Shown here: piece after piece, positions 1-64,000 of the stretch
Position numbering within the stretch: the first letter of the stretch is position 1
How the letters are laid out: every line of letters begins with the position of its first letter
DNA from: Sacculina carcini
Lineage: Eukaryota > Arthropoda > Thecostraca > Sacculinidae
Length of the DNA: 64,000 nt
Direction of reading: 5' to 3'
Assembly (NCBI GenBank): GCA_916048095.2
Contig: OU696585.1
Coordinates: forward strand, 5,102,255 to 5,166,254
Notes under the pieces: model-generated
Databases searched by the model: none
Told to the model about the DNA's origin: nothing
What the model saw: only the letters and a program-made list of their open reading frames with translations
Made by a program: the position numbers and the translations under genes

Positions 1-7
1 GAACCAG
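1..7 (+). CDS. PLXDC: PLXDC-like gene, 3' end of an upstream exon (partial)
   Basis: The window opens on GAACCAG followed by GTAAGG, a near-perfect splice donor. Reading the last six bases as Asn-Gln joins in phase 0 to the next exon at 257, which starts on a whole codon. Only 7 bp are visible, so the call rests on donor quality and on the phase fit with the downstream exons. Confidence 0.5.
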
Positions 8-256
8 GTAAGGTATGCATATGTTTTTAACTGATGACAAATCCAAGGTGATTACCGGTAACTAATCACAATTTCACTGATAAAGCTAAATCAGTCATAG
101 CTATTGGCAAAAGAGAATAATTAATGAAAGTGACGTTTAATTAGAGGTGTCGTTCAATTATATGTTGCTGTTTTATTTTTAAATTGCTCCCCCAATACGC
201 TGTTCTAATAGAGGTTTCACAGTATATACATGTGTGTTTGTGTGTATGTGTGTCAG
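8..256 (+). other. Intron of PLXDC-like gene
   Basis: A 249-bp intron between donor GTAAGG and an acceptor ending TGTGTCAG. The body is AT-rich. The last 25-30 bases are almost purely TG dinucleotides interrupted by a few T or A, rather than a pyrimidine tract. Confidence 0.55.
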
Positions 257-392
257 GTGACGATTCACAAGTCGGGCGACATAGTGTTTGTGTACCGGCA
301 TATTCCCGTGAACGTGACGTCGATCAAATCACACCAGCACCCGGTCAAAGTCGGCCTGTCAGACGCCTACATCTTTGACCGCACCATATTCC
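257..392 (+). CDS. PLXDC: PLXDC-like (plexin domain-containing / TEM7 family) exon
   Basis: This exon encodes part of the extracellular region of a plexin-domain-containing protein, a type I membrane glycoprotein family (vertebrate PLXDC1/TEM7 and PLXDC2). The peptide runs from VTIHKSGDIVFVY to HPVKVGLSDAYIF. It has the family pattern of hydrophobic-GxIVFxY, then IPV, then HPVKxGLSDA. The acceptor is TGTGTCAG before 257 and the donor is CC|GTGAGC after 392. The exon is 136 nt and leaves one base, matching the two-base start of the next exon at 997. Family assignment is from memory of vertebrate PLXDC sequences. Orthology to PLXDC1 versus PLXDC2 cannot be decided here. Confidence 0.85.
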
Positions 393-996
393 GTGAGCAC
401 TGCTGTACACAATACACTGTCAATGTCCGCTCACTTTGCGGTCTATTTTCCTGTGTACGCACAGACTAATACGAACGTTGACTGAATGAAATACAACCAG
501 CTAATATACACACACAGACGAGAATAATTGTAAATTGACGTATTGTAATATGTGTGTTGTTAATTCTTAGTTATAATAGTATGTTATTATCTTGTCTGTG
601 TGTCTGTGTGTGTGAGCTTGTGTGTAGCTTAGGTATTAGAATATTGCCTGTTCACTCGAATATGTATTTCGGTACACGTGTGTCCGTGTGTGTATGTTTG
701 TGTGTGTGTTCGTGTGTGTGTGAGAGCTTGTGTGTAGCTTAGGTATTAGAATATTGCCTGTTCACTCGAATATGTATTTCGGTACACGTGTGTCCGTGTG
801 TGTATGTTTGTGTGTGTGTTCGTGTGTGTGTGTACCCCTGTATGTGTGTGTGTTTTTGCTCGTATATTCACATACATTTACATATATAAACGACACTACA
901 ATTTAATAGAGACAGCGTTGTCACAAATGACGGCCAGGCTAATACGCTGTTTTGTGTGTGTGCGTGTGTGTATGTTTGTGTGTGTGTGTGTGTCAG
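393..996 (+). other. Intron of PLXDC-like gene with TG-rich DNA
   Basis: A 604-bp intron. It holds a 110-bp tandem duplication (614-833) and many (TG)n runs. It ends in about 45 bases of TG-dominated sequence before the CAG acceptor. ORFs here are translations of TG repeat (Cys-Val runs) and are not genes. Confidence 0.75.
614..833 (+). repeat. 110-bp tandem duplication in intron
   Basis: The segment starting GAGCTTGTGTGTAGCTT at 614 recurs at 724 with a 110-bp period. Both copies contain the same non-repetitive core (from TAGCTTAGGTATTAG through CGGTACACGTG) and the same TG-rich tail, so this is a segmental tandem duplication rather than microsatellite slippage alone. The copies look essentially identical, suggesting a recent event. 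Confidence 0.85.
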
Positions 997-1151
997 TGGT
1001 TAAGCGCAAGACAATCTACGAGTACCACCGCATTGACCTGCGTCACTATAGTATCGCAAACAACAGCGGCATTGTCTTCCGCGCGTTGCCCAACTGTGTC
1101 TCGATGTCAACATGCGACCAATGTCTCACTCACCCCACCGTGCAGTTCGAT
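997..1151 (+). CDS. PLXDC: PLXDC-like exon (EYHRI motif, start of PSI-like cysteine region)
   Basis: The exon starts with two bases that complete a codon begun by the previous exon (C+TG, Leu). It encodes VKRKTIYEYHRIDL, then LPNCVSMSTCDQCLTH. This matches the family order: a basic stretch, I-F/Y-EYHRI, then the first cysteines of the PSI-like module (NC-x5-CxxC). The donor after GAT is GTGAGT and the exon ends on a whole codon (phase 0). The acceptor sits at the end of a long (TG)n run. Phase continuity on both sides is the main evidence that this is a functional exon and not a chance ORF. Confidence 0.87.
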
Positions 1152-1916
1152 GTGAGTGCATTCAACACAGCCACTCTCTCTCTCTCTCTAGCGTGGCAGG
1201 GTCCGACTCGGGTCACAGGTTTTCGGGCCCGGCACAAGAGCTGCTGAATACGCTGAATTATCAGTTATCTCTGAGTAGAATTTCTCGATATACTCTTGAA
1301 TTAGCATTATATCTTAGTCGCATTTCTCAATATACTCTCTTATTTGCTGATATTTATTGATTGCATCCCAAATAACTGGATAAAAGATCTATCGTTTGAA
1401 AATTGGCTGATCTCGGATTAGATGACTGGAAACATGCATGCCTTAATGAGGTGCGTCTTTTCAGCTATATCAATATAAGGTCTTGCTCATTTCTTTTCAG
1501 TCCTATTGGAAAACATATTAGTCTGTTGCGGCTAGGTGACCCACAAGCATAAATGGTGGCGTGGCAGATAGTCTAGCTACACCACTAATCTATCTATCTA
1601 TCCCTCTTTCTTGTGTGTGTGTGTGTGTGTGTGGCTATTTGTCTATGTGTATATTGGTTTATTTATATTACATATATTTATTTATATATTGGTTTATTAC
1701 TCACGAACAGCTATGATTGAGTTAAGTAACTAATTGCGGTTACTATGTGTGTGTGTGCGTGTGTGTATCTGAGAGATATTTAGCCTTAGCGTCTAAGAGA
1801 TCCTCTAGGTGCATGACACTATATAAATATCTACTTATGTCGTACAAATGCCGTTTATGTGTGTGTCTGTATGTATGTGTGTGTGTGTGTGTGTGCGTAT
1901 GTGCTGTGTTTGTCAG
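1152..1916 (+). other. Intron of PLXDC-like gene
   Basis: A 765-bp intron containing a short CT run, a (TG)n run near 1613-1632, AT-rich DNA and a terminal TG-rich tract of about 55 bases leading into TGTTTGTCAG. No coding sequence seen. Confidence 0.75.
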
Positions 1917-2193
1917 TGTGTGTGGTGCGCGCGTCTGGGTCGCTGCAGTGACGGACTGGATCGACACCGGCAACGCTGGCTGCAAGCTAGCTGTGACACG
2001 CACTATGTCGCCAATGCTACTCAATGCGCCGCAGCCGCCGCTGCTGCAGCAGGCAGTGCTGGCAGCTGGACGCCGACAGGACTGCCAGACCCGCGACACA
2101 GTGGACATGTCACGCCGCCACCGCCATTGTCGCCGCACGATCATGCCTCACTGCCGACTCACACCGCCGTCGCTGCCAAAACGGCCGATTCAG
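1917..2193 (+). CDS. PLXDC: PLXDC-like exon (end of PSI-like module and Ala/Pro-rich stalk)
   Basis: The reading frame starts CVWCARLGRCSDGLDRHRQR, corresponding to the family's C-x-WC-x5-RCS-x-G-D-R-R-x-W segment that completes the PSI-like cysteine module. Further cysteines follow (QASC, NATQC), the latter overlapping a potential N-glycosylation site. Next come an eight-residue alanine run and a Pro/His/Thr-rich juxtamembrane stalk. The exon begins on a whole codon, fitting the phase-0 end at 1151. It ends after one extra base at CAG|GTGACC, fitting the two-base start at 3031. The low-complexity stalk is longer than I recall for vertebrate homologues. Confidence 0.85.
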
Positions 2194-3030
2194 GTGACCT
2201 GTCTCTCTGTGTGTGTTTGTTTGTGTATGCTTGTTTGTGTGTCTTTGTGTGTCTATTTGTCAGTCAATATGTGTATGTGCCTGTGTGTCTGTCTACCTGT
2301 GTTCGTGTCTGTATGTGTATGTGTCCGTGTTTTATTTCGGTCTGTGTGTATGTGTGTCTGTGTGTGCGTTTGTTTTTATCCGATCTGTATTTTGTATGTG
2401 TGTCTATTTGACTTCTCTATCGCTATTGCTTTTTGTTTCGTTCTTCAATCTGTTTGTGTGTGTGTGTGTGTGTGTGTGTTCGTCTGTGTGTGAGTGTTAT
2501 CCTTTTTGAGACGTTCGGGTGGAAAGCTCTGTATGAATGTCTTGATTGTATTTTTAAAAATGCTTCTCCTGTGTATAGCAATGTAAAACATTTTACAAAT
2601 GCAATTACAACTATTGTATAAAACGACTGATTCAGGCAGCATTTCGTCGAGCACTAGCTCATAGCTCATAGCTCTGAGTCAGACAGGCTCGTGACCGCCA
2701 TCTTCCAGCTATATTATTTCTTCTTGAACAATTGATTGATGAATGCTGTTTGTGATTTATGAATAATTTTTCTTTTTAATTCATTCCAGCTTTCTATTGT
2801 TCTAGTTGGGAACTGTATTTATGAATGTCCTTTCTTACTCTGCGTGTTTGTAGGCCAGAATTACTATTTCTTCTAGATTTGAAATATTCAAACAACTTTC
2901 TGGTTTTCAACTTGTTCGTTGCCAGTAAGGCATCTATCAACTGTGATCACGTCTGCTCTCGAACCCTCCTATATTTGCCAAACCTGACTTTGTGCATGTG
3001 TGTGCGTGTGTATGTGTGTGTGTGAGACAG
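2194..3030 (+). other. Intron of PLXDC-like gene
   Basis: An 837-bp intron. The first 300 bases are TG-rich, the middle is AT-rich without recognisable genes, and it ends in a TG tract followed by GTGAGACAG. The long Cys/Val-rich ORFs are artefacts of the TG repeat. Confidence 0.75.
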
Positions 3031-3221
3031 TGATGAGTTCATCATCGATGGCCTCACTCATCCTGATAGCCAGCGTAGTTGTGCTGATAATCAGCTGGCT
3101 GTTGTACGCCTATTTGTACCCGCACTCGACGTCAGGGCAGATTCTCATTCGCTACCGGCCCAGTCAGTGGCGAATGAGACGCGGCGAGGCGCGCTACACG
3201 GCCGCCTCCATTCACATGTAA
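3031..3221 (+). CDS. PLXDC: PLXDC-like terminal coding exon (transmembrane segment and cytoplasmic tail)
   Basis: Two bases complete a valine codon with the previous exon. The frame then reads a short Ser/Met stretch and a 20-plus-residue hydrophobic segment (about ASLILIASVVVLIISWLLYA) that is the transmembrane helix. The tail is basic and aromatic and includes RYRPSQWRM and ARYTAASIHM before TAA at 3219-3221. PLXDC proteins end in the same way, with a transmembrane helix then an R-P-x-W-like and a Y-containing tail. The acceptor is GTGAGACAG after a TG tract. This ends the gene; a polyadenylation site was not identified. Confidence 0.85.
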
Positions 3222-5244
<2,023 letters not shown>

Positions 5245-5405
5245 CTTCATACTAACACTTCATATTAGGAATTATTTACATATTTCATATGTTCACATTT
5301 TTATCATTATTCATATTAACACTTCATATTAGGAATTATTAAAATATTTCATATGTTCACATTTTTATCATTATTCATATTAACACTTAATATTAGGAAT
5401 TATAC
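5245..5405. repeat. 64-bp tandem repeat, about 2.5 copies
   Basis: The unit beginning AACACTTCATATTAGGAATT recurs at 5254, 5318 and 5382, giving a 64-bp period with only a few substitutions between units. AT-rich minisatellite-like block. Confidence 0.9.
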
Positions 5406-6874
5406 AACATACCATAAATATTTTTTATCACTATAAACTGTGAGAAATATGTTTGATGTTTGTATGTTTATGCCTAAAAGTCCTTTGTCGGTTGTCTCAC
5501 TTTCCTCCTCTGCCTTGGCCTGAGTGACGCAACTCCTTGCCGGCTGCCGATTGGCTGGTCGGTATGTAATGGCGAATAGACCAACCAATCGACATTCGGG
5601 TCAGACAATTGTATAAGTCATGTGACAAGTCGAGTTAACAGCGGTCGCCAAGGGAAGTAGATCGTAACAGTCTTCGTTTCGTCAGGGGCGTGGGTAGTGC
5701 GGTCTTAGAGTTGAATGCGCCGTGCTACCTCGTCCAACTTGCCATCGTCGTGACTACGAGCTCGAGGACCGCCCGAAAGTCAACCTTTCGGCAACCTAAA
5801 AGGTTAGTCGCTCGGGCCAATAATCCATTACCTCACCCCGTTCTCACAAAGCACCACATACAATGTCGATAACAAGCACAATATTTGGTAGGTGTTTGAT
5901 CTAATTTTGTATTGGAATTGTTCATTTTAAGCAGGCGAATTGTATCAGCCAACATGATGGTGAACACCAAAATTTCTATGGGATTCCAATCCTCCAAGTG
6001 CTGAATTATTCTCTCAATTATAAGCTATCCCTTGGCATAGCCTGGCATGCCGATTCACAGGGCATAGATTGCAGGTAGGAGAAAGTCATGATTTAAAAAA
6101 TAACGTGGACAAAAAAAATAATTTCCCAAGTTTAATCTTCTGTAGTTGAATTCCCTGTCATGTCGCCGAGAAAGTTTATGCTTGAGTATGCTCGTAAATG
6201 CACCAACATATCAATGAATATAAGTGTAATTTATACTGGCATACTAATTTTCGCATATTTCACAAGCACACACACATACACACACATATTTCACATTGAT
6301 GATATTTGGTGTTTAAGGGGCACACGGGCCTGTTAGATCATATGGCGCCCCACACATTTCACATCATCACAAACTGATGGTAGAAACCATTTGCTCAGAA
6401 TAAGCAGCTTTGTCGTGAGACATTGTGAGCTGGTCGCTAATTGGCGGAGTCCAAGGACATATTGTAATCTGTTAAATATATTGTTTGTTGTGTAATAATT
6501 AAAAACCAATAATTATTGGCCTTGTTATAATGAGGTGAGTTCATTTTCGTCGATTTTATTTCATGATATGCCTTGTTCGTGTGATGTAGTCAGTAAGTGA
6601 GCTTTGGTCGAACTTTCGGCTTGCCTCTGACACTTTTAGTTGATACAGTTTGCGCGTACCTTGGCGATGCGGCTTGATTCGGCTGGGTCTGTGACGGATT
6701 CTCAACAATTTCACTGCAAAACATCATCGCTATCATCAGTATAATGGAAAGTTTCTAACAAAAATGTTACATGACAGTAATAGGAGCTGGCTGTCTCACA
6801 ATCATGTTCGTAAATGTATTATCGCAAACATAACCTGATTTTTCGCTGGGTTTTATAGTGGCATTTTCGATTTG
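5406..6874. other. Intergenic, no gene recognised
   Basis: The segment 5480-5880 is more GC-rich, with CCAAT/ATTGG motifs on both strands. It could be a promoter or an old retroelement fragment, but no conserved product or terminal repeat could be shown. The remainder is AT-rich with nothing recognised. Confidence 0.4.
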
Positions 6875-7773
6875 TCAGTGGTTCTTAATCTTTTTTCTCT
6901 GATTCCCCACTTCTTAGTGAGCCTAATCTTCATTTTCCACAACAACGCTGATACATTAAATACATTCAGTACATTTAAGTGTCTGGTCAGGAGAATTCCT
7001 GCTACTGGTACTGTCTAGTCCAGCACAACCAGTCTCATAGTCGAGTGGTCGGCGATTAAACCGGCTCCCCCACTGGTTCCCACCAGTGAGGAGGGTGGCT
7101 AGACACCCAGCAGGACTAAAAATTAAACCTGTCCAAGGGCGGAAGAGCTACTCGCTAGCCAACGGCCATCTAGCATTTATTTTTATTCTTTTATATCCTA
7201 TGCTTTTTATTATCTTTTTAATTTTCACTTTGCTTTATTTTCTCTATTCCCATTATATATTTTCTCTCTTTCCATTATATGCTCTATTACATTACATTAT
7301 TCATATATGTATATGTGTATGCATGTGTATGTGTATATATGTGCGTGTGTATGTGTTCGTTTGCATATGTTTGTGTCTGTATGTATTCAATTTTGCAAGA
7401 ACCCATGTACTTTCTGTCGATTTGTGCTTCATATTTTTGTCCCCATACCGCTCTGTGTCTACACTTTTATTACTCTGATCTTGGTCGCGCCTTTGCCCTC
7501 GAAAGTGCGCTATATCAAATAGATGTTGTTGTTGTTGTATATCGAAGCTAATGTCAAGAGGTCATTAGAGACAACAAAACTAATTTGAATTGTGTGTGAA
7601 TGTTAGCTTATATCGAATCATCATAGGAAGTGATCGACCGCTCTCTGTCTCAGTTCGGCTCGATTGGGTGTTGTGTTTGAGTGGCTCTCAATGAACCCGA
7701 GTCATGGTAATCCTCAGTTTGCGTGTGAAGTCAAGATCTTGCACATAATTACCCACAGGTTAAGAACCACTTG
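6875..7773. mobile_element. hAT-Charlie-like non-autonomous element interrupted by a LINE or SINE tail
   Basis: The left end reads CAGTGGTTCTTAATC. The right end, in reverse complement, reads CAAGTGGTTCTTAACC, with one extra base in the first positions. CAGTGGTTCT-type inverted ends are typical of hAT-Charlie elements. I see no convincing 8-bp target duplication, so the ends may be degraded. The middle (about 7030-7541) belongs to a retroposon tail. Confidence 0.45.
7030..7541 (+). mobile_element. Retroposon with L2-like LINE 3' tail, possible tRNA-derived SINE head
   Basis: The 3' end reads GCGCTATATCAAATAGATG followed by (TTG)n. This is the tail seen at the end of the L2-like LINEs in this window (for example near 19680 and 48095). 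The 5' end near 7040 has TAGTCGAGTGG, resembling a tRNA A box, and GGTTCCCACC about 30 bp downstream, a weak B-box match. It is either a SINE that borrowed the LINE tail or a 5'-truncated LINE 3' UTR. The tail is certain; the SINE reading is not. Confidence 0.4.
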
Positions 7774-7876
7774 TCTAGTGCATACCTGAGTCAACTACAA
7801 AGTTACTGTGAACAATCTTTGCAACGGTTATGCTAGGCTGGAGTGAATGCTTGGAATAAAGTTCCTGTGGACAAGT

Positions 7877-8058
7877 TCACCTATAGATATGTTCATTGCA
7901 GTCTTCCATTGGATAGGAAGTTTGTGGGTTGTGGCGCCGCATTTTCGTGTTGCGGCTGCGAATCACGTGTATTCGCCAGACAAGCAGAGCAGCACAGTTG
8001 ATAACTAGAATGACGACGCCTAATGCCGCCGTCTTCACGTCCATTCGCTCGAGATGTC
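7877..8058 (-). CDS. Candidate last exon: transmembrane segment and short cytoplasmic tail
   Basis: On the minus strand an open frame from an AG acceptor (8059-8060) reads a short linker, then a hydrophobic helix (about TAALGVVILVINCAALLVW). A basic tail follows, with RIHVIRSRN and ending EDCNEHIYR, before a TGA at 7877-7879. It needs one base from the preceding exon (phase 1), which fits the two candidate upstream exons at 8497-8550 and 8864-8942. No family is recognised. The acceptor has only a T/G-rich tract. I infer a small type I membrane protein, but additional exons could lie between. Confidence 0.35.
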
Positions 8059-8496
8059 CTCATCAACAAACGACAACCACAAGCGTGTATTATGTCAAGT
8101 TGCATTGGCCGAAATTAACTCGTTGCTCAGCTTGGAAAATAAATACACTTGTCGAATTGAGATCAGAACTAATGCTGCACAAGCAACACTGATTGCAACA
8201 TAAACCCAAATTCAGCTTATGTTAATGCTATGTTAGTAAATACAATATTAAGGATTTAATTCGTAACATTCACATGGTAATTACGCGCATTTTTCATTAT
8301 TTGTAAGTGATTACAACATTTCAATATATAATATATATACATATATATATATATTAGTATTACTCTCGCTGAGTTGCTGGGTGATTATTGAAATATTTTT
8401 ATATAGTGCGTGTATTTCAACTGTTTAGCATTGCTCCAATTATTTCGTGTTTTCAAATCACTAACTCTGCGGTAAGCTGAAAAATGGCATATTTAC

Positions 8497-8550
8497 CTGC
8501 AAAAAGTTCACTGTGCGTGCCAAAGGTGACATTAAGTGAGGTGGAATTTT
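8497..8550 (-). CDS. Candidate internal exon with two N-glycosylation sequons
   Basis: A 54-nt segment flanked by TTTGCAG on its 5' side and GTAAAT on its 3' side (minus strand). In the frame set by the signal-peptide exon it reads NSTSLNVTFGTHSELFA, with two sequons (NST and NVT), as expected for an extracellular stretch. Both boundaries are phase 1, consistent with the exons on either side. It is short, so a chance match remains possible. Confidence 0.33.
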
Positions 8551-8863
8551 CTGCAAACAACATGGTCATACAATTATTCATTGATTCAGGAATTCATTGA
8601 CAAAAGTACTCGAAGAAAGGTTGCTATAAATTAGACAAGAAAAATAATTAGGTCTCCCAAAATTTGTAACCGTGCAAATTATACACATATATAAAACATA
8701 ACTGTAGAATATGACTATTGATAATATAATGTTAATAGAAAATATATTGTGGAATTGATAATTGATTGTAAATATATATTATATTGTACAATAGAGTATG
8801 TATTGTTGATGGAGAATATATTGTTTGAAATGTCTGTATTGCACGCTAGTGTTGGTTTCTTAC

Positions 8864-8942
8864 CAGTTTCAGTAGAAATCACCCGGTGTGACTGCAAGAG
8901 AGACAACAGCACAACGACTAGATAACAGCGCATGTTGCTCAT
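8864..8942 (-). CDS. Candidate first coding exon with signal peptide
   Basis: On the minus strand ATG at 8942 begins MSNMRCYLVVVLLSLLQSHR. This has a short polar start, a hydrophobic core and small residues near a likely cleavage site around VIS-TET: a good secretory signal peptide. It is followed by an excellent donor (ACTG|GTAAGA) at 8863. The 79-nt coding part leaves one base, the same phase as the candidate downstream exons. No product family recognised. Confidence 0.42.
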
Positions 8943-9701
8943 TACAGCACAAAATATACTGCCAACACGTCCACTCTGTGTGACACGCGTTCACATACGA
9001 GAAACCAATTTCAATCAGTTTTGTATCGACAATTGAAAACACGCGCAAACAACGAATAATTGCAGAGTTACGCAAAAACTGTGTCTGCACTCAACTGTCC
9101 ACACCAAGTTGCTGGCTCAGTTTGTGTTTCAATTTCAGATGCAAATATTAGCGAGATCAGTATGTTAACATTGCTTCTAGCGTGACTCATACACGACATA
9201 TACAATTACAGCAGCTATATCAGCGTGCGTGCAGAAGCTTCTTCAAGACATTGCGCTCATATGCACTGTATAAAGTCAATGTCAGGGTAATGTAACTATA
9301 GTATGTAATATCTACTTGTGTATTATATTTAATATTACCATGTATTATGTTAAGTATTATATAGTTTTTGTATTGTATTACATACGTGCTTCGACAAATA
9401 TTATTAAAGACATGACTGTATTAAATTCAATATATCACATGAGAAGTTCAATTCATGCAAAATACACCAGCTAGCTATAGCATAAAATAAGCGCCAATTT
9501 TCGATTTTCGTGGTGAAATGTTTTTTAATGATAATCGTTCAAATTTATATCCTAAATAATCCAGCTTTTGTGAGAAATAATTGTCAGATAAAGTTCAGAA
9601 GCGCACTCAAGGAAAATGAAGATTTTGAGCAACTCCTATAATTATAAGGTCACTGAAGGCGAAAATGTTAGATCTGAACGTAATATTGGATCAGATTATT
9701 G
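8943..9701. other. Intergenic, no gene recognised
   Basis: AT-rich DNA upstream of the candidate minus-strand gene. It would contain that gene's promoter if the gene is real. Nothing else recognised. Confidence 0.4.
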
Positions 9702-10028
9702 CAGAGCCGTAGCAACCGCCCCCCGTATCCCCCGGCCGGGGGGGCCGAGTGTTGAGGAGCCCCGTTGCTTCACGTATGACATTAAAATTTATCATATTAT
9801 GTATAGTCTTTATCTTTTTGCTCAGATGTTTTCACCTGAGCTTGTATTATGTGATTACGTATAATAAATAAATTCATTATTTGATGGTTTATTTATAATG
9901 GGGGCCCCAAGTGATGCCTTCGGGGGGCCCCAAGTGTTGCCTTCGGGGGGGCCCAAGTGTTGCCTTCGGGAGGGGCCCCAATTGTTGCCTTCGGGGGGGG
10001 GGGCTCATAAGTCCTCGCAACGGCTCTG
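9702..10028. mobile_element. hAT-like MITE (327 bp) carrying G-rich tandem repeats
   Basis: The left end CAGAGCCGTAGCAAC and the right end (reverse complement CAGAGCCGTTGCGAGG) form an imperfect terminal inverted repeat with the hAT-style start CAGAG. The flanking octamers GATTATTG and AATAATTG agree at 6 of 8 positions, as for a decayed 8-bp target duplication. The interior has no ORF. It contains four consecutive units of about 26-28 bp, each with a G-run, GCCCCAA and TTGCCTTC (about 9900-10006). Confidence 0.65.
9900..10010 (+). repeat. G-rich minisatellite, four units of 26-28 bp
   Basis: Each unit contains a run of 5-12 G, then CCCAAGTG(A/T)TGCCTTC. Multiple closely spaced G-runs make intramolecular G-quadruplexes plausible. 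It lies wholly inside the hAT-like MITE at 9702-10028. Confidence 0.85.
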
Positions 10029-10234
10029 AATAATTGGATCAGATACAATCCAATACAATACAGATCAGATACAATCAGATACTATACAATCACGTCCGTA
10101 GTCGTTAAACGAATTTTTAACTTTTCAAGTTCTTTTGTCAGATCCTGGGCACAATTTTACTTGCAAAATCGTTGGTTATTATGTGTAAAAACATTGGGTA
10201 GTATGTTTTATTAAAGCCATTGATAATTTTTTTT

Positions 10235-10333
10235 TTCAGTTTTAATAAATGCCTATATTTGCCTATTTTGTTGTTTTATCGTGCCTATTTGCCTGCTTAT
10301 TTTGCCAGTTTAAGTGCCTAAACATCCGGTGAT
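10235..10333 (-). mobile_element. Terminal fragment of the 'aataggca' hAT-like family
   Basis: In reverse complement this segment closely matches 20380-20470. Both have the ordered motifs AGGCAC, GGCAAAATA, GCAGGCAAA, GGCACGATAAAACA and AAATAGGCAAATATAGGCA. It is therefore one end of a second, inverted copy of the element at 20373-23738. The extreme end here (near 10333) has diverged and the rest of this copy was not found. Confidence 0.6.
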
Positions 10334-11008
10334 AAATAATAATAAACATAAGTCGAGTAATTGAGAACATAAGAATACATACTTACAACTTTTCGTGTTG
10401 CTCGGTTTTTTAATTAAATTAATAAAATATAAGTCTTCATATATCAGGTTCACGCGTTCACAGAAACAATATGGCTGCCACAGCCAACGAAGCAGTAAAT
10501 ACAAGAAGTTTATATTTAATGACAATTTCGATGATAATATATATCAAGAATCCAACCAAATTCTCAATAATTCGGTTAAAAATTTTTACAGAAAACATAA
10601 TTATTTTTTACAACAATATTGAGTTATTAACCGCAAACACGCGAGTACTTTGGTAGAAAAGAAAGATTTTCTGTCTTAATGATATACGTTTTATATTAAT
10701 ACGGCTCTCTTTGTGATAGTGTGTTTCATTGAAAACATTATTTGTAAAACAATTATATACCAAAATCAAGGTATACAAAAACCGCCTTTCAAAAAATACC
10801 ATTTGAATTTTTGAAAAAGCCACGTGGTTTAACCCATACAAACCCTCGCCAATGATCGACCAATAGCAAGCAAATAGCAAGTCGCCAGGCACAAAACACA
10901 GAAATAAACAAAATTAAACCGTGTATTTTCACCATAAAACTGCATTATTGTCACAGAATGTGAAACACTTCTATTTTTTGATGATATAATATAAACACAG
11001 ATATTTCT
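10334..11008. other. Intergenic, no gene recognised
   Basis: AT-rich sequence without a supported gene. ORFs of 60-95 codons on both strands show no recognisable domain. Confidence 0.4.
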
Positions 11009-11411
11009 TGTGAGAGATTGTGTGCGCTGTTATACTCCGCAAATGCTTTTCAGTTGTGGTTGAGTCATATATGTGTCTAAATACGGTGTATGCATGTATG
11101 TATGTGTGCACGTGTGTGTGTGCACGTATGTGTGTGTGTGCATGCATGCATGTGTCCGTGTGAATGCACTGTGCATTGCTTGCAGAATTGTCATTTGATA
11201 CGTGTATGTGTAATCTGTATGGCTGTATCCGAGTGAATGATGCGTTGTGAGAGAGGAGAGGGCAGTTGGTGTTGAGTGAGCGGAGAGTGACGTGTGTGTG
11301 TGTGTGTCTAGTGTGCAGGTGTGGTGGCTTTGTTGCAGAGTACGACGTTGTAGCTTCTCTTGTGCTTTATAATCTTGTTCAGTGCTTGTTTGCTTGTGTT
11401 AATAAATCACA
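11009..11411 (+). repeat. Element A 5' LTR
   Basis: Starts TGTGAGAG, ends TAATAAATCACA, and contains a TG-rich middle and AATAAA near its end. The same sequence recurs at 15061-15465. Confidence 0.93.
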
Positions 11412-11424
11412 AGCTATTTCGGCT
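11412..11424 (+). promoter_or_regulatory. Element A primer-binding site, complementary to the 5' end of tRNA-Phe
   Basis: Directly after the LTR, with no spacer, comes AGCTATTTCGGCT. The first 12 bases are the reverse complement of GCCGAAATAGCT, nucleotides 1-12 of animal cytoplasmic tRNA-Phe. They do not match its CCA end; there is no TGG start. The same 13 bases follow the 5' LTR of element B although the LTRs differ. This suggests priming by a 5' tRNA fragment. The gag ATG begins only 6 bp further on. Confidence 0.6.
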
Positions 11425-11430
11425 TCTACC

Positions 11431-12171
11431 ATGGATTCTGTAAAGCTTACCGATGTCGTCTCAAAGTTTGATGGTTCTGGAGACCTGGAAACCTGACTGG
11501 AGAAGTTGAAATTCGGCTCAAAGATCAAGGGAATCGAAGATTTCGGTGTGGTATTGCCCTTGTTTCTGGAAGGTCCAGCTTACAGAGTCTACCAACAATT
11601 GCCAGATGTCGACAAGAACAGCTATGATAGCGTTGTGTCTGCACTGCGAAAGACATTCGGAATGACGGCGTGCTCAGCTTATGCCAAGTTCACCGGCCGC
11701 TGCTTGCGTGAGCATGAGACGCTGGACGACTTCTTGTCAGATCTGCGGCAATTGGCGAAATGTGTCTCCACTAATGTCAATGACGCGTGGGTTGCTTGCC
11801 AATTTCTGAATGGATTGCCGCAAGCTCTTCAAGATTCGGTAAGAGCGTTGCATGGGGCGGAGTTGAATATTGTGAACGTCCTCAACTGCGCAAAACAAGT
11901 GCAAGCTGGACTGTTATCCAGGGAGCATGTGCATGGTTTTGCTGCGTCTCCAAAGTGTTTTAACTGCGGAATCACCGGACATTTGTCGAGACATTGCAGA
12001 AAGCCAAGTGTCGAGACGCGTCGCTGTTTTTTGTGCAATCGGACCGGTCACATTGCGCGCAACTGTATGATGCAAAATGCATCGAGGACGGAAAGACAGG
12101 ATAATTCGGGAAACGAGAAGCGGGGAGCGGTTACATCCACAGTGCCGTCCACCACTCCCCGCGATCTGTAG
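11431..12171 (+). pseudogene. gag: Element A gag (nucleocapsid with two CCHC zinc knuckles), one internal stop
   Basis: The frame from ATG 11431 to the TAG at 12169-12171 would give 246 codons. TGA at 11494-11496 interrupts it at codon 22. The aligned position in element B gag is tryptophan (AEWLIR), so this is most simply TGG changed to TGA. The body has the retrotransposon Gag pattern (LPLFLEGPAYRVYQQLP, LREHETLDDFLSDLRQLA). Two zinc knuckles follow, CFNCGITGHLSRHC and CFLCNRTGHIARNC. It would form the particle shell and bind element RNA. Pol lies in the -1 frame and overlaps the last 60 bases. Confidence 0.88.
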
Positions 12172-12191
12172 TCAACATCCAGTTGGACGGT
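12108..12191 (+). promoter_or_regulatory. Element A gag-pol -1 ribosomal frameshift signal
   Basis: GGGAAAC at 12108-12114 is in phase for slippage (0-frame codons GGA and AAC). After a 5-nt spacer come GCGGGGAG (12120-12127) and its exact complement CTCCCCGC (12155-12162). Loop bases 12144-12151 can also pair with 12184-12191 (8 bp with one G-U), giving an H-type pseudoknot. The -1 frame is open from the heptamer into the protease. Element B has the same heptamer and a stem at the same spacing. Confidence 0.8.
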
Positions 12192-15050
12192 ACGCCAGTG
12201 TGTGCGTTAGTAGATACTGGTAGCACGCACTCGATTGTAACGAGAAGAATTGCCAACAGAATGCAAAGGTGTGTGACGATGAGTCGTTTGCCACTAAAAA
12301 TTATGAATGGCACCACTCTTACGTTGAAGAATCGCGTTTGTTGGAATGACATTAGAGTTCATGAAGACTGTTATCTTACATGATTTAATACATGGGTATG
12401 CGAAAATAATTACCTACCGTATGACGTGGATATGATCTGTGGAATGGACATGATTACTGCATTTGGTGGTATTTCTGTATCGAGTACTGGTGAAATTTCC
12501 TTTTTGAGAAAGGTGGATACTGGCTGCGCCGCGGCTACTGTTGAGAATGACATCACCGAGAGAGACTTCACGGCAAGATTCGACAATTCAAAGTGGATTG
12601 TCAAATGGGAGTGGCTCAATGTCCCCCCGTCTGCACCAACGTTTAAGGCAAACTATCATGTGAAAGAGTGCAATCGTGATGAATTCGAGAAAGAAGTGTG
12701 CACATGGATAGAGGAGGGTGTTCTAGTGGAGTATGATAGAGTACAACACGGCGAGATTGAGAGCGTGATTCCACTTATGGCCGTCCGACAAGAGAAGAAG
12801 AACAAAGTACGACCTGTCCTTGACTACCGATGGTTAAACCGCTACATCAAAAGCGCTCCCGGAAACGACACAGCAATATGCGACGAGAAGCTGCGTGATT
12901 GGCGTAGACTTGGAACATCTGTGAAATTGTTGGATTTGCGGAAAGCATATTTGCAGATTCATATTGACCAATCTTTGTGGCGCTATCAGGTTGTGAAATT
13001 CAACGGTAAAAAATATGTGATGACTCGCCTCGGATTCGGTGTCAACATTGGTCCCAAGGTGATGACGAAAATCTTACAGTATATACTGGAACAAAATGAT
13101 CGTGTGCATCGCTCAGTCGATCACTATGTTGATGATATTATTGTCAAATCCAGTGAGATTGATGTTGCTGATGTGAAAGCGCATCTCAATCGATATGGAT
13201 TAACCACAAAAGACCCTGAAGAACTGAATGGCGGGCGTGTGCTAGGCTTGCGTGTGAAGAATCATGGAAATCAATTGTGCTGGACGAGAGATGGTAATTT
13301 ACCTAGGATGCCTGAGGTTGTGACGAAGCGTGAAGTGTACTCGCTATGCGGTCAATGGCTGGGTCATTTTCCTTGTGCCGGGTGGTTACGACCCGTTTGC
13401 AGCTGGCTGAGGCGCGAGTGCAGTATAGAGGAGAACGCCGGAGAGTGGGATGATACCGTAGCGCCCAACGTAAAAGAAATGGTCGAGGCTATAACCAACA
13501 AGTTGAACGCGAAGGATCCGGTTGCGGGAGTATGGTGTGTGAATGGAGAGCATGCAGAAGTATGGACGGACGCCAGCAACATCGCCTTGGGTGTCGTATT
13601 GAAAGTTGGAGATCACGTTGTTGAAGACGGTGCTTGGCTGAGAAAAAAGAATGATCACACACATGTGAATGTCGCTGAACTTGATGCCGCGATAAAAGGT
13701 ATCAATTTGTCGATCAAGTGGAAGATGAAGAGTGTGGAGATAATTACAGACTCTACAACTGTGAAAGGTTGGCTGAATAGCATCGCTGAACAGACGCATC
13801 GTCCCCGCACTCACGGCATGTCGGAGATGCTCGTGCGACGCCGGCTAGAAGTTTTGGCTGAGCTGATTGACACCTATAAACTTCAAGTGAAAGTACGGCT
13901 AGTGGCATCTCAAGAAAATATTGCCGACGAGTTAACTCGAGTTCCTCGGGATATTTTGAAATATTCCAGGACGTCTGGTCTGTGCTGCGCGGGATCATTC
14001 GAGGATGTGGTGAATTTGCATGAGAATACCGGTCATCTCGGTGTTGACAGAACTCGCGAGTTGTTGGTGGAAAATGGGAAGTCAGTTCCGAGAGCAGTTG
14101 TTAACAGAGCCATTAGTCAATGTGAGAATTGTGCTAGAATTGACCCTGCCCCTAGAGAAAAGTGGAAGGTAGGTCATCTGTCAACCGACAAGGTGTGGTT
14201 GCGAATTTCAATGGACATAACATACGTCAGCGGCCATCCGTATCTAACATTGATTGACTGCGCATCCAGATTCACCATTTGGAGAAAGCTTTTTAGTGAA
14301 ACAGCTCGCGCCATTTTCGATACTCTAGAAAACGTGTTTTCTGAGTTTGGACCACCACACACCCTATTGTTCGACAATAGTCCAACCTTTATGAGCGCGA
14401 CTATCAATCAGTTGCTGCTGTTCTGGAACGTTACCTCGCAACAATGCTGCGCGTATCGCCATCAGGGTAATGGGATAGTTGAACGAGTGCACCGAACTAT
14501 AAAGCGGATGGTGGAACGGTCTTCTCGTTCGGTATCAGAGATGGTGTTTTGGTACAATTCCACCACCAGCAGTGCTACCGGAGAGAAGCCATTTGTCAGT
14601 GTTTTTGGTTCGGTGCCCAGTATGCCAGGTGTTGGAAATGGAAGGCGACTTGAAAACACACAGATGAAGCAAGATTGGACAAAGAATGAATGTCGGCAAG
14701 AAAATGAAAATCCGTTTTCTGCAGGTGATGCCGTGTTCTTGAAACCGAGAAACCCGTCATGCACGGCTCGCTGGACTGGTCCACACAGAATCTCGCGCGT
14801 ACCCAACAGTTGGTCGGTGGATTTGGGTGATGGTATATCTAGACACGTCAGTCACGTAAGAAGAGTGAGTGATGATTCACATACTGCAGAGGACAGTCCT
14901 GCAGCTGAGCAAGAGTCTAGTCAGAGCGCGGAAGAAAGCAATGTGGGAGATGAAGCAATCGCGCTCAGGCCGAATGTCAACAGTCGGGTGTGGTATAACA
15001 GATTACGCGATCGGTCTGATCTGCAAGTTCCTCTGCGTTACCGGAACTGA
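12111..15050 (+). pseudogene. pol: Element A pol (protease, reverse transcriptase, RNase H, integrase), one internal stop
   Basis: Read in the -1 frame from the slip site. Protease has ALVDTGSTHSIV near 12200. RT has KVRPVLDYRWLN and the catalytic HYVDDIIVK near 13120. RNase H has VWTDASNIALGVV near 13560. Integrase has a zinc-binding region (HENTGHLG and CENC) and the DDE residues in SMDITYV, LFDNSPTF and NGIVERVHR. The protein ends LRYRN before TGA at 15048-15050. A TGA at 12381-12383, between protease and RT, breaks the frame; otherwise it is open. The product would copy element RNA to cDNA and insert it. Confidence 0.9.
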
Positions 15051-15060
15051 CTTGGGGCGG

Positions 15061-15465
15061 TGTGAGAGATTGTGTGCGCTGTTATACTCCGCAAATGCTT
15101 TTCAGTTGTGGTTGAGTCATATATGTGTCTAAATACGGTGTATGCATGTATGTATGTGTGCACGTGTGTGTGTGCACGTATGTGTGTGTGTGCATGCATG
15201 CATGTGTCCGTGTGAATGCACTGTGCATTGCTTGCAGAATTGTCATTTGATACGTGTATGTGTAATCTGTATGGCTGTATCCGAGTGAATGATGCGTTGT
15301 GAGAGAGGAGAGGGCAGTTGGTGTTGAGTGAGCGGAGAGTGACGTGTGTGTGTGTGTGTGTCTAGTGTGCAGGTGTGGTGGCTTTGTTGCAGAGTACGAC
15401 GTTGTAGCTTCTCTTGTGCTTTATAATCTTGTTCACTGCTTGTTTGCTTGTGTTAATAAATCACA
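15061..15465 (+). repeat. Element A 3' LTR
   Basis: Copy of the 5' LTR, 405 bp. It is preceded by a short G-rich polypurine-like stretch (TTGGGGCGG) and followed by TSD TTTCT. Confidence 0.93.
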
Positions 15466-15767
15466 TTTCTAATACACAAACATCGGCTACGAATCGCTTT
15501 AGAACACGTTGTCAACTAGCAAAATGGCAGGCTTCATTAGAGACTCGGGAAGCACATTGGAAATTGGTCGTGTTCATGTTTTAAGCAAGCCCATAACACT
15601 GATAACATTCACAAATATATTCGTCAAATGATCTGATGACTCCATCATGCACTGCGAATCACATAAAATTAACTGGATTTTTTTTCTGAAGCGCAGCAGA
15701 AATATACAAGTGTGAATTGAGATATTATTGTTTCAAATTTCATGAGCGGGTGCAATTGTGGAGTCGG

Positions 15768-15919
15768 CTAGCTAGACTGGCTGCTTCTACAGTTCTGATA
15801 GTGACGAGTGGAGAAGTGGATGATTTGTCTCCGCTTGACAAATACCACAGCGCAGCACGCGATAACAAGTAGAACGATCAGGACAGACAACACTGCCGAG
15901 GAGCCCGCTGTGCTGGAAC
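15768..15919 (-). CDS. Candidate last exon: transmembrane helix and cytoplasmic tail of a membrane protein
   Basis: On the minus strand a good acceptor (TTGTAATTTGCAG) precedes 152 nt. This is two bases completing a codon (phase 1), then 49 codons and TAG at 15768-15770. It encodes a Ser/Gly-rich linker and a strong hydrophobic helix (about AVLSVLIVLLVIACCAVVFV), with KRR as a stop-transfer signal. The tail contains HFSTRHYQNC. Phase-1 transmembrane exons of this type are common in single-pass receptors. Upstream exons would lie at higher coordinates, where a LINE begins 160 bp away. No family recognised. Confidence 0.5.
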
Positions 15920-16082
15920 CTGCAAATTACAATATTAATAAATCAAAATTATTTTAGGAAATCGCTAATCGTTGCTTTAAATTAATATAACAATCGTTTC
16001 ATTAAGAAATTGTCTTGACAAATAATTTCCAGTTAATATTTTTTTGCGTTCATATTAATAATTGTGAAAAATTATTTTGTTT

Positions 16083-16511
16083 ATAACAAAGCCGCGACAG
16101 GGCTGTTCTCATGCGGTGCTGTCAGTCTCGCCGGAAGTACGCCAACTGATCCGAGCTGCTGGCGACCGTCTGTATGTACACTTATGCTGCTGTCGCGTGT
16201 ATGACAGATACTGGGTTGTCCGCTGTTCGTGCTGCAGTGGACTGGGTCACAAAATGGATCGTTGCCCAGTAAAAACTGCGGTTTGTGGCCACTGCGCTGG
16301 TCCCCACATGTCTTCCGCATGTCCAGACACAACAATGGTGAGGTGCATTAACTGCTCCAATCATGGACGCCCGGCTGATCATCCGGCTTTTTCACCAAAA
16401 TGTCCGTCGCTTTTGGCCGTACAGAACTCCATTCGTGAGCGCACTCTCTCTGCTCCTCTTTCTCAGTCTCCAACTGATTCCCTTGCTGCCACCTCGGCGG
16501 TATCTGCTTGA
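16083..16511 (+). CDS. LINE ORF1 C-terminal part (zinc-knuckle RNA-binding protein), 5'-truncated
   Basis: The frame reads into CSCCSGLGHKMDRC, CGHCAGPHMSSAC and a third knuckle-like CINCSNHG. These are CCHC zinc knuckles typical of Gag-like ORF1 proteins of Jockey/CR1-type LINEs that package element RNA. It ends ATSAVSA at TGA 16509-16511. ORF2 follows in the same frame with no gap. The ORF1 N-terminus is missing through 5' truncation. Confidence 0.82.
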   Translation: MTKPRQGCSHAVLSVSPEVRQLIRAAGDRLYVHLCCCRVYDRYWVVRCSCCSGLGHKMDRCPVKTAVCGHCAGPHMSSACPDTTMVRCINCSNHGRPADHPAFSPKCPSLLAVQNSIRERTLSAPLSQSPTDSLAATSAVSA

Positions 16512-16514
16512 CTA
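16509..16514 (+). promoter_or_regulatory. Candidate stop-codon readthrough motif UGA-CUA between LINE ORF1 and ORF2
   Basis: ORF1 and ORF2 share one frame and are separated only by TGA followed by CTA. UGA CUA is the best known leaky context in animal mRNAs and alphaviruses. ORF2 has no ATG before 16755, which is beyond the start of the endonuclease domain, so readthrough is an attractive way to make ORF2. The related LINE at 32233 has the same arrangement (TGA CAA at 32347-32352). Confidence 0.5.
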
Positions 16515-19400
16515 CCACAGCCACATTGTTTCTCCTCCACTGCCACCTCTCTTCATCAGAATTCGTTCTCTAGTTCTCCTTCGCTCACCTTTGCTCTTTT
16601 AAATATAAGGTCTTGCCGTTACAAAGCTCACTATTTATCCCATCTCTGTTCATCACATAATATTGATATCCTTTGCCTAACAGAAACTTGGCTTTTTGAT
16701 ACCGACATCTCTTCTTTTGTTGCTCATATACCTAGTAGTTTTGGTTTTCTGCACATGTCTCGTTCAAGCCTTATCTGCTCCCGTGGCGGTGGTGTTGGTT
16801 GTATCTATGCAAAATCACTGTCCCTTTCGCTAATTCCTGATCTTAAATCTGCCTATTCTTCTTTTGAATTCATTGCCCTTGCATTGTCCGTACCTTCTCG
16901 TCCTAAGCTCTGCATAATTGTTGTCTATCGACATAATCACCCAGGAACTACGTCTGCATTCTTTGATGAATTCTCTGATCTTCATGAATCTGTGACGAAA
17001 TTATTCTCAAATAGATATCTAATCGTTGGTGACTTCAACTTCCCTTCCTCTAATGTATACTTCTCTCAGTTTTGCTCCTTCGTTGACTCTCATGCGCTTT
17101 GCTCTCCGATATCTTCCCCCACTCATTTGTCGGGTCATATTCTTGACCTGCTTCTTTTTCCTGTGCCAACTATCTCCACTGACTTAGCTGTACCGAAAGT
17201 TGAAGTTTTCCCTCCCGATCGCTCATTTTCGGATCATAGCTTATGCCTATTTGACATTCCGTTACCTTCTAAATCATCTAGTATGTTTCTTCATTCATTC
17301 AGATCGTATAGAAACTTTGATCCTGGTGTATTCTTATCATTTCTTACATCTCGGCTACCTTCTCATGTGTTTTATTCACTACCAGCTGACGAAGTATATT
17401 CTTGTTTTTCCATGGTTCTTTCTGATATTAATGATACCCTTTTTCCTTTGAAAACTTGTTCCCGTACATACATGCCCATTCCATGGTTTAATGCTGAACT
17501 TCTCTCTTTGAAACGCTTTCAACGCCGGTCTGAACGTTTGTGGCGTCGCTCAAGATCTGAGTCGAATTGGTCCGCCTACTGCTCGTCTCGTGCAGCTTAT
17601 CTGGCCGCTCTCTCTGATGCTAAGTGCTCTTTCTACAAATCTAAACTGACCTCACTTTCGGTCTCACAGAAACTGCTCTGGTCGACTCTAAACACTATTT
17701 CTGGCCGTCGTTACACATCTACAACCTGTTCAACCACTGCTTCTGAATTCGCAACGTTCTTCTTGAACAAAGTGAAAACTACAGATGAAAGCATTCCAGC
17801 TACACATCACAAAATCACACACTCTACTTCATCAACTACTCTCTCTTCCTTTACTCATGTCGTCCTCTCTGATATCCTAGCCTTACTTTCATCAATAAAA
17901 ATATCTGCCTCTCCCGCCGATCCTATTAATTTTAAGGCCTTCTCTCACTCGATTACTCTATTCGCTCCCTACTTTTTGTATATAGTAAATCTCTCATTAC
18001 TTCATGGTTCTTTTATACCTGAAAAACATGCTATTGTCTACCCAATTTTGAAAAAACCAACACTTGATTCTTCCATCATCAAAAATTATCGTCCTGTTTC
18101 AATTATCAATCTCACCTCCAAGTTGTTAGAATCCGTTATTTTCTCCCAACTTTCTCCTCTTATTAACGATGTTTTAGATCCTTACCAGTCTGGCTTCCGA
18201 CCTTTCCATTCAACTGAGTCTGTTCTCACATCTGTTGTTGACGTTGTGTTATCTCATTTCTCCTTCCGCCATTCTGTCCTAATTGTTATGTTGGATATGT
18301 CATCAGCGTTTGATTTAGTAAACCACAAAATCTTGCTTGATGATTTATCGCATCTTGGTCTCTCTTCCACGGCATTTTCGCTCATGCGCTCTTATCTTTC
18401 AGGCCGTTCTTACTCCGTTAAATTTAATTCTGTTGTTTCCGATCGTGTTCCTTTAAATTCAGGAGTTCCTCAAGGCTCAATTCTCGGTCCCACTCTTTTC
18501 AACCTGTATATGTCCTCACTGTGTCCTATTCTTAAACGTTATTCTGTGGCTTTTCATATCTATGCCGACGACATTCAACTGCTATGTCCACTTCCGTTTC
18601 CCTATTCATCCTATATGTCTGAACTTCTATCGGATATTTCATCATGGGCTGCTTCTCGTCGTCTTCTCATAAATTCTTCTAAAACTGAATTCATGGTTTT
18701 TCACCCTCCTCGTCTAACTCCACCTACTCTTCCATTTCCTTTACGTTCGTCAGTGCGAAACTTGGGTGTAATTATGGATTCCTCTCTCATCTTTAGCAAT
18801 AATATTAGTTCTGTCACACGTACATGCCGTCTTATTCTACGCGCGCTGTATCCCATACGTCAATTCCTCGACCAAGCGTCTGCCATCAAGCTCATCAAAA
18901 CACTGGTTTTTCCTCGTATAGATTATTGTATTGTTTTATATTTCAACACTCCGCGATGCTATTTGAAACCATTTCAGACGGTGATCAATCAATGTTGTAG
19001 ATTTGTCCTCTCTCCCGTTGTTTGTGTTCATACATCTCATCATTTGTACAATCTTCGTTGGCTACCTATTATTCCGCGAATTCATTTCCGTCTCTCCTGT
19101 ATTATTTTCAAACTGCTGAACGGCATCAATCAGCCTGAATATCTTGTACGTTTGTTATCTCGTGTCTCAAATCCCAACAGCCGTATTTCACGTCCTCTAC
19201 AATGTCCTAGAGCGTTGTGTGAATCCCCCTGGTCAGCAAAATCATTTACCTTTTTTGCCCCTCGTTTCTATAACTCACTTCCATCTCATGTCCTTCTATC
19301 TCCCTCTTTCTCTTCTTTCACTTCATCTCTGCGCACATACTTATTCTCTAAATCTTTTGATCGCTCATCTCATTGCCTTACACCATATGCCAAGATTTAG
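16512..19400 (+). CDS. LINE ORF2 (AP-like endonuclease and reverse transcriptase), intact frame
   Basis: Open without interruption from the codon after the ORF1 stop to TAG at 19398-19400, about 962 codons. The N-terminal AP-like endonuclease shows LLNIRSCRY, CLTETWLF, VVYRHNHPGT, VGDFNF and SDHSL. The RT palm has SGVPQGSILGPTLFNLYM and IYADDIQLLCP near 18560. The C-terminal region (LRWLPIIPRIHFR, PWSAKSFTFFAPRFYNSLP) is the conserved tail of L2-type ORF2. Target-primed reverse transcription is the known function of the family. Confidence 0.9.
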   Translation, partial: LPQPHCFSSTATSLHQNSFSSSPSLTFALLNIRSCRYKAHYLSHLCSSHNIDILCLTETWLFDTDISSFVAHIPSSFGFLHMSRSSLICSRGGGVGCIYAKSLSLSLIPDLKSAYSSFEFIALALSVPSRPKLCIIVVYRHNHPGTTSAFFDEFSDLHESVTKLFSNRYLIVGDFNFPSSNVYFSQFCSFVDSHALCSPISSPTHLSGHILDLLLFPVPTISTDLAVPKVEVFPPDRSFSDHSLCLFDIPLPSKSSSMFLHSFRSYRNFDPGVFLSFLTSRLPSHVFYSLPADEVYSCFSMVLSDINDTLFPLKTCSRTYMPIPWFNAELLSLKRFQRRSERLWRRSRSESNWSAYCSSRAAYLAALSDAKCSFYKSKLTSLSVSQKLLWSTLNTISGRRYTSTTCSTTASEFATFFLNKVKTTDESIPATHHKITHSTSSTTLSSFTHVVLSDILALLSSIKISASPADPINFKAFSHSITLFAPYFLYIVNLSLLHGSFIPEKHAIVYPILKKPTLDSSIIKNYRPVSIINLTSKLLESVIFSQLSPLINDVLDPYQSGFRPFHSTESVLTSVVDVVLSHFSFRHSVLIVMLDMSSAFDLVNHKILLDDLSHLGLSSTAFSLMRSYLSGRSYSVKFNSVVSDRVPLNSGVPQGSILGPTLFNLYMSSLCPILKRYSVAFHIYADDIQLLCPLPFPYSSYMSELLSDISSWAASRRLLINSSKTEFMVFHPPRLTPPTLPFPLRSSVRNLGVIMDSSLIFSNNISSVTRTCRLILRALYPIRQFLDQASAIKLIKTLVFPRIDYCIVLYFNTPRCYLKPFQTVINQCCRFVLSPVVCVHTSHHLYNLRWLPIIPRIHFRLSCIIFKLLNGINQPEYLVRLLSRVSNPNSRISRPLQCPRALCESPWSAKSFTFFAPRFYNSLPSHVLLSPSFSSFTSSLRTYLFSKSFDRSSHCLTPYAKI

Positions 19401-19996
19401 CTGCTCAAAGTGCACTCTCATCTTTTGCTTGCCTTTGTTTTTTTGCATTCACGTGTTTTTTTGTGTCCTGTAAGCAATTTTTCTATCTCCTATCTCTACC
19501 TGATTATCTTTGTACTGAAAATGTGTGTGGATTTCTTATTCTTACTGTGTGTGTATGTTTTGTTCTGATGATTATTTATTGCGCTCAATGTTTGTTTCAT
19601 ATTGCGTCGACGTGTAGCTTTTGTTTTTTTTCTGTGCTATTTTTGTTCTTTTGTAATCGCGCCATTGTTGCTATGTGCGCTAAATCAAATACATGTTGTT
19701 GTTGTTGTTGTAATAAAATGAAATAATAGTGATTGAGAGCCGAGAAAAATGAGAAAAAATAAAAAGTATTACAACACATTTAAAATTATAATTAAGTATA
19801 ATACAAATATACAATTGAGAAAACATTCCAAATGCACCCATTATAACAAGAAAACAATTATTTCTGAGAACCAAACATGACAAAATATAAAGTTGATATG
19901 AAGTTATACTTCAAGCAACAGACCCGAAGCAAGGTATTATAGGGCCACCTCAAGGCAATCATTGTGTGGTGTGATTGTGTATAGTGAAAAAGAGTG

Positions 19997-20339
19997 TGTA
20001 AGAGATAGTTTCTGAGTTCGTGAACGTGTTAGTATGCCTGTGTTTGTGTCTGTACGATTGTGTGTGTGTGTGTGTGTCAAGTGTACATGCCCTGCGGCTG
20101 TGAACAAGTGACCAGCTCGCCGCTGATTGGTCCACTATGCGAGTGTATGAACTGGACGTGTGTGTTTGTGTGTGTGTGAGTGTGTTCCCGTATGTGGCGG
20201 AGTCTGTATGTATCGTGGGTGAGTCGTGTTAGTGGTGTTCGTGGTGTGATAGTGCTGTGACATATTGTGGACTCGTGTATGGTAGTTATACCCACACTCT
20301 CCTGTTTATAAATATGGTTTTATTTGTTTCTTCTTTACA
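19997..20339 (+). mobile_element. Probable solo LTR (copy 1)
   Basis: About 343 bp, starting TGTAAGAGATAG and ending TTTCTTCTTTACA. It is a diverged homologue of 31169-31559. Shared landmarks in the same order are a TG-rich head, a CATG(A)CC..GCGG block, CTCGCCGCTGATTG, TCCCGTATGT and GTCGTGTT. There is no internal coding region. The start resembles the element A LTR (TGTGAGAGATTG). I could not see a target duplication here. Confidence 0.5.
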
Positions 20340-20470
20340 TTGGAACTCCCATTAAAAATAAAACATCATTACTAAAGACCGAATAATTAGGCACTAAAAG
20401 CGGCAAAATAGGCAGGCAAAAAGGCACGATAAAACAGCAAAATAGGCAAATATAGGCATATATTTACACT

Positions 20471-21460
20471 GAGACAAATATTATTATTGGTCGATTACGT
20501 TGCTTACATAATAATCAGTGTTTATACAGATGAAACAATTATTACTGTTTTTATAAAGTTAAATTGTGTCAACGATCAGGGAGCATATACTTAAAGAGTG
20601 AAAAGTGAGTGAGAGAGAGTGAAGAGTCAACGTCTACCAACGTGATTGAAGCATGTGTGGAAGAATAGTTGCACCTGAATAAGACACAGATTCAAGATTG
20701 TCCCATCAATGACCTTGACATTTTATATTTGCGCAAAATCTTCATTTCCCTCGAGTGCGCTTCAAAGCTTCGCCTATACATGATGCCCATTTTCACCAGG
20801 AACTGGATTTATGCTGTATACAATGTGCATAGTGGACTCCAACTCTGTAAATGTGTCTATAGAATAGTTTCTCTTCCGCTATTTATCAAACCACTTGGGG
20901 CAATATGAAAAGATGTGCGTATATAAACACAAAATATTGTTGCATTGATTTGATCGGAAGATACTTAATCATTTTGACACATTCTGAACGTTATTATAAC
21001 CCGTTTGTTCACACTAGCTCACCTCATATACAAACCTTACAGATACAGACACAGCCATACAGACATTCAAATACATAGCTCGCACAAACAACTATCACTG
21101 GCAGGTCGGGTTGTGGATTATTCAGGCCTCATTAGACAAGCACCCCTCTGACAAGAAGAACTAGACGCCGCTCTGCGCCGAATGTGTATGTACACATACG
21201 CAGATACAACTACGAGATCGAATTCAGCAAGTACATACAGGAACTCATCGAGGGTGCATTGCTATACACACAATAACTGTCTCTGTCGACACGTGATCTA
21301 TAGTTTTCCACTCAGCAAAAGCAACGTTAACTGTTCTCTGAGTGCGATCAAACATACAAACACGCCTAGAGATACATCCGAGAAGCGTACCAGAGATAAA
21401 CGTCAATGCAGAATAGCCAATATATGCGTTATGCAACCCCGTCTCAGTCATGTGAACGTG
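20471..21460. other. Interior of hAT-like element, no gene recognised
   Basis: No transposase motif. A short open stretch near 21200-21260 is protein-like but was not accepted as an exon (see rejected list). Confidence 0.4.
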
Positions 21461-21464
21461 AAAT

Positions 21465-23563
21465 TGCAACAACAACAACATCAACAACACATGTATTTCA
21501 TATAGCGCTCTAATTATCATAGGCGCGAGGAACGGCTAGTTATAAAATGTATACAATGTGGAATTAACAAAACAGTATCGCATAAACAAAGATATAAGCA
21601 GCGATATACTATGAAGGAACAATTGAAAATAACTATGGATAAAAAATCAAAAAAATCAAACAGTTATTCACACAATATAATTATTCATCAGAGGAGACAC
21701 CGAGAAGATATGTACAAAGAGAAGTGGAAAAAGACCTGTAAGAGAGAGAAGATCGAATTTTAAGAGGAAGTTCATTGAACAAACGAGGTCCAGAGAAAAA
21801 AAGAGATTTCGAAGACCAGGTGGAGTCGTTGAGAGCACGGGGACAGAAGAGACTACGTGATAGTGAGCGGCCCGGACGATCAGAAACAGTAAGAAGAGAA
21901 CGGAGATAAGGAGGAGCAGAGTCGGAGTGGATGATCTTGAAGATGATGCAGCAAACCTTGTGATGGATTCGCTGCCGTGCAGGAAGCCATTCAAGTTGGC
22001 GGATGAATTTCGAGGTGGGAGTTCTCGGTGGAAGAAGACAAACAAAACGGCAAGATTGGTTTATAATTTTCTGAAGCGAGCGTATATTTTTACAAGAAAC
22101 ATGAAGATAAAGAGAGTTACAATAGTCTAACCTGGAGAAAATTAAGGACTGTACAAGTGTGATTGCTGTAGCATTATCAAGGAATCGACGGATAGGATAA
22201 AGTTGACGGAGAATAAGACGACAGGAGCGAGTCACACGTGATATGTTAATTGAGAAAGAGAGATTGTGATCAAAATGTACACCAAGATCACGAACACACT
22301 GAGATAGGGGTAATGTAATTATTGGAGGAGATAATTTGGGAGGATGAAACACAATATATTCAGACTTGGAATGGTTCAAAAGTAGGTGGCGTGATGAAGC
22401 CCAGGAAGTAATATTATTCAAAACCGCAGAAATGCAATTTTCTGAAAATTTTGAGATAGGAAAGTAAAGCTGTAGATCATCCGCATAAATGTGGTAAGAA
22501 ATAGGAAAACGATGAAGAATTGGACAGAGAGAAGACATATACAAATTGAACAATAACGGACCCAATATTGATCCCTGAGGTACGCCACTGGAAAGTTCTA
22601 CAGAACTCGAAAAAGTGGAATTAGAGCGAACAGAATAAGAACGATTAGAAAAGTATGACTTCATCAATGAAAGAGTCGTAGAAGAGAGTCCAATAGCGGC
22701 AAGGTCGTCACACAAAATTGCATGATCGACGAGGTCAAATGCCGAAGAGAGATCCAGCAGAACAAGCAGAACAGAGTCACCAGAGGCAAAATGATTGAAG
22801 ATATCGTTCAATAGGTGCAAAAGGAGAGATTCAGTGGAACGATTAGATACAAAGCCAGATTGAAAAGGATCGAGAACGGTGTTTATCAAAGGTGATAATT
22901 GCTCGTGTATGGCCGACTCCAGCAGCTTGGCAGTGAAGCTCAGAACGGAAACAGGGCGGTAATTACCAGGACAGTTAGGGTCAAGAGTGGGTTTTTTCAG
23001 TATTGGTGTGACAATAGCAGATTTATCAGCAAAAAATAAACCATGTAGAAAAGAAGAATTGATGAGATGGGAAAAAATGGGGGAAAGGAGTTGAATAGAG
23101 TCAGACAAAGCAGAGAAATTAATCGGATCGAGAGGACAACGAGAATTTTTAAGTTTTTAAATGAGGCGAGAAGTATGAGCTACCGAGATATGGGAGAAAC
23201 TACACAGAGTGGAGGATGAAGTAGTATGAGTGAGAACTGTAGTGGTTGTAGGAAGTAGGGCACGAACCGAATTTAGTTTTTGAGGGAAGAATTGAGCAAA
23301 AGTAGAAGCCGAAATAGGATTGGGAGAGGAGCTGCCAACTGTCAACTGTTTTAGAGTGGACCACTGACGCGAAGGAGAACGAGTAGAGTCTGCAAGGCGT
23401 GACTTATAAAAATCGGCTTTGGCCGTGGTCAGTGCAGAAAGAAACGAATGTCGAGCAGAGCAAAAAGAGTCCCAGTCACTAGGCGACCGAGAGCGACGCC
23501 ACCTACGCTCAAGACGGCGGGACGAAGTTCGCATATGAACTAAGTCCGACGAAAGCCACGGTA
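21465..23563 (-). mobile_element. L2-like LINE, 5'-truncated, minus strand
   Basis: On the minus strand this contains the central and C-terminal parts of ORF2, a 3' UTR and the family tail (AGCGCTATATGAAATACATG then TTG repeats), appearing on the plus strand as the CAACAAC run near 21462-21490. The 5' truncation lies near 23563, in the region before the RT. It is inserted in the hAT-like element 20373-23738. Confidence 0.85.
21681..23563 (-). pseudogene. LINE ORF2 fragment (RT domain), one in-frame stop
   Basis: Minus-strand frame with a TAA at 23157-23159 and otherwise open to TGA at 21681. RT motifs include NYRPVSVLSF, LLDLSSAFDLVDHA, SGVPQGSILGPLLFNLYM and HIYADDLQLYFP. The C-terminal block is LEWLPARQRIHHK. 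The endonuclease is missing. A single stop in about 625 codons indicates a relatively young copy. Confidence 0.87.
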
Positions 23564-23738
23564 TGCATCACCTCTGTATATTCATATATGTCAACTCATT
23601 TACTTGAAAACCTTCGATATATGTGATCTTTTGTATAATACAGGCAATATTTTTGACGAATGAGTAGAATAGGCATTTATCTGGAAACTCCCCTAAAATA
23701 GGCAAATATAGGCATTTTGCCTTATCATCCGGTCTTTA

Positions 23739-24512
23739 CTAATTCCAATAGAGGTCCGACCATGCAAAAATGCAGTATCAAGCAGCCCCTAGGTCTCCTA
23801 GAAGATTACTGTATTTTTTGCAATACTTGATGATAAATTCTAATATCATGCAAGAGGTAAAAGGGCCCCTCAACACTTTCAAACCCCGGACGGTGGGCGA
23901 GGCGTCTGCTATGGCTCTGTCAAGCAATGCAAAACTATTGGTCGAATATCAATGAATATGCCAGCATGATCCTGACTCATTCAGTAGCGTAAACAATCAT
24001 AGCGTACACGATAAGCTGAGAAAATACATGCTTATTGCTAATTATATTATATTATCTCACCTTGAAGTGCCTTTTCGTTCGTGGAACCATCGGATTCTAT
24101 CAACATTTCACATGCAACATCTCATAGTGAGTAGGCTCAATTGTAGGAATATCAAAATATCATGATATCACCCATCCATTTTTATTTTCATATTCAATCA
24201 TATCCATTCATATCATTATGATATCACTCAAATAATCTTCATATTTGTGTCAATATTGATATGTTATATCAATTATGACTTTTTAGGAATATTTAATTAT
24301 AATACATGGTGTATAATGTTGATAAATACGAAATGGTCGCTCACCAGGCAGTACTGGGTTGAAATCACGCCAGTGTCCATGAGAACACTTCATAAGACTC
24401 TGGTCGCCTGTATCCTTATTGATTGCAAACACAGAACCGTGCGGAATGGAGCTCACCCCGAACCGAATTCTCTCGAATGCACCCGGAGGACTTGAACAAC
24501 TCTCGGTCGCTG
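23739..24512. other. Intergenic, no gene recognised
   Basis: AT-rich with repeated ATATCA/TGATAT words between 24140 and 24290; nothing coding. Confidence 0.4.
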
Positions 24513-24593
<81 letters not shown>

Positions 24594-24627
24594 ACACATA
24601 CACACACATACACACACACGCACATAC
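24513..24627 (+). repeat. (CA)n microsatellite
   Basis: About 38 uninterrupted CA units from 24513 followed by CATACACA-type interruptions to 24627. Confidence 0.97.
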
Positions 24628-25329
24628 ACACATTTCGTATATTTTGTATATTTGCTATGCAACAGTTCCATATACCTCTGATATATAGTCCTAAATAACT
24701 TTTCAAACCCTTCTCCACCCTTTCTCAATGATATTGTCACTGGAACCAGCACTGTCAATAGTATTCTTCTAGCAGCATCATCCAAGCATATTCTAACTCG
24801 AGTTAATCATCCTTCATTTTAAATGCATCTGCATATATTCCCTTCTAACCCATTTCTGGAAGTTGTGAGTATGTGTAACTAGAGATGCGACCTAAAAAAC
24901 CGATTGTTTTGAGAAAAAACGTTTTTTGCCTAAAAATTACCTCGACTAAAAACACGTTTTTGGTTTTTTAAGAGTCCTGCAAATAATTCAAATTATGGAA
25001 ATGATATATTTGGGATGTTGAATGAATAATTTTTTTATCAACACATGAGTTATTCATGCAATTAGTGACCTTATCAAATTCAATTATCATTAAATATGCA
25101 CAATAAAATTGTTATAATGTGTCTGAAATTCCTAATATCATTGTGTGCACGGTACTATGCACTTCTATGTACAGTACAGCCTTGCATTCAATTATTGAGT
25201 TTATCATTGAGTAAGAAAGCAGGGTATGATAGCCGTTTTTTCTGCTAAAAACTCAAACTGTTTAAAAAAAAACAAAAGGTGGCATAATTTTTTAACATAT
25301 TTTTTACATATAACCTTTTTCCTACCAGA
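24628..25329. other. Intergenic, no gene recognised
   Basis: AT-rich. At 24880 a TAGAGATGCGACC motif followed by A/T-rich inverted words resembles a hAT-type end; its partner may be at 30921 (see findings). Confidence 0.35.
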
Positions 25330-27255
25330 AATGAACTACGTTGATTATAATAACTTTCAAAATTTCATTCAACAGTTGGTGACCATTGACTCTCGCGTAC
25401 GTGAAAGTTTCATGCGAGGTCACCACGTCGGGGCGATATTCTTTAACATCAAGAAGGCATATGACACCACATGGCGACACGGAATTCTTCGCAAGCTGCA
25501 TCGCTGTGGTGTCAGAGGTAACATGGGAAGGTTCGTACACAATTTCCTTTTGCACGGCACATTCTGTGTGCGTGTGGGGAACTCCCTGTCTCGTCCGTTC
25601 GATCAGGCAGAGGGCGTTCCATAGGGTAGTGTGCTCAGTGTGGCCCTTTTTGCCATAATGATCAACGACATTGACAATCATTTGCCTCCCTCGATTGGAC
25701 GGTCTCTATTTGTGGACGACTTCGCCGTATGGTGTTCTTCCCGCAGCACTGTTGCTGTCCAGCGTCAACTGCAGCTGGCGGCGAATAAATAGAGACTTGG
25801 GGAACGCGGAGCGGCTTCCGCTTCTCGACGTCCAAAACGGTCGGCGTACACTTCTGCGCCTGCCCTGACATGGAAGTGAACGAGGTGCTTGCCCTGACAT
25901 GGAAGTGGAGTTGTACGGCAGTGCTGTCTCATTCCAACGCACGGTTCGGTTTTTTAGGGGTCACGTTAGACTCGCGCTTGACCTACACCGACCATATTTC
26001 ACAGCTGAGAACCACATGTCTAAATGCACTGAATGTGCTGAAGACTATTTCCCGGATGCGGCATGGAGCAGATCGACAGTCCCTTCTCCCTCTGTACCGC
26101 TCGTTAGTCAGGTCGCGTCTCGATTACGCAAGCATCGTATATGATCTGGCTTCGGAATCAGCAAACATCCGTTTGAATGTCGTACACCACGCAGGAATAC
26201 GAATTGCCACCGGGGCGTTTCGCACGTCGCCAATCGTCAGCCTCCTTGTTGAGGCTGCACCCATGAGAAACCCGGGTATGACGTGGTATTTTCCCAGCAT
26301 GTGCCTGAGAAGCAGCAACTTCCAGGACCTCAGCGTTCTGTGCTATTTTGCAGCAAAATGAAGGCACTGCTGGAGTCATGCGGGATGGGTGTTAACGATG
26401 TCGTCAGACAAGAATACCCGACGGAGTCACCCTGGGAATTGGTCACACCCGAGGTTTACGTCTCGCTAGCAGCTCTGCCGAAACACCGTACAGTGCCCAG
26501 TGTGCTTCGGTCAAACACACTGGAGCGAATTCATTCTTACGGACGGTATACTGCCGTGTACACTGATAGGTCTATGTCGGCCAGTGGTGTGGGTTGGCGT
26601 TTGTAAGTGGAGGTGCGTGCCGCTCGAGCACGCTGCCACCGAGCGCATCCATTTACACGGCTGAGCTTTACGCTATCCTGCTGGCCCTGGTTTTTATTGG
26701 CTCATCTTCATTTTCATTGATATATTTTTATCCGACTCCCTTAGTGCTTTAACTTCATTATCATCTTTCTCCTTACATCCTCTTATACAGAGGATTTTGA
26801 TCTCTCTTGACATCATCCACCACCAGGGCAATCGTGTAAAGTTCTGCTGGATTTCGGCCTATATTGGTATTTTGGTCAACGAGCGTGCTGACAGAGCCGC
26901 AAAAAGAGCTGCTGAACGAGACTTTTATTTATTTTATTTTAACTTTCCCATTCCGTATTCGGACTTTTATCCTATTATACATCGTTTTATCCGTTCTCGC
27001 TGGCAGCTCCCCTGGGACGAATGTGGTGCTAACAAACTAAAAGCAGTGAAGCCCGAAATCGGACATTGGATGTGCTCTTATCGCCGGAAGAGGCCCGAGA
27101 AAGTGCCGCTCTGTCGTCTGCGTGTGGGTCACACGTACGACACGCATCGCAATCCTCTACTCGGACAACCTGAACCCACGTGCAGCGCATGTAATGCACG
27201 TCTCTCCGTGCAACACATCCTGGTGGAATGTCCATCATTCTCAGAGGCGCGTTAA
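25330..27255 (+). pseudogene. LINE ORF2 remnant: RT and RNase H, multiply broken
   Basis: Coding segments lie in at least three frames: 25330-25623, then 25624-25790 after a TAG, 25870-26361, 26283-26606 and 26797-27255. The order RT, thumb, RNase H, C-terminal zinc-binding HxxxC block is intact. The AT-rich stretch near 26690-26780 may hold a small insertion. It is non-functional. Confidence 0.8.
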
Positions 27256-27541
27256 CGTTGTCTTGGATCCGTTCGGGCTATTGATGAGGTTCGTGGATAG
27301 GAGCAATAGGCGTTCATTGAGTGCCGCATTTTTGAATTTTCACGGCTTTTACCTTTTAGAACTATTCATTGAATTTTATGTATTGACATTCACATTCCTT
27401 TATTTCACCATCACCCTTATATGTTTCATGGTTCCATTCTTGATATTCATTATCAATCTGCTTTAGCTTTCAATAGACTGGGGGGTGCCGTATGGTCCTA
27501 GAGGCCGGTGAACCCCAAAACACAAATAAACAAACAAACAA
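25330..27541 (+). mobile_element. I/Nimb-like (Jockey-superfamily) LINE with RNase H, degenerate
   Basis: Successive frames encode an RT and an RNase H, disrupted by many stops and frameshifts. RT parts include VGAIFFNIKKAYDTTWRHGI and GVP then GSVLSVALF. FVDDFAVWCS holds the catalytic DD. Further parts are FLGVTLDSRLTYTDH and SRLDYASIVYDLA. The C-terminal block has HQGNRVKFCWISAYIGI with NERADRAAK (RNase H) and CRLRVGHTYDTHR with CSAC...HILVECP. The 3' end GTCCTAGAGGCCGGTGAACCC plus an (AAAC)n tail fits this LINE group. Confidence 0.8.
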
Positions 27542-27859
27542 GTCGACACTGAACTGACATCGTCAGCTGGGGACAGTGGTGCTGGCGGTGACGATCAAGA
27601 CTGTTTACTGCAAGGAACTGCAAACGTACACTCACCGTACCGAACACGCAGTGGTCGTCAAGTTCGACCCCCGCAAACTTACAGTTCTTGAATATGTGTT
27701 GTTCATTGTTAGCATTTTGCATCCTTCACTGTGCGTTACGAGCGATGATGACCGTGAACAATCAATATGTGTTAATATGTGTGTCTTGAATTTGATTTAT
27801 TCCAGAAACGTTGGTTAGATCATTTGTTTCATTGTACCGTGCGAAGTTTTAGGGTCGGG
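27542..27859 (+). pseudogene. 3' remnant of an LTR-retrotransposon pol with 3' UTR
   Basis: A short frame just after the LINE tail reads HSPYRTRSGRQVRPPQTYS before a stop near 27690. This is the basic, proline-rich C-terminus typical of Gypsy-type pol proteins. It is followed by about 170 bp of untranslated DNA and a short purine-rich tract (TTTTAGGGTCGGG) before the LTR at 27860. The 5' part of the element is absent. Confidence 0.5.
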
Positions 27860-28116
27860 TGTTATAGATAGAGCAAACACAGCCAGCCGTGCAGACCGTG
27901 GGAACGTGCGCGGTCACACAATACAAGTGGTGTTGTGTTGCGCGTGCATGTATGTGTGCATGTTGCTGATGTGTGTATGTTGCACGTGCGGTGTGGGATC
28001 TGAAAGTTGATATGTCAAAGCGGGCAGTTACGCTCGGAGCTCTGTACGGTGTAGATTGCAGGTCGAGCAGAATAAACGTTCATGGTTTATCCGTGTCTCC
28101 AGCCACGCGTATAACA
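27860..28116 (+). repeat. 3' LTR of a truncated LTR retrotransposon
   Basis: 257 bp starting TGTTATAGATAG and ending CGCGTATAACA. The ends carry the short inverted repeat TGTTATA/TATAACA. An AATAAA lies near 28070. It is preceded by a polypurine-like tract and directly abuts an L2-like LINE fragment, as expected for an insertion into that LINE. Confidence 0.6.
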
Positions 28117-28560
28117 GGGATATGATTGAAACTGAACGATAGTTGCATGAAAGTGTGCTATCAGTATTTGAATTTTTGAGAATCGGCATTATAGTGGCAT
28201 GCTTGGTAGCTAAGAATGAGCCGTGAAGGAAAGAAGAGTTAACCATATGTGTGAAAAGTGGAGTAAGGAGTATAATAGCATCAGAGAGAGCAGAAAAGTG
28301 TATGGGGTCAGTGGGACATTTAGACTTCTGAAGTTTGATAAGAAAACGTGCTATGGTAGACGGATCAATCGAGGAAGAAGACGAAACAGTGCTGATGCAA
28401 GGAGGAAATTGGAGAGAAAAAGTACTAATGGGTTATTTGGATTGCAAGGATGCGATTTAAGAAGCGAACAATGAAGCAGATATGGAGCAAGGTAACTTGG
28501 AGGAGCGAACAGATATATTTTTCAGTCAGCCATCGTGAGCGTGATGATCGGAGTTAAAAA
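28117..28560 (-). mobile_element. L2-like LINE ORF2 fragment, minus strand
   Basis: The minus-strand frame includes SLKCPTDPIHFSALSDAI, HMVNSSFLHGSF and PILKNSNTDSTLSCNYRSVS, collinear with the LINE ORF2 at 23000-23150. The outer part (28400-28560) matches the pre-RT region seen at 38340-38460. Frameshifts and stops are present. Confidence 0.75.
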
Positions 28561-28599
28561 CTTGGATTGATGAAACAGATCGTTAGAGCTCTTGATCAA

Positions 28600-29069
28600 A
28601 GTGGATAATGTTTAAGAGATATGTGTTAAGCTTATCCTGATCTTAGTGAAGAGAAGAAAAAGGCTGGACAATTTTATGAACTTTAAATTAGAACACTTGT
28701 TAAGGACCAGAACCTTATCAAATCGATGAATGAGACAGAAGTAAGAGCTTGGATGCATATTGTTATGTGATACTGAATTTCTTAAATAATAAAAAAGCAG
28801 ACAACTACGAAGAGGTCGTAGAAAAGCTACTAATGAGTCTGCGAGATTTGGGGTGTAAAATGAGTATCAAGGTTCACTGTTTACACATCCATTTGAATAA
28901 TTTTGCGGATATCCTTCGGGTTGTGAGGGAGGAAAAAGGAAAACGGCTTCATCAGGACATTAAAACAATGAAAGATCGGTATCAAGGCCGATGGGACTCA
29001 TATATGCTGACAGATTACTGCTGGAGCTCGATGACAAACAACCCAGAAGCTGTACATCGTGCCAAGTAG
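28600..29069 (+). pseudogene. Transposon-associated orphan protein fragment, frameshifted
   Basis: Two overlapping frames give YPDLSEEKKKAGQFYEL...IRTLVKDQNLIKSMN, then NYEEVVEKLLMSLRDLGCKM, IKVHCLHIHLNNF and RLHQDIKTMKDRYQGRWDSY...DYCW. From memory, this series (NY-x-E-V-x2-L-L, GC-x-MS-x-K-x-H-LH-x-H, R-x-HQDI-x-M-x3-YQGRWD, DYCW) recurs in multi-copy proteins of unknown role in arthropods and cnidarians. That suggests a mobile-element origin. I cannot name the family. The copy is broken by stops near 28690 and 28770. Confidence 0.5.
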
Positions 29070-29384
29070 CCAAGAAAATAACATTCAATTAATTTTAATT
29101 TGTCGTTGATCTTGTGCAAGGTATATTTACATATACAGGTATGCATTTTTGTGTTTTATATCCGAATTTTGTGACTGTATTTCATTTATTGTACGTGAAT
29201 ATTGTAGCTTTTGCTGTTGATTCACTGTGGATACGCAAAATATAATACCAAAAACATTAACTTTGATAATGACACCTTTGAAATATAGACTGATGAGTAA
29301 TTTTCATAAAATATATACTGATTTAGCTCAAAATCTTGATGTGGTAGAAAAATTATGTGTTCATTTTCGTAATCATTTTCGTAG
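29070..29384. other. Intergenic, no gene recognised
   Basis: AT-rich, nothing recognised. Confidence 0.4.
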
Positions 29385-30656
29385 TAGGGCTGTCAAAAGT
29401 TAATAAAGTTACTTTTTCACCTAAAGGCCACTTTTTCATAAGCTACCTAAAACTGCATGAAAAAGTGGGGTGCGATAATTATTAAAAAAGTTATTAGGTT
29501 ACCAAAAGTTACTTTTTCATCGTTAGGTTACTTTTTTACTTTTAAGGTAATTTTTTGTATCGTAAGGTTACCTTCTGATATTTTTCTTGTTATTAGGTAA
29601 CTTTACCACGAGGTTTGGTGACTTTTTGCAGATAAGAGGCACAAAAACGGTATATATGACGATAAAATAGGAAAAGAGATGGAATATTAGGTCCGAAGAT
29701 CAAGAAAGGTCAACATTTCCGCTGTTAGGATTTAGCAATTGATATTAATCTTAACATCTGTGCTACTCGATATTTATACGTTTATCGGTACGCAGGATAG
29801 TGTAATTCCATTGTAGGAAATGTCCACGAGCCGGAGGGTGTCGTGAGATGTTTGGAGCGTGGTATAGTACGATGTGTAAGCTCTCTATACCAGACACTGC
29901 ACTGTAGCACTTGACAGTACGTATTTACTTGAACAGGAATTAGCACGTGATTTTCAGGGCGTGAGATAGCGTCATTTTCCCACGTTTGACATTTATAAGA
30001 TTGTGGGCACAGGGTGCTACATATGGAAGGACGCGGGCATTCACACATGCAGTGTTTACGCTCACACTAATGTACAAGCTATAGTACGTGATATTTGACA
30101 AAAAGTTCCAATGAAACAATATATAGAACATTTTTGGGACCATTACTAAAAATATTTACATTTGCAATTAGTGTATTTCGCATTTGTATTAGCTTTCCAT
30201 TTTAAATAATATTTTCATGGTTATGCTCCTTTTTGCGATGTTAGCCAAATCATATTAAGTCGCTTTTGGTGGTTTGTTGTAAAATGGTACCAGATCAAAG
30301 AGAATATGGAAAAAAGTGGTGTACCAACTCGGCAAGATGATAGAAAAGAAGGACTGGCGTATTTTCTTCCTTCAGAACTGCAAACAGAAATTGACCTTTT
30401 TTGAAGGAGTTTATTTTTAGGTTACCTTTTTATTGGTTATTAGGTTACTTTGTATGTTCACAAACAAACAACAAACAAGTCGAGTATTTCATATAGCGCA
30501 CTAATCAGCAAAGGCGTGATAAACATGTGATAAAGCGATACAAAATCGATAATAACATTAAAACGCAGGTTATTTTAGGTTATTTTCATAGGTTATTTTT
30601 TCTCGAAAATATAGTTACTTTTTTATGATTTTTAGGTTACTTTTTTGACAGCCCTA
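29385..30656. mobile_element. hAT-like non-autonomous element with AGGTTAC subterminal repeats
   Basis: The ends TAGGGCTGTCAAAA (29385-29398) and TTTTGACAGCCCTA (30643-30656) are perfect 14-bp inverted repeats with a hAT-type YARNG start. Inside each end are many copies of AGGTTAC/GTTACTTTTT (29500-29610 and 30415-30650). There is no transposase. GTAATCAG follows the right end. GTAATCAT lies 8 bp outside the left end, perhaps a displaced target duplication. A short L2-like LINE tail in reverse orientation is embedded at 30465-30525. Confidence 0.7.
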
Positions 30657-31168
30657 GTAATCAGCAGCCCAAAATTAGTTATAATTTGCTTAAAAACATT
30701 TTGCCAGAAAAATCGTGTTGACCAATGTTATCTTTGAAATAAACATGTTGAAAGGTACAAAACATCAATGTTTTGTACCTTTTTATTTGTTTCTTATTTG
30801 CTTTGTACCACCGTGGCATCCAACATCAGAGGCCAGTTGGGCTAATACTAAAAAATGCAAAACAATTTAAAAACATGTTTTTTGCAAAAAAACGCAACAA
30901 AAAACGTTTTATGGATCTCTACACACACGCATACATACACACAGCTTATAACGATTTAAAAACGAATAATACAACTACAGTGTGTGAGTCAACTTGTCTG
31001 TGTGGATTTGCTAATAACATTGCTTCATAATATGTGAACATGTCTCACACAAATATCATTAAACCTCATAATTGTACTTTATCAAGTACATATCCAAGTA
31101 ACATCGAGCTTCGACACACAAATATTTATTTGTGTGTCTGTGATGTGATCGTGTGCAGTGTGTGTGTA
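30657..31168. other. Intergenic with a perfect hairpin at 30751-30782
   Basis: AAAGGTACAAAACAT and its exact reverse complement are separated by 2 bp. The rest is AT-rich and non-coding. Confidence 0.6.
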
Positions 31169-31559
31169 TGTGAGAGATTGTGTCTATGATAGTATGTCAA
31201 CGCGTTATTGTGTCTGTGTCATCATGTATGGTTGAATTGTGTATGGCGTGCGATAGTGTGTTAGCGAGTGTGCATAGTTGTGAGCGAGTGTGTATAGTTG
31301 TGCCGGTGTGTGTGTGTGCGTTTGGTGAAGTGTTCATGACCCGCGGCGGCGAGTCGGTCACTCGCTCGCCGCTGATTGTTTGTGGCGGTGGGCGTGAGGA
31401 CTGTGCGCGTGTGTGTGTGCTCCCGTATGTCACGGTGTGAGCGTTAAGTCGTGTTCGAGGTGTTGTCGGGAGTGGTTTGACGTCTTGTAGGCGCGCGTGG
31501 GGAAGTGATGCCCATGCGCGCCTGTCTGTAATATATTTTAGTGTGTTTGGTTTCTTACA
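31169..31559 (+). mobile_element. Probable solo LTR (copy 2)
   Basis: 391 bp starting TGTGAGAGATTGTGTC (the first 15 bases equal the start of the element A LTR) and ending GGTTTCTTACA. It is homologous in landmark order to 19997-20339. The flanks GTGTA and GTGTC agree at 4 of 5 bases, as for a small target duplication. No internal coding region. Confidence 0.55.
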
Positions 31560-31647
31560 GTGTCGAAGCTAATTTGTCATTTATAATCTGAATTTTTTTA
31601 ACAGTTAATCGTTGCTTTGTTCAGAAGTCATCTAATTCTGCAGTAAT

Positions 31648-31784
31648 TCAACGCTTACTCATCTGGCATATTGCGTAGGCGTCGTATTGGCAAGGAATTG
31701 CTCCAGGCTTCCAATCGTCATACTTGTTGAACGCCAAACACATATCGCTCGATGGCTCGACCAATTCCAGCTGCTTGATCTCGT
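31648..31784 (-). CDS. C-type-lectin-like domain, last exon (candidate host gene)
   Basis: On the minus strand the acceptor AATGATTGCAG precedes 137 nt: two bases completing a codon, then 44 codons and TGA at 31648-31650. The peptide includes DMCLAFNKYDDWKPGAIPC and YAICQM. This matches the end of a C-type lectin fold: a cysteine before a hydrophobic strand, a W after an acidic or Asn-rich loop, C, then the final IC motif. WND-type calcium ligands are not evident (DDW instead), so sugar binding is uncertain. Upstream exons were not found; the adjacent DNA is retroposon. Confidence 0.5.
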
Positions 31785-31805
31785 CTGCAATCATTGTCGT
31801 GCCGT

Positions 31806-31995
31806 TAGTTTCACAATCAACAACAACAACACTAGCAATAACAACGACAACAACGTGAGGTTCTGGAGCTGTGGCGTCTACACCGTGACACCACCCCAAC
31901 AAACAACTGCGGGCCAAGCCGCAACAACAAACATTCCACGAGGTTGTTCGGCCCGACAACCTGGTGAACGTCAACAACGTGTATTCATTATATAG
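31806..31995 (-). mobile_element. L2-like LINE 3' tail fragment, minus strand
   Basis: The reverse complement has the family ending (CCGCTATATAATGAATACACG then GTTGTTG-type repeats). CAACAACAAC runs bracket about 150 bp on the plus strand. It probably lies in the intron upstream of the lectin-like exon. Confidence 0.45.
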
Positions 31996-32200
31996 CGGAC
32001 AAATCAACGTATCACATTAAAAACAAATACATAGCTCGCTTTTGTCAAACTTTCTATATTTTCTACATGGGGCCACCGAATGGTGGTAATAATGCTTGAA
32101 TTATCATGCCACTGAATTAGTCTGTAATTAATAGTAACGATACATATAGATGTAACACATATTTGAGTGTGTGAAAACAATCTTTATCGTATTGTACGTT

Positions 32201-32225
32201 TAGGACCCAAAAGTAACCGGAATAG
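32201..32225 (+). mobile_element. Mariner terminal-repeat remnant
   Basis: GGACCCAAAAGTAACCG at about 32205 matches, in reverse complement, the terminal sequence of the mariner remnant at 51490-51510 (CGGTTACTTTTGGGTCC). Only this end piece is visible. Confidence 0.45.
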
Positions 32226-32232
32226 TTTTATG

Positions 32233-33159
32233 TGTGAGCCAGTCTCCTGTTCCTCGTTCATTGCTGTGCAAAATTCTCTCCGCCAACGCACTATTGTGTC
32301 TTCCTCACACTGTTCTGAATTGTCTCCTGTCATCGCTTCTTCCTGACAACCCAAGTCTGGCTCTTCTCTTCCTGAAATGCATGTTTCTGACTCTACAGCT
32401 ATTGCTCAATCTTGCCATTCCTCACATCTGGTTTCACTCGTACCCAACAGCTCTGCTATCTCCAATCTCAACCAATCTGGTCATATATCTCCCTTTGCCG
32501 CCACTAATTGTATTTCCTCCTTGGTTGGCCTGCTCAATATTCGGTCTGTACGTAATTAAACTATTTTTGTTTCTAATGTCATTCTCTATCACAACTTCTC
32601 ACTCATATATCTCACCGAGACCTGGCTTTTTGACAGCGACGTTTCATCGTTTTCCGCCCAACTTCCACTTTCATTTAATTTCTTGCATGTGTCTCGCGAT
32701 CTCGCATCTTCTCGATAATCTTGCGGTGGTGGTGTTGGTGCTGTTTATCACTGTTCTTTATCTTTATCACTTTTATCTACTCTACAATTTCCTTGTAGTT
32801 CCTTTGAATACGCTGCATTCTCGCTTTCTTTTTCTTCACACCCTAAATTAGGTATTCTATTGTAATATCGACACGATCACACCGGCACATCCTCAGTATT
32901 CCTATCTGAATTTGATGAACTGCTATCTTTCTTCTCTGATACTTTTCCCCATAATTTCATTGTTCTATGTGATTATAATTTCTGGATTGACTCACCATAT
33001 CACGCGCATGTTTCTGATTTTCTAACTCTGCTCAATTCTTGGGATCTTTCCGTTATGAAGCGCGGCGCTAATCACATACCCTAATACCCATCACATAATC
33101 CATCATACCCTCGACTTGGTGATCTGTACGCACTCCTCCAGACTGTTTCTCCTCGATAC
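32233..33159 (+). mobile_element. L2-like LINE, 5' part (host of elements B and E)
   Basis: Begins at the C-terminus of ORF1 (SSFIAVQNSLRQRT). It passes through an in-frame TGA (32347-32349) into ORF2 with LLNIRSVRN and later, after stops and frameshifts, LTETWLFDSDVSSF and CDYNFWIDSPYH (endonuclease). Element B interrupts it after GATAC at 33155-33159; the LINE resumes at 37900. The coding region is decayed. Confidence 0.78.
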
Positions 33160-33525
33160 TGTAATAAAAAAACACCTGTATATTGCGTGCACACTCGCGC
33201 ACAGGTTCACTGGAATATACGCACACTCACGACACACAATAATCCACCAATCTCGCACCACAACTCACTCAAGCGCACGCTCAGTTCTCAAGGCCGCAAC
33301 TGATCACTCACTCCTGCTTCACAATGGAACACAGCGCTTATAACCTATAACCTTATATTTTATAACCTTAAAGTGACGTGACGCCGCTTCAAGCACTGGA
33401 CAACGAACAAGGATAGCAAACACTAAATCACACTTGCTCGTACATACACTTTGACGCACACACACAGACAAACAGACCCACACACACACACACACACACA
33501 GACAAACACGCATACAAACTCCACA
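33160..33525 (-). repeat. Element B 3' LTR
   Basis: 366 bp. In element orientation it is preceded by a G-rich polypurine tract (plus-strand CGCCCCCCTGAT at 33526-33537). It shares more than 300 bp with 37547-37894. Confidence 0.92.
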
Positions 33526-33545
33526 CGCCCCCCTGATCCTATAGA

Positions 33546-36500
33546 TCACATAAACAACTTAGGAAATAACAAGCTGAAACATGAAGAGGATATGCTATGA
33601 CAACAAAATTGATCAGACAAATTATCGCAGCAAAAACGACGGGGCGGGCGGCGAGCTCGTTGACTACGTCTTACTGGTTCAGGAGCCGATGACGTCTCAC
33701 TGGCTGACATCTCGCGGCGCTCGCTCACCGGCGCAGTCTCGTGTGATTCAGCTGCTGTCTCTGGGAACATAGCCGGCGCTGTTGGCGTTCTTGGTGCTGT
33801 CGAGACGCTTGAAGCTGAGTCAAGTTGTACGTTACTATGCACCATCATCGGAGCTTCACAGATAGGCGAGTCACACAGTGCAGGTGACTGGCCGCGATGT
33901 CGCAAGTCCTTTACATGACGCGGCACTCCATTTACCTCCACGACAGTGTTTGACACAACAGCAGTGACAACGCCGCGCTGCGATACTTCGGTGCACCGTG
34001 CGCCTTTGTTTCGCACTCATATCTGGTCGCCCGCACTGAATTTCGCCACTGCGCGCGCATCAACAGCAGACTCACACTCACCGTGCCGGTCACGGTCAAG
34101 GTCGCCCACGCTGACAATGTCACGATATTTGTACTTATACACACAGCAGGCTGGTGCTGTGTCGTATGACCGATTGTCACGCGGCGTTACATTATAAATG
34201 TGCACCGCTTCCTGCACTGCACACTGACGTCGAGCACAAATGATTTTGACCGAACGGTGATTGCGTTCCACAATGCCGTTTCCGTGTGGTGCATAGGCGG
34301 CGCGAAATCTCAATTTTATTTTCCACCTGCTGCACAGCGTCTGCATGAGTCGCCCACGAAAAATTGTATCGTTGTCGGCCAATATTTCTCCCGATGCACC
34401 GCGCTCGTAGAATAATTGTTCCAAATGTTGAACCACACTCGCTGCGTCTGCCCAGCGCAGCGCCCTCCAGACGGCAAATCGGGAGGGCCCACAATCTATT
34501 ATTGTCAAATATGACATGTTCATATGATGCGTCACATCAATGGCTAGTCTAGACCATGTGTGATCAACATGCAAGCTGCCTTGTCGCCACCGCGCCGGAG
34601 ATGGATCTATTGACTTGCACACGTCACAACCAGAAACAATGTCGCGCACCTGCTTCCTGGTGACTCCTCTGCCACACTCGCGTCGGGCAAAAAACAGTGT
34701 GCGCCGAACGCCTGGGTGGCCCGCTTACGCATGAACCTCTGCTATGGAACCCTCATCGACCATATCAGCTGGTTGAGAGCAAACGGCTGCTGCACACGTA
34801 GATTCCTTCTCGTGCAGCCATTTGCCGGGAACTCTGGTGAGTGCGTCGGCGAGATTTTCGTCTGATATGACGACAGTGACCGTCAATTTCAAATTACACT
34901 CTTGTACCAACTCACAGAGCAAATCGATTCGTCGCCTAATCAACATTTCGCTTTCTGCTTTTGTTCTAGGACGAGTTCGGCCATTGAGAGCATTCGTGAT
35001 CCAGCGCTGCACTGTGACAGAATCTGTGCAAAGCTCAATATCGGAGAACTCCCATGCAATAGCCAGATTCATTCCGCGTATAGCGGCATCCAGTTCAGCC
35101 ATGTTGATGTGTGTAGCGGCGTCTTTTCGTAGCCAGCAAGCGTCTTCTACAGCAACTCCTTCCTCTGTAGTCACAAAAACTCCAATCGCAAGTGAGCTGG
35201 CATCCGTCCACACTTTTGCGCGCCAAAAGTGCGCGCCACTTTTGCGCGCCTACCACGTAGGCTCCATGTTCCCCGTGCTGGGTCATTTCGCGTCACTCTC
35301 CGTTTTACATCGGCCATTTGCTGGTACAATGATGGGTCCAGTATATTTTCGTCCCAGGCCTGCGATAAATTGTTGGCTTTTCGCTTCAGCCACGCTGCTA
35401 CTGGTCGCAGCCAGCCGCAAACTGGCACATGAGCCACCAGATGACCACACCACGAAAATACTGAGCGGCGCGTGATCTTCTCAGGAATCTCACCGATATC
35501 GGCATCTCTTGACCAGCGCAATTCACACCCAGATCGCAGCACACCCAACCCGAGCAATCTCGCACCGCTAGTCACGCGCTCGGCCGGCTTACACTCCAAA
35601 CCAAAACTGTAAAAATGCCGGATGACTTCCTCCGCGGAAACTATGTCTTCGTTGGCCAGAAGATCATCTACGTAGGCTAGCACTGCGTCCCTAATTTTCA
35701 CATTGGCTGACAGTACCGCCTGTACCACAGCCTTCATTACCAATGGAGCAATGTTGAGCCCAAAACCAAGTCTGGTCAGACAGTATCTGCGGCCTGCGAC
35801 GACAACAGTCTGATACGACCACAGCTGTTGGTCGACATGAATTTGTAGATAAGCACTTCACAAATCGACCACGGCTACATTGTCACCGTGGCGACGCCAC
35901 CGTCGCAGCTGGTCGCAACACACATCTGCATCTGCAGTGTGGCACGTGAGGTGCTTGTTCAGCTCGCGAAAGTCCATCACTGGTCTGACTTTGGAGCGGT
36001 TCTTCTGTTTCACGGCCATAAGAGGAATAAGTCCACTTGGTGCGCCATGCACATTTATGTCGTGGGGCACAAGCCATCCTTTATTTATCCAATTTTGTAC
36101 CTCCACGTCGAAGTAATGTTGCATGTCGGCAGATATGCTGTATTGTGCCACATTGTTGTGAAGCACATCAGGACCACAACCACGGCCCCACTTCCACTTG
36201 ACAGTCCACGTTTTGTTGGTAGCATCAAATTGAACACGAAAATCTGACGTGTCAACGCACGGAGCCGCCACTGCTGGTGTCTTCGTTGCGGCTGCCGCTC
36301 GGACAGTCTCGTGCTCAGTTGTGTTGTCTTGGGAGAAACACACATGATCAGCGGATAGCACAGTGACTCCACCGAGTGCTTGTATGCCCGAAATACCTAG
36401 CACAACGTCGTACCCCAACGGACGCTCCGCCACGGCTAGTGCGTCAATGGTTGCGGAGTGACCGGCCGTTGTCTTAACGTTAATCACGCAAGTGCCACAG

Positions 36501-36811
36501 CAGACGAGAGGCTGACTGCCCATCGTCGACATCCGCAATCTGCTGGGGCGCCATTCAGCACACAAGGCCGAGTGTATGAGCGTGTCAGTGCAGCCAGTGT
36601 CTACCAATGCTCGTAGACATCGACCGTCGACAATCAGCTGCACGGTTGGTAAAACGCCACCGCATGCGCGCGGATTTTCACGGGGAAGAAGGCTGGCGCT
36701 TACGCATCTCCCCCTCCTTCGTTTCCCGCTCGCGATGAAGCTGCGGAACCGGGCGCGTTATCTCGAATAAAAGATCGCGAGGAGGAGCAAACAGCAGCGA
36801 AGTGTCCCGCT
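33546..36811 (-). pseudogene. pol: Element B pol (protease, RT, RNase H, integrase), broken
   Basis: Minus-strand segments in order. Protease has LRALVDTGCTDTLIH (near 36610). RT has KVRPVMDFRELN, a TGA at 35855-35857 where an arginine (CGA) is expected, and LAYVDDLLA. RNase H has MWTDASSLAIGVFV (35213 downwards). Integrase has CDVCKSIDP, AIDVTHHM, LADNDTIF and NGIVERNH. The C-terminal RRSQRARRPPRRF ends at 33546. Further stops lie near 34726 and 34017. A palindromic 26-bp insertion at about 35213-35245 shifts the frame in RNase H. Translation would start by -1 frameshifting from gag. Confidence 0.88.
36682..36727 (-). promoter_or_regulatory. Element B gag-pol -1 frameshift signal
   Basis: On the minus strand GGGAAAC (36727-36721) is in phase with gag codons GGA and AAC. 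A 6-nt spacer precedes GGGGGAGA (36714-36707), which pairs with TCTTCCCC (36689-36682) as an 8-bp stem with one G-U. The -1 frame is open through to protease. Its position and spacing match those in element A, so the signal is conserved between diverged elements. Confidence 0.78.
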
Positions 36812-37530
36812 GCACCACATCTCCTGTAAATTTGAGGCGATCTTCTTCGACACGCGTTCTGCGAACGATATGCAGAATAACCACTGGCACCAGCTGGTGG
36901 CACGACAGCAGCGGACATGCGCTCATCGCTCAACACATTGCGTGCTCGCACCAGCACGCTAGCCAGATCCAATGCATCGGCTCTTGCGCCGGCTCGAATG
37001 ATGCGCCTCACCTCATCAGGCAGCCCAGCGACAAACGCGCAAACCAGGGCACGTTCTGGCACGCCTGCGTATAATGACGCAAGTCTTTGTAAGTCCGCTA
37101 AATACACATCCACAGACTCGCCTGGACGCAGTCGGCGTTTTGTGTATGCCTCGTAGGCCGCATGCTCGTCGAGTGCAAATGCGGCATAAAGAGCCTGTTT
37201 TACCGACGGCAAATGACACCTGCTGGTCATCGGCAGCTGAGTCCATACCGCAAACGCTCTACCGTTGAGTCTCAGCGGAAGCACGCTGGTGACGTCCACT
37301 CCTCGAAGGTTGCACAGAGTCTCGGCTCTGATAAGCCATTCCGCTACGTCTCCAGTACCGTCGAACTCCGCTAGTAGACGAGCGTCGAACGTTGGTTGAG
37401 ACTGAACCTCGGCAGCAACGGCGCTAGAACCTGCAGCACTCTGTGCGGCCATGTTTCCCAGCGAAACATAGGGTGGCTGCAACGAGGACACGACGTTTGT
37501 TGTAGTCTTGAAACCTTGTGAAGGCTGCAT
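36700..37530 (-). CDS. gag: Element B gag, intact frame
   Basis: ATG at 37530 to TAA at 36700-36702, 276 codons without interruption. The N-terminal half aligns with element A gag (FDGTGDVAEWLIRAETLCNL, LPLRLNGRAFAVWTQLP). A long capsid-like region follows (RRLRPGESVDVYLADLQRLA). The zinc knuckle region is weaker than in A (RRCGAAGHFAAVC, with the first cysteine replaced). The ATG lies 3 bp beyond the 13-base primer site. Confidence 0.88.
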   Translation of the reverse strand: MQPSQGFKTTTNVVSSLQPPYVSLGNMAAQSAAGSSAVAAEVQSQPTFDARLLAEFDGTGDVAEWLIRAETLCNLRGVDVTSVLPLRLNGRAFAVWTQLPMTSRCHLPSVKQALYAAFALDEHAAYEAYTKRRLRPGESVDVYLADLQRLASLYAGVPERALVCAFVAGLPDEVRRIIRAGARADALDLASVLVRARNVLSDERMSAAVVPPAGASGYSAYRSQNACRRRSPQIYRRCGAAGHFAAVCSSSRSFIRDNAPGSAASSRAGNEGGGDA

Positions 37531-37533
37531 TAT

Positions 37534-37546
37534 AGCCGAAATAGCT
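37534..37546 (-). promoter_or_regulatory. Element B primer-binding site, complementary to the tRNA-Phe 5' end
   Basis: In element orientation AGCTATTTCGGCT directly follows the 5' LTR (ending TTACA). It is identical to the site in element A, and its first 12 bases complement nucleotides 1-12 of tRNA-Phe. Confidence 0.6.
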
Positions 37547-37894
37547 TGTAATAAAAAAACACCTGTATATTGCGTGCACACTCGCGCACAGGTTCACTGG
37601 AATATACGCACACTCACCACACACAATAATCCACCAATCTCGCACCACAACACACTCAAGCGCACGCTCAGTTCTCACGGCCGCAACTGATCACTCACTC
37701 CTGCTTCACAATGGAACACAGCGCTTATATAACCTTAAAGTGTACGAGTCACGTGACGCCGCTTCAAGCACTGGACAACGAACAAGGATAGCAAACACTA
37801 AATCAAACTTGCTCGTACATACACTTTGACGCACACACACAGACAAACAGACCCACACACACACACACACACAAACACGCATACAAACTCCACA
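37547..37894 (-). repeat. Element B 5' LTR
   Basis: 348 bp; begins TGTGGAGTTTG and ends TTTTTTATTACA in element orientation; flanked by GATAC. Confidence 0.92.
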
Positions 37895-37899
37895 GATAC

Positions 37900-38582
37900 A
37901 TTCACTTAACCTCCTGATTGTCTCATATCTGATCAGAGCCTCATCACATTTTGTCTTTCTCTTTCTTTACCTTCTAAGCCTTCTTCCGCATCACTGATGC
38001 TTCGTGACTACAAAAAATGTGATCCTTTATTCTTTTTTCTTTTGGTTACCTCTATTCTGAATCCCCTCAAACTATTTGTTCCTCACACCAATCCTCCTCC
38101 CCAAGTATATATCCGACTCTCTCTCCCTCATCAATGATCAGATATTCCCTTTGCGCTTACATCACTTTCGCTCTAGATATCCTCTTCCTCCCTGGTGGTC
38201 GTCCGATCTATCCCGCTTGCGTTCAGAATGCATAGCCCGTGGGCGTTCTTGGCGGCGCTTTCGCTATTCTTCATCATGGTTCTCTTTCTGTAGTGCCCGC
38301 AAATATTTTTTCTCTGTGGTTGCTTTGTCAACATCTAAATTCTATCGTTCACAATGTCGCCACGCCAACTCCAATCATCTCGCTCACGATGGCTGACTCT
38401 GAAAACTATTTCTGGTCGCTCCTCTAAGTCATCTTGCTCAATATCTGCCAGTGAATTCGCTCCATTTTTCTCTTGTAAAATTGCATTCTTGCAATCCAAA
38501 TTACACACTAGCAGTTTTCCTCTCCAATTTCCTCCTTGCCTTAGCAATGTTTTCTCTTTTTCCTCAATTGCTCCATCTACAC
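37900..38582 (+). mobile_element. L2-like LINE continued (between elements B and E)
   Basis: Resumes the LINE broken at 33159. Successive frames give ISDQSLITFCLSL (SDHSL equivalent), LRDYKKCDP, PLPPWWSSDLSRLRSE, RGRSWRRFRYSSSWFSF and LTLKTISGRSSKSS. These are collinear with LINE ORF2 between endonuclease and RT. The coding frame is broken. Element E begins at 38583. Confidence 0.75.
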
Positions 38583-38683
38583 AATAACTATAAGATAATG
38601 CCAAACCAAGCGGACGCTAAACATCAACAACACAGTCCCCCGCACGTCTCTCGCCCGTCTCTCCCAAATCACCATTGTCCACA
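38583..38683 (-). repeat. Element E 3' terminal repeat (short LTR)
   Basis: About 101 bp shared with 47831-47933 at roughly 90 percent identity by eye. In element orientation it starts TGTGGACAATGG. Confidence 0.65.
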
Positions 38684-38858
38684 CCCCCTGAGTCTGCTAC
38701 TCAAAGTCGCAGACGTAATCATTCAAATGTCGAGGGCGGCGGCGCTGACGTTGGCTCCTTCTTCGAGGCGGCTTCTCCGTCGCAGCCGGTACGTCCGGTT
38801 CGGTCTGGGGGGCGGCACTTTGAACGTCTTCCGGCCCACTGGTACTGCGGGGACGAAC

Positions 38859-40945
38859 TTATACGGTTGACTCCGGCTTCACATCCAGCAGTAGATGTCG
38901 TCTGTTGCGTGTCGTTATGCGCCCACTTGGGGTGCGTAGCAGATAGCTACGTCGACCTCGAACGCCGACTATGGTGCCGCTCAGGTCCCATCTCTTGGTA
39001 TCTTGGTTCTGAATCAGCCCAGAATCCCCAACCTTCAACCGGGGCATCAGACGCGATCCACGGTTATACGCCTGTTCGACTTTGTCGCGACACACCTTGT
39101 CGATGTTGTCGGCTCTATCCCTCCATCGGGGGGCGAAAGCGTCGCGATGCATCGGAACTTTTGAACGAATAGGATGACCAGAAAGTATTTCTGCTGGAGA
39201 ACGTCCATCTGCACCTGGCGTGTTCCTTAATTCGAGTAGACCTTCAGTAAATGAGTCGTCATCGAGTTCACCATTCTGCGTCACTTTTTGCACAAGCCGT
39301 TTGACTCTTTTCACGGCCGACTCAGCGTGCCCATTCCCCTGCGGATGTTCGGCACTGATGATGTCGTGCTGCACTTTCCAACATGCGAAGAAGTCTCTGG
39401 TGCGACGAGCTGTTTACTGCGGTCCTCCGTCGCTTCGAAGACGGTTCGGAACGCCATACGCTGCAAACAGCTGCCTCAGACTTTTGACGAGATGTCAAGA
39501 TGATGCATCTGACCGCGGACATTCTGCCACACACGGCCAATTTGACACCTGTCGACATATATAAGGTATGTCCGACTTGCATGCTGAAAGTAGTCTGTTG
39601 AGACACTTTCGAAGACTCTTTCTGGTCTGTCATCACTGTGGTACGGCTCTTTTTGTTGACTGTTGCGGTATCGCAAACACAACTCACACGAGGATACCAT
39701 CATTTATATATCGTTATTCATTGTAGGCCAGTAAACACATTGCCGAGCGCGGTCCATCGTGCGGTTCCTTCCCTGATGTCCTCTGTGCAGCCGTCGAAGT
39801 GTATCACGGCGCATACTGCGTGGAATAACAACACGACATCCGCATAATAGTATATCGCCTTCAATATACAGTTCATTTCTCATGTTCCAAAGTGGTTTGA
39901 CGCAGTCAGAGCATTGATGACAATATTCAGGAAATCCATCCTGTATAGTTTAAAGCAGTGCAATGTACTCTTCATCTTTTGCAGCTAGGTTTGTGACTTG
40001 TGAGAGAAGTAAATCACCGTATGGATTCTCACTATCGTCGTCGTCTACAACGCGAGATATCTGTATAGAACGTTGTCTCGGCGTGAAGTTTTCTTCTGAC
40101 TCGCCGCCGCAGTGAGTTTCGTCTTTGTTGAAGTGCAGAGGTGATCTTGATAGGCAATCTGCAATAACATGTTCTTTGCCTGCTCTCCATACTTTTTCGA
40201 ACTGTAAATGAGACAACTGACTTCTCATTCTCTGCAATCTCGGATTGCTGATGTCCGATATGTACTTCGAATTAAGAATAGGCAGCAACGGTTTGTGGTC
40301 TGTCACCACTGTGAAAGACTTGGCGCCGGCCAGGAAATTATTTGCCTTCTTGCAGGCCCAGACTACTGCTAGCATCTCTTGCTCTATAGCGGCATAGCGG
40401 CCCTCTGTTTCGGTGAGAGACCGTGATCCACATTGGATCAGCTTCCACTGACCATGCTCGTCTTTCTGCCGCACGACAAACCCTATACCATGAAGTCTCG
40501 CCGCGTCAGTCTCTACGATTGTAGGTCGTGTTGGCACGTAAAAATCCAGAACTGGCGGGGACGTGAGCACGCGTTTCACCGCTTCAAACGCCGGTGTGTG
40601 TACATTAGAGTCCCACTGCAATGTCACATCCTTCTTCAACAGTTACCTGAGCGGTGCAGATGCCGCAGTGATATCTGTTGAAAAGTTACTCAATTGGTTG
40701 GCCATACCAAGAAAAGATCTCAGCTCACTCACGTTTATCGGGGTCGGAAACTTGGAAATAACAATTAGTTTCCTATCATCAACTGTGTACTCGTTATTGT
40801 TTATCACAAAACCACAGTATTGCACTTCCGATTTGGCAAAACTGAACTTCTTACTGTTGAGAGTGATTCCATTGTCATGACATCGCTTAGAGCTGTCTCA
40901 CATCGCTTTAGAACTGACAAGACATGTTTCAAGTGTTGATCATAG
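38859..40945 (-). pseudogene. pol: Element E pol, 3' part (end of RT, RNase H, integrase)
   Basis: Minus-strand segments continue from the insertion site. The RT end has LNSKKFSFAKSEVQYCGFVI and SELRSFLGMANQL. RNase H has TIVETDAARLHGIGFVV, EQEMLAVVWACKK and VTDHKPLLPIL. Integrase has CELCLRYRNSQQKEPYHSD, then after frameshifts EHPQGNGHAESAVKRVKRLV with LELRNTPGADGRSPAEIL. The C-terminus is KRWDLSGTIVGVRGRRSYLL. Stops and frameshifts near 39700 and 39374-39560 disrupt integrase. Confidence 0.83.
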
Positions 40946-41235
40946 TGTAGCGACTGCGCCGCGTTCGCGACTGCGCCGTGTGTTTGATTATTACATTGTT
41001 ATTTTATCTGTGTACCATATAGTTTATTTCATCATATCTTCTTATGTGTGTCTCATGTTTGATTGTAAATATCATGCCACAAATCTTTGCATGCATATTG
41101 TGTGACACTGTCACTGTGCTCGATACCCCGCGTCTTCCTTCTTCTTGCTGGCGCGCTCGTAGCACACACATCGTGTCTTCTCGCTGTCGTGTGATATTAA
41201 ACTCGCATCAATTCCTAGTGTTTTTCCACGCTAAA
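40946..41235 (+). repeat. Element C 5' LTR
   Basis: 290 bp, nearly identical to 45576-45865 (one visible difference, CTGTCGTG versus CTCTCGTG). Confidence 0.93.
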
Positions 41236-41236
41236 C

Positions 41237-41255
41237 TGGTGAACCCGACGTGATT
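41237..41255 (+). promoter_or_regulatory. Element C primer-binding site (tRNA-Trp)
   Basis: TGGTGAACCCGACGTGATT starts 1 bp after the LTR. It complements the 3' CCA end of tRNA-Trp with one mismatch (position 7), the primer known for CsRn1-clade elements. Confidence 0.75.
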
Positions 41256-41289
41256 TTGTTTTAGTTTTTGTTTTTTGATTTCGTGAGTC

Positions 41290-42160
41290 ATGCCCAACGA
41301 CACCGCCGCTTTCCCGCACTTAACAGACGGCGAGCCAGTGCAACGCGAAGATGAAGGCGACAACGGCCAACCTGCCACATCATTCCGGCTGCCGCCTTTC
41401 TCGCCCGAGGAGCCAGAACTCTGGCTCACACAGGTGAACTGCGCGTTTGCCGTTTCGGGAATCACTTCACCCGTCAGGCAGTTCCAGTTCTTAGTGGCCA
41501 ATCTGCCGATGGATGTGGCCACAGAGCTGAAAAACGTCATCAGGGGGCCGCCGAATTTTAAACTTTTGTGCGAGAAGCTGACGACGCGCATGGCGCAGTC
41601 ACGAGCTGGACGCCATGCTGCGGCACCAGCATCTGGGCGACCAGAATCCGTCGCAGCTGCTCCGCCGCATGCGAGGGGAGCTCGAAGGGGCCGGTAGCTC
41701 TTCTGTCGACACCGGGCTACTTCGAACCCTGTTTTTACAGCGGCTGCCCAACAACGTCAAGGCGGCAACCTCTTTGCTAACGGGCACGACGTCACTCAGC
41801 GAGCTGGCGGCCGCCGCCGACCGCTTCATGGACGCCACACGCGCCGACCAGCCGCTGGTGTCCGTAGCGGCGGTGCAGTCGACGCACGAGGCAGCCCGCG
41901 GCAGTGCCAGAGCGGATCCGGCTGTGCAGCAGCTGCTCGCCGCCGTTACAGAGCTGACCGCAGCTGTGCGTGAGATGACGACGGCACGCGCACGAGAGCC
42001 GGCACCAGGAGCGTATCGTCGACAGCGCAGCCGCTCCAGAACGCGCTCACCGCCACGCACCGACGAAGCCGACGCCGGTATGTGCTATTACCATCGTGCG
42101 TTCGGCCGCGACGCCATCAACTGCCGCGCGCCGTGCAGCTTCCGGCCGACTTTAAACTAG
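41290..42160 (+). pseudogene. gag: Element C gag (CHCC-type), one frameshift
   Basis: ATG at 41290 starts the frame with FRLPPFSPEEPELWLTQVNC and the capsid-like region typical of CsRn1/Mag-type Gag. Near 41600 the homologous reading moves to another frame (ELDAMLRHQHLGDQNPSQLL), so one base has been gained or two lost. The second part ends with CYYHRAFGRDAINCRAPC. This is the CX2HX9CX3C motif distinctive of the clade. A TAG stop follows at 42158-42160. The overlap with pol is in the -1 direction. Confidence 0.85.
42151..42160 (+). promoter_or_regulatory. Element C -1 frameshift heptamer TTTAAAC next to the gag stop
   Basis: TTTAAAC at 42151-42157 is in phase (gag codons TTA AAC) and is directly followed by TAG. 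After slippage the frame continues TTT AAA CTA into pol without a stop. A GGGC/GCCC hairpin (about 42169-42184) may act as stimulator, though it is weaker than in A and B. Confidence 0.7.
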
Positions 42161-45100
42161 CCGCGCTGGGGCAAGTAGCGCCCGTCTCAGCGACACAACC
42201 ACAGCCGCTGTTGTTCGTCACCGACCTGACCTCCGGCCAGAGTCTGTTGGTGGACACCGGCGCCCAGGTCAGTGTGTGGCCGCGCAGCAGATTGCAACAG
42301 TCAGCCGTGGAGAGCTCCGACAGCACACCGCGGCTGCGTGCGGCGGACGGTCGACCGATCACCGCTCACGGAACGTACCGCGCCACACTGCGTCTCGCCG
42401 GCATGTCGGCCGTCACGTACAAGTGGTGCTTCGTCGTCGCCGACACTCCGACGGCCATCCTGGGTGCCGACTTCCTCGCCAACTTCCGGCTCTCCATCGA
42501 CATGGCGCAGCGGCAGCTCAGTGACGGCTCGTCTGTCGCATTTTCGACGCCACATCCGGCCATAGCGGCGGCGTGTGGTATCATGAGCGTGAACCCCATG
42601 AACTGGGAGCACGTACTGCAGGAGTTCCCGACGATCACCGCACAGCCCGACTTCAACCGGCCGCCGGTACACAACACGGTGCACCGCATCCCGACACAGG
42701 GACAGCCGGTGTACGGCCGCGTCCGTCGCCTCGCACCGGAAAAACTCGCGGCAGTGCGGCGAGAGTTTGACAGACTGCTATCGCTGGGCATCGTCCGACG
42801 CTCGTCCAGCGCATGGTCGAGCCCGCTTCACGTGGTTCCCAAGGCGGACGGTGGTCTGCGAGTGTGCGGCGACTACCGCGCACTCAACGCCATCACCAAA
42901 CCCGACCGGTACCCGGTGCCGTTTCTGCACGACAGCGTCGCCCAACTCGCCGGCTCCACCGTTTTTTCGCGGCTCGACATTATGCGCGCATATCACCACA
43001 TACCTGTCGCAGAGGAGGACGTGCCGAAGACCGCCGTGGTGACGCCGTTCGGCCTCTTTGAGTTTCGCAGGCTGTGCTTTGGCCTGCGGTCTGCCGCACA
43101 AACGTTCCAGCGTTTCCTGGACGAGGCACTTCGGGGCGTCGACGGCTGTTTTGCGTATGTAGACGACATACTCGTGGCCAGCAAGTCGGTGGAAGAGCAC
43201 GAACGACATCTGCGCGCTGTTTTGCAGCGACTCAACGACATCCGAGTGCAGCTCAACGTCGGCAAATGTGTCGTGGGCGTGTCGGAGCTAGACTTCCTCG
43301 GACACCATCTGTCTCACGCCGGGGTGGCGCCCACGGCCAAGAAAGCTGCCGAGGTACAGAGCTTCCCCGAGCCGGACACACAGGCGCAGCTACGCCGTTT
43401 CATCGGGATGGTAACGTTCTACCACCGGCTCATACCGCAGGCAGCCCAACTGCTCGCCCCACTACACGCGCTAATCGACACGAGGACGAAACGTTCACAG
43501 AAGCCGGTCACATGGACGCCGGACGCCCGAGATGCTTTCTCCCGGGCCAAACGAGCACTCACCGACATCGTGCAGCTGGCCTTCCCGGTCACCGGGGCCC
43601 CACTGAGCGTGCAGGTAGACGCGTCCGCCACAGGAGTCGGTGGTGTACTGCACCAGTACGTCGACGGAGTCTGGAGGCCACTGAGCTTCCACTCGCGACA
43701 ACTGACACCGACCGAGAGGCGCTACAGCACGTTCGGCAGGGAGCTGTTGGCCGCGTACAGCGCCGTGCGCCACTTCCGCCACACGCTGGAGGGCCGAACT
43801 TTCACCTTTTTCACCGACCATAAGCCGCTCACGTCAACCATCGGTTCGGGAGCCGACACGTACTCGCCACGGGAGGTGCGCCATCTGGACTACGTGTCAC
43901 AATTCACGTCGGACATCAGACACGTTCCCGGCGAGCAAAACCCAGTGGCCGACGCCCTCTCGCGCACCGTCGGCATGCTGGTCGCTCCGACGCCGCCGTT
44001 CGACGATTTTTCAGCGCTGGCCGACGCGCAACAGGAGGACGCCGACACGCTACAGCTGGTGCAGGCCGCTGACGGGGATCACTCCCTGAAGCTGAGGCAC
44101 GTGCCGCTCGACTGCGGGCGTCGTCTGTGGTGCGACTACTCGACCGGCCGGTGTCGTCCAGTGCTGCCGACGGCACTGCGGCGGCCGTTCTTCAACCTGC
44201 TCCACGACCTCGCACACCCGGGCGTAGCCGCCAGTCAGAAGATGGTAGCCGAGCGGTTCGTGTGGCGCGGACTGAAAAAAGATGTCCAGAGCTGGGTTCG
44301 AACATGCCTTCAGTGTCAACGCGCCAAGACACACCGACACACGAGTGCAGCACCACATGCCTTCCGCCCTCCATCCAGCCGATTCGCCGACCTCCATATC
44401 GACTTGGTGGGTCCCCTGCCGACCTCAGACGGGTTCACGCATATGCTGACGATCATCGACCGCTACACGCGATGGATCGAAGCAATTCCGCTGGCTCGCA
44501 CCACAGCCGAGGATGTCGCGAAGGCGTTGCTGCGACAGTGGATCGCACGTTTCGGGGTGCCCGACTCGATCGTGAGCGATCAAGGTCCGCAATTCGAGTC
44601 GCGGTTGTGGTCCTCATTGATGACGCTTCTGGGTGTCAAGAAGAAGCGCACCACAGCGTACCACCCTCAGGCGAACGGCCTCGTTGAGCGGGCCCACCGG
44701 CAGCTCAAGGCCAGTTTGCGCGCGACCTGCAACAACAACAACTGGACCGACCGTCTCCCGCTGGTGCTGCTCGGCATACGCTCGGCCGTCAAGACCGACA
44801 TCGGGTGCTCCAGTGCGGTACTGGTTTACGGCGAGCCGCTTCGTTTGCCAGGTGAATTGGTGACACCTTCCGCTGCACCGGAATTGTCACCCATCACGTT
44901 TTGTGAGCAACTCAAAGCTGCCATGCATGAGCTTCGCCCGACGCCGCCACGCCAGACACAGCACCAGTCACACGTGCCGCACGCCCTTTGTTCCTGCACG
45001 CACGTCTTTGTTCGTGCCGACGGCCACTCAGGTCTGTCGCCGGTCTACCGCGGACCATTCAGTGTTGCCGAACGCGACGAGAAAACGCTGGCCATCCGAA

Positions 45101-45564
45101 GCGGCGCCCGTCAAACCCGCGTGAGCATTGACCGCTGTATTCCGGCTCACCTGGAACTTACGCCGGGTGAAGACGGGCAATCCCCACACATCAACCGACC
45201 ACCGACACACTGTGAGAGTCCAGGGTCAGACGCGCCAAAGTCCATTCTACGGAGAACCCGTCCGACGGCGTCAACCGTAAAAACGGTGGTGTTCGTCAAC
45301 GCCCCGGTGGTACACTGGATACCGTCACGCCCCGTCCACCAGCAACGGCGCGTCGCGTGTCGGGGACGAAATTTCTACCTCCCACTGCAGCTGAACGTCG
45401 CGACACCGTCACCGACATCCACCGACGCCATCGACCACTCGGCGCCTGCGACGCCGCAGAACGCCTCGGACTCTACAGCGCCGGCGCCACCGCTAGTCAG
45501 AGACACCGTCGTTCATTACACGCGTTCCGGCCGCGTAGTGCAACTGCCGGCCCGCTACAGATAG
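42154..45564 (+). CDS. pol: Element C pol polyprotein, intact
   Basis: About 1136 codons from the slip site to TAG at 45562-45564. Protease has LLVDTGAQVSVWP (about 42250). RT has GGLRVCGDYRALN and FAYVDDILVASKSVEEHERH (about 43150). RNase H has SVQVDASATGVGGVL and FTDHKPLT. Integrase has its HHCC finger (HDLAHPGV and CLQCQRAK) and DDE residues in LHIDLVGPL, IVSDQGPQF and NGLVERAH. The C-terminus is RSGRVVQLPARYR. All catalytic motifs are present, so this enzyme could be functional although gag is frameshifted in this copy. Confidence 0.93.
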   Translation, partial: KLAALGQVAPVSATQPQPLLFVTDLTSGQSLLVDTGAQVSVWPRSRLQQSAVESSDSTPRLRAADGRPITAHGTYRATLRLAGMSAVTYKWCFVVADTPTAILGADFLANFRLSIDMAQRQLSDGSSVAFSTPHPAIAAACGIMSVNPMNWEHVLQEFPTITAQPDFNRPPVHNTVHRIPTQGQPVYGRVRRLAPEKLAAVRREFDRLLSLGIVRRSSSAWSSPLHVVPKADGGLRVCGDYRALNAITKPDRYPVPFLHDSVAQLAGSTVFSRLDIMRAYHHIPVAEEDVPKTAVVTPFGLFEFRRLCFGLRSAAQTFQRFLDEALRGVDGCFAYVDDILVASKSVEEHERHLRAVLQRLNDIRVQLNVGKCVVGVSELDFLGHHLSHAGVAPTAKKAAEVQSFPEPDTQAQLRRFIGMVTFYHRLIPQAAQLLAPLHALIDTRTKRSQKPVTWTPDARDAFSRAKRALTDIVQLAFPVTGAPLSVQVDASATGVGGVLHQYVDGVWRPLSFHSRQLTPTERRYSTFGRELLAAYSAVRHFRHTLEGRTFTFFTDHKPLTSTIGSGADTYSPREVRHLDYVSQFTSDIRHVPGEQNPVADALSRTVGMLVAPTPPFDDFSALADAQQEDADTLQLVQAADGDHSLKLRHVPLDCGRRLWCDYSTGRCRPVLPTALRRPFFNLLHDLAHPGVAASQKMVAERFVWRGLKKDVQSWVRTCLQCQRAKTHRHTSAAPHAFRPPSSRFADLHIDLVGPLPTSDGFTHMLTIIDRYTRWIEAIPLARTTAEDVAKALLRQWIARFGVPDSIVSDQGPQFESRLWSSLMTLLGVKKKRTTAYHPQANGLVERAHRQLKASLRATCNNNNWTDRLPLVLLGIRSAVKTDIGCSSAVLVYGEPLRLPGELVTPSAAPELSPITFCEQLKAAMHELRPTPPRQTQHQSHVPHALCSCTHVFVRADGHSGLSPVYRGPFSVAERDEKTLAIRSGARQTRVSIDRCIPAHLELTPGEDGQSPHINRPPTHCESPGSDAPKSILRRTRPTASTVKTVVFVNAPVVHWIPSRPVHQQRRVACRGRNFYLPLQLNVATPSPTSTDAIDHSAPATPQNASDSTAPAPPLVRDTVVHYTRSGRVVQLPARYR

Positions 45565-45575
45565 GGGGGAGGTGG

Positions 45576-45865
45576 TGTAGCGACTGCGCCGCGTTCGCGA
45601 CTGCGCCGTGTGTTTGATTATTACATTGTTATTTTATCTGTGTACCATATAGTTTATTTCATCATATCTTCTTATGTGTGTCTCATGTTTGATTGTAAAT
45701 ATCATGCCACAAATCTTTGCATGCATATTGTGTGACACTGTCACTGTGCTCGATACCCCGCGTCTTCCTTCTTCTTGCTGGCGCGCTCGTAGCACACACA
45801 TCGTGTCTTCTCGCTCTCGTGTGATATTAAACTCGCATCAATTCCTAGTGTTTTTCCACGCTAAA
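45576..45865 (+). repeat. Element C 3' LTR
   Basis: 290 bp, preceded by the polypurine tract AGGGGGGAGG and followed by ATAG. Confidence 0.93.
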
Positions 45866-45869
45866 ATAG

Positions 45870-47779
45870 GACACATCAGACACAAGGCTGTCATCAACAA
45901 CTTTCACCACATTTTACGATCCCGCCAGCGCCATGCCACAACGCTGGTTGTATATGTCTCCGCTAGACACCAGACCCATCGGAGCTCGCTTCAGGCGAAA
46001 TCTACCCCATGGCGTCATGAAACAAGTTATGTCTCTATCATCGGGGTGTATCGGGATCTTAAAATAGCCGTGTTTTGCATCAACCGTGGTCAGATAACGC
46101 GCGCAGGGCGTAACGCTCGACACCGCATCCAAAGGAGTTCGAACGGGGTGTGTGGGGCGTTGCACGTACCTGTTCAGTCGAGTGAGATCGACAGTCAAAC
46201 GACATCCGATGATAGTGCCGTCCGCGCTTCTCTTTGGCACCGGCACGATCGGGTGACACCACTCCGTCGGGTGTGTTACCTCTTCTACTACATCCAGATA
46301 TATGAGCTCATCCAGGTGCTGCCGCACGAACTCTTGGTAGCCCACAGGAATCTTTCTGGCCACACTAACGTTTGAGGGTCGAGCATCCTCCGTGAGAGCG
46401 ATGCGCATCGACGGGCCCTTCATACACGCCAGAGGGCCATCGCCGTCAAACACGCTTGGAAATGCCTTCCGCATGTAGTCCTCGCGTCTCCGGCGATCGG
46501 CATCGGTCGGGTCTTTGACTCGTTTCCATGCTGGACACTGCACACCGTCGTTGCCCCCGTGTTGCACATGATCACGGGCGCTCACTGTGCTGACGCCGTT
46601 TTGCATCCGGCTGGGCGCTTCTTCCGCCAATGAGCTCACAGCTTTCTGGCTATTTAGTGGGGCTGCAGTAATCTGTTGCGGGAACGCTTGGTGGATTATT
46701 TCCAAATCCACTGCGTCACACCATGACAAAAGCGAATCAGTCGCCTTCGTTATGACGAACAATGTTGTTTGGCACTTCGCCTGCCCCAGCTCTAGAGTTG
46801 CTCGACATGTGCCCAGACACTCCAGTTGTCCTTCGTCGGCAGAACACAGTCTGGTGGTGGTTGGAAGCAGCTTCGCCCTGCTGATTCCCAGCTTCGCTGC
46901 GGTGACAGCGTTGATCACGGAGCATTCCGCGCCCGTGTCGGCTATCCATTTCACCCCCGCCGACTGACCTTGCTCTGGTTTGACCACAATGGTCACGGTG
47001 GGTGCGCGTCTGATCTTTGCACCACAACGCTTGATGTCGGCGACTTTGATTATGTGCAGTGACGTCGCCTGATCGTCTGTTTCATCACGAACAGCACGCT
47101 GACTTCTGTTTGGACGTCTGTGTGCTTGTTTCTGACGACTGCGGCAAACAATTGAAAAATGTCCTACTTTTCCACACGCGCGGCACTCTTTACCATACGC
47201 GCGACACTTCTGACCACCGCTGCATTGCTTTCCGCACCTGCCGCATTTGTCGCCGGTCGTTTGCGGTGGGCGAAGACGATTTTTCATCACCGCTCTACAC
47301 ACCTCCGACTGAAGCTGCGATGAATTGGCTTTTGCAGCCTCTGAGGAACGGAAGATATCAACCGCCTTCATCAAATTCACATTTATTTCGCGGAGCATAT
47401 GACTCAACGCTTGTTCGTCGCTCGTACCCATCATGATCTTGTCCCGCAGTCTGTCATCACCGCACACTGAACAAAAATCGCAAAAAGACTGAATTTCCCT
47501 GATCGCACAGAGGAAACTGTCGAATGTCTCTCCAGGCTGCTGGGATCTTAGGTAGAACTCCCTGCGGTCGATGATAACATTCCGCTGTGATCGCAGATAT
47601 TGTTCCATTAGCGTGATACACCGATTCATGTCAAAATCAGTACCAACGTCCAGACTGAAACGCAATATTCGTGACCAGTCAACTTCGTGATTTGTTGTTC
47701 GATCGTTTCCGTAGGCTGCGCCATGTTGTGTCATCAGGCAAACAACAGCAAGGCAAGCAATTGTAATGCCAATAGACAA
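45870..47779 (-). pseudogene. gag-pol: Element E gag-protease-RT, 5' part of polyprotein
   Basis: A long minus-strand frame (about 620 codons). Gag has REFYLRSQQPGETFDSFLCA, and two Cys-rich knuckles occur (CGRCGKQCSGGQKC and CRACGKVGHFSIVC). Protease has KWIADTGAECSVI. RT starts at RKIPVGYQEFVRQHLDELI and continues through CRLTVDLTRLNRYV, TTVDAKHGYFKIP and APMGLVSSGDIYNQR. A TAA follows. The RT active site then reads VVDDSLV up to the element C insertion. Gag, protease and RT are fused in one frame. The N-terminus of gag is unclear. Confidence 0.85.
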
Positions 47780-47830
47780 AACGTAACTTCAGTCAAAATC
47801 TCCTCGGGACAGACAGGAAATTATCCAACT

Positions 47831-47933
47831 CAATAACTACAAGATAATGTCAAACCAAGCGGACGCTAAACATCAACAACGCAATCACCGACACGTCTCT
47901 CGCCCGTCTCTCCCAAATCGCCATTGTCCCACA
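47831..47933 (-). repeat. Element E 5' terminal repeat (short LTR)
   Basis: Partner of 38583-38683; in element orientation it starts TGTGGGACAATGG and ends near GTTATTG. Confidence 0.62.
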
Positions 47934-48127
47934 GGGAAGATGAGCTATCTGATAGCCAACATATCTGATATCTGATAGCCACTCTAGCATGTTCCAGTTT
48001 TCAAACGTGTTTTCATTTTTCTATTTGTGCCTACTCCTTGCTCGCTGTGATGTTCCTGTCGGTTGTGTCTTTTTCGCGCCTGTGTATAAATATGTGCGCT
48101 ATATTAAATATATGCTGATGTTGTTGT
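47934..48127 (+). mobile_element. L2-like LINE 3' end fragment
   Basis: Ends with TTTCGCGCC, 15 bases, GTGCGCTATATTAAATATATG and a GATGTTGTTGT tail, the signature of L2-like LINEs here. It may be the end of the LINE that hosts B and E, with the RT region deleted. Confidence 0.6.
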
Positions 48128-48204
48128 GACAAGCTCGAAGTAGTTCAGACTTCTGCCGCTAGATGCTACCCTAGGCAGCCCTCAGGCATTAGTGTGCCAA
48201 GTGG

Positions 48205-50285
48205 TGTTCAAGTTCAAGTTCAAGTTCAAAGTTTATTGCCATGAACAAAATAAAAGTACAGTGACAAAATATCAAACAATTTAGCATAGTCTGTCGAGTG
48301 ATAACTCTTGGACAGACACGTTATAAATATATATACATTAACAAAACATTTACACATACTCTTGTGTGAAAAAATAGGAAAAAATGGCATATAATATACT
48401 TAGAACAACACATCAGTATAGTTGTAACATTAAGCTCCAATGAAACAATAAAAATAACATGAATAGCATAAAAACAATTAGGAGTAACATAACTTAAAAT
48501 ATATCCGCAATCTTGTTTCTCTAAAAATCAATTTTGTTTCTCTGAAAATAATTTTTTCAATCTATTCTTAAATTGTCCTATAGATTCTGTGTTTACTGTG
48601 GATTTTAATTTACTGGGTAAAGAATTCCAAATAGTTGGTCCTGAGTATAAAAACGAATTTTTAAATAATATTAATCTGAATGGTGGTGGACTCAAATTCA
48701 ACTGACTATGTCTGGTGCAAAAGTCATGATCCGACATACTGTATAAACTATCACTAATTTGATTATTTTTTAAATAACGAAATATATTTAGTATCATGAA
48801 ATACTTCATTTCATTGGGAAATTTCAAAATTTTGAATTTATTGAAAACTTCATGTGATGATTCATATTTCTTTTTGTAGCCAATAGTTTTTATTATGGAT
48901 TTTTGAAATTTGAACAAACTATTTATAAAAAACGGCCAGGTAAACGCCCAAGCTGACACTCCATAAATTAATTTCGAGTAGCAAAAGGTATAATATAATA
49001 TAATAATAATTTCCGGGGTTAACCTATCTCTTAATCTATAAATTAAACCTGAATATTTAGAAATTTCAATGCCTAATTTGAGTGTATGTTGTTTCCAATT
49101 CAAATTTTCGTCAATTGATATTCCAAGACATTTTGTAGTGGGTACTCTCTCTATAAAGTCATCTTCAATTTTTATTGGCTCAAGATTGTATTTTATAGAT
49201 CTGTTTTGAAATACTACAACCTTTGTTTTGGTGACATTTAATCTTAATCCATTTTTTCTTAGCCAAGTTTTAATATCCATCATTGTCTGGCATATTTATA
49301 TATGTAATTCAGTTAGATTTTTTGTACATATTTCAACACTCGTGTCATCAGCAATAAGAGTAAATCTAGCATCATTAGTGGAATTCTCAACATCATTTAT
49401 GTATATTAAAAAAAGAATGGAACCCAAAATAGAACCTTGGGGGACTCCACAATCAATTTTTTTAATACTAGACTCATGTCCATTACAATTTACAAAATGA
49501 GTACAATTTTCTAAATAACTCCTAATTAATTGATTCGGGATTCCTCTAACACCAATAATGCTTAGCTTTTTCAGCAAAATTTTGTGGTTTAGAGAATCAA
49601 ATGCCTTAGAAATGTCTAAAAAAGCATCAGCTGTAAATAATTTTCATCCAAATTTTCGTATATTTTTTTAACAAAATTTAACAATGCATCATTAGTTGAT
49701 CTGTTTTTTCTAAATCCAAATTGTTGATTCGATAATAATTTGTTTTGTTCAAGAAATGAGTCAAGTCTTTTTGCGATAACTTTTTCAAAAACTTTACTAA
49801 AGCAAGGCAAAATTGAAATCAACCTGTAGTTATTTATGTTTTTCTTTTCACCCGATATAAATATTGGTATAGATTTGGCCTTTTTTAAATTTTCTGGGAA
49901 AATCCCTGTTTCAAGAGATAAGTTAATAATATATTCTAAAGGCTTTCTTATATGTTCAGATATAATTTATATTGTATTTCCAGAAATTTCGTCGTATCCC
50001 TTGGAATTTGATTTCATAGACGAGATTAATTTATGTACTTCGAATTCATTACAAGGTGTCATAAACAGTGAATACTCTGAGGGATTATTAAGATATTCCT
50101 CAAACTCATTACCAACAAGTTCAGTATTAGTATGCAATTTACTAAAATGCTCGACAAATGTTTCCGCCACTTGTTCATTCGGTAAACCAATATCAATGAT
50201 TTTTTCATGATCTTTCCTTCCCATCAACAAGTTTAATATTTGCCAGCTTTGTTTAGGATTCCCTTTGATTTTCTTTAAATTTTAA
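48205..50285 (-). mobile_element. CR1/Jockey-superfamily LINE, 5'-truncated, minus strand
   Basis: Minus-strand RT fragments in order: KLISSMKSNSKGYDEISG, INNYRLISILPCFSKVFEKV, NQQFGFRKNRSTNDALLNF, then after stops CGVPQGSILGSILFLIYIND, ADDTSVEICTK and TKVVVFQNRS. The C-terminal part is in one 251-codon frame (49283-48528) with GVSAWAF and GPTIWNSLPSKLKS. The 3' tail is a (CTTGAA)n repeat seen as TTCAAG at 48209-48237. Low GC differs from the L2-like LINEs. Confidence 0.8.
48528..49283 (-). CDS. CR1-like LINE ORF2, C-terminal open fragment
   Basis: 251 codons open from within the RT palm to the ORF2 stop. It includes NVTKTKVVVFQNRS, TKCLGISIDENLNWKQH and the SGPTIWNSLPSKLKS terminal motif. 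It is separated from upstream RT segments by stops, so it is not a complete gene. Confidence 0.75.
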   Translation of the reverse strand: MMDIKTWLRKNGLRLNVTKTKVVVFQNRSIKYNLEPIKIEDDFIERVPTTKCLGISIDENLNWKQHTLKLGIEISKYSGLIYRLRDRLTPEIIIILYYTFCYSKLIYGVSAWAFTWPFFINSLFKFQKSIIKTIGYKKKYESSHEVFNKFKILKFPNEMKYFMILNIFRYLKNNQISDSLYSMSDHDFCTRHSQLNLSPPPFRLILFKNSFLYSGPTIWNSLPSKLKSTVNTESIGQFKNRLKKLFSEKQN

Positions 50286-50289
50286 CTGC

Positions 50290-51520
50290 AGGTATTCATT
50301 TTTTGCTTGACTTTGTGTCGTCGTGGGAATACCTATAGCTGCCCGGTTCGCATTTGTTCAGAAGCACTTTAAACGTTTTGTCGATTTTCACGGTGACTGA
50401 AATGAAGGAGCAGCTTGCTGCCGTAAAATTCTGTTTTTTGCTGGGGAAACCGGCAGCGAAAACAATTGCTATGCTTCAAACGGCTTACAAAGATGTTGCC
50501 ATGAGTAAAACGTAAGCTTAAGAGTGGTTTGCACGTTTTAAAAATTGTCAAATTTCACCGGAAAACCAACTTCGTTCTGAGCGAAATTCAACCTCCAGAA
50601 CGGATGAAAACATCACAAAAATTCGTGAGGTGATCATGGAAGACCGTCGCAGAATAATTGACGAGCTTATTAATTTGACTGGTGTGTCCTGGAGCGCATG
50701 TCAACGAATTTTGAACGAGGGATTGGGAATGAAAAGATTTTCCGCAAAAATGCTGCCGCGCTTGCTCACAGACTATCAAAAGCAGTCACGAATGGATGCC
50801 TGTCGTGAACTGAAGGAACACTTGAAAGTTGATCCGGACCTTTTTCGAAGCTCATTACAGGTGATGAAAGTTGGTGCTATGGCTATGACCCAAAATCAAA
50901 GCAGCAATCAAGTCAGTGGAAGCATCCAACGTCACCACGACAGAAGAAAGCGTGTCAGGTGAAGTCCAGTGTCAAGACGATGTTGGTTTGTTTCTTCGAT
51001 GTGAAAGGAATTGTCCACAAATAATTCGTTCCTGCAGGTCACACTGTGAACCAGACGCTTTACTTGGCAGTGCTGAAACGTTTGCGAGATTCCGTGAGAC
51101 GGAAACGCCCCGACCTGTGGCAAAGTTGAGAGTGGTGACTCCATCACGACAATGCACCAGCGCACACCGCCTTGAGTGTTAGACAGTGTATGACCAAGAA
51201 TGGCATACCCCACTTACCCACCCCCCTATTCACCCGATCTTGCTCCCTGCGACTTTTTTGTTCCCCCGCATGAAGAAAGTCCTCAAAGGAAAACGCTTTG
51301 CAGACATTGAAGAGGTTAAAAAAACGACGGAGTAATTAAAAGCCGTAACTTCACAAGAGTTCCAGAATTGCTTTCAACATTAGAAAACACGCCTGGATAA
51401 GTACATCGCTTCACATGCAGAATACTTTGAAGGTGATAAGACTATAAAAATGTAACAATGAAGACATACAATTATATGACACAATTACGGTTACTTTTGG
51501 GTCCCCCACGTAATGTGATA
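50290..51520 (+). mobile_element. Mariner (Tc1/mariner) transposon, decayed
   Basis: Contains a broken mariner transposase and a 3' terminal sequence (CGGTTACTTTTGGGTCCCCC near 51490). A partial match to the terminal sequence is at 32205. The left inverted repeat is not visible, so the 5' end is truncated where the CR1-like LINE abuts. Confidence 0.8.
50401..51450 (+). pseudogene. Mariner transposase pseudogene
   Basis: Pieces in several frames follow mariner order. The N-terminal helix-turn-helix has MKEQLAAVKFCFLLGKPAAK. Next come LTGVSWSACQRILNEGLGMK and LTDYQKQSRMDACRELKEHL. The first catalytic region follows as VITGDESWCYGYDPK in a shifted frame, then VKSSVKTMLVCFFDVKGI and HHDNAPAHTAL. 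The last part (PYSPDLAPCDFF equivalent) is damaged. At least four frameshifts or stops. Confidence 0.83.
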
Positions 51521-51539
51521 AAATAATATGAAATTTTTT

Positions 51540-53037
51540 ATTGTCTGTCTGTGCCTTCGTCGTGAGTGGATGTGTGTTTCTTAGCTGCGTGGCCTGTGGA
51601 TTTTTTGTGTGACTATTCTTCTCCGTCCTTGATTGTTATCAGACCGTTGGTGAATCGTCCCTTCTTCCTCACTCGCTCTGCCTTCTACGCCAGTCTGCCC
51701 TGTTAGACTCTTCTTCTCATTCTTTGTCACGATGTCAACCCAGCCCACACAATGTGGTTGTGTGGGCTGTTTATTCTCTAAATCACTTTCTATCTCTCCA
51801 ATATCTGGTCTTATACCTCAATGCTCCTCATTTGAATTCCTTGCTCTCTTTCTCACCGTTTCCTCTTTTTCTAAATTCTGATTATTGATTATGTACCGCT
51901 ATAATCATCCTGGTACTGCGCCTACTTTCCTTGACGAATTCCATCCTCTACTTGGAGCTGTGTGCTCCTTATTATCTAGCAATTTTCTTATACTTGGTGA
52001 CTTTAATTTCTGGGTCGATTCTCCTTCTAATAATCCATACTATACCAGTTTATTATCCTTACCCAATTCCAATGGTCTTTCAGTTGCTTATTCGTCTACT
52101 CATATATCTAGACACTCCCTTGATCTATTTATTTCTTTCACTCCTGTGCTTTCTTCCGATCGCCTTCTCCCTGATGTCCTCATTCTGCCTCCTGATAATA
52201 ATATTTCTGGTCACAGTCTCTTAATTTCAACATTACATTTCGTTCATGCTCCTGCTCCGACTCCTACTCCTCCCCTAACAGTTCGATTATCATATATCTG
52301 CATCTCTTCCTCTTGACCAGCCTTATTGGATCTCACCATGTGACATCATTCCTGCTTTTTTCTGTCCTCTCTTATATTGATGATTTTCTGTTTCCTTTAA
52401 TTACCCGAACGGCTCCACCTTCTACCTCTACTTGGTCTTCTCGTCTTATTCGTAACTTAAAATGTGGTCCGCGTCGAGCGCATTTATAATCGTTCTCGCT
52501 CATCTCATGACTGGAATAATCTCTGCTCCTCTCGATCCACTTTGGTCTCAGCTTCTAATGCTGCCAAACAGGAATTTGACAAGTTTAAACTCGATTCTTT
52601 TTCCCGCTCTCCTAAATCCCTCTAGTCTTCCTTAAGCTCCCTATGTAATATTCGTTCTCCTTCCTCTTCCTGTTCTCTATCAGCATCGCAGTTCTCAAAT
52701 TTTTTCTCTGCTAAAATGTATTCTGTTCTGTCTAACGTTCCTCCCGCTCTCTCAACTCTCACATACCACTTCCTCTCAATCTCTCCCTTCGTTCGCACTC
52801 CTCAACCTATCGTACATTGTTTCTCTATTATCCAAAATCAGGGTCTCCCAATCCCCTGCTGACTGTGTTAACTTTCGTGCAATTCACGAATCTCTTCCTT
52901 CGCTTGCTCCTTACTTCCTTCATCTTATCAATTGCTCTTTTCTTCATGACATATTTTTGGCAGATAAACACGCTACTGTTCGTCATATTTAAAAAAAAAC
53001 ATACACTTGATCCTACTGTTCTTCGCAATTATCCCCC
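51540..53037 (+). mobile_element. L2-like LINE, 5' part (host of element D)
   Basis: Endonuclease segments MYRYNHPGTAPTFLDEFHPL, LILGDFNFWVD and ISGHSLL, then a broken linker and the start of the RT (HTLDPTVLRNYPP). Element D splits the LINE in the NYRP motif. It resumes at 57128 with ISLLSLPSKLIERAI when one copy of CCCCC is removed. The coding frames are degenerate. Confidence 0.82.
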
Positions 53038-53235
53038 TGTGGTATATTTCATTTGTATTGGTTGAGCAATAGTGTGGTATAGTTGCGCTCGTGTGACTAT
53101 TGAACTGTTACGTTTCCGCTTGTGTGATGTTGTGGAGTTGTTCTTTGTGTAGTTAAGCGTCAATATAATCATTCTAGTATTCCTTGTATCATTCTAATTA
53201 TAATCACTCGATCATTCTAATCTTGATACGTTGCA
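53038..53235 (+). repeat. Element D 5' LTR
   Basis: 198 bp, identical to 56925-57122. Contains GTTCTTTGTGTAGTTAA at 53140-53156, the predicted RNA 5' end and self-primer. Confidence 0.95.
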
Positions 53236-53236
53236 A

Positions 53237-53253
53237 TTAACTACACAAAGAAC
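53237..53253 (+). promoter_or_regulatory. Element D self-complementary primer-binding site
   Basis: TTAACTACACAAAGAAC, 1 bp after the LTR, is the exact reverse complement of LTR bases 53140-53156. In Tf1/sushi elements the RNA 5' end folds back onto such a site and is cleaved to become the primer. No TGG-type tRNA site is present. Confidence 0.75.
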
Positions 53254-53265
53254 TTTGTTATTGTG

Positions 53266-56200
53266 ATGGAAAAATATCTGAAACCAGATCGTCTGTCAGT
53301 TGAGCCAAACGCTCCTGATTCAACACAACAGTGGTTGCACTGGAAAAATACGCTGGACAATTTTCTTTATGCCATACAAGCCGACGAGACGAGCAAACTG
53401 CCGCTGCTTGTAAATCTGGTGAGTCCTGAAGTGTTCCGGTTCATAGCAGAGTGTAGCACATTCAAAGCGGCCATCGATGAGCTTCAGTCATTATATGTGA
53501 AACCGAAGAATGTTGTGTTTTCGAGGCATCAGTTGGCCGCGCGCAGACAGACGTCCAATGAAAGTGTGGACCAGTATATACAAACACTGAGAGAACTGGC
53601 CAAAGACTGTGGATTCATCTCTGTTGACAGCAATACATATCGGAGCGAGTACATTCGAGACGCTTTTATCAGGGGATTGTCGTCAGACGAAATCAGACAG
53701 CGCCTGTTGGAAACGTCGGATCTAGATCTGGAGAAAGCAGTCAGTCTGGCTAGATCTCTTGAGTTGGCGAAAATCAACTGTGGTCAGCTTCAGTCGATGC
53801 CGCTTTCTGTCGCGGCGCTGCATGAAGTCCGAGATGAGCGATCGAAACAGCAGTCTGCTGAGCAAGAGGAATTCAGTGAAGAAGTCGTTGCGGCCGCCCG
53901 AAGAGCCGATCGTGCGCCGCCGGATCGTAAAGTTCAGTCCTGCTGGTTCTGTGGAGGTGAGCGTCATAGTCGGCGATATTGTCCAGCCCGCAACGTAGTC
54001 TGTCGCCAATGCCAAAAGACAGGACATTATGCCAAGATGTGTCGAGGACAAAAATCAACTGCGTCAGCGACAGTGCACAGTCTGGCAGCGACAAAATCTT
54101 CAGCAGCCGTGCCCAGTGATCTGAGGAAGTCTACTATGTATGTATGGTTGAATGAACATCATCAGCTGGATGCACTAGTGGATACCGGGAGCTCTGTGAG
54201 TTACATTTCTCAATCAGTTGTCTCAAGACTCAGAGTTAAAACAACACCATGCCAAGAAAGAGTGTCCATGGCGTCTATGTCGCTGACTTCAAAAATAGAA
54301 AGAAAATGTGTAGTGAATCTACTTGTCCAAGGGAAAATGTACAACGATGTGGAACTATTGGTGATGCCTAAACTCTGTTCAGACATAATAATGGGGCACG
54401 ATTTTTTGAGACGACATAAATCTACAGAAATCCAGTTCGGAGGAGATTTGCCACCACTAGTATGTGGTCTGTCAGCGGTGAAACTCTCGCAGGCGCCGCC
54501 CCTCTTCAATTTGGGAAATCACGTACGGCCAATTGCGACAAAATCTCGTCGGTACACCATGGAGGAAAGAGCTTTCATCAAGTCCGAGACTGACCGCTTG
54601 CTGAAAGAAGGGATTATAGAGCCGTCTGTATCACCCTGGCGAGCTCAGGTAGTCGTCATCTGCAGTGACCAAGGAAAAAAGAGGATGGTGATCGACTACT
54701 CCCAAACAGTGAATAAATTCACTCTACCCGACGCGTACCCTCTTCCAAACATTGAGGAGACTGTGGAAAACATCGCCCAGTATCGATTCTTCAGCATGAT
54801 TGACTTAAAAAGTGCCTATCATCAGGTGCCGATTGCCGATAGTGATAAGCCTCTCACAGCCTTTCAGTCAGGAAATCAACTGTATCAGTTTCGACGAATT
54901 CCCTTCGGAGTTACCAACGGTGTGGCGTGCTTCCAAAGATTCATTGATGATTTCATTCGCGAACATGAGCTACGCGGCACTATTGCTTACTTGGATGATA
55001 TCACAATAGGTGGAGCCACTCGAGAAGAGCACGATGAAAACTATGAAAGATTCATAAAGGCGGCAGAAAAAGTTGGACTGACGTTCAATCATGACAAATG
55101 TCAAGTAGCTGTGAAAGAAATCAAAGTTCTTGGTTACCTCGTATCGGGTGGTTTTGTTCGACCAGACCCATCTAGACTGCAGCCGTTGAAGGATATGCCG
55201 TTACCACGTAATCGAAAGACCTTGTTGCGAACTGTGGGATTATTCTCATACTACTCTAAATGGATTCCCTGTTTTGCTGAGAAAATAAAGCCACTGATAA
55301 ATTCTGAGTTCCCGCTTAGTGAGTCAGCAGTTACGGCCTTTGAGAATCTCAAGGATGTGATAGCGGAGGCAGCGCTACAGGCCATCGAGCCCGGTGTTCC
55401 GTTTGTTGTAGAAACGGATGCATCCGATGGAGCAGTCGCTGCCACTCTCAGTCAAAACAACCGTCCTGTTGCCTTTTATTCTAGAACGTTATCAAAGTCA
55501 GAATATCATTGGTCTTCGGTGGAGAAGGAGGCGCTGGCCATAGTCGAAGCCGTGAAGCGATGGCGGCATTATCTTTGTGGCAGAAGATTTTCACTCGTCA
55601 CAGATCAGCAGGCGGTATCTTTTATGTTCAATCAGACGCAGCATTCTAGGATCAAGAATCTTAAGATTCTCCGTTGGCGACTTGAGCTCTCAAACTTCGG
55701 CTATGACATCGTGTATCGCCCGGGACGGGATAACGCTTCTGCAGACGCGCTTTCTCGTAAGTACTGTTCTGCTATCACTCAGTCTGATCTGGCAAAAATT
55801 CACACTGATCTTTGCCACCCTGGAATAACTAGAATGTATCATTTTCTCAGAGTAAAAAATATTGCGTGTTCGATTGAGGATGTAAAAGCAGTGATTCGTT
55901 CATGTCCTGTGTGTGCTCGTTGCAAGCCGAGGTTTCATAGACCGGTTTCACAGTATCATTTAATCAAAGCTACGCAGCCCTTTGAAAGATTAAGCCTCGA
56001 TTTCAAAGGTCCATTGCCCTCTGCTAATAGGAATAGGTTCTTTTTAACAATAGTTGACGAGTTTTCTCGTTTTCCATTCATTTATCCATGTGCCGACACT
56101 AGTGCGAAAACTGTCATTGCTTGTTTGGGCCATCTATTTTCGATTTTCGGATTACCCGCATTCATTCATTCCGATAGGGGATCAGCATTCATGTCCAGTG

Positions 56201-56856
56201 AATTAAAAGATTTCCTATCATCGCGTGGGGTGGCTACTAGCCGTTCTACAGCTTTTCATCCGCAAGGGAATGGACAATGCGAAAAGTACAACGATACGAT
56301 TTGGAAAAGTCTTGTGTTGGCCACTCAATCTAAGGGGTTGGACATTAGCAACTGGCAAGATGTTATGTGCGATGCTCTTCATTCTATTCGGTCCTTATTG
56401 TGCGTGTCAACAAATTGTACGCCTCACGAGAGAATGTTTTCGTTTACGCGTAGATCTAGTGTGGGCCCATCTATTCCATCGTGGCTAACTGAAGCTAAAC
56501 GTGTGTACTTGAAAAATCACAATAAGCATTCGAAGTATGATGAGTCTGTGGATCAGGTTGAACTACTGGAAGCAAATGACAAATATGCTTATGTGAGGTT
56601 CAAAGGAGGTCGAGAAACAACTGTGTCCACTAGAGATCTCGCTCCATGTCCGGAAGATCAGCCCAACGTTGAGAGATTGGCAGGTGATAACAGTAGTCAG
56701 GTGGGTGAAGTCAATGAGCCCACTCAGCAAACAAATGTCGAAACTCCTCCATGCGAGGTACAGTGTGAAGTCGCTGACCCAGCTCCATCTCCAGTAGTTC
56801 AGCTGAGACGGTCGAGTCGAGTTAGGAGACCACCAGCTCGTTATCGCGATGAATGA
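53266..56856 (+). CDS. gag-pol: Element D gag-pol polyprotein, intact
   Basis: ATG at 53266 to TGA at 56854-56856, 1196 codons in one frame with no frameshift. Gag has zinc knuckles CWFCGGERHSRRYC and CRQCQKTGHYAKMC (about residues 227-265). Protease has ALVDTGSSVSYIS. RT has MIDLKSAYHQVPI and IAYLDDITIGGATREEHD. RNase H has VVETDASDGAVAATL and TDQQAVSFMF. Integrase has HTDLCHPGIT, CPVCARC and DDE residues in LSLDFKGPL, IHSDRGSAF and NGQCEKYND. The C-terminus is basic (RRSSRVRRPPARY). Gag-Pol stoichiometry must be set without ribosomal frameshifting, as in Tf1. Confidence 0.94.
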   Translation: MEKYLKPDRLSVEPNAPDSTQQWLHWKNTLDNFLYAIQADETSKLPLLVNLVSPEVFRFIAECSTFKAAIDELQSLYVKPKNVVFSRHQLAARRQTSNESVDQYIQTLRELAKDCGFISVDSNTYRSEYIRDAFIRGLSSDEIRQRLLETSDLDLEKAVSLARSLELAKINCGQLQSMPLSVAALHEVRDERSKQQSAEQEEFSEEVVAAARRADRAPPDRKVQSCWFCGGERHSRRYCPARNVVCRQCQKTGHYAKMCRGQKSTASATVHSLAATKSSAAVPSDLRKSTMYVWLNEHHQLDALVDTGSSVSYISQSVVSRLRVKTTPCQERVSMASMSLTSKIERKCVVNLLVQGKMYNDVELLVMPKLCSDIIMGHDFLRRHKSTEIQFGGDLPPLVCGLSAVKLSQAPPLFNLGNHVRPIATKSRRYTMEERAFIKSETDRLLKEGIIEPSVSPWRAQVVVICSDQGKKRMVIDYSQTVNKFTLPDAYPLPNIEETVENIAQYRFFSMIDLKSAYHQVPIADSDKPLTAFQSGNQLYQFRRIPFGVTNGVACFQRFIDDFIREHELRGTIAYLDDITIGGATREEHDENYERFIKAAEKVGLTFNHDKCQVAVKEIKVLGYLVSGGFVRPDPSRLQPLKDMPLPRNRKTLLRTVGLFSYYSKWIPCFAEKIKPLINSEFPLSESAVTAFENLKDVIAEAALQAIEPGVPFVVETDASDGAVAATLSQNNRPVAFYSRTLSKSEYHWSSVEKEALAIVEAVKRWRHYLCGRRFSLVTDQQAVSFMFNQTQHSRIKNLKILRWRLELSNFGYDIVYRPGRDNASADALSRKYCSAITQSDLAKIHTDLCHPGITRMYHFLRVKNIACSIEDVKAVIRSCPVCARCKPRFHRPVSQYHLIKATQPFERLSLDFKGPLPSANRNRFFLTIVDEFSRFPFIYPCADTSAKTVIACLGHLFSIFGLPAFIHSDRGSAFMSSELKDFLSSRGVATSRSTAFHPQGNGQCEKYNDTIWKSLVLATQSKGLDISNWQDVMCDALHSIRSLLCVSTNCTPHERMFSFTRRSSVGPSIPSWLTEAKRVYLKNHNKHSKYDESVDQVELLEANDKYAYVRFKGGRETTVSTRDLAPCPEDQPNVERLAGDNSSQVGEVNEPTQQTNVETPPCEVQCEVADPAPSPVVQLRRSSRVRRPPARYRDE

Positions 56857-56924
56857 ATGAATGAATGTTTTATGAATGAATGAATGTTTTTTTGTGCTGC
56901 TATATTGAAATTGGATGGGGAGAT

Positions 56925-57122
56925 TGTGGTATATTTCATTTGTATTGGTTGAGCAATAGTGTGGTATAGTTGCGCTCGTGTGACTATTGAACTGTTACGT
57001 TTCCGCTTGTGTGATGTTGTGGAGTTGTTCTTTGTGTAGTTAAGCGTCAATATAATCATTCTAGTATTCCTTGTATCATTCTAATTATAATCACTCGATC
57101 ATTCTAATCTTGATACGTTGCA
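56925..57122 (+). repeat. Element D 3' LTR
   Basis: 198 bp identical to the 5' LTR; preceded by the polypurine-rich GGATGGGGAGAT. Confidence 0.95.
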
Positions 57123-57127
57123 CCCCC

Positions 57128-58715
57128 TATCTCACTCCTCAGTCTTCCTTCTAAGCTAATTGAGCGCGCCATTTTCCTTAAACTCTCACCTTACATATGC
57201 CAATTCCTTGATCCTTGTAAATCCGGTTTCCGTTCCTCTCATTCTATAGATCAGTCTCAGATCTATATATCATATAGATCTATAGATCTATAGATCATTC
57301 TAGTAATCAGTCTTAATTTCAATTTGTAATGAGGTTTTCTTTCACTTCCCGTCGCTCGGTTCTGCTTGTTCTCCTTGACCTGTCTTCTGCCTTCGATCTC
57401 GTAAATCATTCCATCTTCGTTCGTGATCTTGCTTCCCTTGGTGTTACTTCCACTGCTCTTTCCCTCCTCCAATCTTATATTGATGGTAGAAGCTACTCTG
57501 TTAGTTTCAACGCCTCATCTTCTGATCCACTTAGTCTACGTTCTGGGGTTCCACAGGGTTCTGTTCTTGGTCCCTTATTGTTTAATCTATATATGTATTC
57601 TCCCTGTCCTATTTTTCGTCAGCATTCCATTCAAGGTCTACCCTGATGACATACAATTCCTTCTTCCACTTCCACTTGATCAATCATCGTTTCACTCTGA
57701 CTTACTCTCTGAAATTTCCTCCTGGGCTACCTCTAGTCAACTATTTCTAATCACCTCTAAATCTGAATTTCATGTCTTTCACCCTCCTCGTCTCTCTCCA
57801 CCACTCCTTCCTTGACCATTTCTTCCTCTGTTCGCAATATTGGTGCTATATTTGTTTCATCTTACTCATTCTCGGACAATATCACCTCTGTTGCTCGCAC
57901 TTGCCGTCTTATTCTACGTTATCTCTATCCTATTTGTCCATTTATTGATAGATACTCTGCTGTCAGCCTTATTCATGCCCTCATATTCTCTAAATTTGAC
58001 TACTGTAGCTGTCTATACTATCATGTTCCTCGTTCTCATCTCAAAGTTCTTCAACGAGTTCTTAATCAATGCTGCCGCTTTGTCTTTCATCCTATTCCAT
58101 GTCGTCATACATCTCATTTCCTCTTCCAGCTCCGTTGGCTTCCTATTATCCCTCGAATACACTATCGTCTATGTTGTCTTATTCACAAACTTTTTCATGA
58201 TCCTCATCAACCTTCCTACCTCTCTGATATTCTCACTCCCACTGCTTCTTTTTATTCTCGCCGCCACCTTCCTCTTCACTGTCCTCGTGTAGCCAACGAG
58301 TCTCCCTGGTCCTCAAAATCAATGTTCCTCTTTGGTCCTCGCCTCTATTACTCTCTTCTTACTCATATCACCGCTTCTTTGTCCCTCAACTGTATTTATT
58401 ATCAGCTTCGTCAATATCTATTTGCCCTCTCTTTTGACTCTGTTTCTCACTCACTCACCCATTCCATTCGCCACTTTGTAAATACTCTAATGCGTATATA
58501 TTTTTCTGACTCGGTCATTATTGCTGGCTTGTTCTGTTCCCGGTGCACAGTCAATTCTTGTCTTTTATCTTCCATATTTTTATTTTTACAGTCTTACTGG
58601 TATATTCTTTATCATGCATGTCTGATCGTCAAATTCTGATTTTGTGTGATTTGTTTTGCCATTCTTACTTATGGTGCCCCATGTGTATGTGTGTATGTTT
58701 GCTTATGTATGTGTG
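57128..58715 (+). mobile_element. L2-like LINE continued: RT and C-terminus
   Basis: Continues the LINE split by element D. Segments are SLLSLPSKLIERAIFLKLS, then an AT-rich GATCTATA expansion (57245-57310) that breaks the frame. Next are LLVLLDLSSAFDLVNHSIF, LRSGVPQGSVLGPLLFNLYM and, after a frameshift, the C-terminal 57812-58450 frame (IFSKFDYCSCLYYHVPRSHL, QLRWLPIIPRIHYR). Degenerate by frameshift. The 3' UTR is interrupted by a CR1 fragment and resumes near 59230. Confidence 0.82.
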
Positions 58716-59230
58716 CTTACCTAGTTGTGGTAGAGGACATGACAATACGCTCGGGCTGTCCTGTCTCTTTCCCACTGGGTATCCAAATTATGTTTGAACT
58801 CTCCTATAGTGTTGGCCTCTACGATAGTCCTGTGCAATATATTCCAAACGTCAATTCGCCTGAACGGAAAACTGTATTTCTTTATGTGGTTTTTGCACCG
58901 AGGTTTTCTCAGCTTCTTGTCGTGTCCCCTTACTTTATCCTGCTTTATCAGTCTAATTTTCTCCTGACCTGTGATTTCTGTCATGTTCCTGAAAATATGA
59001 ATGAGATCACCCCGTGTCCTGTCTTCCAACGTCGGTAATCTCGACGCATTTAGCCTGTCTTCATAACTGAAGCTTTTCAGTTCTGTTACAAGGCTGGTGG
59101 CCGGCCTTTGCATATTTTCAACTTTTTTCACCCGACGCTTCTCATTCGGACACCAAGCCACTGTGACATATTTAAGTTTGGGCCTAATAACTGACACAAT
59201 CAGCTTCCACATTATTTATGCATCAATAAT
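58716..59230 (-). mobile_element. CR1-clade LINE, 3' fragment, minus strand
   Basis: The minus-strand frame (59212-58721) has VIRPKLKYVTVAWCPNEKRR, KVENMQRPATSLVTELK, YEDRLNASRLPTLEDRTRGD, RGHDKKLRKPRC and WNILHRTIVEANTIGEFKHN. This is the C-terminal end of CR1-type ORF2. It is a 5'-truncated insertion in the 3' UTR of the L2-like LINE. The final residues run into non-coding DNA near 58716. Confidence 0.8.
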
Positions 59231-59415
59231 CATCATCTATTTCTGCAATATCATCATATGTGTGTGAGTGTGTGTGTGTGTGTGTGTTCCTATGTGTGCA
59301 ATATGTGTTCTTACTGTTGTTACATGTTTATATCCATCGTTGTATTTGCCTTTTTCATTTGTCGCGCTTCTATACATATTGGCGCTATATCAATTACATT
59401 GATTGATTGATTGAT
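59231..59415 (+). mobile_element. L2-like LINE 3' end (GCGC hairpin and ATTG tail)
   Basis: TCGCGC, spacer, GGCGCTATATCAATTACATTG, then a (ATTG)n tail: the L2-like signature with a different tail unit. Probably the end of the LINE that hosts element D. Confidence 0.65.
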
Positions 59416-59486
59416 AAGTTTTATATATTTTCTATATGAAATAATTTTAACAGAATTATATATAACTTATATATATATATATATAC

Positions 59487-59690
59487 TAGCATTAAAACCC
59501 GCCCGTTGTGCGGAGCAATTCATTACATGAAATTCATATTCAATTCATAAAAAATATGAAAAATTTAAAATGAAATAGGGTACACTCATAAAAATATTAA
59601 TCAATTGAAAATTTCAAGTTTAATTATTTTTATTTTGACTAAATATTTCCCCTCAGTCCGCCTTAGTCATTTTCACACCCTCCGTCACTA
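59487..59690 (+). repeat. Dispersed repeat 'CCCGCCCGT-GTGCGG' copy 1
   Basis: About 190-200 bp. It starts after an (AT)n run at CTAGCATTAAAACCCGCCCG, contains TTGTGCGGAGCAATTCAT, and ends TTTTGACTAAATATTTCCCC..AGTCCGCC. The same head and tail occur at 63805-63985 in the same orientation, and the head also occurs near 63600. The class is unknown; the AT-repeat plus CTAGC start resembles some Helitron-derived families. Confidence 0.6.
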
Positions 59691-59708
59691 CCCGTCAAAA
59701 CATTTTGT

Positions 59709-60485
59709 GATGGTCATAACGGTAATTTGTCTGCGGTGGGTGGTTTGGCTCCGAAGATAAATGCATCGTACTCATGCATTCTGAAATCTGATTCTGTGTC
59801 AAGCGAGCAAATTGCGTCTGCCCTATCCAATATCCCTATTAGGGGTGTCTCAAAAACTGAGACAGCATTTGTGAGCAAATGCGACTCCGCCTCCGGTGTG
59901 GCATTGACCATGAATTCCCTGTCGAAATCTTTCCCAAATTCCGACATATCACAGCCTTCTCGAGCCCCTATTACGCCTAAGATCACTATTCCCAACATTC
60001 CTCCTAGTTTGTCTTCCAATGCTCTTGTTGAATCAATATCCGCCAAAAATCCGTCGCTCTCCCCGTTCATAGAGGATGGAAGCATGAAGTTCTTGTTCTT
60101 CACTTTCGCTAAGTCTAATTCGCGCTGTGCTGTTTTTGCCGTGACCCCCATTTGTCGAGATGCCATACGCGTCCTTGGGGACAGAGTATACGCCCACCTT
60201 TCATGTCTCCCTGTACACTCTAGATACTGGATTTCTTGTTGTAAATCGTGCCTAGGCCTGGGTCACAGTGCTTCCAAGTGTCGCTCCAGACCATCCTCCC
60301 CTAGGTGCGGTCACTGTGCCGGCACACATCCTTCTTCCCAATGTCATGATCGTGGCAACCCAAAATGCTACAGATGTAGTTTAGCAGGGTTGATGTCTCA
60401 CCACTCCGCCTTCTCGCTATCTTGCCCTTCATTTGTTGACGCCATTGTTGACTTGAAACAACGTACTGAGGATTCAAAAAACTGA
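59709..60485 (+). CDS. LINE ORF1 (Gag-like, zinc knuckles)
   Basis: Open from at least 59709 to TGA 60483-60485 (about 258 codons). The first in-frame ATG is near 59910, so the true start may be lost or non-AUG. The N-terminal part (KINASYSCILKSDSVSSEQI) resembles the RNA-binding region of LINE Gag-like proteins. The C-terminal part has CCKSCLGLGHSASKC, CGHCAGTHPSSQC and a third CYRC...HH finger. It would coat LINE RNA. The last codons TCA AAA AAC precede the stop. Confidence 0.82.
   Translation, partial: DGHNGNLSAVGGLAPKINASYSCILKSDSVSSEQIASALSNIPIRGVSKTETAFVSKCDSASGVALTMNSLSKSFPNSDISQPSRAPITPKITIPNIPPSLSSNALVESISAKNPSLSPFIEDGSMKFLFFTFAKSNSRCAVFAVTPICRDAIRVLGDRVYAHLSCLPVHSRYWISCCKSCLGLGHSASKCRSRPSSPRCGHCAGTHPSSQCHDRGNPKCYRCSLAGLMSHHSAFSLSCPSFVDAIVDLKQRTEDSKN
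60476..60485 (+). promoter_or_regulatory. Candidate -1 frameshift heptamer AAAAAAC at the LINE ORF1/ORF2 junction
   Basis: AAAAAAC (60476-60482) is in phase (ORF1 codons AAA AAC) and directly followed by the ORF1 TGA. ORF2 lies in the -1 frame, opens just upstream (after a TGA at 60467-60469), and has no ATG before its endonuclease domain. No strong downstream stem was evident by eye. Geometry alone supports programmed frameshifting. Confidence 0.55.
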
Positions 60486-63388
60486 TTCTGAATGCTTTGA
60501 TCCCAGTGAGCCCTCGCACCACCTTTCCTTCCGTCACTTCAATTATTCCTGGTGTCTCTGAATGGGAAATTAAGCCACAAATTGGCCTTCTCAACATTCG
60601 ATCGGCCAGGAATAAGGTTTCTTACCTCACTGATCTCCTTTCAAGATATGACCTAGACTTCCTTTGCCTCACGGAAACTTGGCTACAAGATCTGGAATGT
60701 AACTCTTTCCTGGCGGCTTTACCTTCCTCGTACTCTTTTTTGCACGCGTCGAGGTCTTCCTCGTCACATCACTCCAAAGGCGGTGGTGTTGGTATAGTTT
60801 TTCGCAAACCTTATTCTGCCCGCAAACATCAAACACTCACATTTGTTCCCATATCCTTTGAATACTTATCCCTAGTCACACATTACTCCTATGGCAAAAT
60901 ATTTTGTATTTCTATTGTCTACAGGCATAATCACGCAGGGACATTGCCTGCTTTCTTCGATGAGTTCTCTGCACTCATTGAGAATTTGACTGCGACATTC
61001 TCTGATTCTTTCGCTATCTTAGGGGACTTTAATTTCTGGACAAATGTGTCCCCTCCAACTCCATCGACCCACAGATTCCTATCTCTTATAGATTCTTATG
61101 CACTTTCTCTACTCCCAAATTGTCCCACGCATATATCTGGCCACACACTAGACGTTGTTCTCGTTCCCTCTCCTCTCTTCATGCCCAACACTAGTAACCC
61201 CCTAGTGCAGGTTCTGCCACCTGATCAAAACATTTCCGACCACTCCCTGTTGTTGATTACCCTACCTACTCTCCATTCAACTCCTACAATCCAGGCGGAT
61301 TCCAAAACTATTTCCTTCCATGATTATCGGGTGTATGATCATGGCACGTTCTCATTTTACTTCGCTCAGTTCCTTCCGCCTCTTAGCTTCTTAAATGTAC
61401 CTGCTGAACTCCTGGAGTCATTTTTAGACTCGCGGCTTTCTGGTATCCGAGATTTGCTTTTTCCTATCAAACACATTAAAACCTTGACTTCCCCTAAAAA
61501 ACTAGATCTTCCAAAAAATATCATACAATCCAGGAGGGAGTTGCGCAAACTTGAGCGGGTTTGGTCTCGAACTCGTTGCGATGCCGACTGGGAAGCATTT
61601 ACCTCATATCGTCGAGCCTATATATCATCTCTCGAGAAATTCAAAGTTGATAGGGTTTCAAATCTGCTCGCCAATAGTCATTCTTGTTCTCGGTGGTGCT
61701 TGCTAAACAAACTCATTGGTAAACAGACTCGTATATCTCCCTCATTCACTGCGAAAGAGTTTGCAAATTTCCTCATATCTAAGGCTTCTTCTCTTTTGGG
61801 AATTAACTCGTCCCCAGCACCAGTACCTCACACAGTAGTTAAAAGTGCAGTGAATCCTTTACAGTCATTTGACCAATTAACTTTATTCGACACCTTACAA
61901 ATTCTAAGGAAAACAAGACCTTCGTCATGCCCTCGAAATCCCATTTGCTATGGAAAGATTTCAAAAAGTATCTACTTATTAGCCCCTTTTTATACCCACC
62001 TCATCAACAGTTCCTTCCTCCAAGGCTCATTCCTCGCTTCAAAACACGCGGTTGTCAAACCTATACTAAAAAAACCTAATTTAGACACGTTTTCTACAGC
62101 AAATTATCGCCCCATTTCCCTTCTAACATTCTCAGCCAAAATTATTGAAGCTGCAATTTACAAACAATTATCGCATTATATCATGGATAACAATTTTGTC
62201 GATCAATTTCAATCTGGTTTTATCAAACATAGATCCACCGAAACCGCTCTTCTCAAAATTCAAAATGACGTTCTCCAACAGTTTTCATCTAAAACTCCAA
62301 TTATCCTTATTTTAATCGACCTTTCCTCAGCTTTTGATTTAGTTGATCATTCTGTCCTCATCCAGGATCTTCGTTCATTTGGTATATCTGATTCTGCTCT
62401 TTCACTGTTCATTTCTTACCTATCCGACCGTAGCTTTTCTGTCCAAATTGATTCCGATGAGTCCCCTTCACATCCAATCACTTCTGGTGTCCCTCAAGGA
62501 TCTATCCTCGGTCCCATTCTGTTCAACATTTTCATGTACTCCATTTGTCCTCTCCTCCGATCCATGTCTCTATCTTATCACCTCTTTGCCGACGATATAC
62601 AAATATATTTACCTGCTTTTCGCGAGAACGATATTCCTAACATATTCAACGCTATCAATTCCTGGGCTTCCTCTAGATCACTTGTTATTAACCACTCTAA
62701 AACCCAATTCCTACTATTGCAAACCCCTTGTATGGATTTCCAAGTGAACCAACTGAAAATACTGCCACAAGTTAAAAGTCTTGGTGTATATATTGATGCC
62801 TCACTCAGCTTCTCTCACCACATTAAAATCACTTTACGAAAGTGTCGCTATATACTACGTAACCTCTATATGTCGCGTAAATACCTAGATCAACGTTCCT
62901 CCATTGCTCTAATTAATGCCTTTATTTTCCCCCATCTAAATTATTGTTCCTCTTTGTTTTATTCTCTACCAAAAAAAGACATTTCTTCCTTCCAATCTAT
63001 TCTCAACCAATCGTGCCGTTTTGTTTTCAGACTTCCTTCCCGTCATCCTACCTCTCGACACCTAAAAACATTGAGATGGCTTCCTTTTAAATATATGACT
63101 CAACACAAAATATGCTGTCTCACTTTCAAATTGATCAACTCCCCCTATCCTCCACCCTATCTGAAGGAGCTGGTAGTGCCAGTCTCACACAACACTAACA
63201 CTCGATCATCTAGCGCCCTTCTAGAACCCCGAGCAGTTTCCGAATCATCATGGTCTTCCAAATCCTTCCAATACATTGCCCCCCGTCTGTACAATAAACT
63301 TCCCCGTTCAATTAAATCTTCCAGCTCCTATAAATCTTTCAGCAGCAAATTATATAAACATCTTTTGGATGTGTACATAGATTCATGA
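60476..63388 (+). CDS. LINE ORF2 (endonuclease and reverse transcriptase), intact
   Basis: About 970 codons to TGA at 63386-63388. The endonuclease has GLLNIRSARNKVSYLTDLL, CLTETWLQ, SIVYRHNHAGT, LGDFNFW and SDHSLLLI. RT has NYRPISLLTFSAKIIE, LIDLSSAFDLVDHSVL, TSGVPQGSILGPILFNIFM and the catalytic FADDIQIYLP. The C-terminal motif is LRWLPFKYMTQHK and the end block is SSWSSKSFQYIAPRLYNKLP. Length and all catalytic motifs fit a functional protein that nicks DNA and primes reverse transcription on it. Confidence 0.92.
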   Translation, partial: KKLILNALIPVSPRTTFPSVTSIIPGVSEWEIKPQIGLLNIRSARNKVSYLTDLLSRYDLDFLCLTETWLQDLECNSFLAALPSSYSFLHASRSSSSHHSKGGGVGIVFRKPYSARKHQTLTFVPISFEYLSLVTHYSYGKIFCISIVYRHNHAGTLPAFFDEFSALIENLTATFSDSFAILGDFNFWTNVSPPTPSTHRFLSLIDSYALSLLPNCPTHISGHTLDVVLVPSPLFMPNTSNPLVQVLPPDQNISDHSLLLITLPTLHSTPTIQADSKTISFHDYRVYDHGTFSFYFAQFLPPLSFLNVPAELLESFLDSRLSGIRDLLFPIKHIKTLTSPKKLDLPKNIIQSRRELRKLERVWSRTRCDADWEAFTSYRRAYISSLEKFKVDRVSNLLANSHSCSRWCLLNKLIGKQTRISPSFTAKEFANFLISKASSLLGINSSPAPVPHTVVKSAVNPLQSFDQLTLFDTLQILRKTRPSSCPRNPICYGKISKSIYLLAPFYTHLINSSFLQGSFLASKHAVVKPILKKPNLDTFSTANYRPISLLTFSAKIIEAAIYKQLSHYIMDNNFVDQFQSGFIKHRSTETALLKIQNDVLQQFSSKTPIILILIDLSSAFDLVDHSVLIQDLRSFGISDSALSLFISYLSDRSFSVQIDSDESPSHPITSGVPQGSILGPILFNIFMYSICPLLRSMSLSYHLFADDIQIYLPAFRENDIPNIFNAINSWASSRSLVINHSKTQFLLLQTPCMDFQVNQLKILPQVKSLGVYIDASLSFSHHIKITLRKCRYILRNLYMSRKYLDQRSSIALINAFIFPHLNYCSSLFYSLPKKDISSFQSILNQSCRFVFRLPSRHPTSRHLKTLRWLPFKYMTQHKICCLTFKLINSPYPPPYLKELVVPVSHNTNTRSSSALLEPRAVSESSWSSKSFQYIAPRLYNKLPRSIKSSSSYKSFSSKLYKHLLDVYIDS

Positions 63389-63598
63389 GCCCACACCGAT
63401 ATCATTCGTTTTTCTGTTGTATACGTGTTTTTGTGTGACTCTTGTGTGTCTTATCCCGCTGTGAGCCCAAGTTTTTATTTTTTATTTTTTTATGATGCAT
63501 TTTCATTTGTGTGTACATTGTGTGATTTGTATGTATATTTTCATCCATGCCAATACTTTGTTGTATAAAGTGGCAATACATTTCTGATTTCTGATTTC

Positions 63599-64000
63599 TC
63601 CCGTCGTGCTGAATAATTCAGAACTCGAACAGGATCCGTTCTGGATCTTGAAGTCAAATCCATTGGATTTGTGTATGGATTAATTCTACAGGGGAAATTG
63701 AACATTATATTGTCTATAGTTGCTGCCCGCGGAGAATTTTTATATAAAAAAATATCTTTTTTGAATGAACCATTTGAAAAAAGAACTAAAAAATGGAAAC
63801 CTTTTTTTAAGCCCGCCCGTCGTGCGGAACAATTCATACAATAAAATTCATATTAAATCCATAGAATATAATGAATACAAATTGAAAAGCAAAAAATGTA
63901 ACCTATAAATATCTTAACCAATAGAAAAGTCAAAATGTGAATATTTTTGTATTTATTTTGACAAATATTATCCTTCAGCCCGCCTGGTATATAAATCTGC
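63599..64000 (+). repeat. Dispersed repeat 'CCCGCCCGT-GTGCGG' copies 2 (partial) and 3
   Basis: CCCGTCGTGCTGAATAATTCA at 63600 is a diverged head. A full head AAGCCCGCCCGTCGTGCGGAAC at about 63810 is followed by the same AT-rich body and tail (TATTTTGACAAATATTATCC..AGCCCGCC) as copy 1 at 59487-59690. Between the two heads (63640-63800) I see nothing coding. The LINE 59700-63598 sits between copies 1 and 2. Confidence 0.55.

Follow-up and report, generated by a model that had tools for sequence, protein, structure and literature searches.

A Ty3/gypsy-type retrotransposon of Sacculina carcini predicted to prime reverse transcription with RNA from its own LTR

Self-priming of reverse transcription is known from the Tf1/sushi chromoviruses and, by prediction, from the TAR lineage of Ty1/copia elements. 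In Tf1, bases 1-11 of the RNA anneal to the primer binding site (PBS), and the RNase H cut falls between bases 11 and 12 (PMC7175516). Members of the Tf1/sushi group carry a chromodomain and can form a structure of three duplexes (PMC10085805), and the same is described for the member Tj1 (PMC4600332). The plant elements Tcn1 and TAR are predicted self-primers (PMC6317226). The CsRn1-like elements of animals have a tRNA-Trp PBS, a CHCC Gag and target site duplications (TSDs) of 4 bp, and some of them have a single fused ORF (PMC2582038). For Skipper and SM-Tcn1, both chromoviruses, no PBS of the tRNA type is reported, and the authors found no complementarity to the LTR (PMC5006619, PMC2864245). 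It has also been suggested that self-priming could be ancestral (PMC3601003).

The window analysed here is a stretch of 64,000 nucleotides from the genome of Sacculina carcini (contig OU696585.1, positions 5,102,255 to 5,166,254 of the forward strand). Element D, a Ty3/gypsy-type LTR retrotransposon, occupies positions 53038-57122 of the window. Its features are as follows.

53033 to 53037, no strand: left TSD, CCCCC, with the right copy at 57123-57127; low complexity
53038 to 53235, forward strand: 5' LTR of 198 bp, TG...CA, 100% identical to the 3' LTR
53140 to 53156, forward strand: proposed self-primer GTTCTTTGTGTAGTTAA, exact reverse complement of 53237-53253, with covariation across families
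53236, forward strand: single A separating LTR from PBS; the relatives read likewise have A here, except L120 with T
53237 to 53253, forward strand: primer binding site TTAACTACACAAAGAAC, exact reverse complement of LTR positions 53140-53156
53266 to 56856, forward strand: single gag-pol ORF with Gag, two CCHC knuckles, protease, RT, RNase H and integrase
56910 to 56924, forward strand: polypurine tract ATTGGATGGGGAGAT, directly before the 3' LTR (56925)
56925 to 57122, forward strand: 3' LTR of 198 bp, with a second primer copy at 57027-57043 and no PBS after it

An earlier, sequence-only reading of the window had claimed a single fused gag-pol ORF, and the frame indeed runs from stop to stop over 53227-56856, with the first ATG at 53266 and 1196 aa counted from that ATG. 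The domain order of protease, RT, RNase H and integrase is that of Ty3/gypsy elements (Metaviridae), and the best PDB match of the RT-RNase H region by sequence is Ty3. Gag has two CX2CX4HX4C motifs, and its match to zf-CCHC scored below the Pfam cut-off. No chromodomain was detected in the D integrase (Pfam, E<=0.01), and none in seven C-terminal pieces at E<=1, namely the last 170 aa of D and pieces of 84-92 aa from 6 relatives. G-rich tracts resembling the D polypurine tract are present in relatives. The 3' flank of D at about 57330-57610, as read by eye, resembles the RT of a degraded non-LTR retrotransposon, and from this flank D seems to be inserted in an old LINE.

We consider it very probable that D is a recently active Ty3/gypsy-type element which primes minus-strand DNA synthesis with RNA encoded in its own LTR. 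One base past the LTR, positions 53237-53253 form an exact 17-nt reverse complement of LTR positions 53140-53156, and the match ends at both sides, where the next bases are T/T and G/A. This perfect match had been noticed from the letters alone, and it stands out against 5000 dinucleotide shuffles, in which the longest match was 13 nt (2 of 5000). When the comparison was placed at random in the real window 20000 times, a match of 17 nt came up 4 times, about as often as we estimate such placements to hit D itself, and matches of 13-15 nt also came up 4 times. The absence of a TGG-type tRNA site was claimed as well and is confirmed at the PBS position of D; the first TGG past the LTR lies at 53267-53269, overlapping the start codon.

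Like the Tf1/sushi elements (S. pombe, fungi, vertebrates, and Tcn1 of mosses), D has no TGG PBS, its PBS adjoins the LTR, and this PBS is complementary to the element's own LTR RNA; with Tf1 it also shares the single ORF. Unlike the Tf1/sushi elements, neither D nor the 6 relatives whose C-terminal pieces were searched gave a chromodomain match, and because of this we do not regard D as a member. Of the Tf1/sushi self-priming architecture proposed earlier, the mechanism is therefore retained, given the compensatory changes across families described below, and the lineage is not. The D duplex was also said to be longer than the Tf1 primer, which is correct: PMC7175516 gives 11 nt for Tf1, compared with 17 nt in D and 13-18 exact nt across the families, except for C12a with 9 exact nt followed by a G-U pair. 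TAR and Tcn1 share predicted self-priming through the complementarity of the PBS, but TAR is a plant Ty1/copia lineage and Tcn1 is a chromovirus, whereas D is Ty3/gypsy-like, with the integrase after RNase H and no chromodomain found. The CsRn1/Boudicca clade resembles D in its gypsy-type pol and, in some members, in the single fused ORF. In contrast to that clade, D is without a tRNA-Trp PBS, has two CCHC knuckles instead of CHCC, and has a TSD of 5 bp (of low complexity). Since no chromodomain was detected and the marks of CsRn1 are missing, D is placed in neither group. Skipper of Dictyostelium and SM-Tcn1 are similar to D in having no tRNA-type PBS, but they are chromoviruses, and the authors describing them detected no LTR complementarity.

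The window contains another gypsy-type element, element C (40945-45865), with identical LTRs of 291 bp and an RT that is 32% identical to that of D. Its LTR is followed by the TGG-type sequence tggtgaacccgacgtg, which is loosely like the tRNA-Trp PBS of CsRn1-like elements, and, as far as the script read this element, no stretch of at least 6 nt at this place matched the LTR. Element C is taken as a tRNA-primed comparator.

A DNA search with D in the host genome (264 Mb, 43 contigs) gave at least 45 matches, with 40 of 48 candidates scored. For the D family, 28 loci were aligned and recounted by script, comprising 22 5' ends (the window copy included) and 6 3' LTRs. Both arms of the match are exact in 19 of the 22 5' ends. 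In L007 the last PBS base has changed from C to T, which leaves a G-U pair, in L016 the primer is short of one base, and in L009 the PBS is truncated. The primer is also kept in 5 of the 6 3' LTR loci, with one change in L024. The spacer between the arms measures 80, 57 or 37 nt, and 74 nt in the rearranged copy L010; that is, the arms are kept while the spacer length varies. Some copies (L019/L020 and L021/L022) look like duplicates of one insertion. A survey of copies for compensatory changes had been proposed, and within the D family it found conservation only, because the family is too young; the compensation was found across families.

The RT search of the host genome gave at least 105 matches, with 104 of 6354 first-look candidates scored. 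Twenty-five matches belong to the D family (at least 86% identity), and 80 others fall in steps of 78-80, 56-59 and 52-56%. From these 80, we picked 40 relatives (52-80% RT identity) non-randomly so as to spread over the identity steps, and fetched both ends for 20 and 5' pieces for 20 more. An LTR stretch complementary to the PBS was found in 34 of the 40 (18 of 20 in the first set and 16 of 20 in the second). The positives of the first set include C12a with its one G-U pair, C35b, where the primer is intact only in the 3' LTR, and C16a and C31a, which are without an LTR pair. In the second set, the exact match is 13 nt or longer in 15 positives; one of these, L140, has a single mismatch as well. 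The remaining positive, L123, has one mismatch within 16 nt. There are 15 distinct primer sequences in the host genome, D counted, and 2 more from outside contigs, and no TGG occurs in any of the printed PBS sites of the relatives. The predicted self-priming layout is common to at least 15 families in the host genome.

As for the other relatives, pairing was not seen in C22b and C35a, for which there was no LTR pair. In a tree of 19 RTs, with 4 of 16 inner branches well supported and two comparators too distant to act as root, C22b groups with C1a and C35a with C4a, and both C1a and C4a do pair. The motif was not found in L133 and L138, and L135 has the primer, with the PBS absent from the fetched piece. 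In L132 (G000:C9:3516547-3517447, minus strand), the PBS-like TTTAACCATACACG lies past a possible LTR end, with no LTR match within 200 nt. TSDs were evaluated in 16 relatives with LTR pairs by a script allowing shifted borders. The duplication was 5 bp long in 12 of them and 6 bp long in one, two had none, and the sole 4-bp case is C16b, which has wrong LTR borders and whose best blastn match was another repeat.

No relatives were found in viral contigs. A scan of contigs of other genomes with the RT alignment found three contigs encoding relatives, all filed under bacterial genome bins.

L119, JAAESD010000556.1: RT 57% identity, D-like layout with 14 nt TATTGTTGATTAAA, contig ends overlapping by 145 bp
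L120, JABSRZ010000027.1: RT 54% identity, D-like layout with 13 nt TAATGTAATAAAA, contig ends overlapping by 155 bp
L121, JABSRZ010000026.1: RT 21% identity, distant, contig ends overlapping by 626 bp

No such repeat of 12 nt or more was found in L121 by script. The end overlaps suggest collapsed or circular assemblies and eukaryotic contamination, and we infer that L119 and L120 are eukaryotic contamination in bacterial bins.

A matrix of each PBS against the LTRs showed that the PBS fits the LTR of its own family better than any other in 14 of 17 rows. The exceptions are C12a and C36a, which tie with other LTRs, and C35b, which fits the C36a LTR better than its own 5' LTR; they are explained by the LTR boundary (in C36a the blastn boundary overshot the PBS) and by the 3' LTR. 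For the covariation set, we used 14 families, 12 from the host genome and 2 from outside, with C35b, L140 and L141 left out. The families were lined up on the 3' end of the primer and on the first base of the PBS, and pairs were counted from these two anchor points because a global MAFFT alignment of the leaders was uninformative. Positions 1-14 are Watson-Crick pairs in 193 of 196 cells, and at least two types of standard pair are found at 12 of the 14 positions, only positions 1 and 2 being invariant. When each PBS is combined with the primers of other families, the mean pairing is 62% at positions 1-14 and 51% at positions 7-14. None of 50000 permutations of the PBS among families matched the observed pairing; as copies and families share ancestry, the counts are non-independent and the permutation figures are not strict probabilities. 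The contrast between own and other PBS is large despite this shared ancestry. Further out, positions 15 and 16 pair in 7 and 8 of the 14 families, and over positions 15-20 as a whole the pairing is at background level (25 of 84, compared with 32% across families). Self-priming is, on this comparison of sequences, strongly supported by compensatory changes across families.

The mechanism we propose would run as follows. The genomic RNA would start at about 53140, and its first 17 nt would fold back onto the PBS at 53237-53253, a duplex backed by the sequence and by the covariation. By analogy with Tf1, the RNase H of the element's own RT would cut after 53156, and the freed primer 3' end would be extended across A53236 into U5. 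In the family-wide version, RNase H would free a primer of about 13-18 nt and synthesis would begin one base outside the LTR. In each new copy, the PBS is probably restored from the primer sequence, and such rebuilding would keep the arms matched within a family. The RNA start at 53140 and the cut after 53156, both already put forward in the earlier reading, are predicted positions; they are consistent with the junction in L010 and with the fading of pairing past about 14-17 nt.

The sequence of the expected product is fossilised in that copy, L010 (G000:C26:6471300-6471580). Its 5' LTR is normal up to the primer end, is then followed by TTGCAACGTATCAAGATTAGAA, and then resumes with U5. These 22 nt equal the predicted extension product of the primer on the PBS. 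The presumed 3' LTR of L010, which is normal, lies on the same strand at a distance of 3.9 kb, and the RT enclosed by the two LTRs is intact. At least once, then, a polymerase has elongated this primer on its binding site, either during cDNA synthesis or when a DNA template was later switched within the inverted repeat.

In predicted folds of 13 leaders (those other than C12a, C35b, L140 and L141), 12 form the full duplex and C2b forms 15 of its 16 pairs, with z from -2.3 to -5.7; each leader was trimmed so that the primer came first, a choice that favours the duplex. The predicted cut falls at A|GC in 14 of 17 families, at A|AC in C4a and C12a, and at A|TG in L120. A motif of the type TTTCAG, TTTTCAG, TTTACAG or TTCACAG precedes the primer by 8-15 nt in C1a, C4a, C36a, C10a and C35b and is absent in other families. 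It could be initiator-like or 3'-splice-site-like, and with a YAG motif at this distance in several families the transcript start could be earlier.

A small hairpin is possible directly 3' of the cut in 12 of 14 families (CCTA-TAGG, ACCTT-AAGGT, TGG-CCA), the two without it being D and C22c. Its mean score is 5.08, compared with 2.52 in letter shuffles, of which 0 of 5000 scored as high, and, as read by eye, it appears in only 7 of the 13 leaders when these are folded at minimum energy. The hairpin could present the cut site to RNase H. An extra helix beside the primer, possible in these 12 families, is a likeness to Tf1 with its three-duplex structure (PMC10085805). The difference is that in these families the hairpin would be local, whereas Tf1 forms duplexes with the PBS flanks in its pretzel; the fold of D itself has a weak extra helix.

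The position of the primer end is a further difference from Tf1. In 14 of 17 families, the primer 3' end falls on, or one base past, a hexamer of the poly(A)-signal type, AATAAA or ATTAAA. The primer ends with AATAAA or AATAAAA in 13 of them (e.g. L063, L071, L081 and L097) and with ATTAAA in L119. The hexamer is lacking in D and its sister family fam2, which end in GTTAA, and in L141, which ends in TATAAA. It is possible, although we hold it somewhat doubtful, that the primer:PBS duplex doubles as a poly(A) switch, the hexamer being hidden in the 5' LTR and free and used in the 3' LTR. If so, one helix would both prime reverse transcription and block premature polyadenylation, and D, its sister family and L141 would need another solution.

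LTR-encoded RNA might instead prime in trans, supplied by an independent short transcript of the LTR, by the copy in the 3' LTR or by another genomic RNA molecule. Pairing alone fits cis and trans alike, the 3' LTR has a copy of the primer too, and the primer end coincides with the hexamer in most families as described. Nevertheless, the pairing stops at a short and similar length, as expected if the RNA 5' end limits it, the leaders fold in cis in silico, and Tf1 uses its own 5' end (PMC7175516), so that we regard priming in trans as improbable. It is far less probable that the inverted repeat is kept for another role, such as a DNA cruciform or an integrase or transcription signal, with a host RNA as the primer. 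Any inverted repeat whose structure matters would covary whatever its job, but in the elements read one arm starts 1 nt past the LTR end, which is the PBS position, and a TGG-type sequence stands near this place in element C and not in D or the printed relatives. AT-rich inverted repeats do occur, but a chance match in one element is refuted by the shuffles (0 of 5000 above 13 nt), by the 34 of 40 relatives with pairing and by the covariation.

Priming of D and its relatives by their own LTR-encoded RNA thus remains the preferred reading. In a literature search that covered mostly titles and the beginnings of abstracts, with subscription journals thinly covered, we recognised no description of self-priming in a gypsy element without a chromodomain. 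If a diverse gypsy clade with no detected chromodomain self-primes, the mechanism either arose again or was lost elsewhere, and it does not mark one lineage. Due to their rewritten primers, the many families form a natural covariation set for the primer length, the cut site and the helper hairpin. Finders of PBS sites that rely on tRNA matches would probably miss such elements. Finally, self-primed elements need no tRNA primer and so should escape the tRNA-fragment defences that act at the PBS (PMC7472051).
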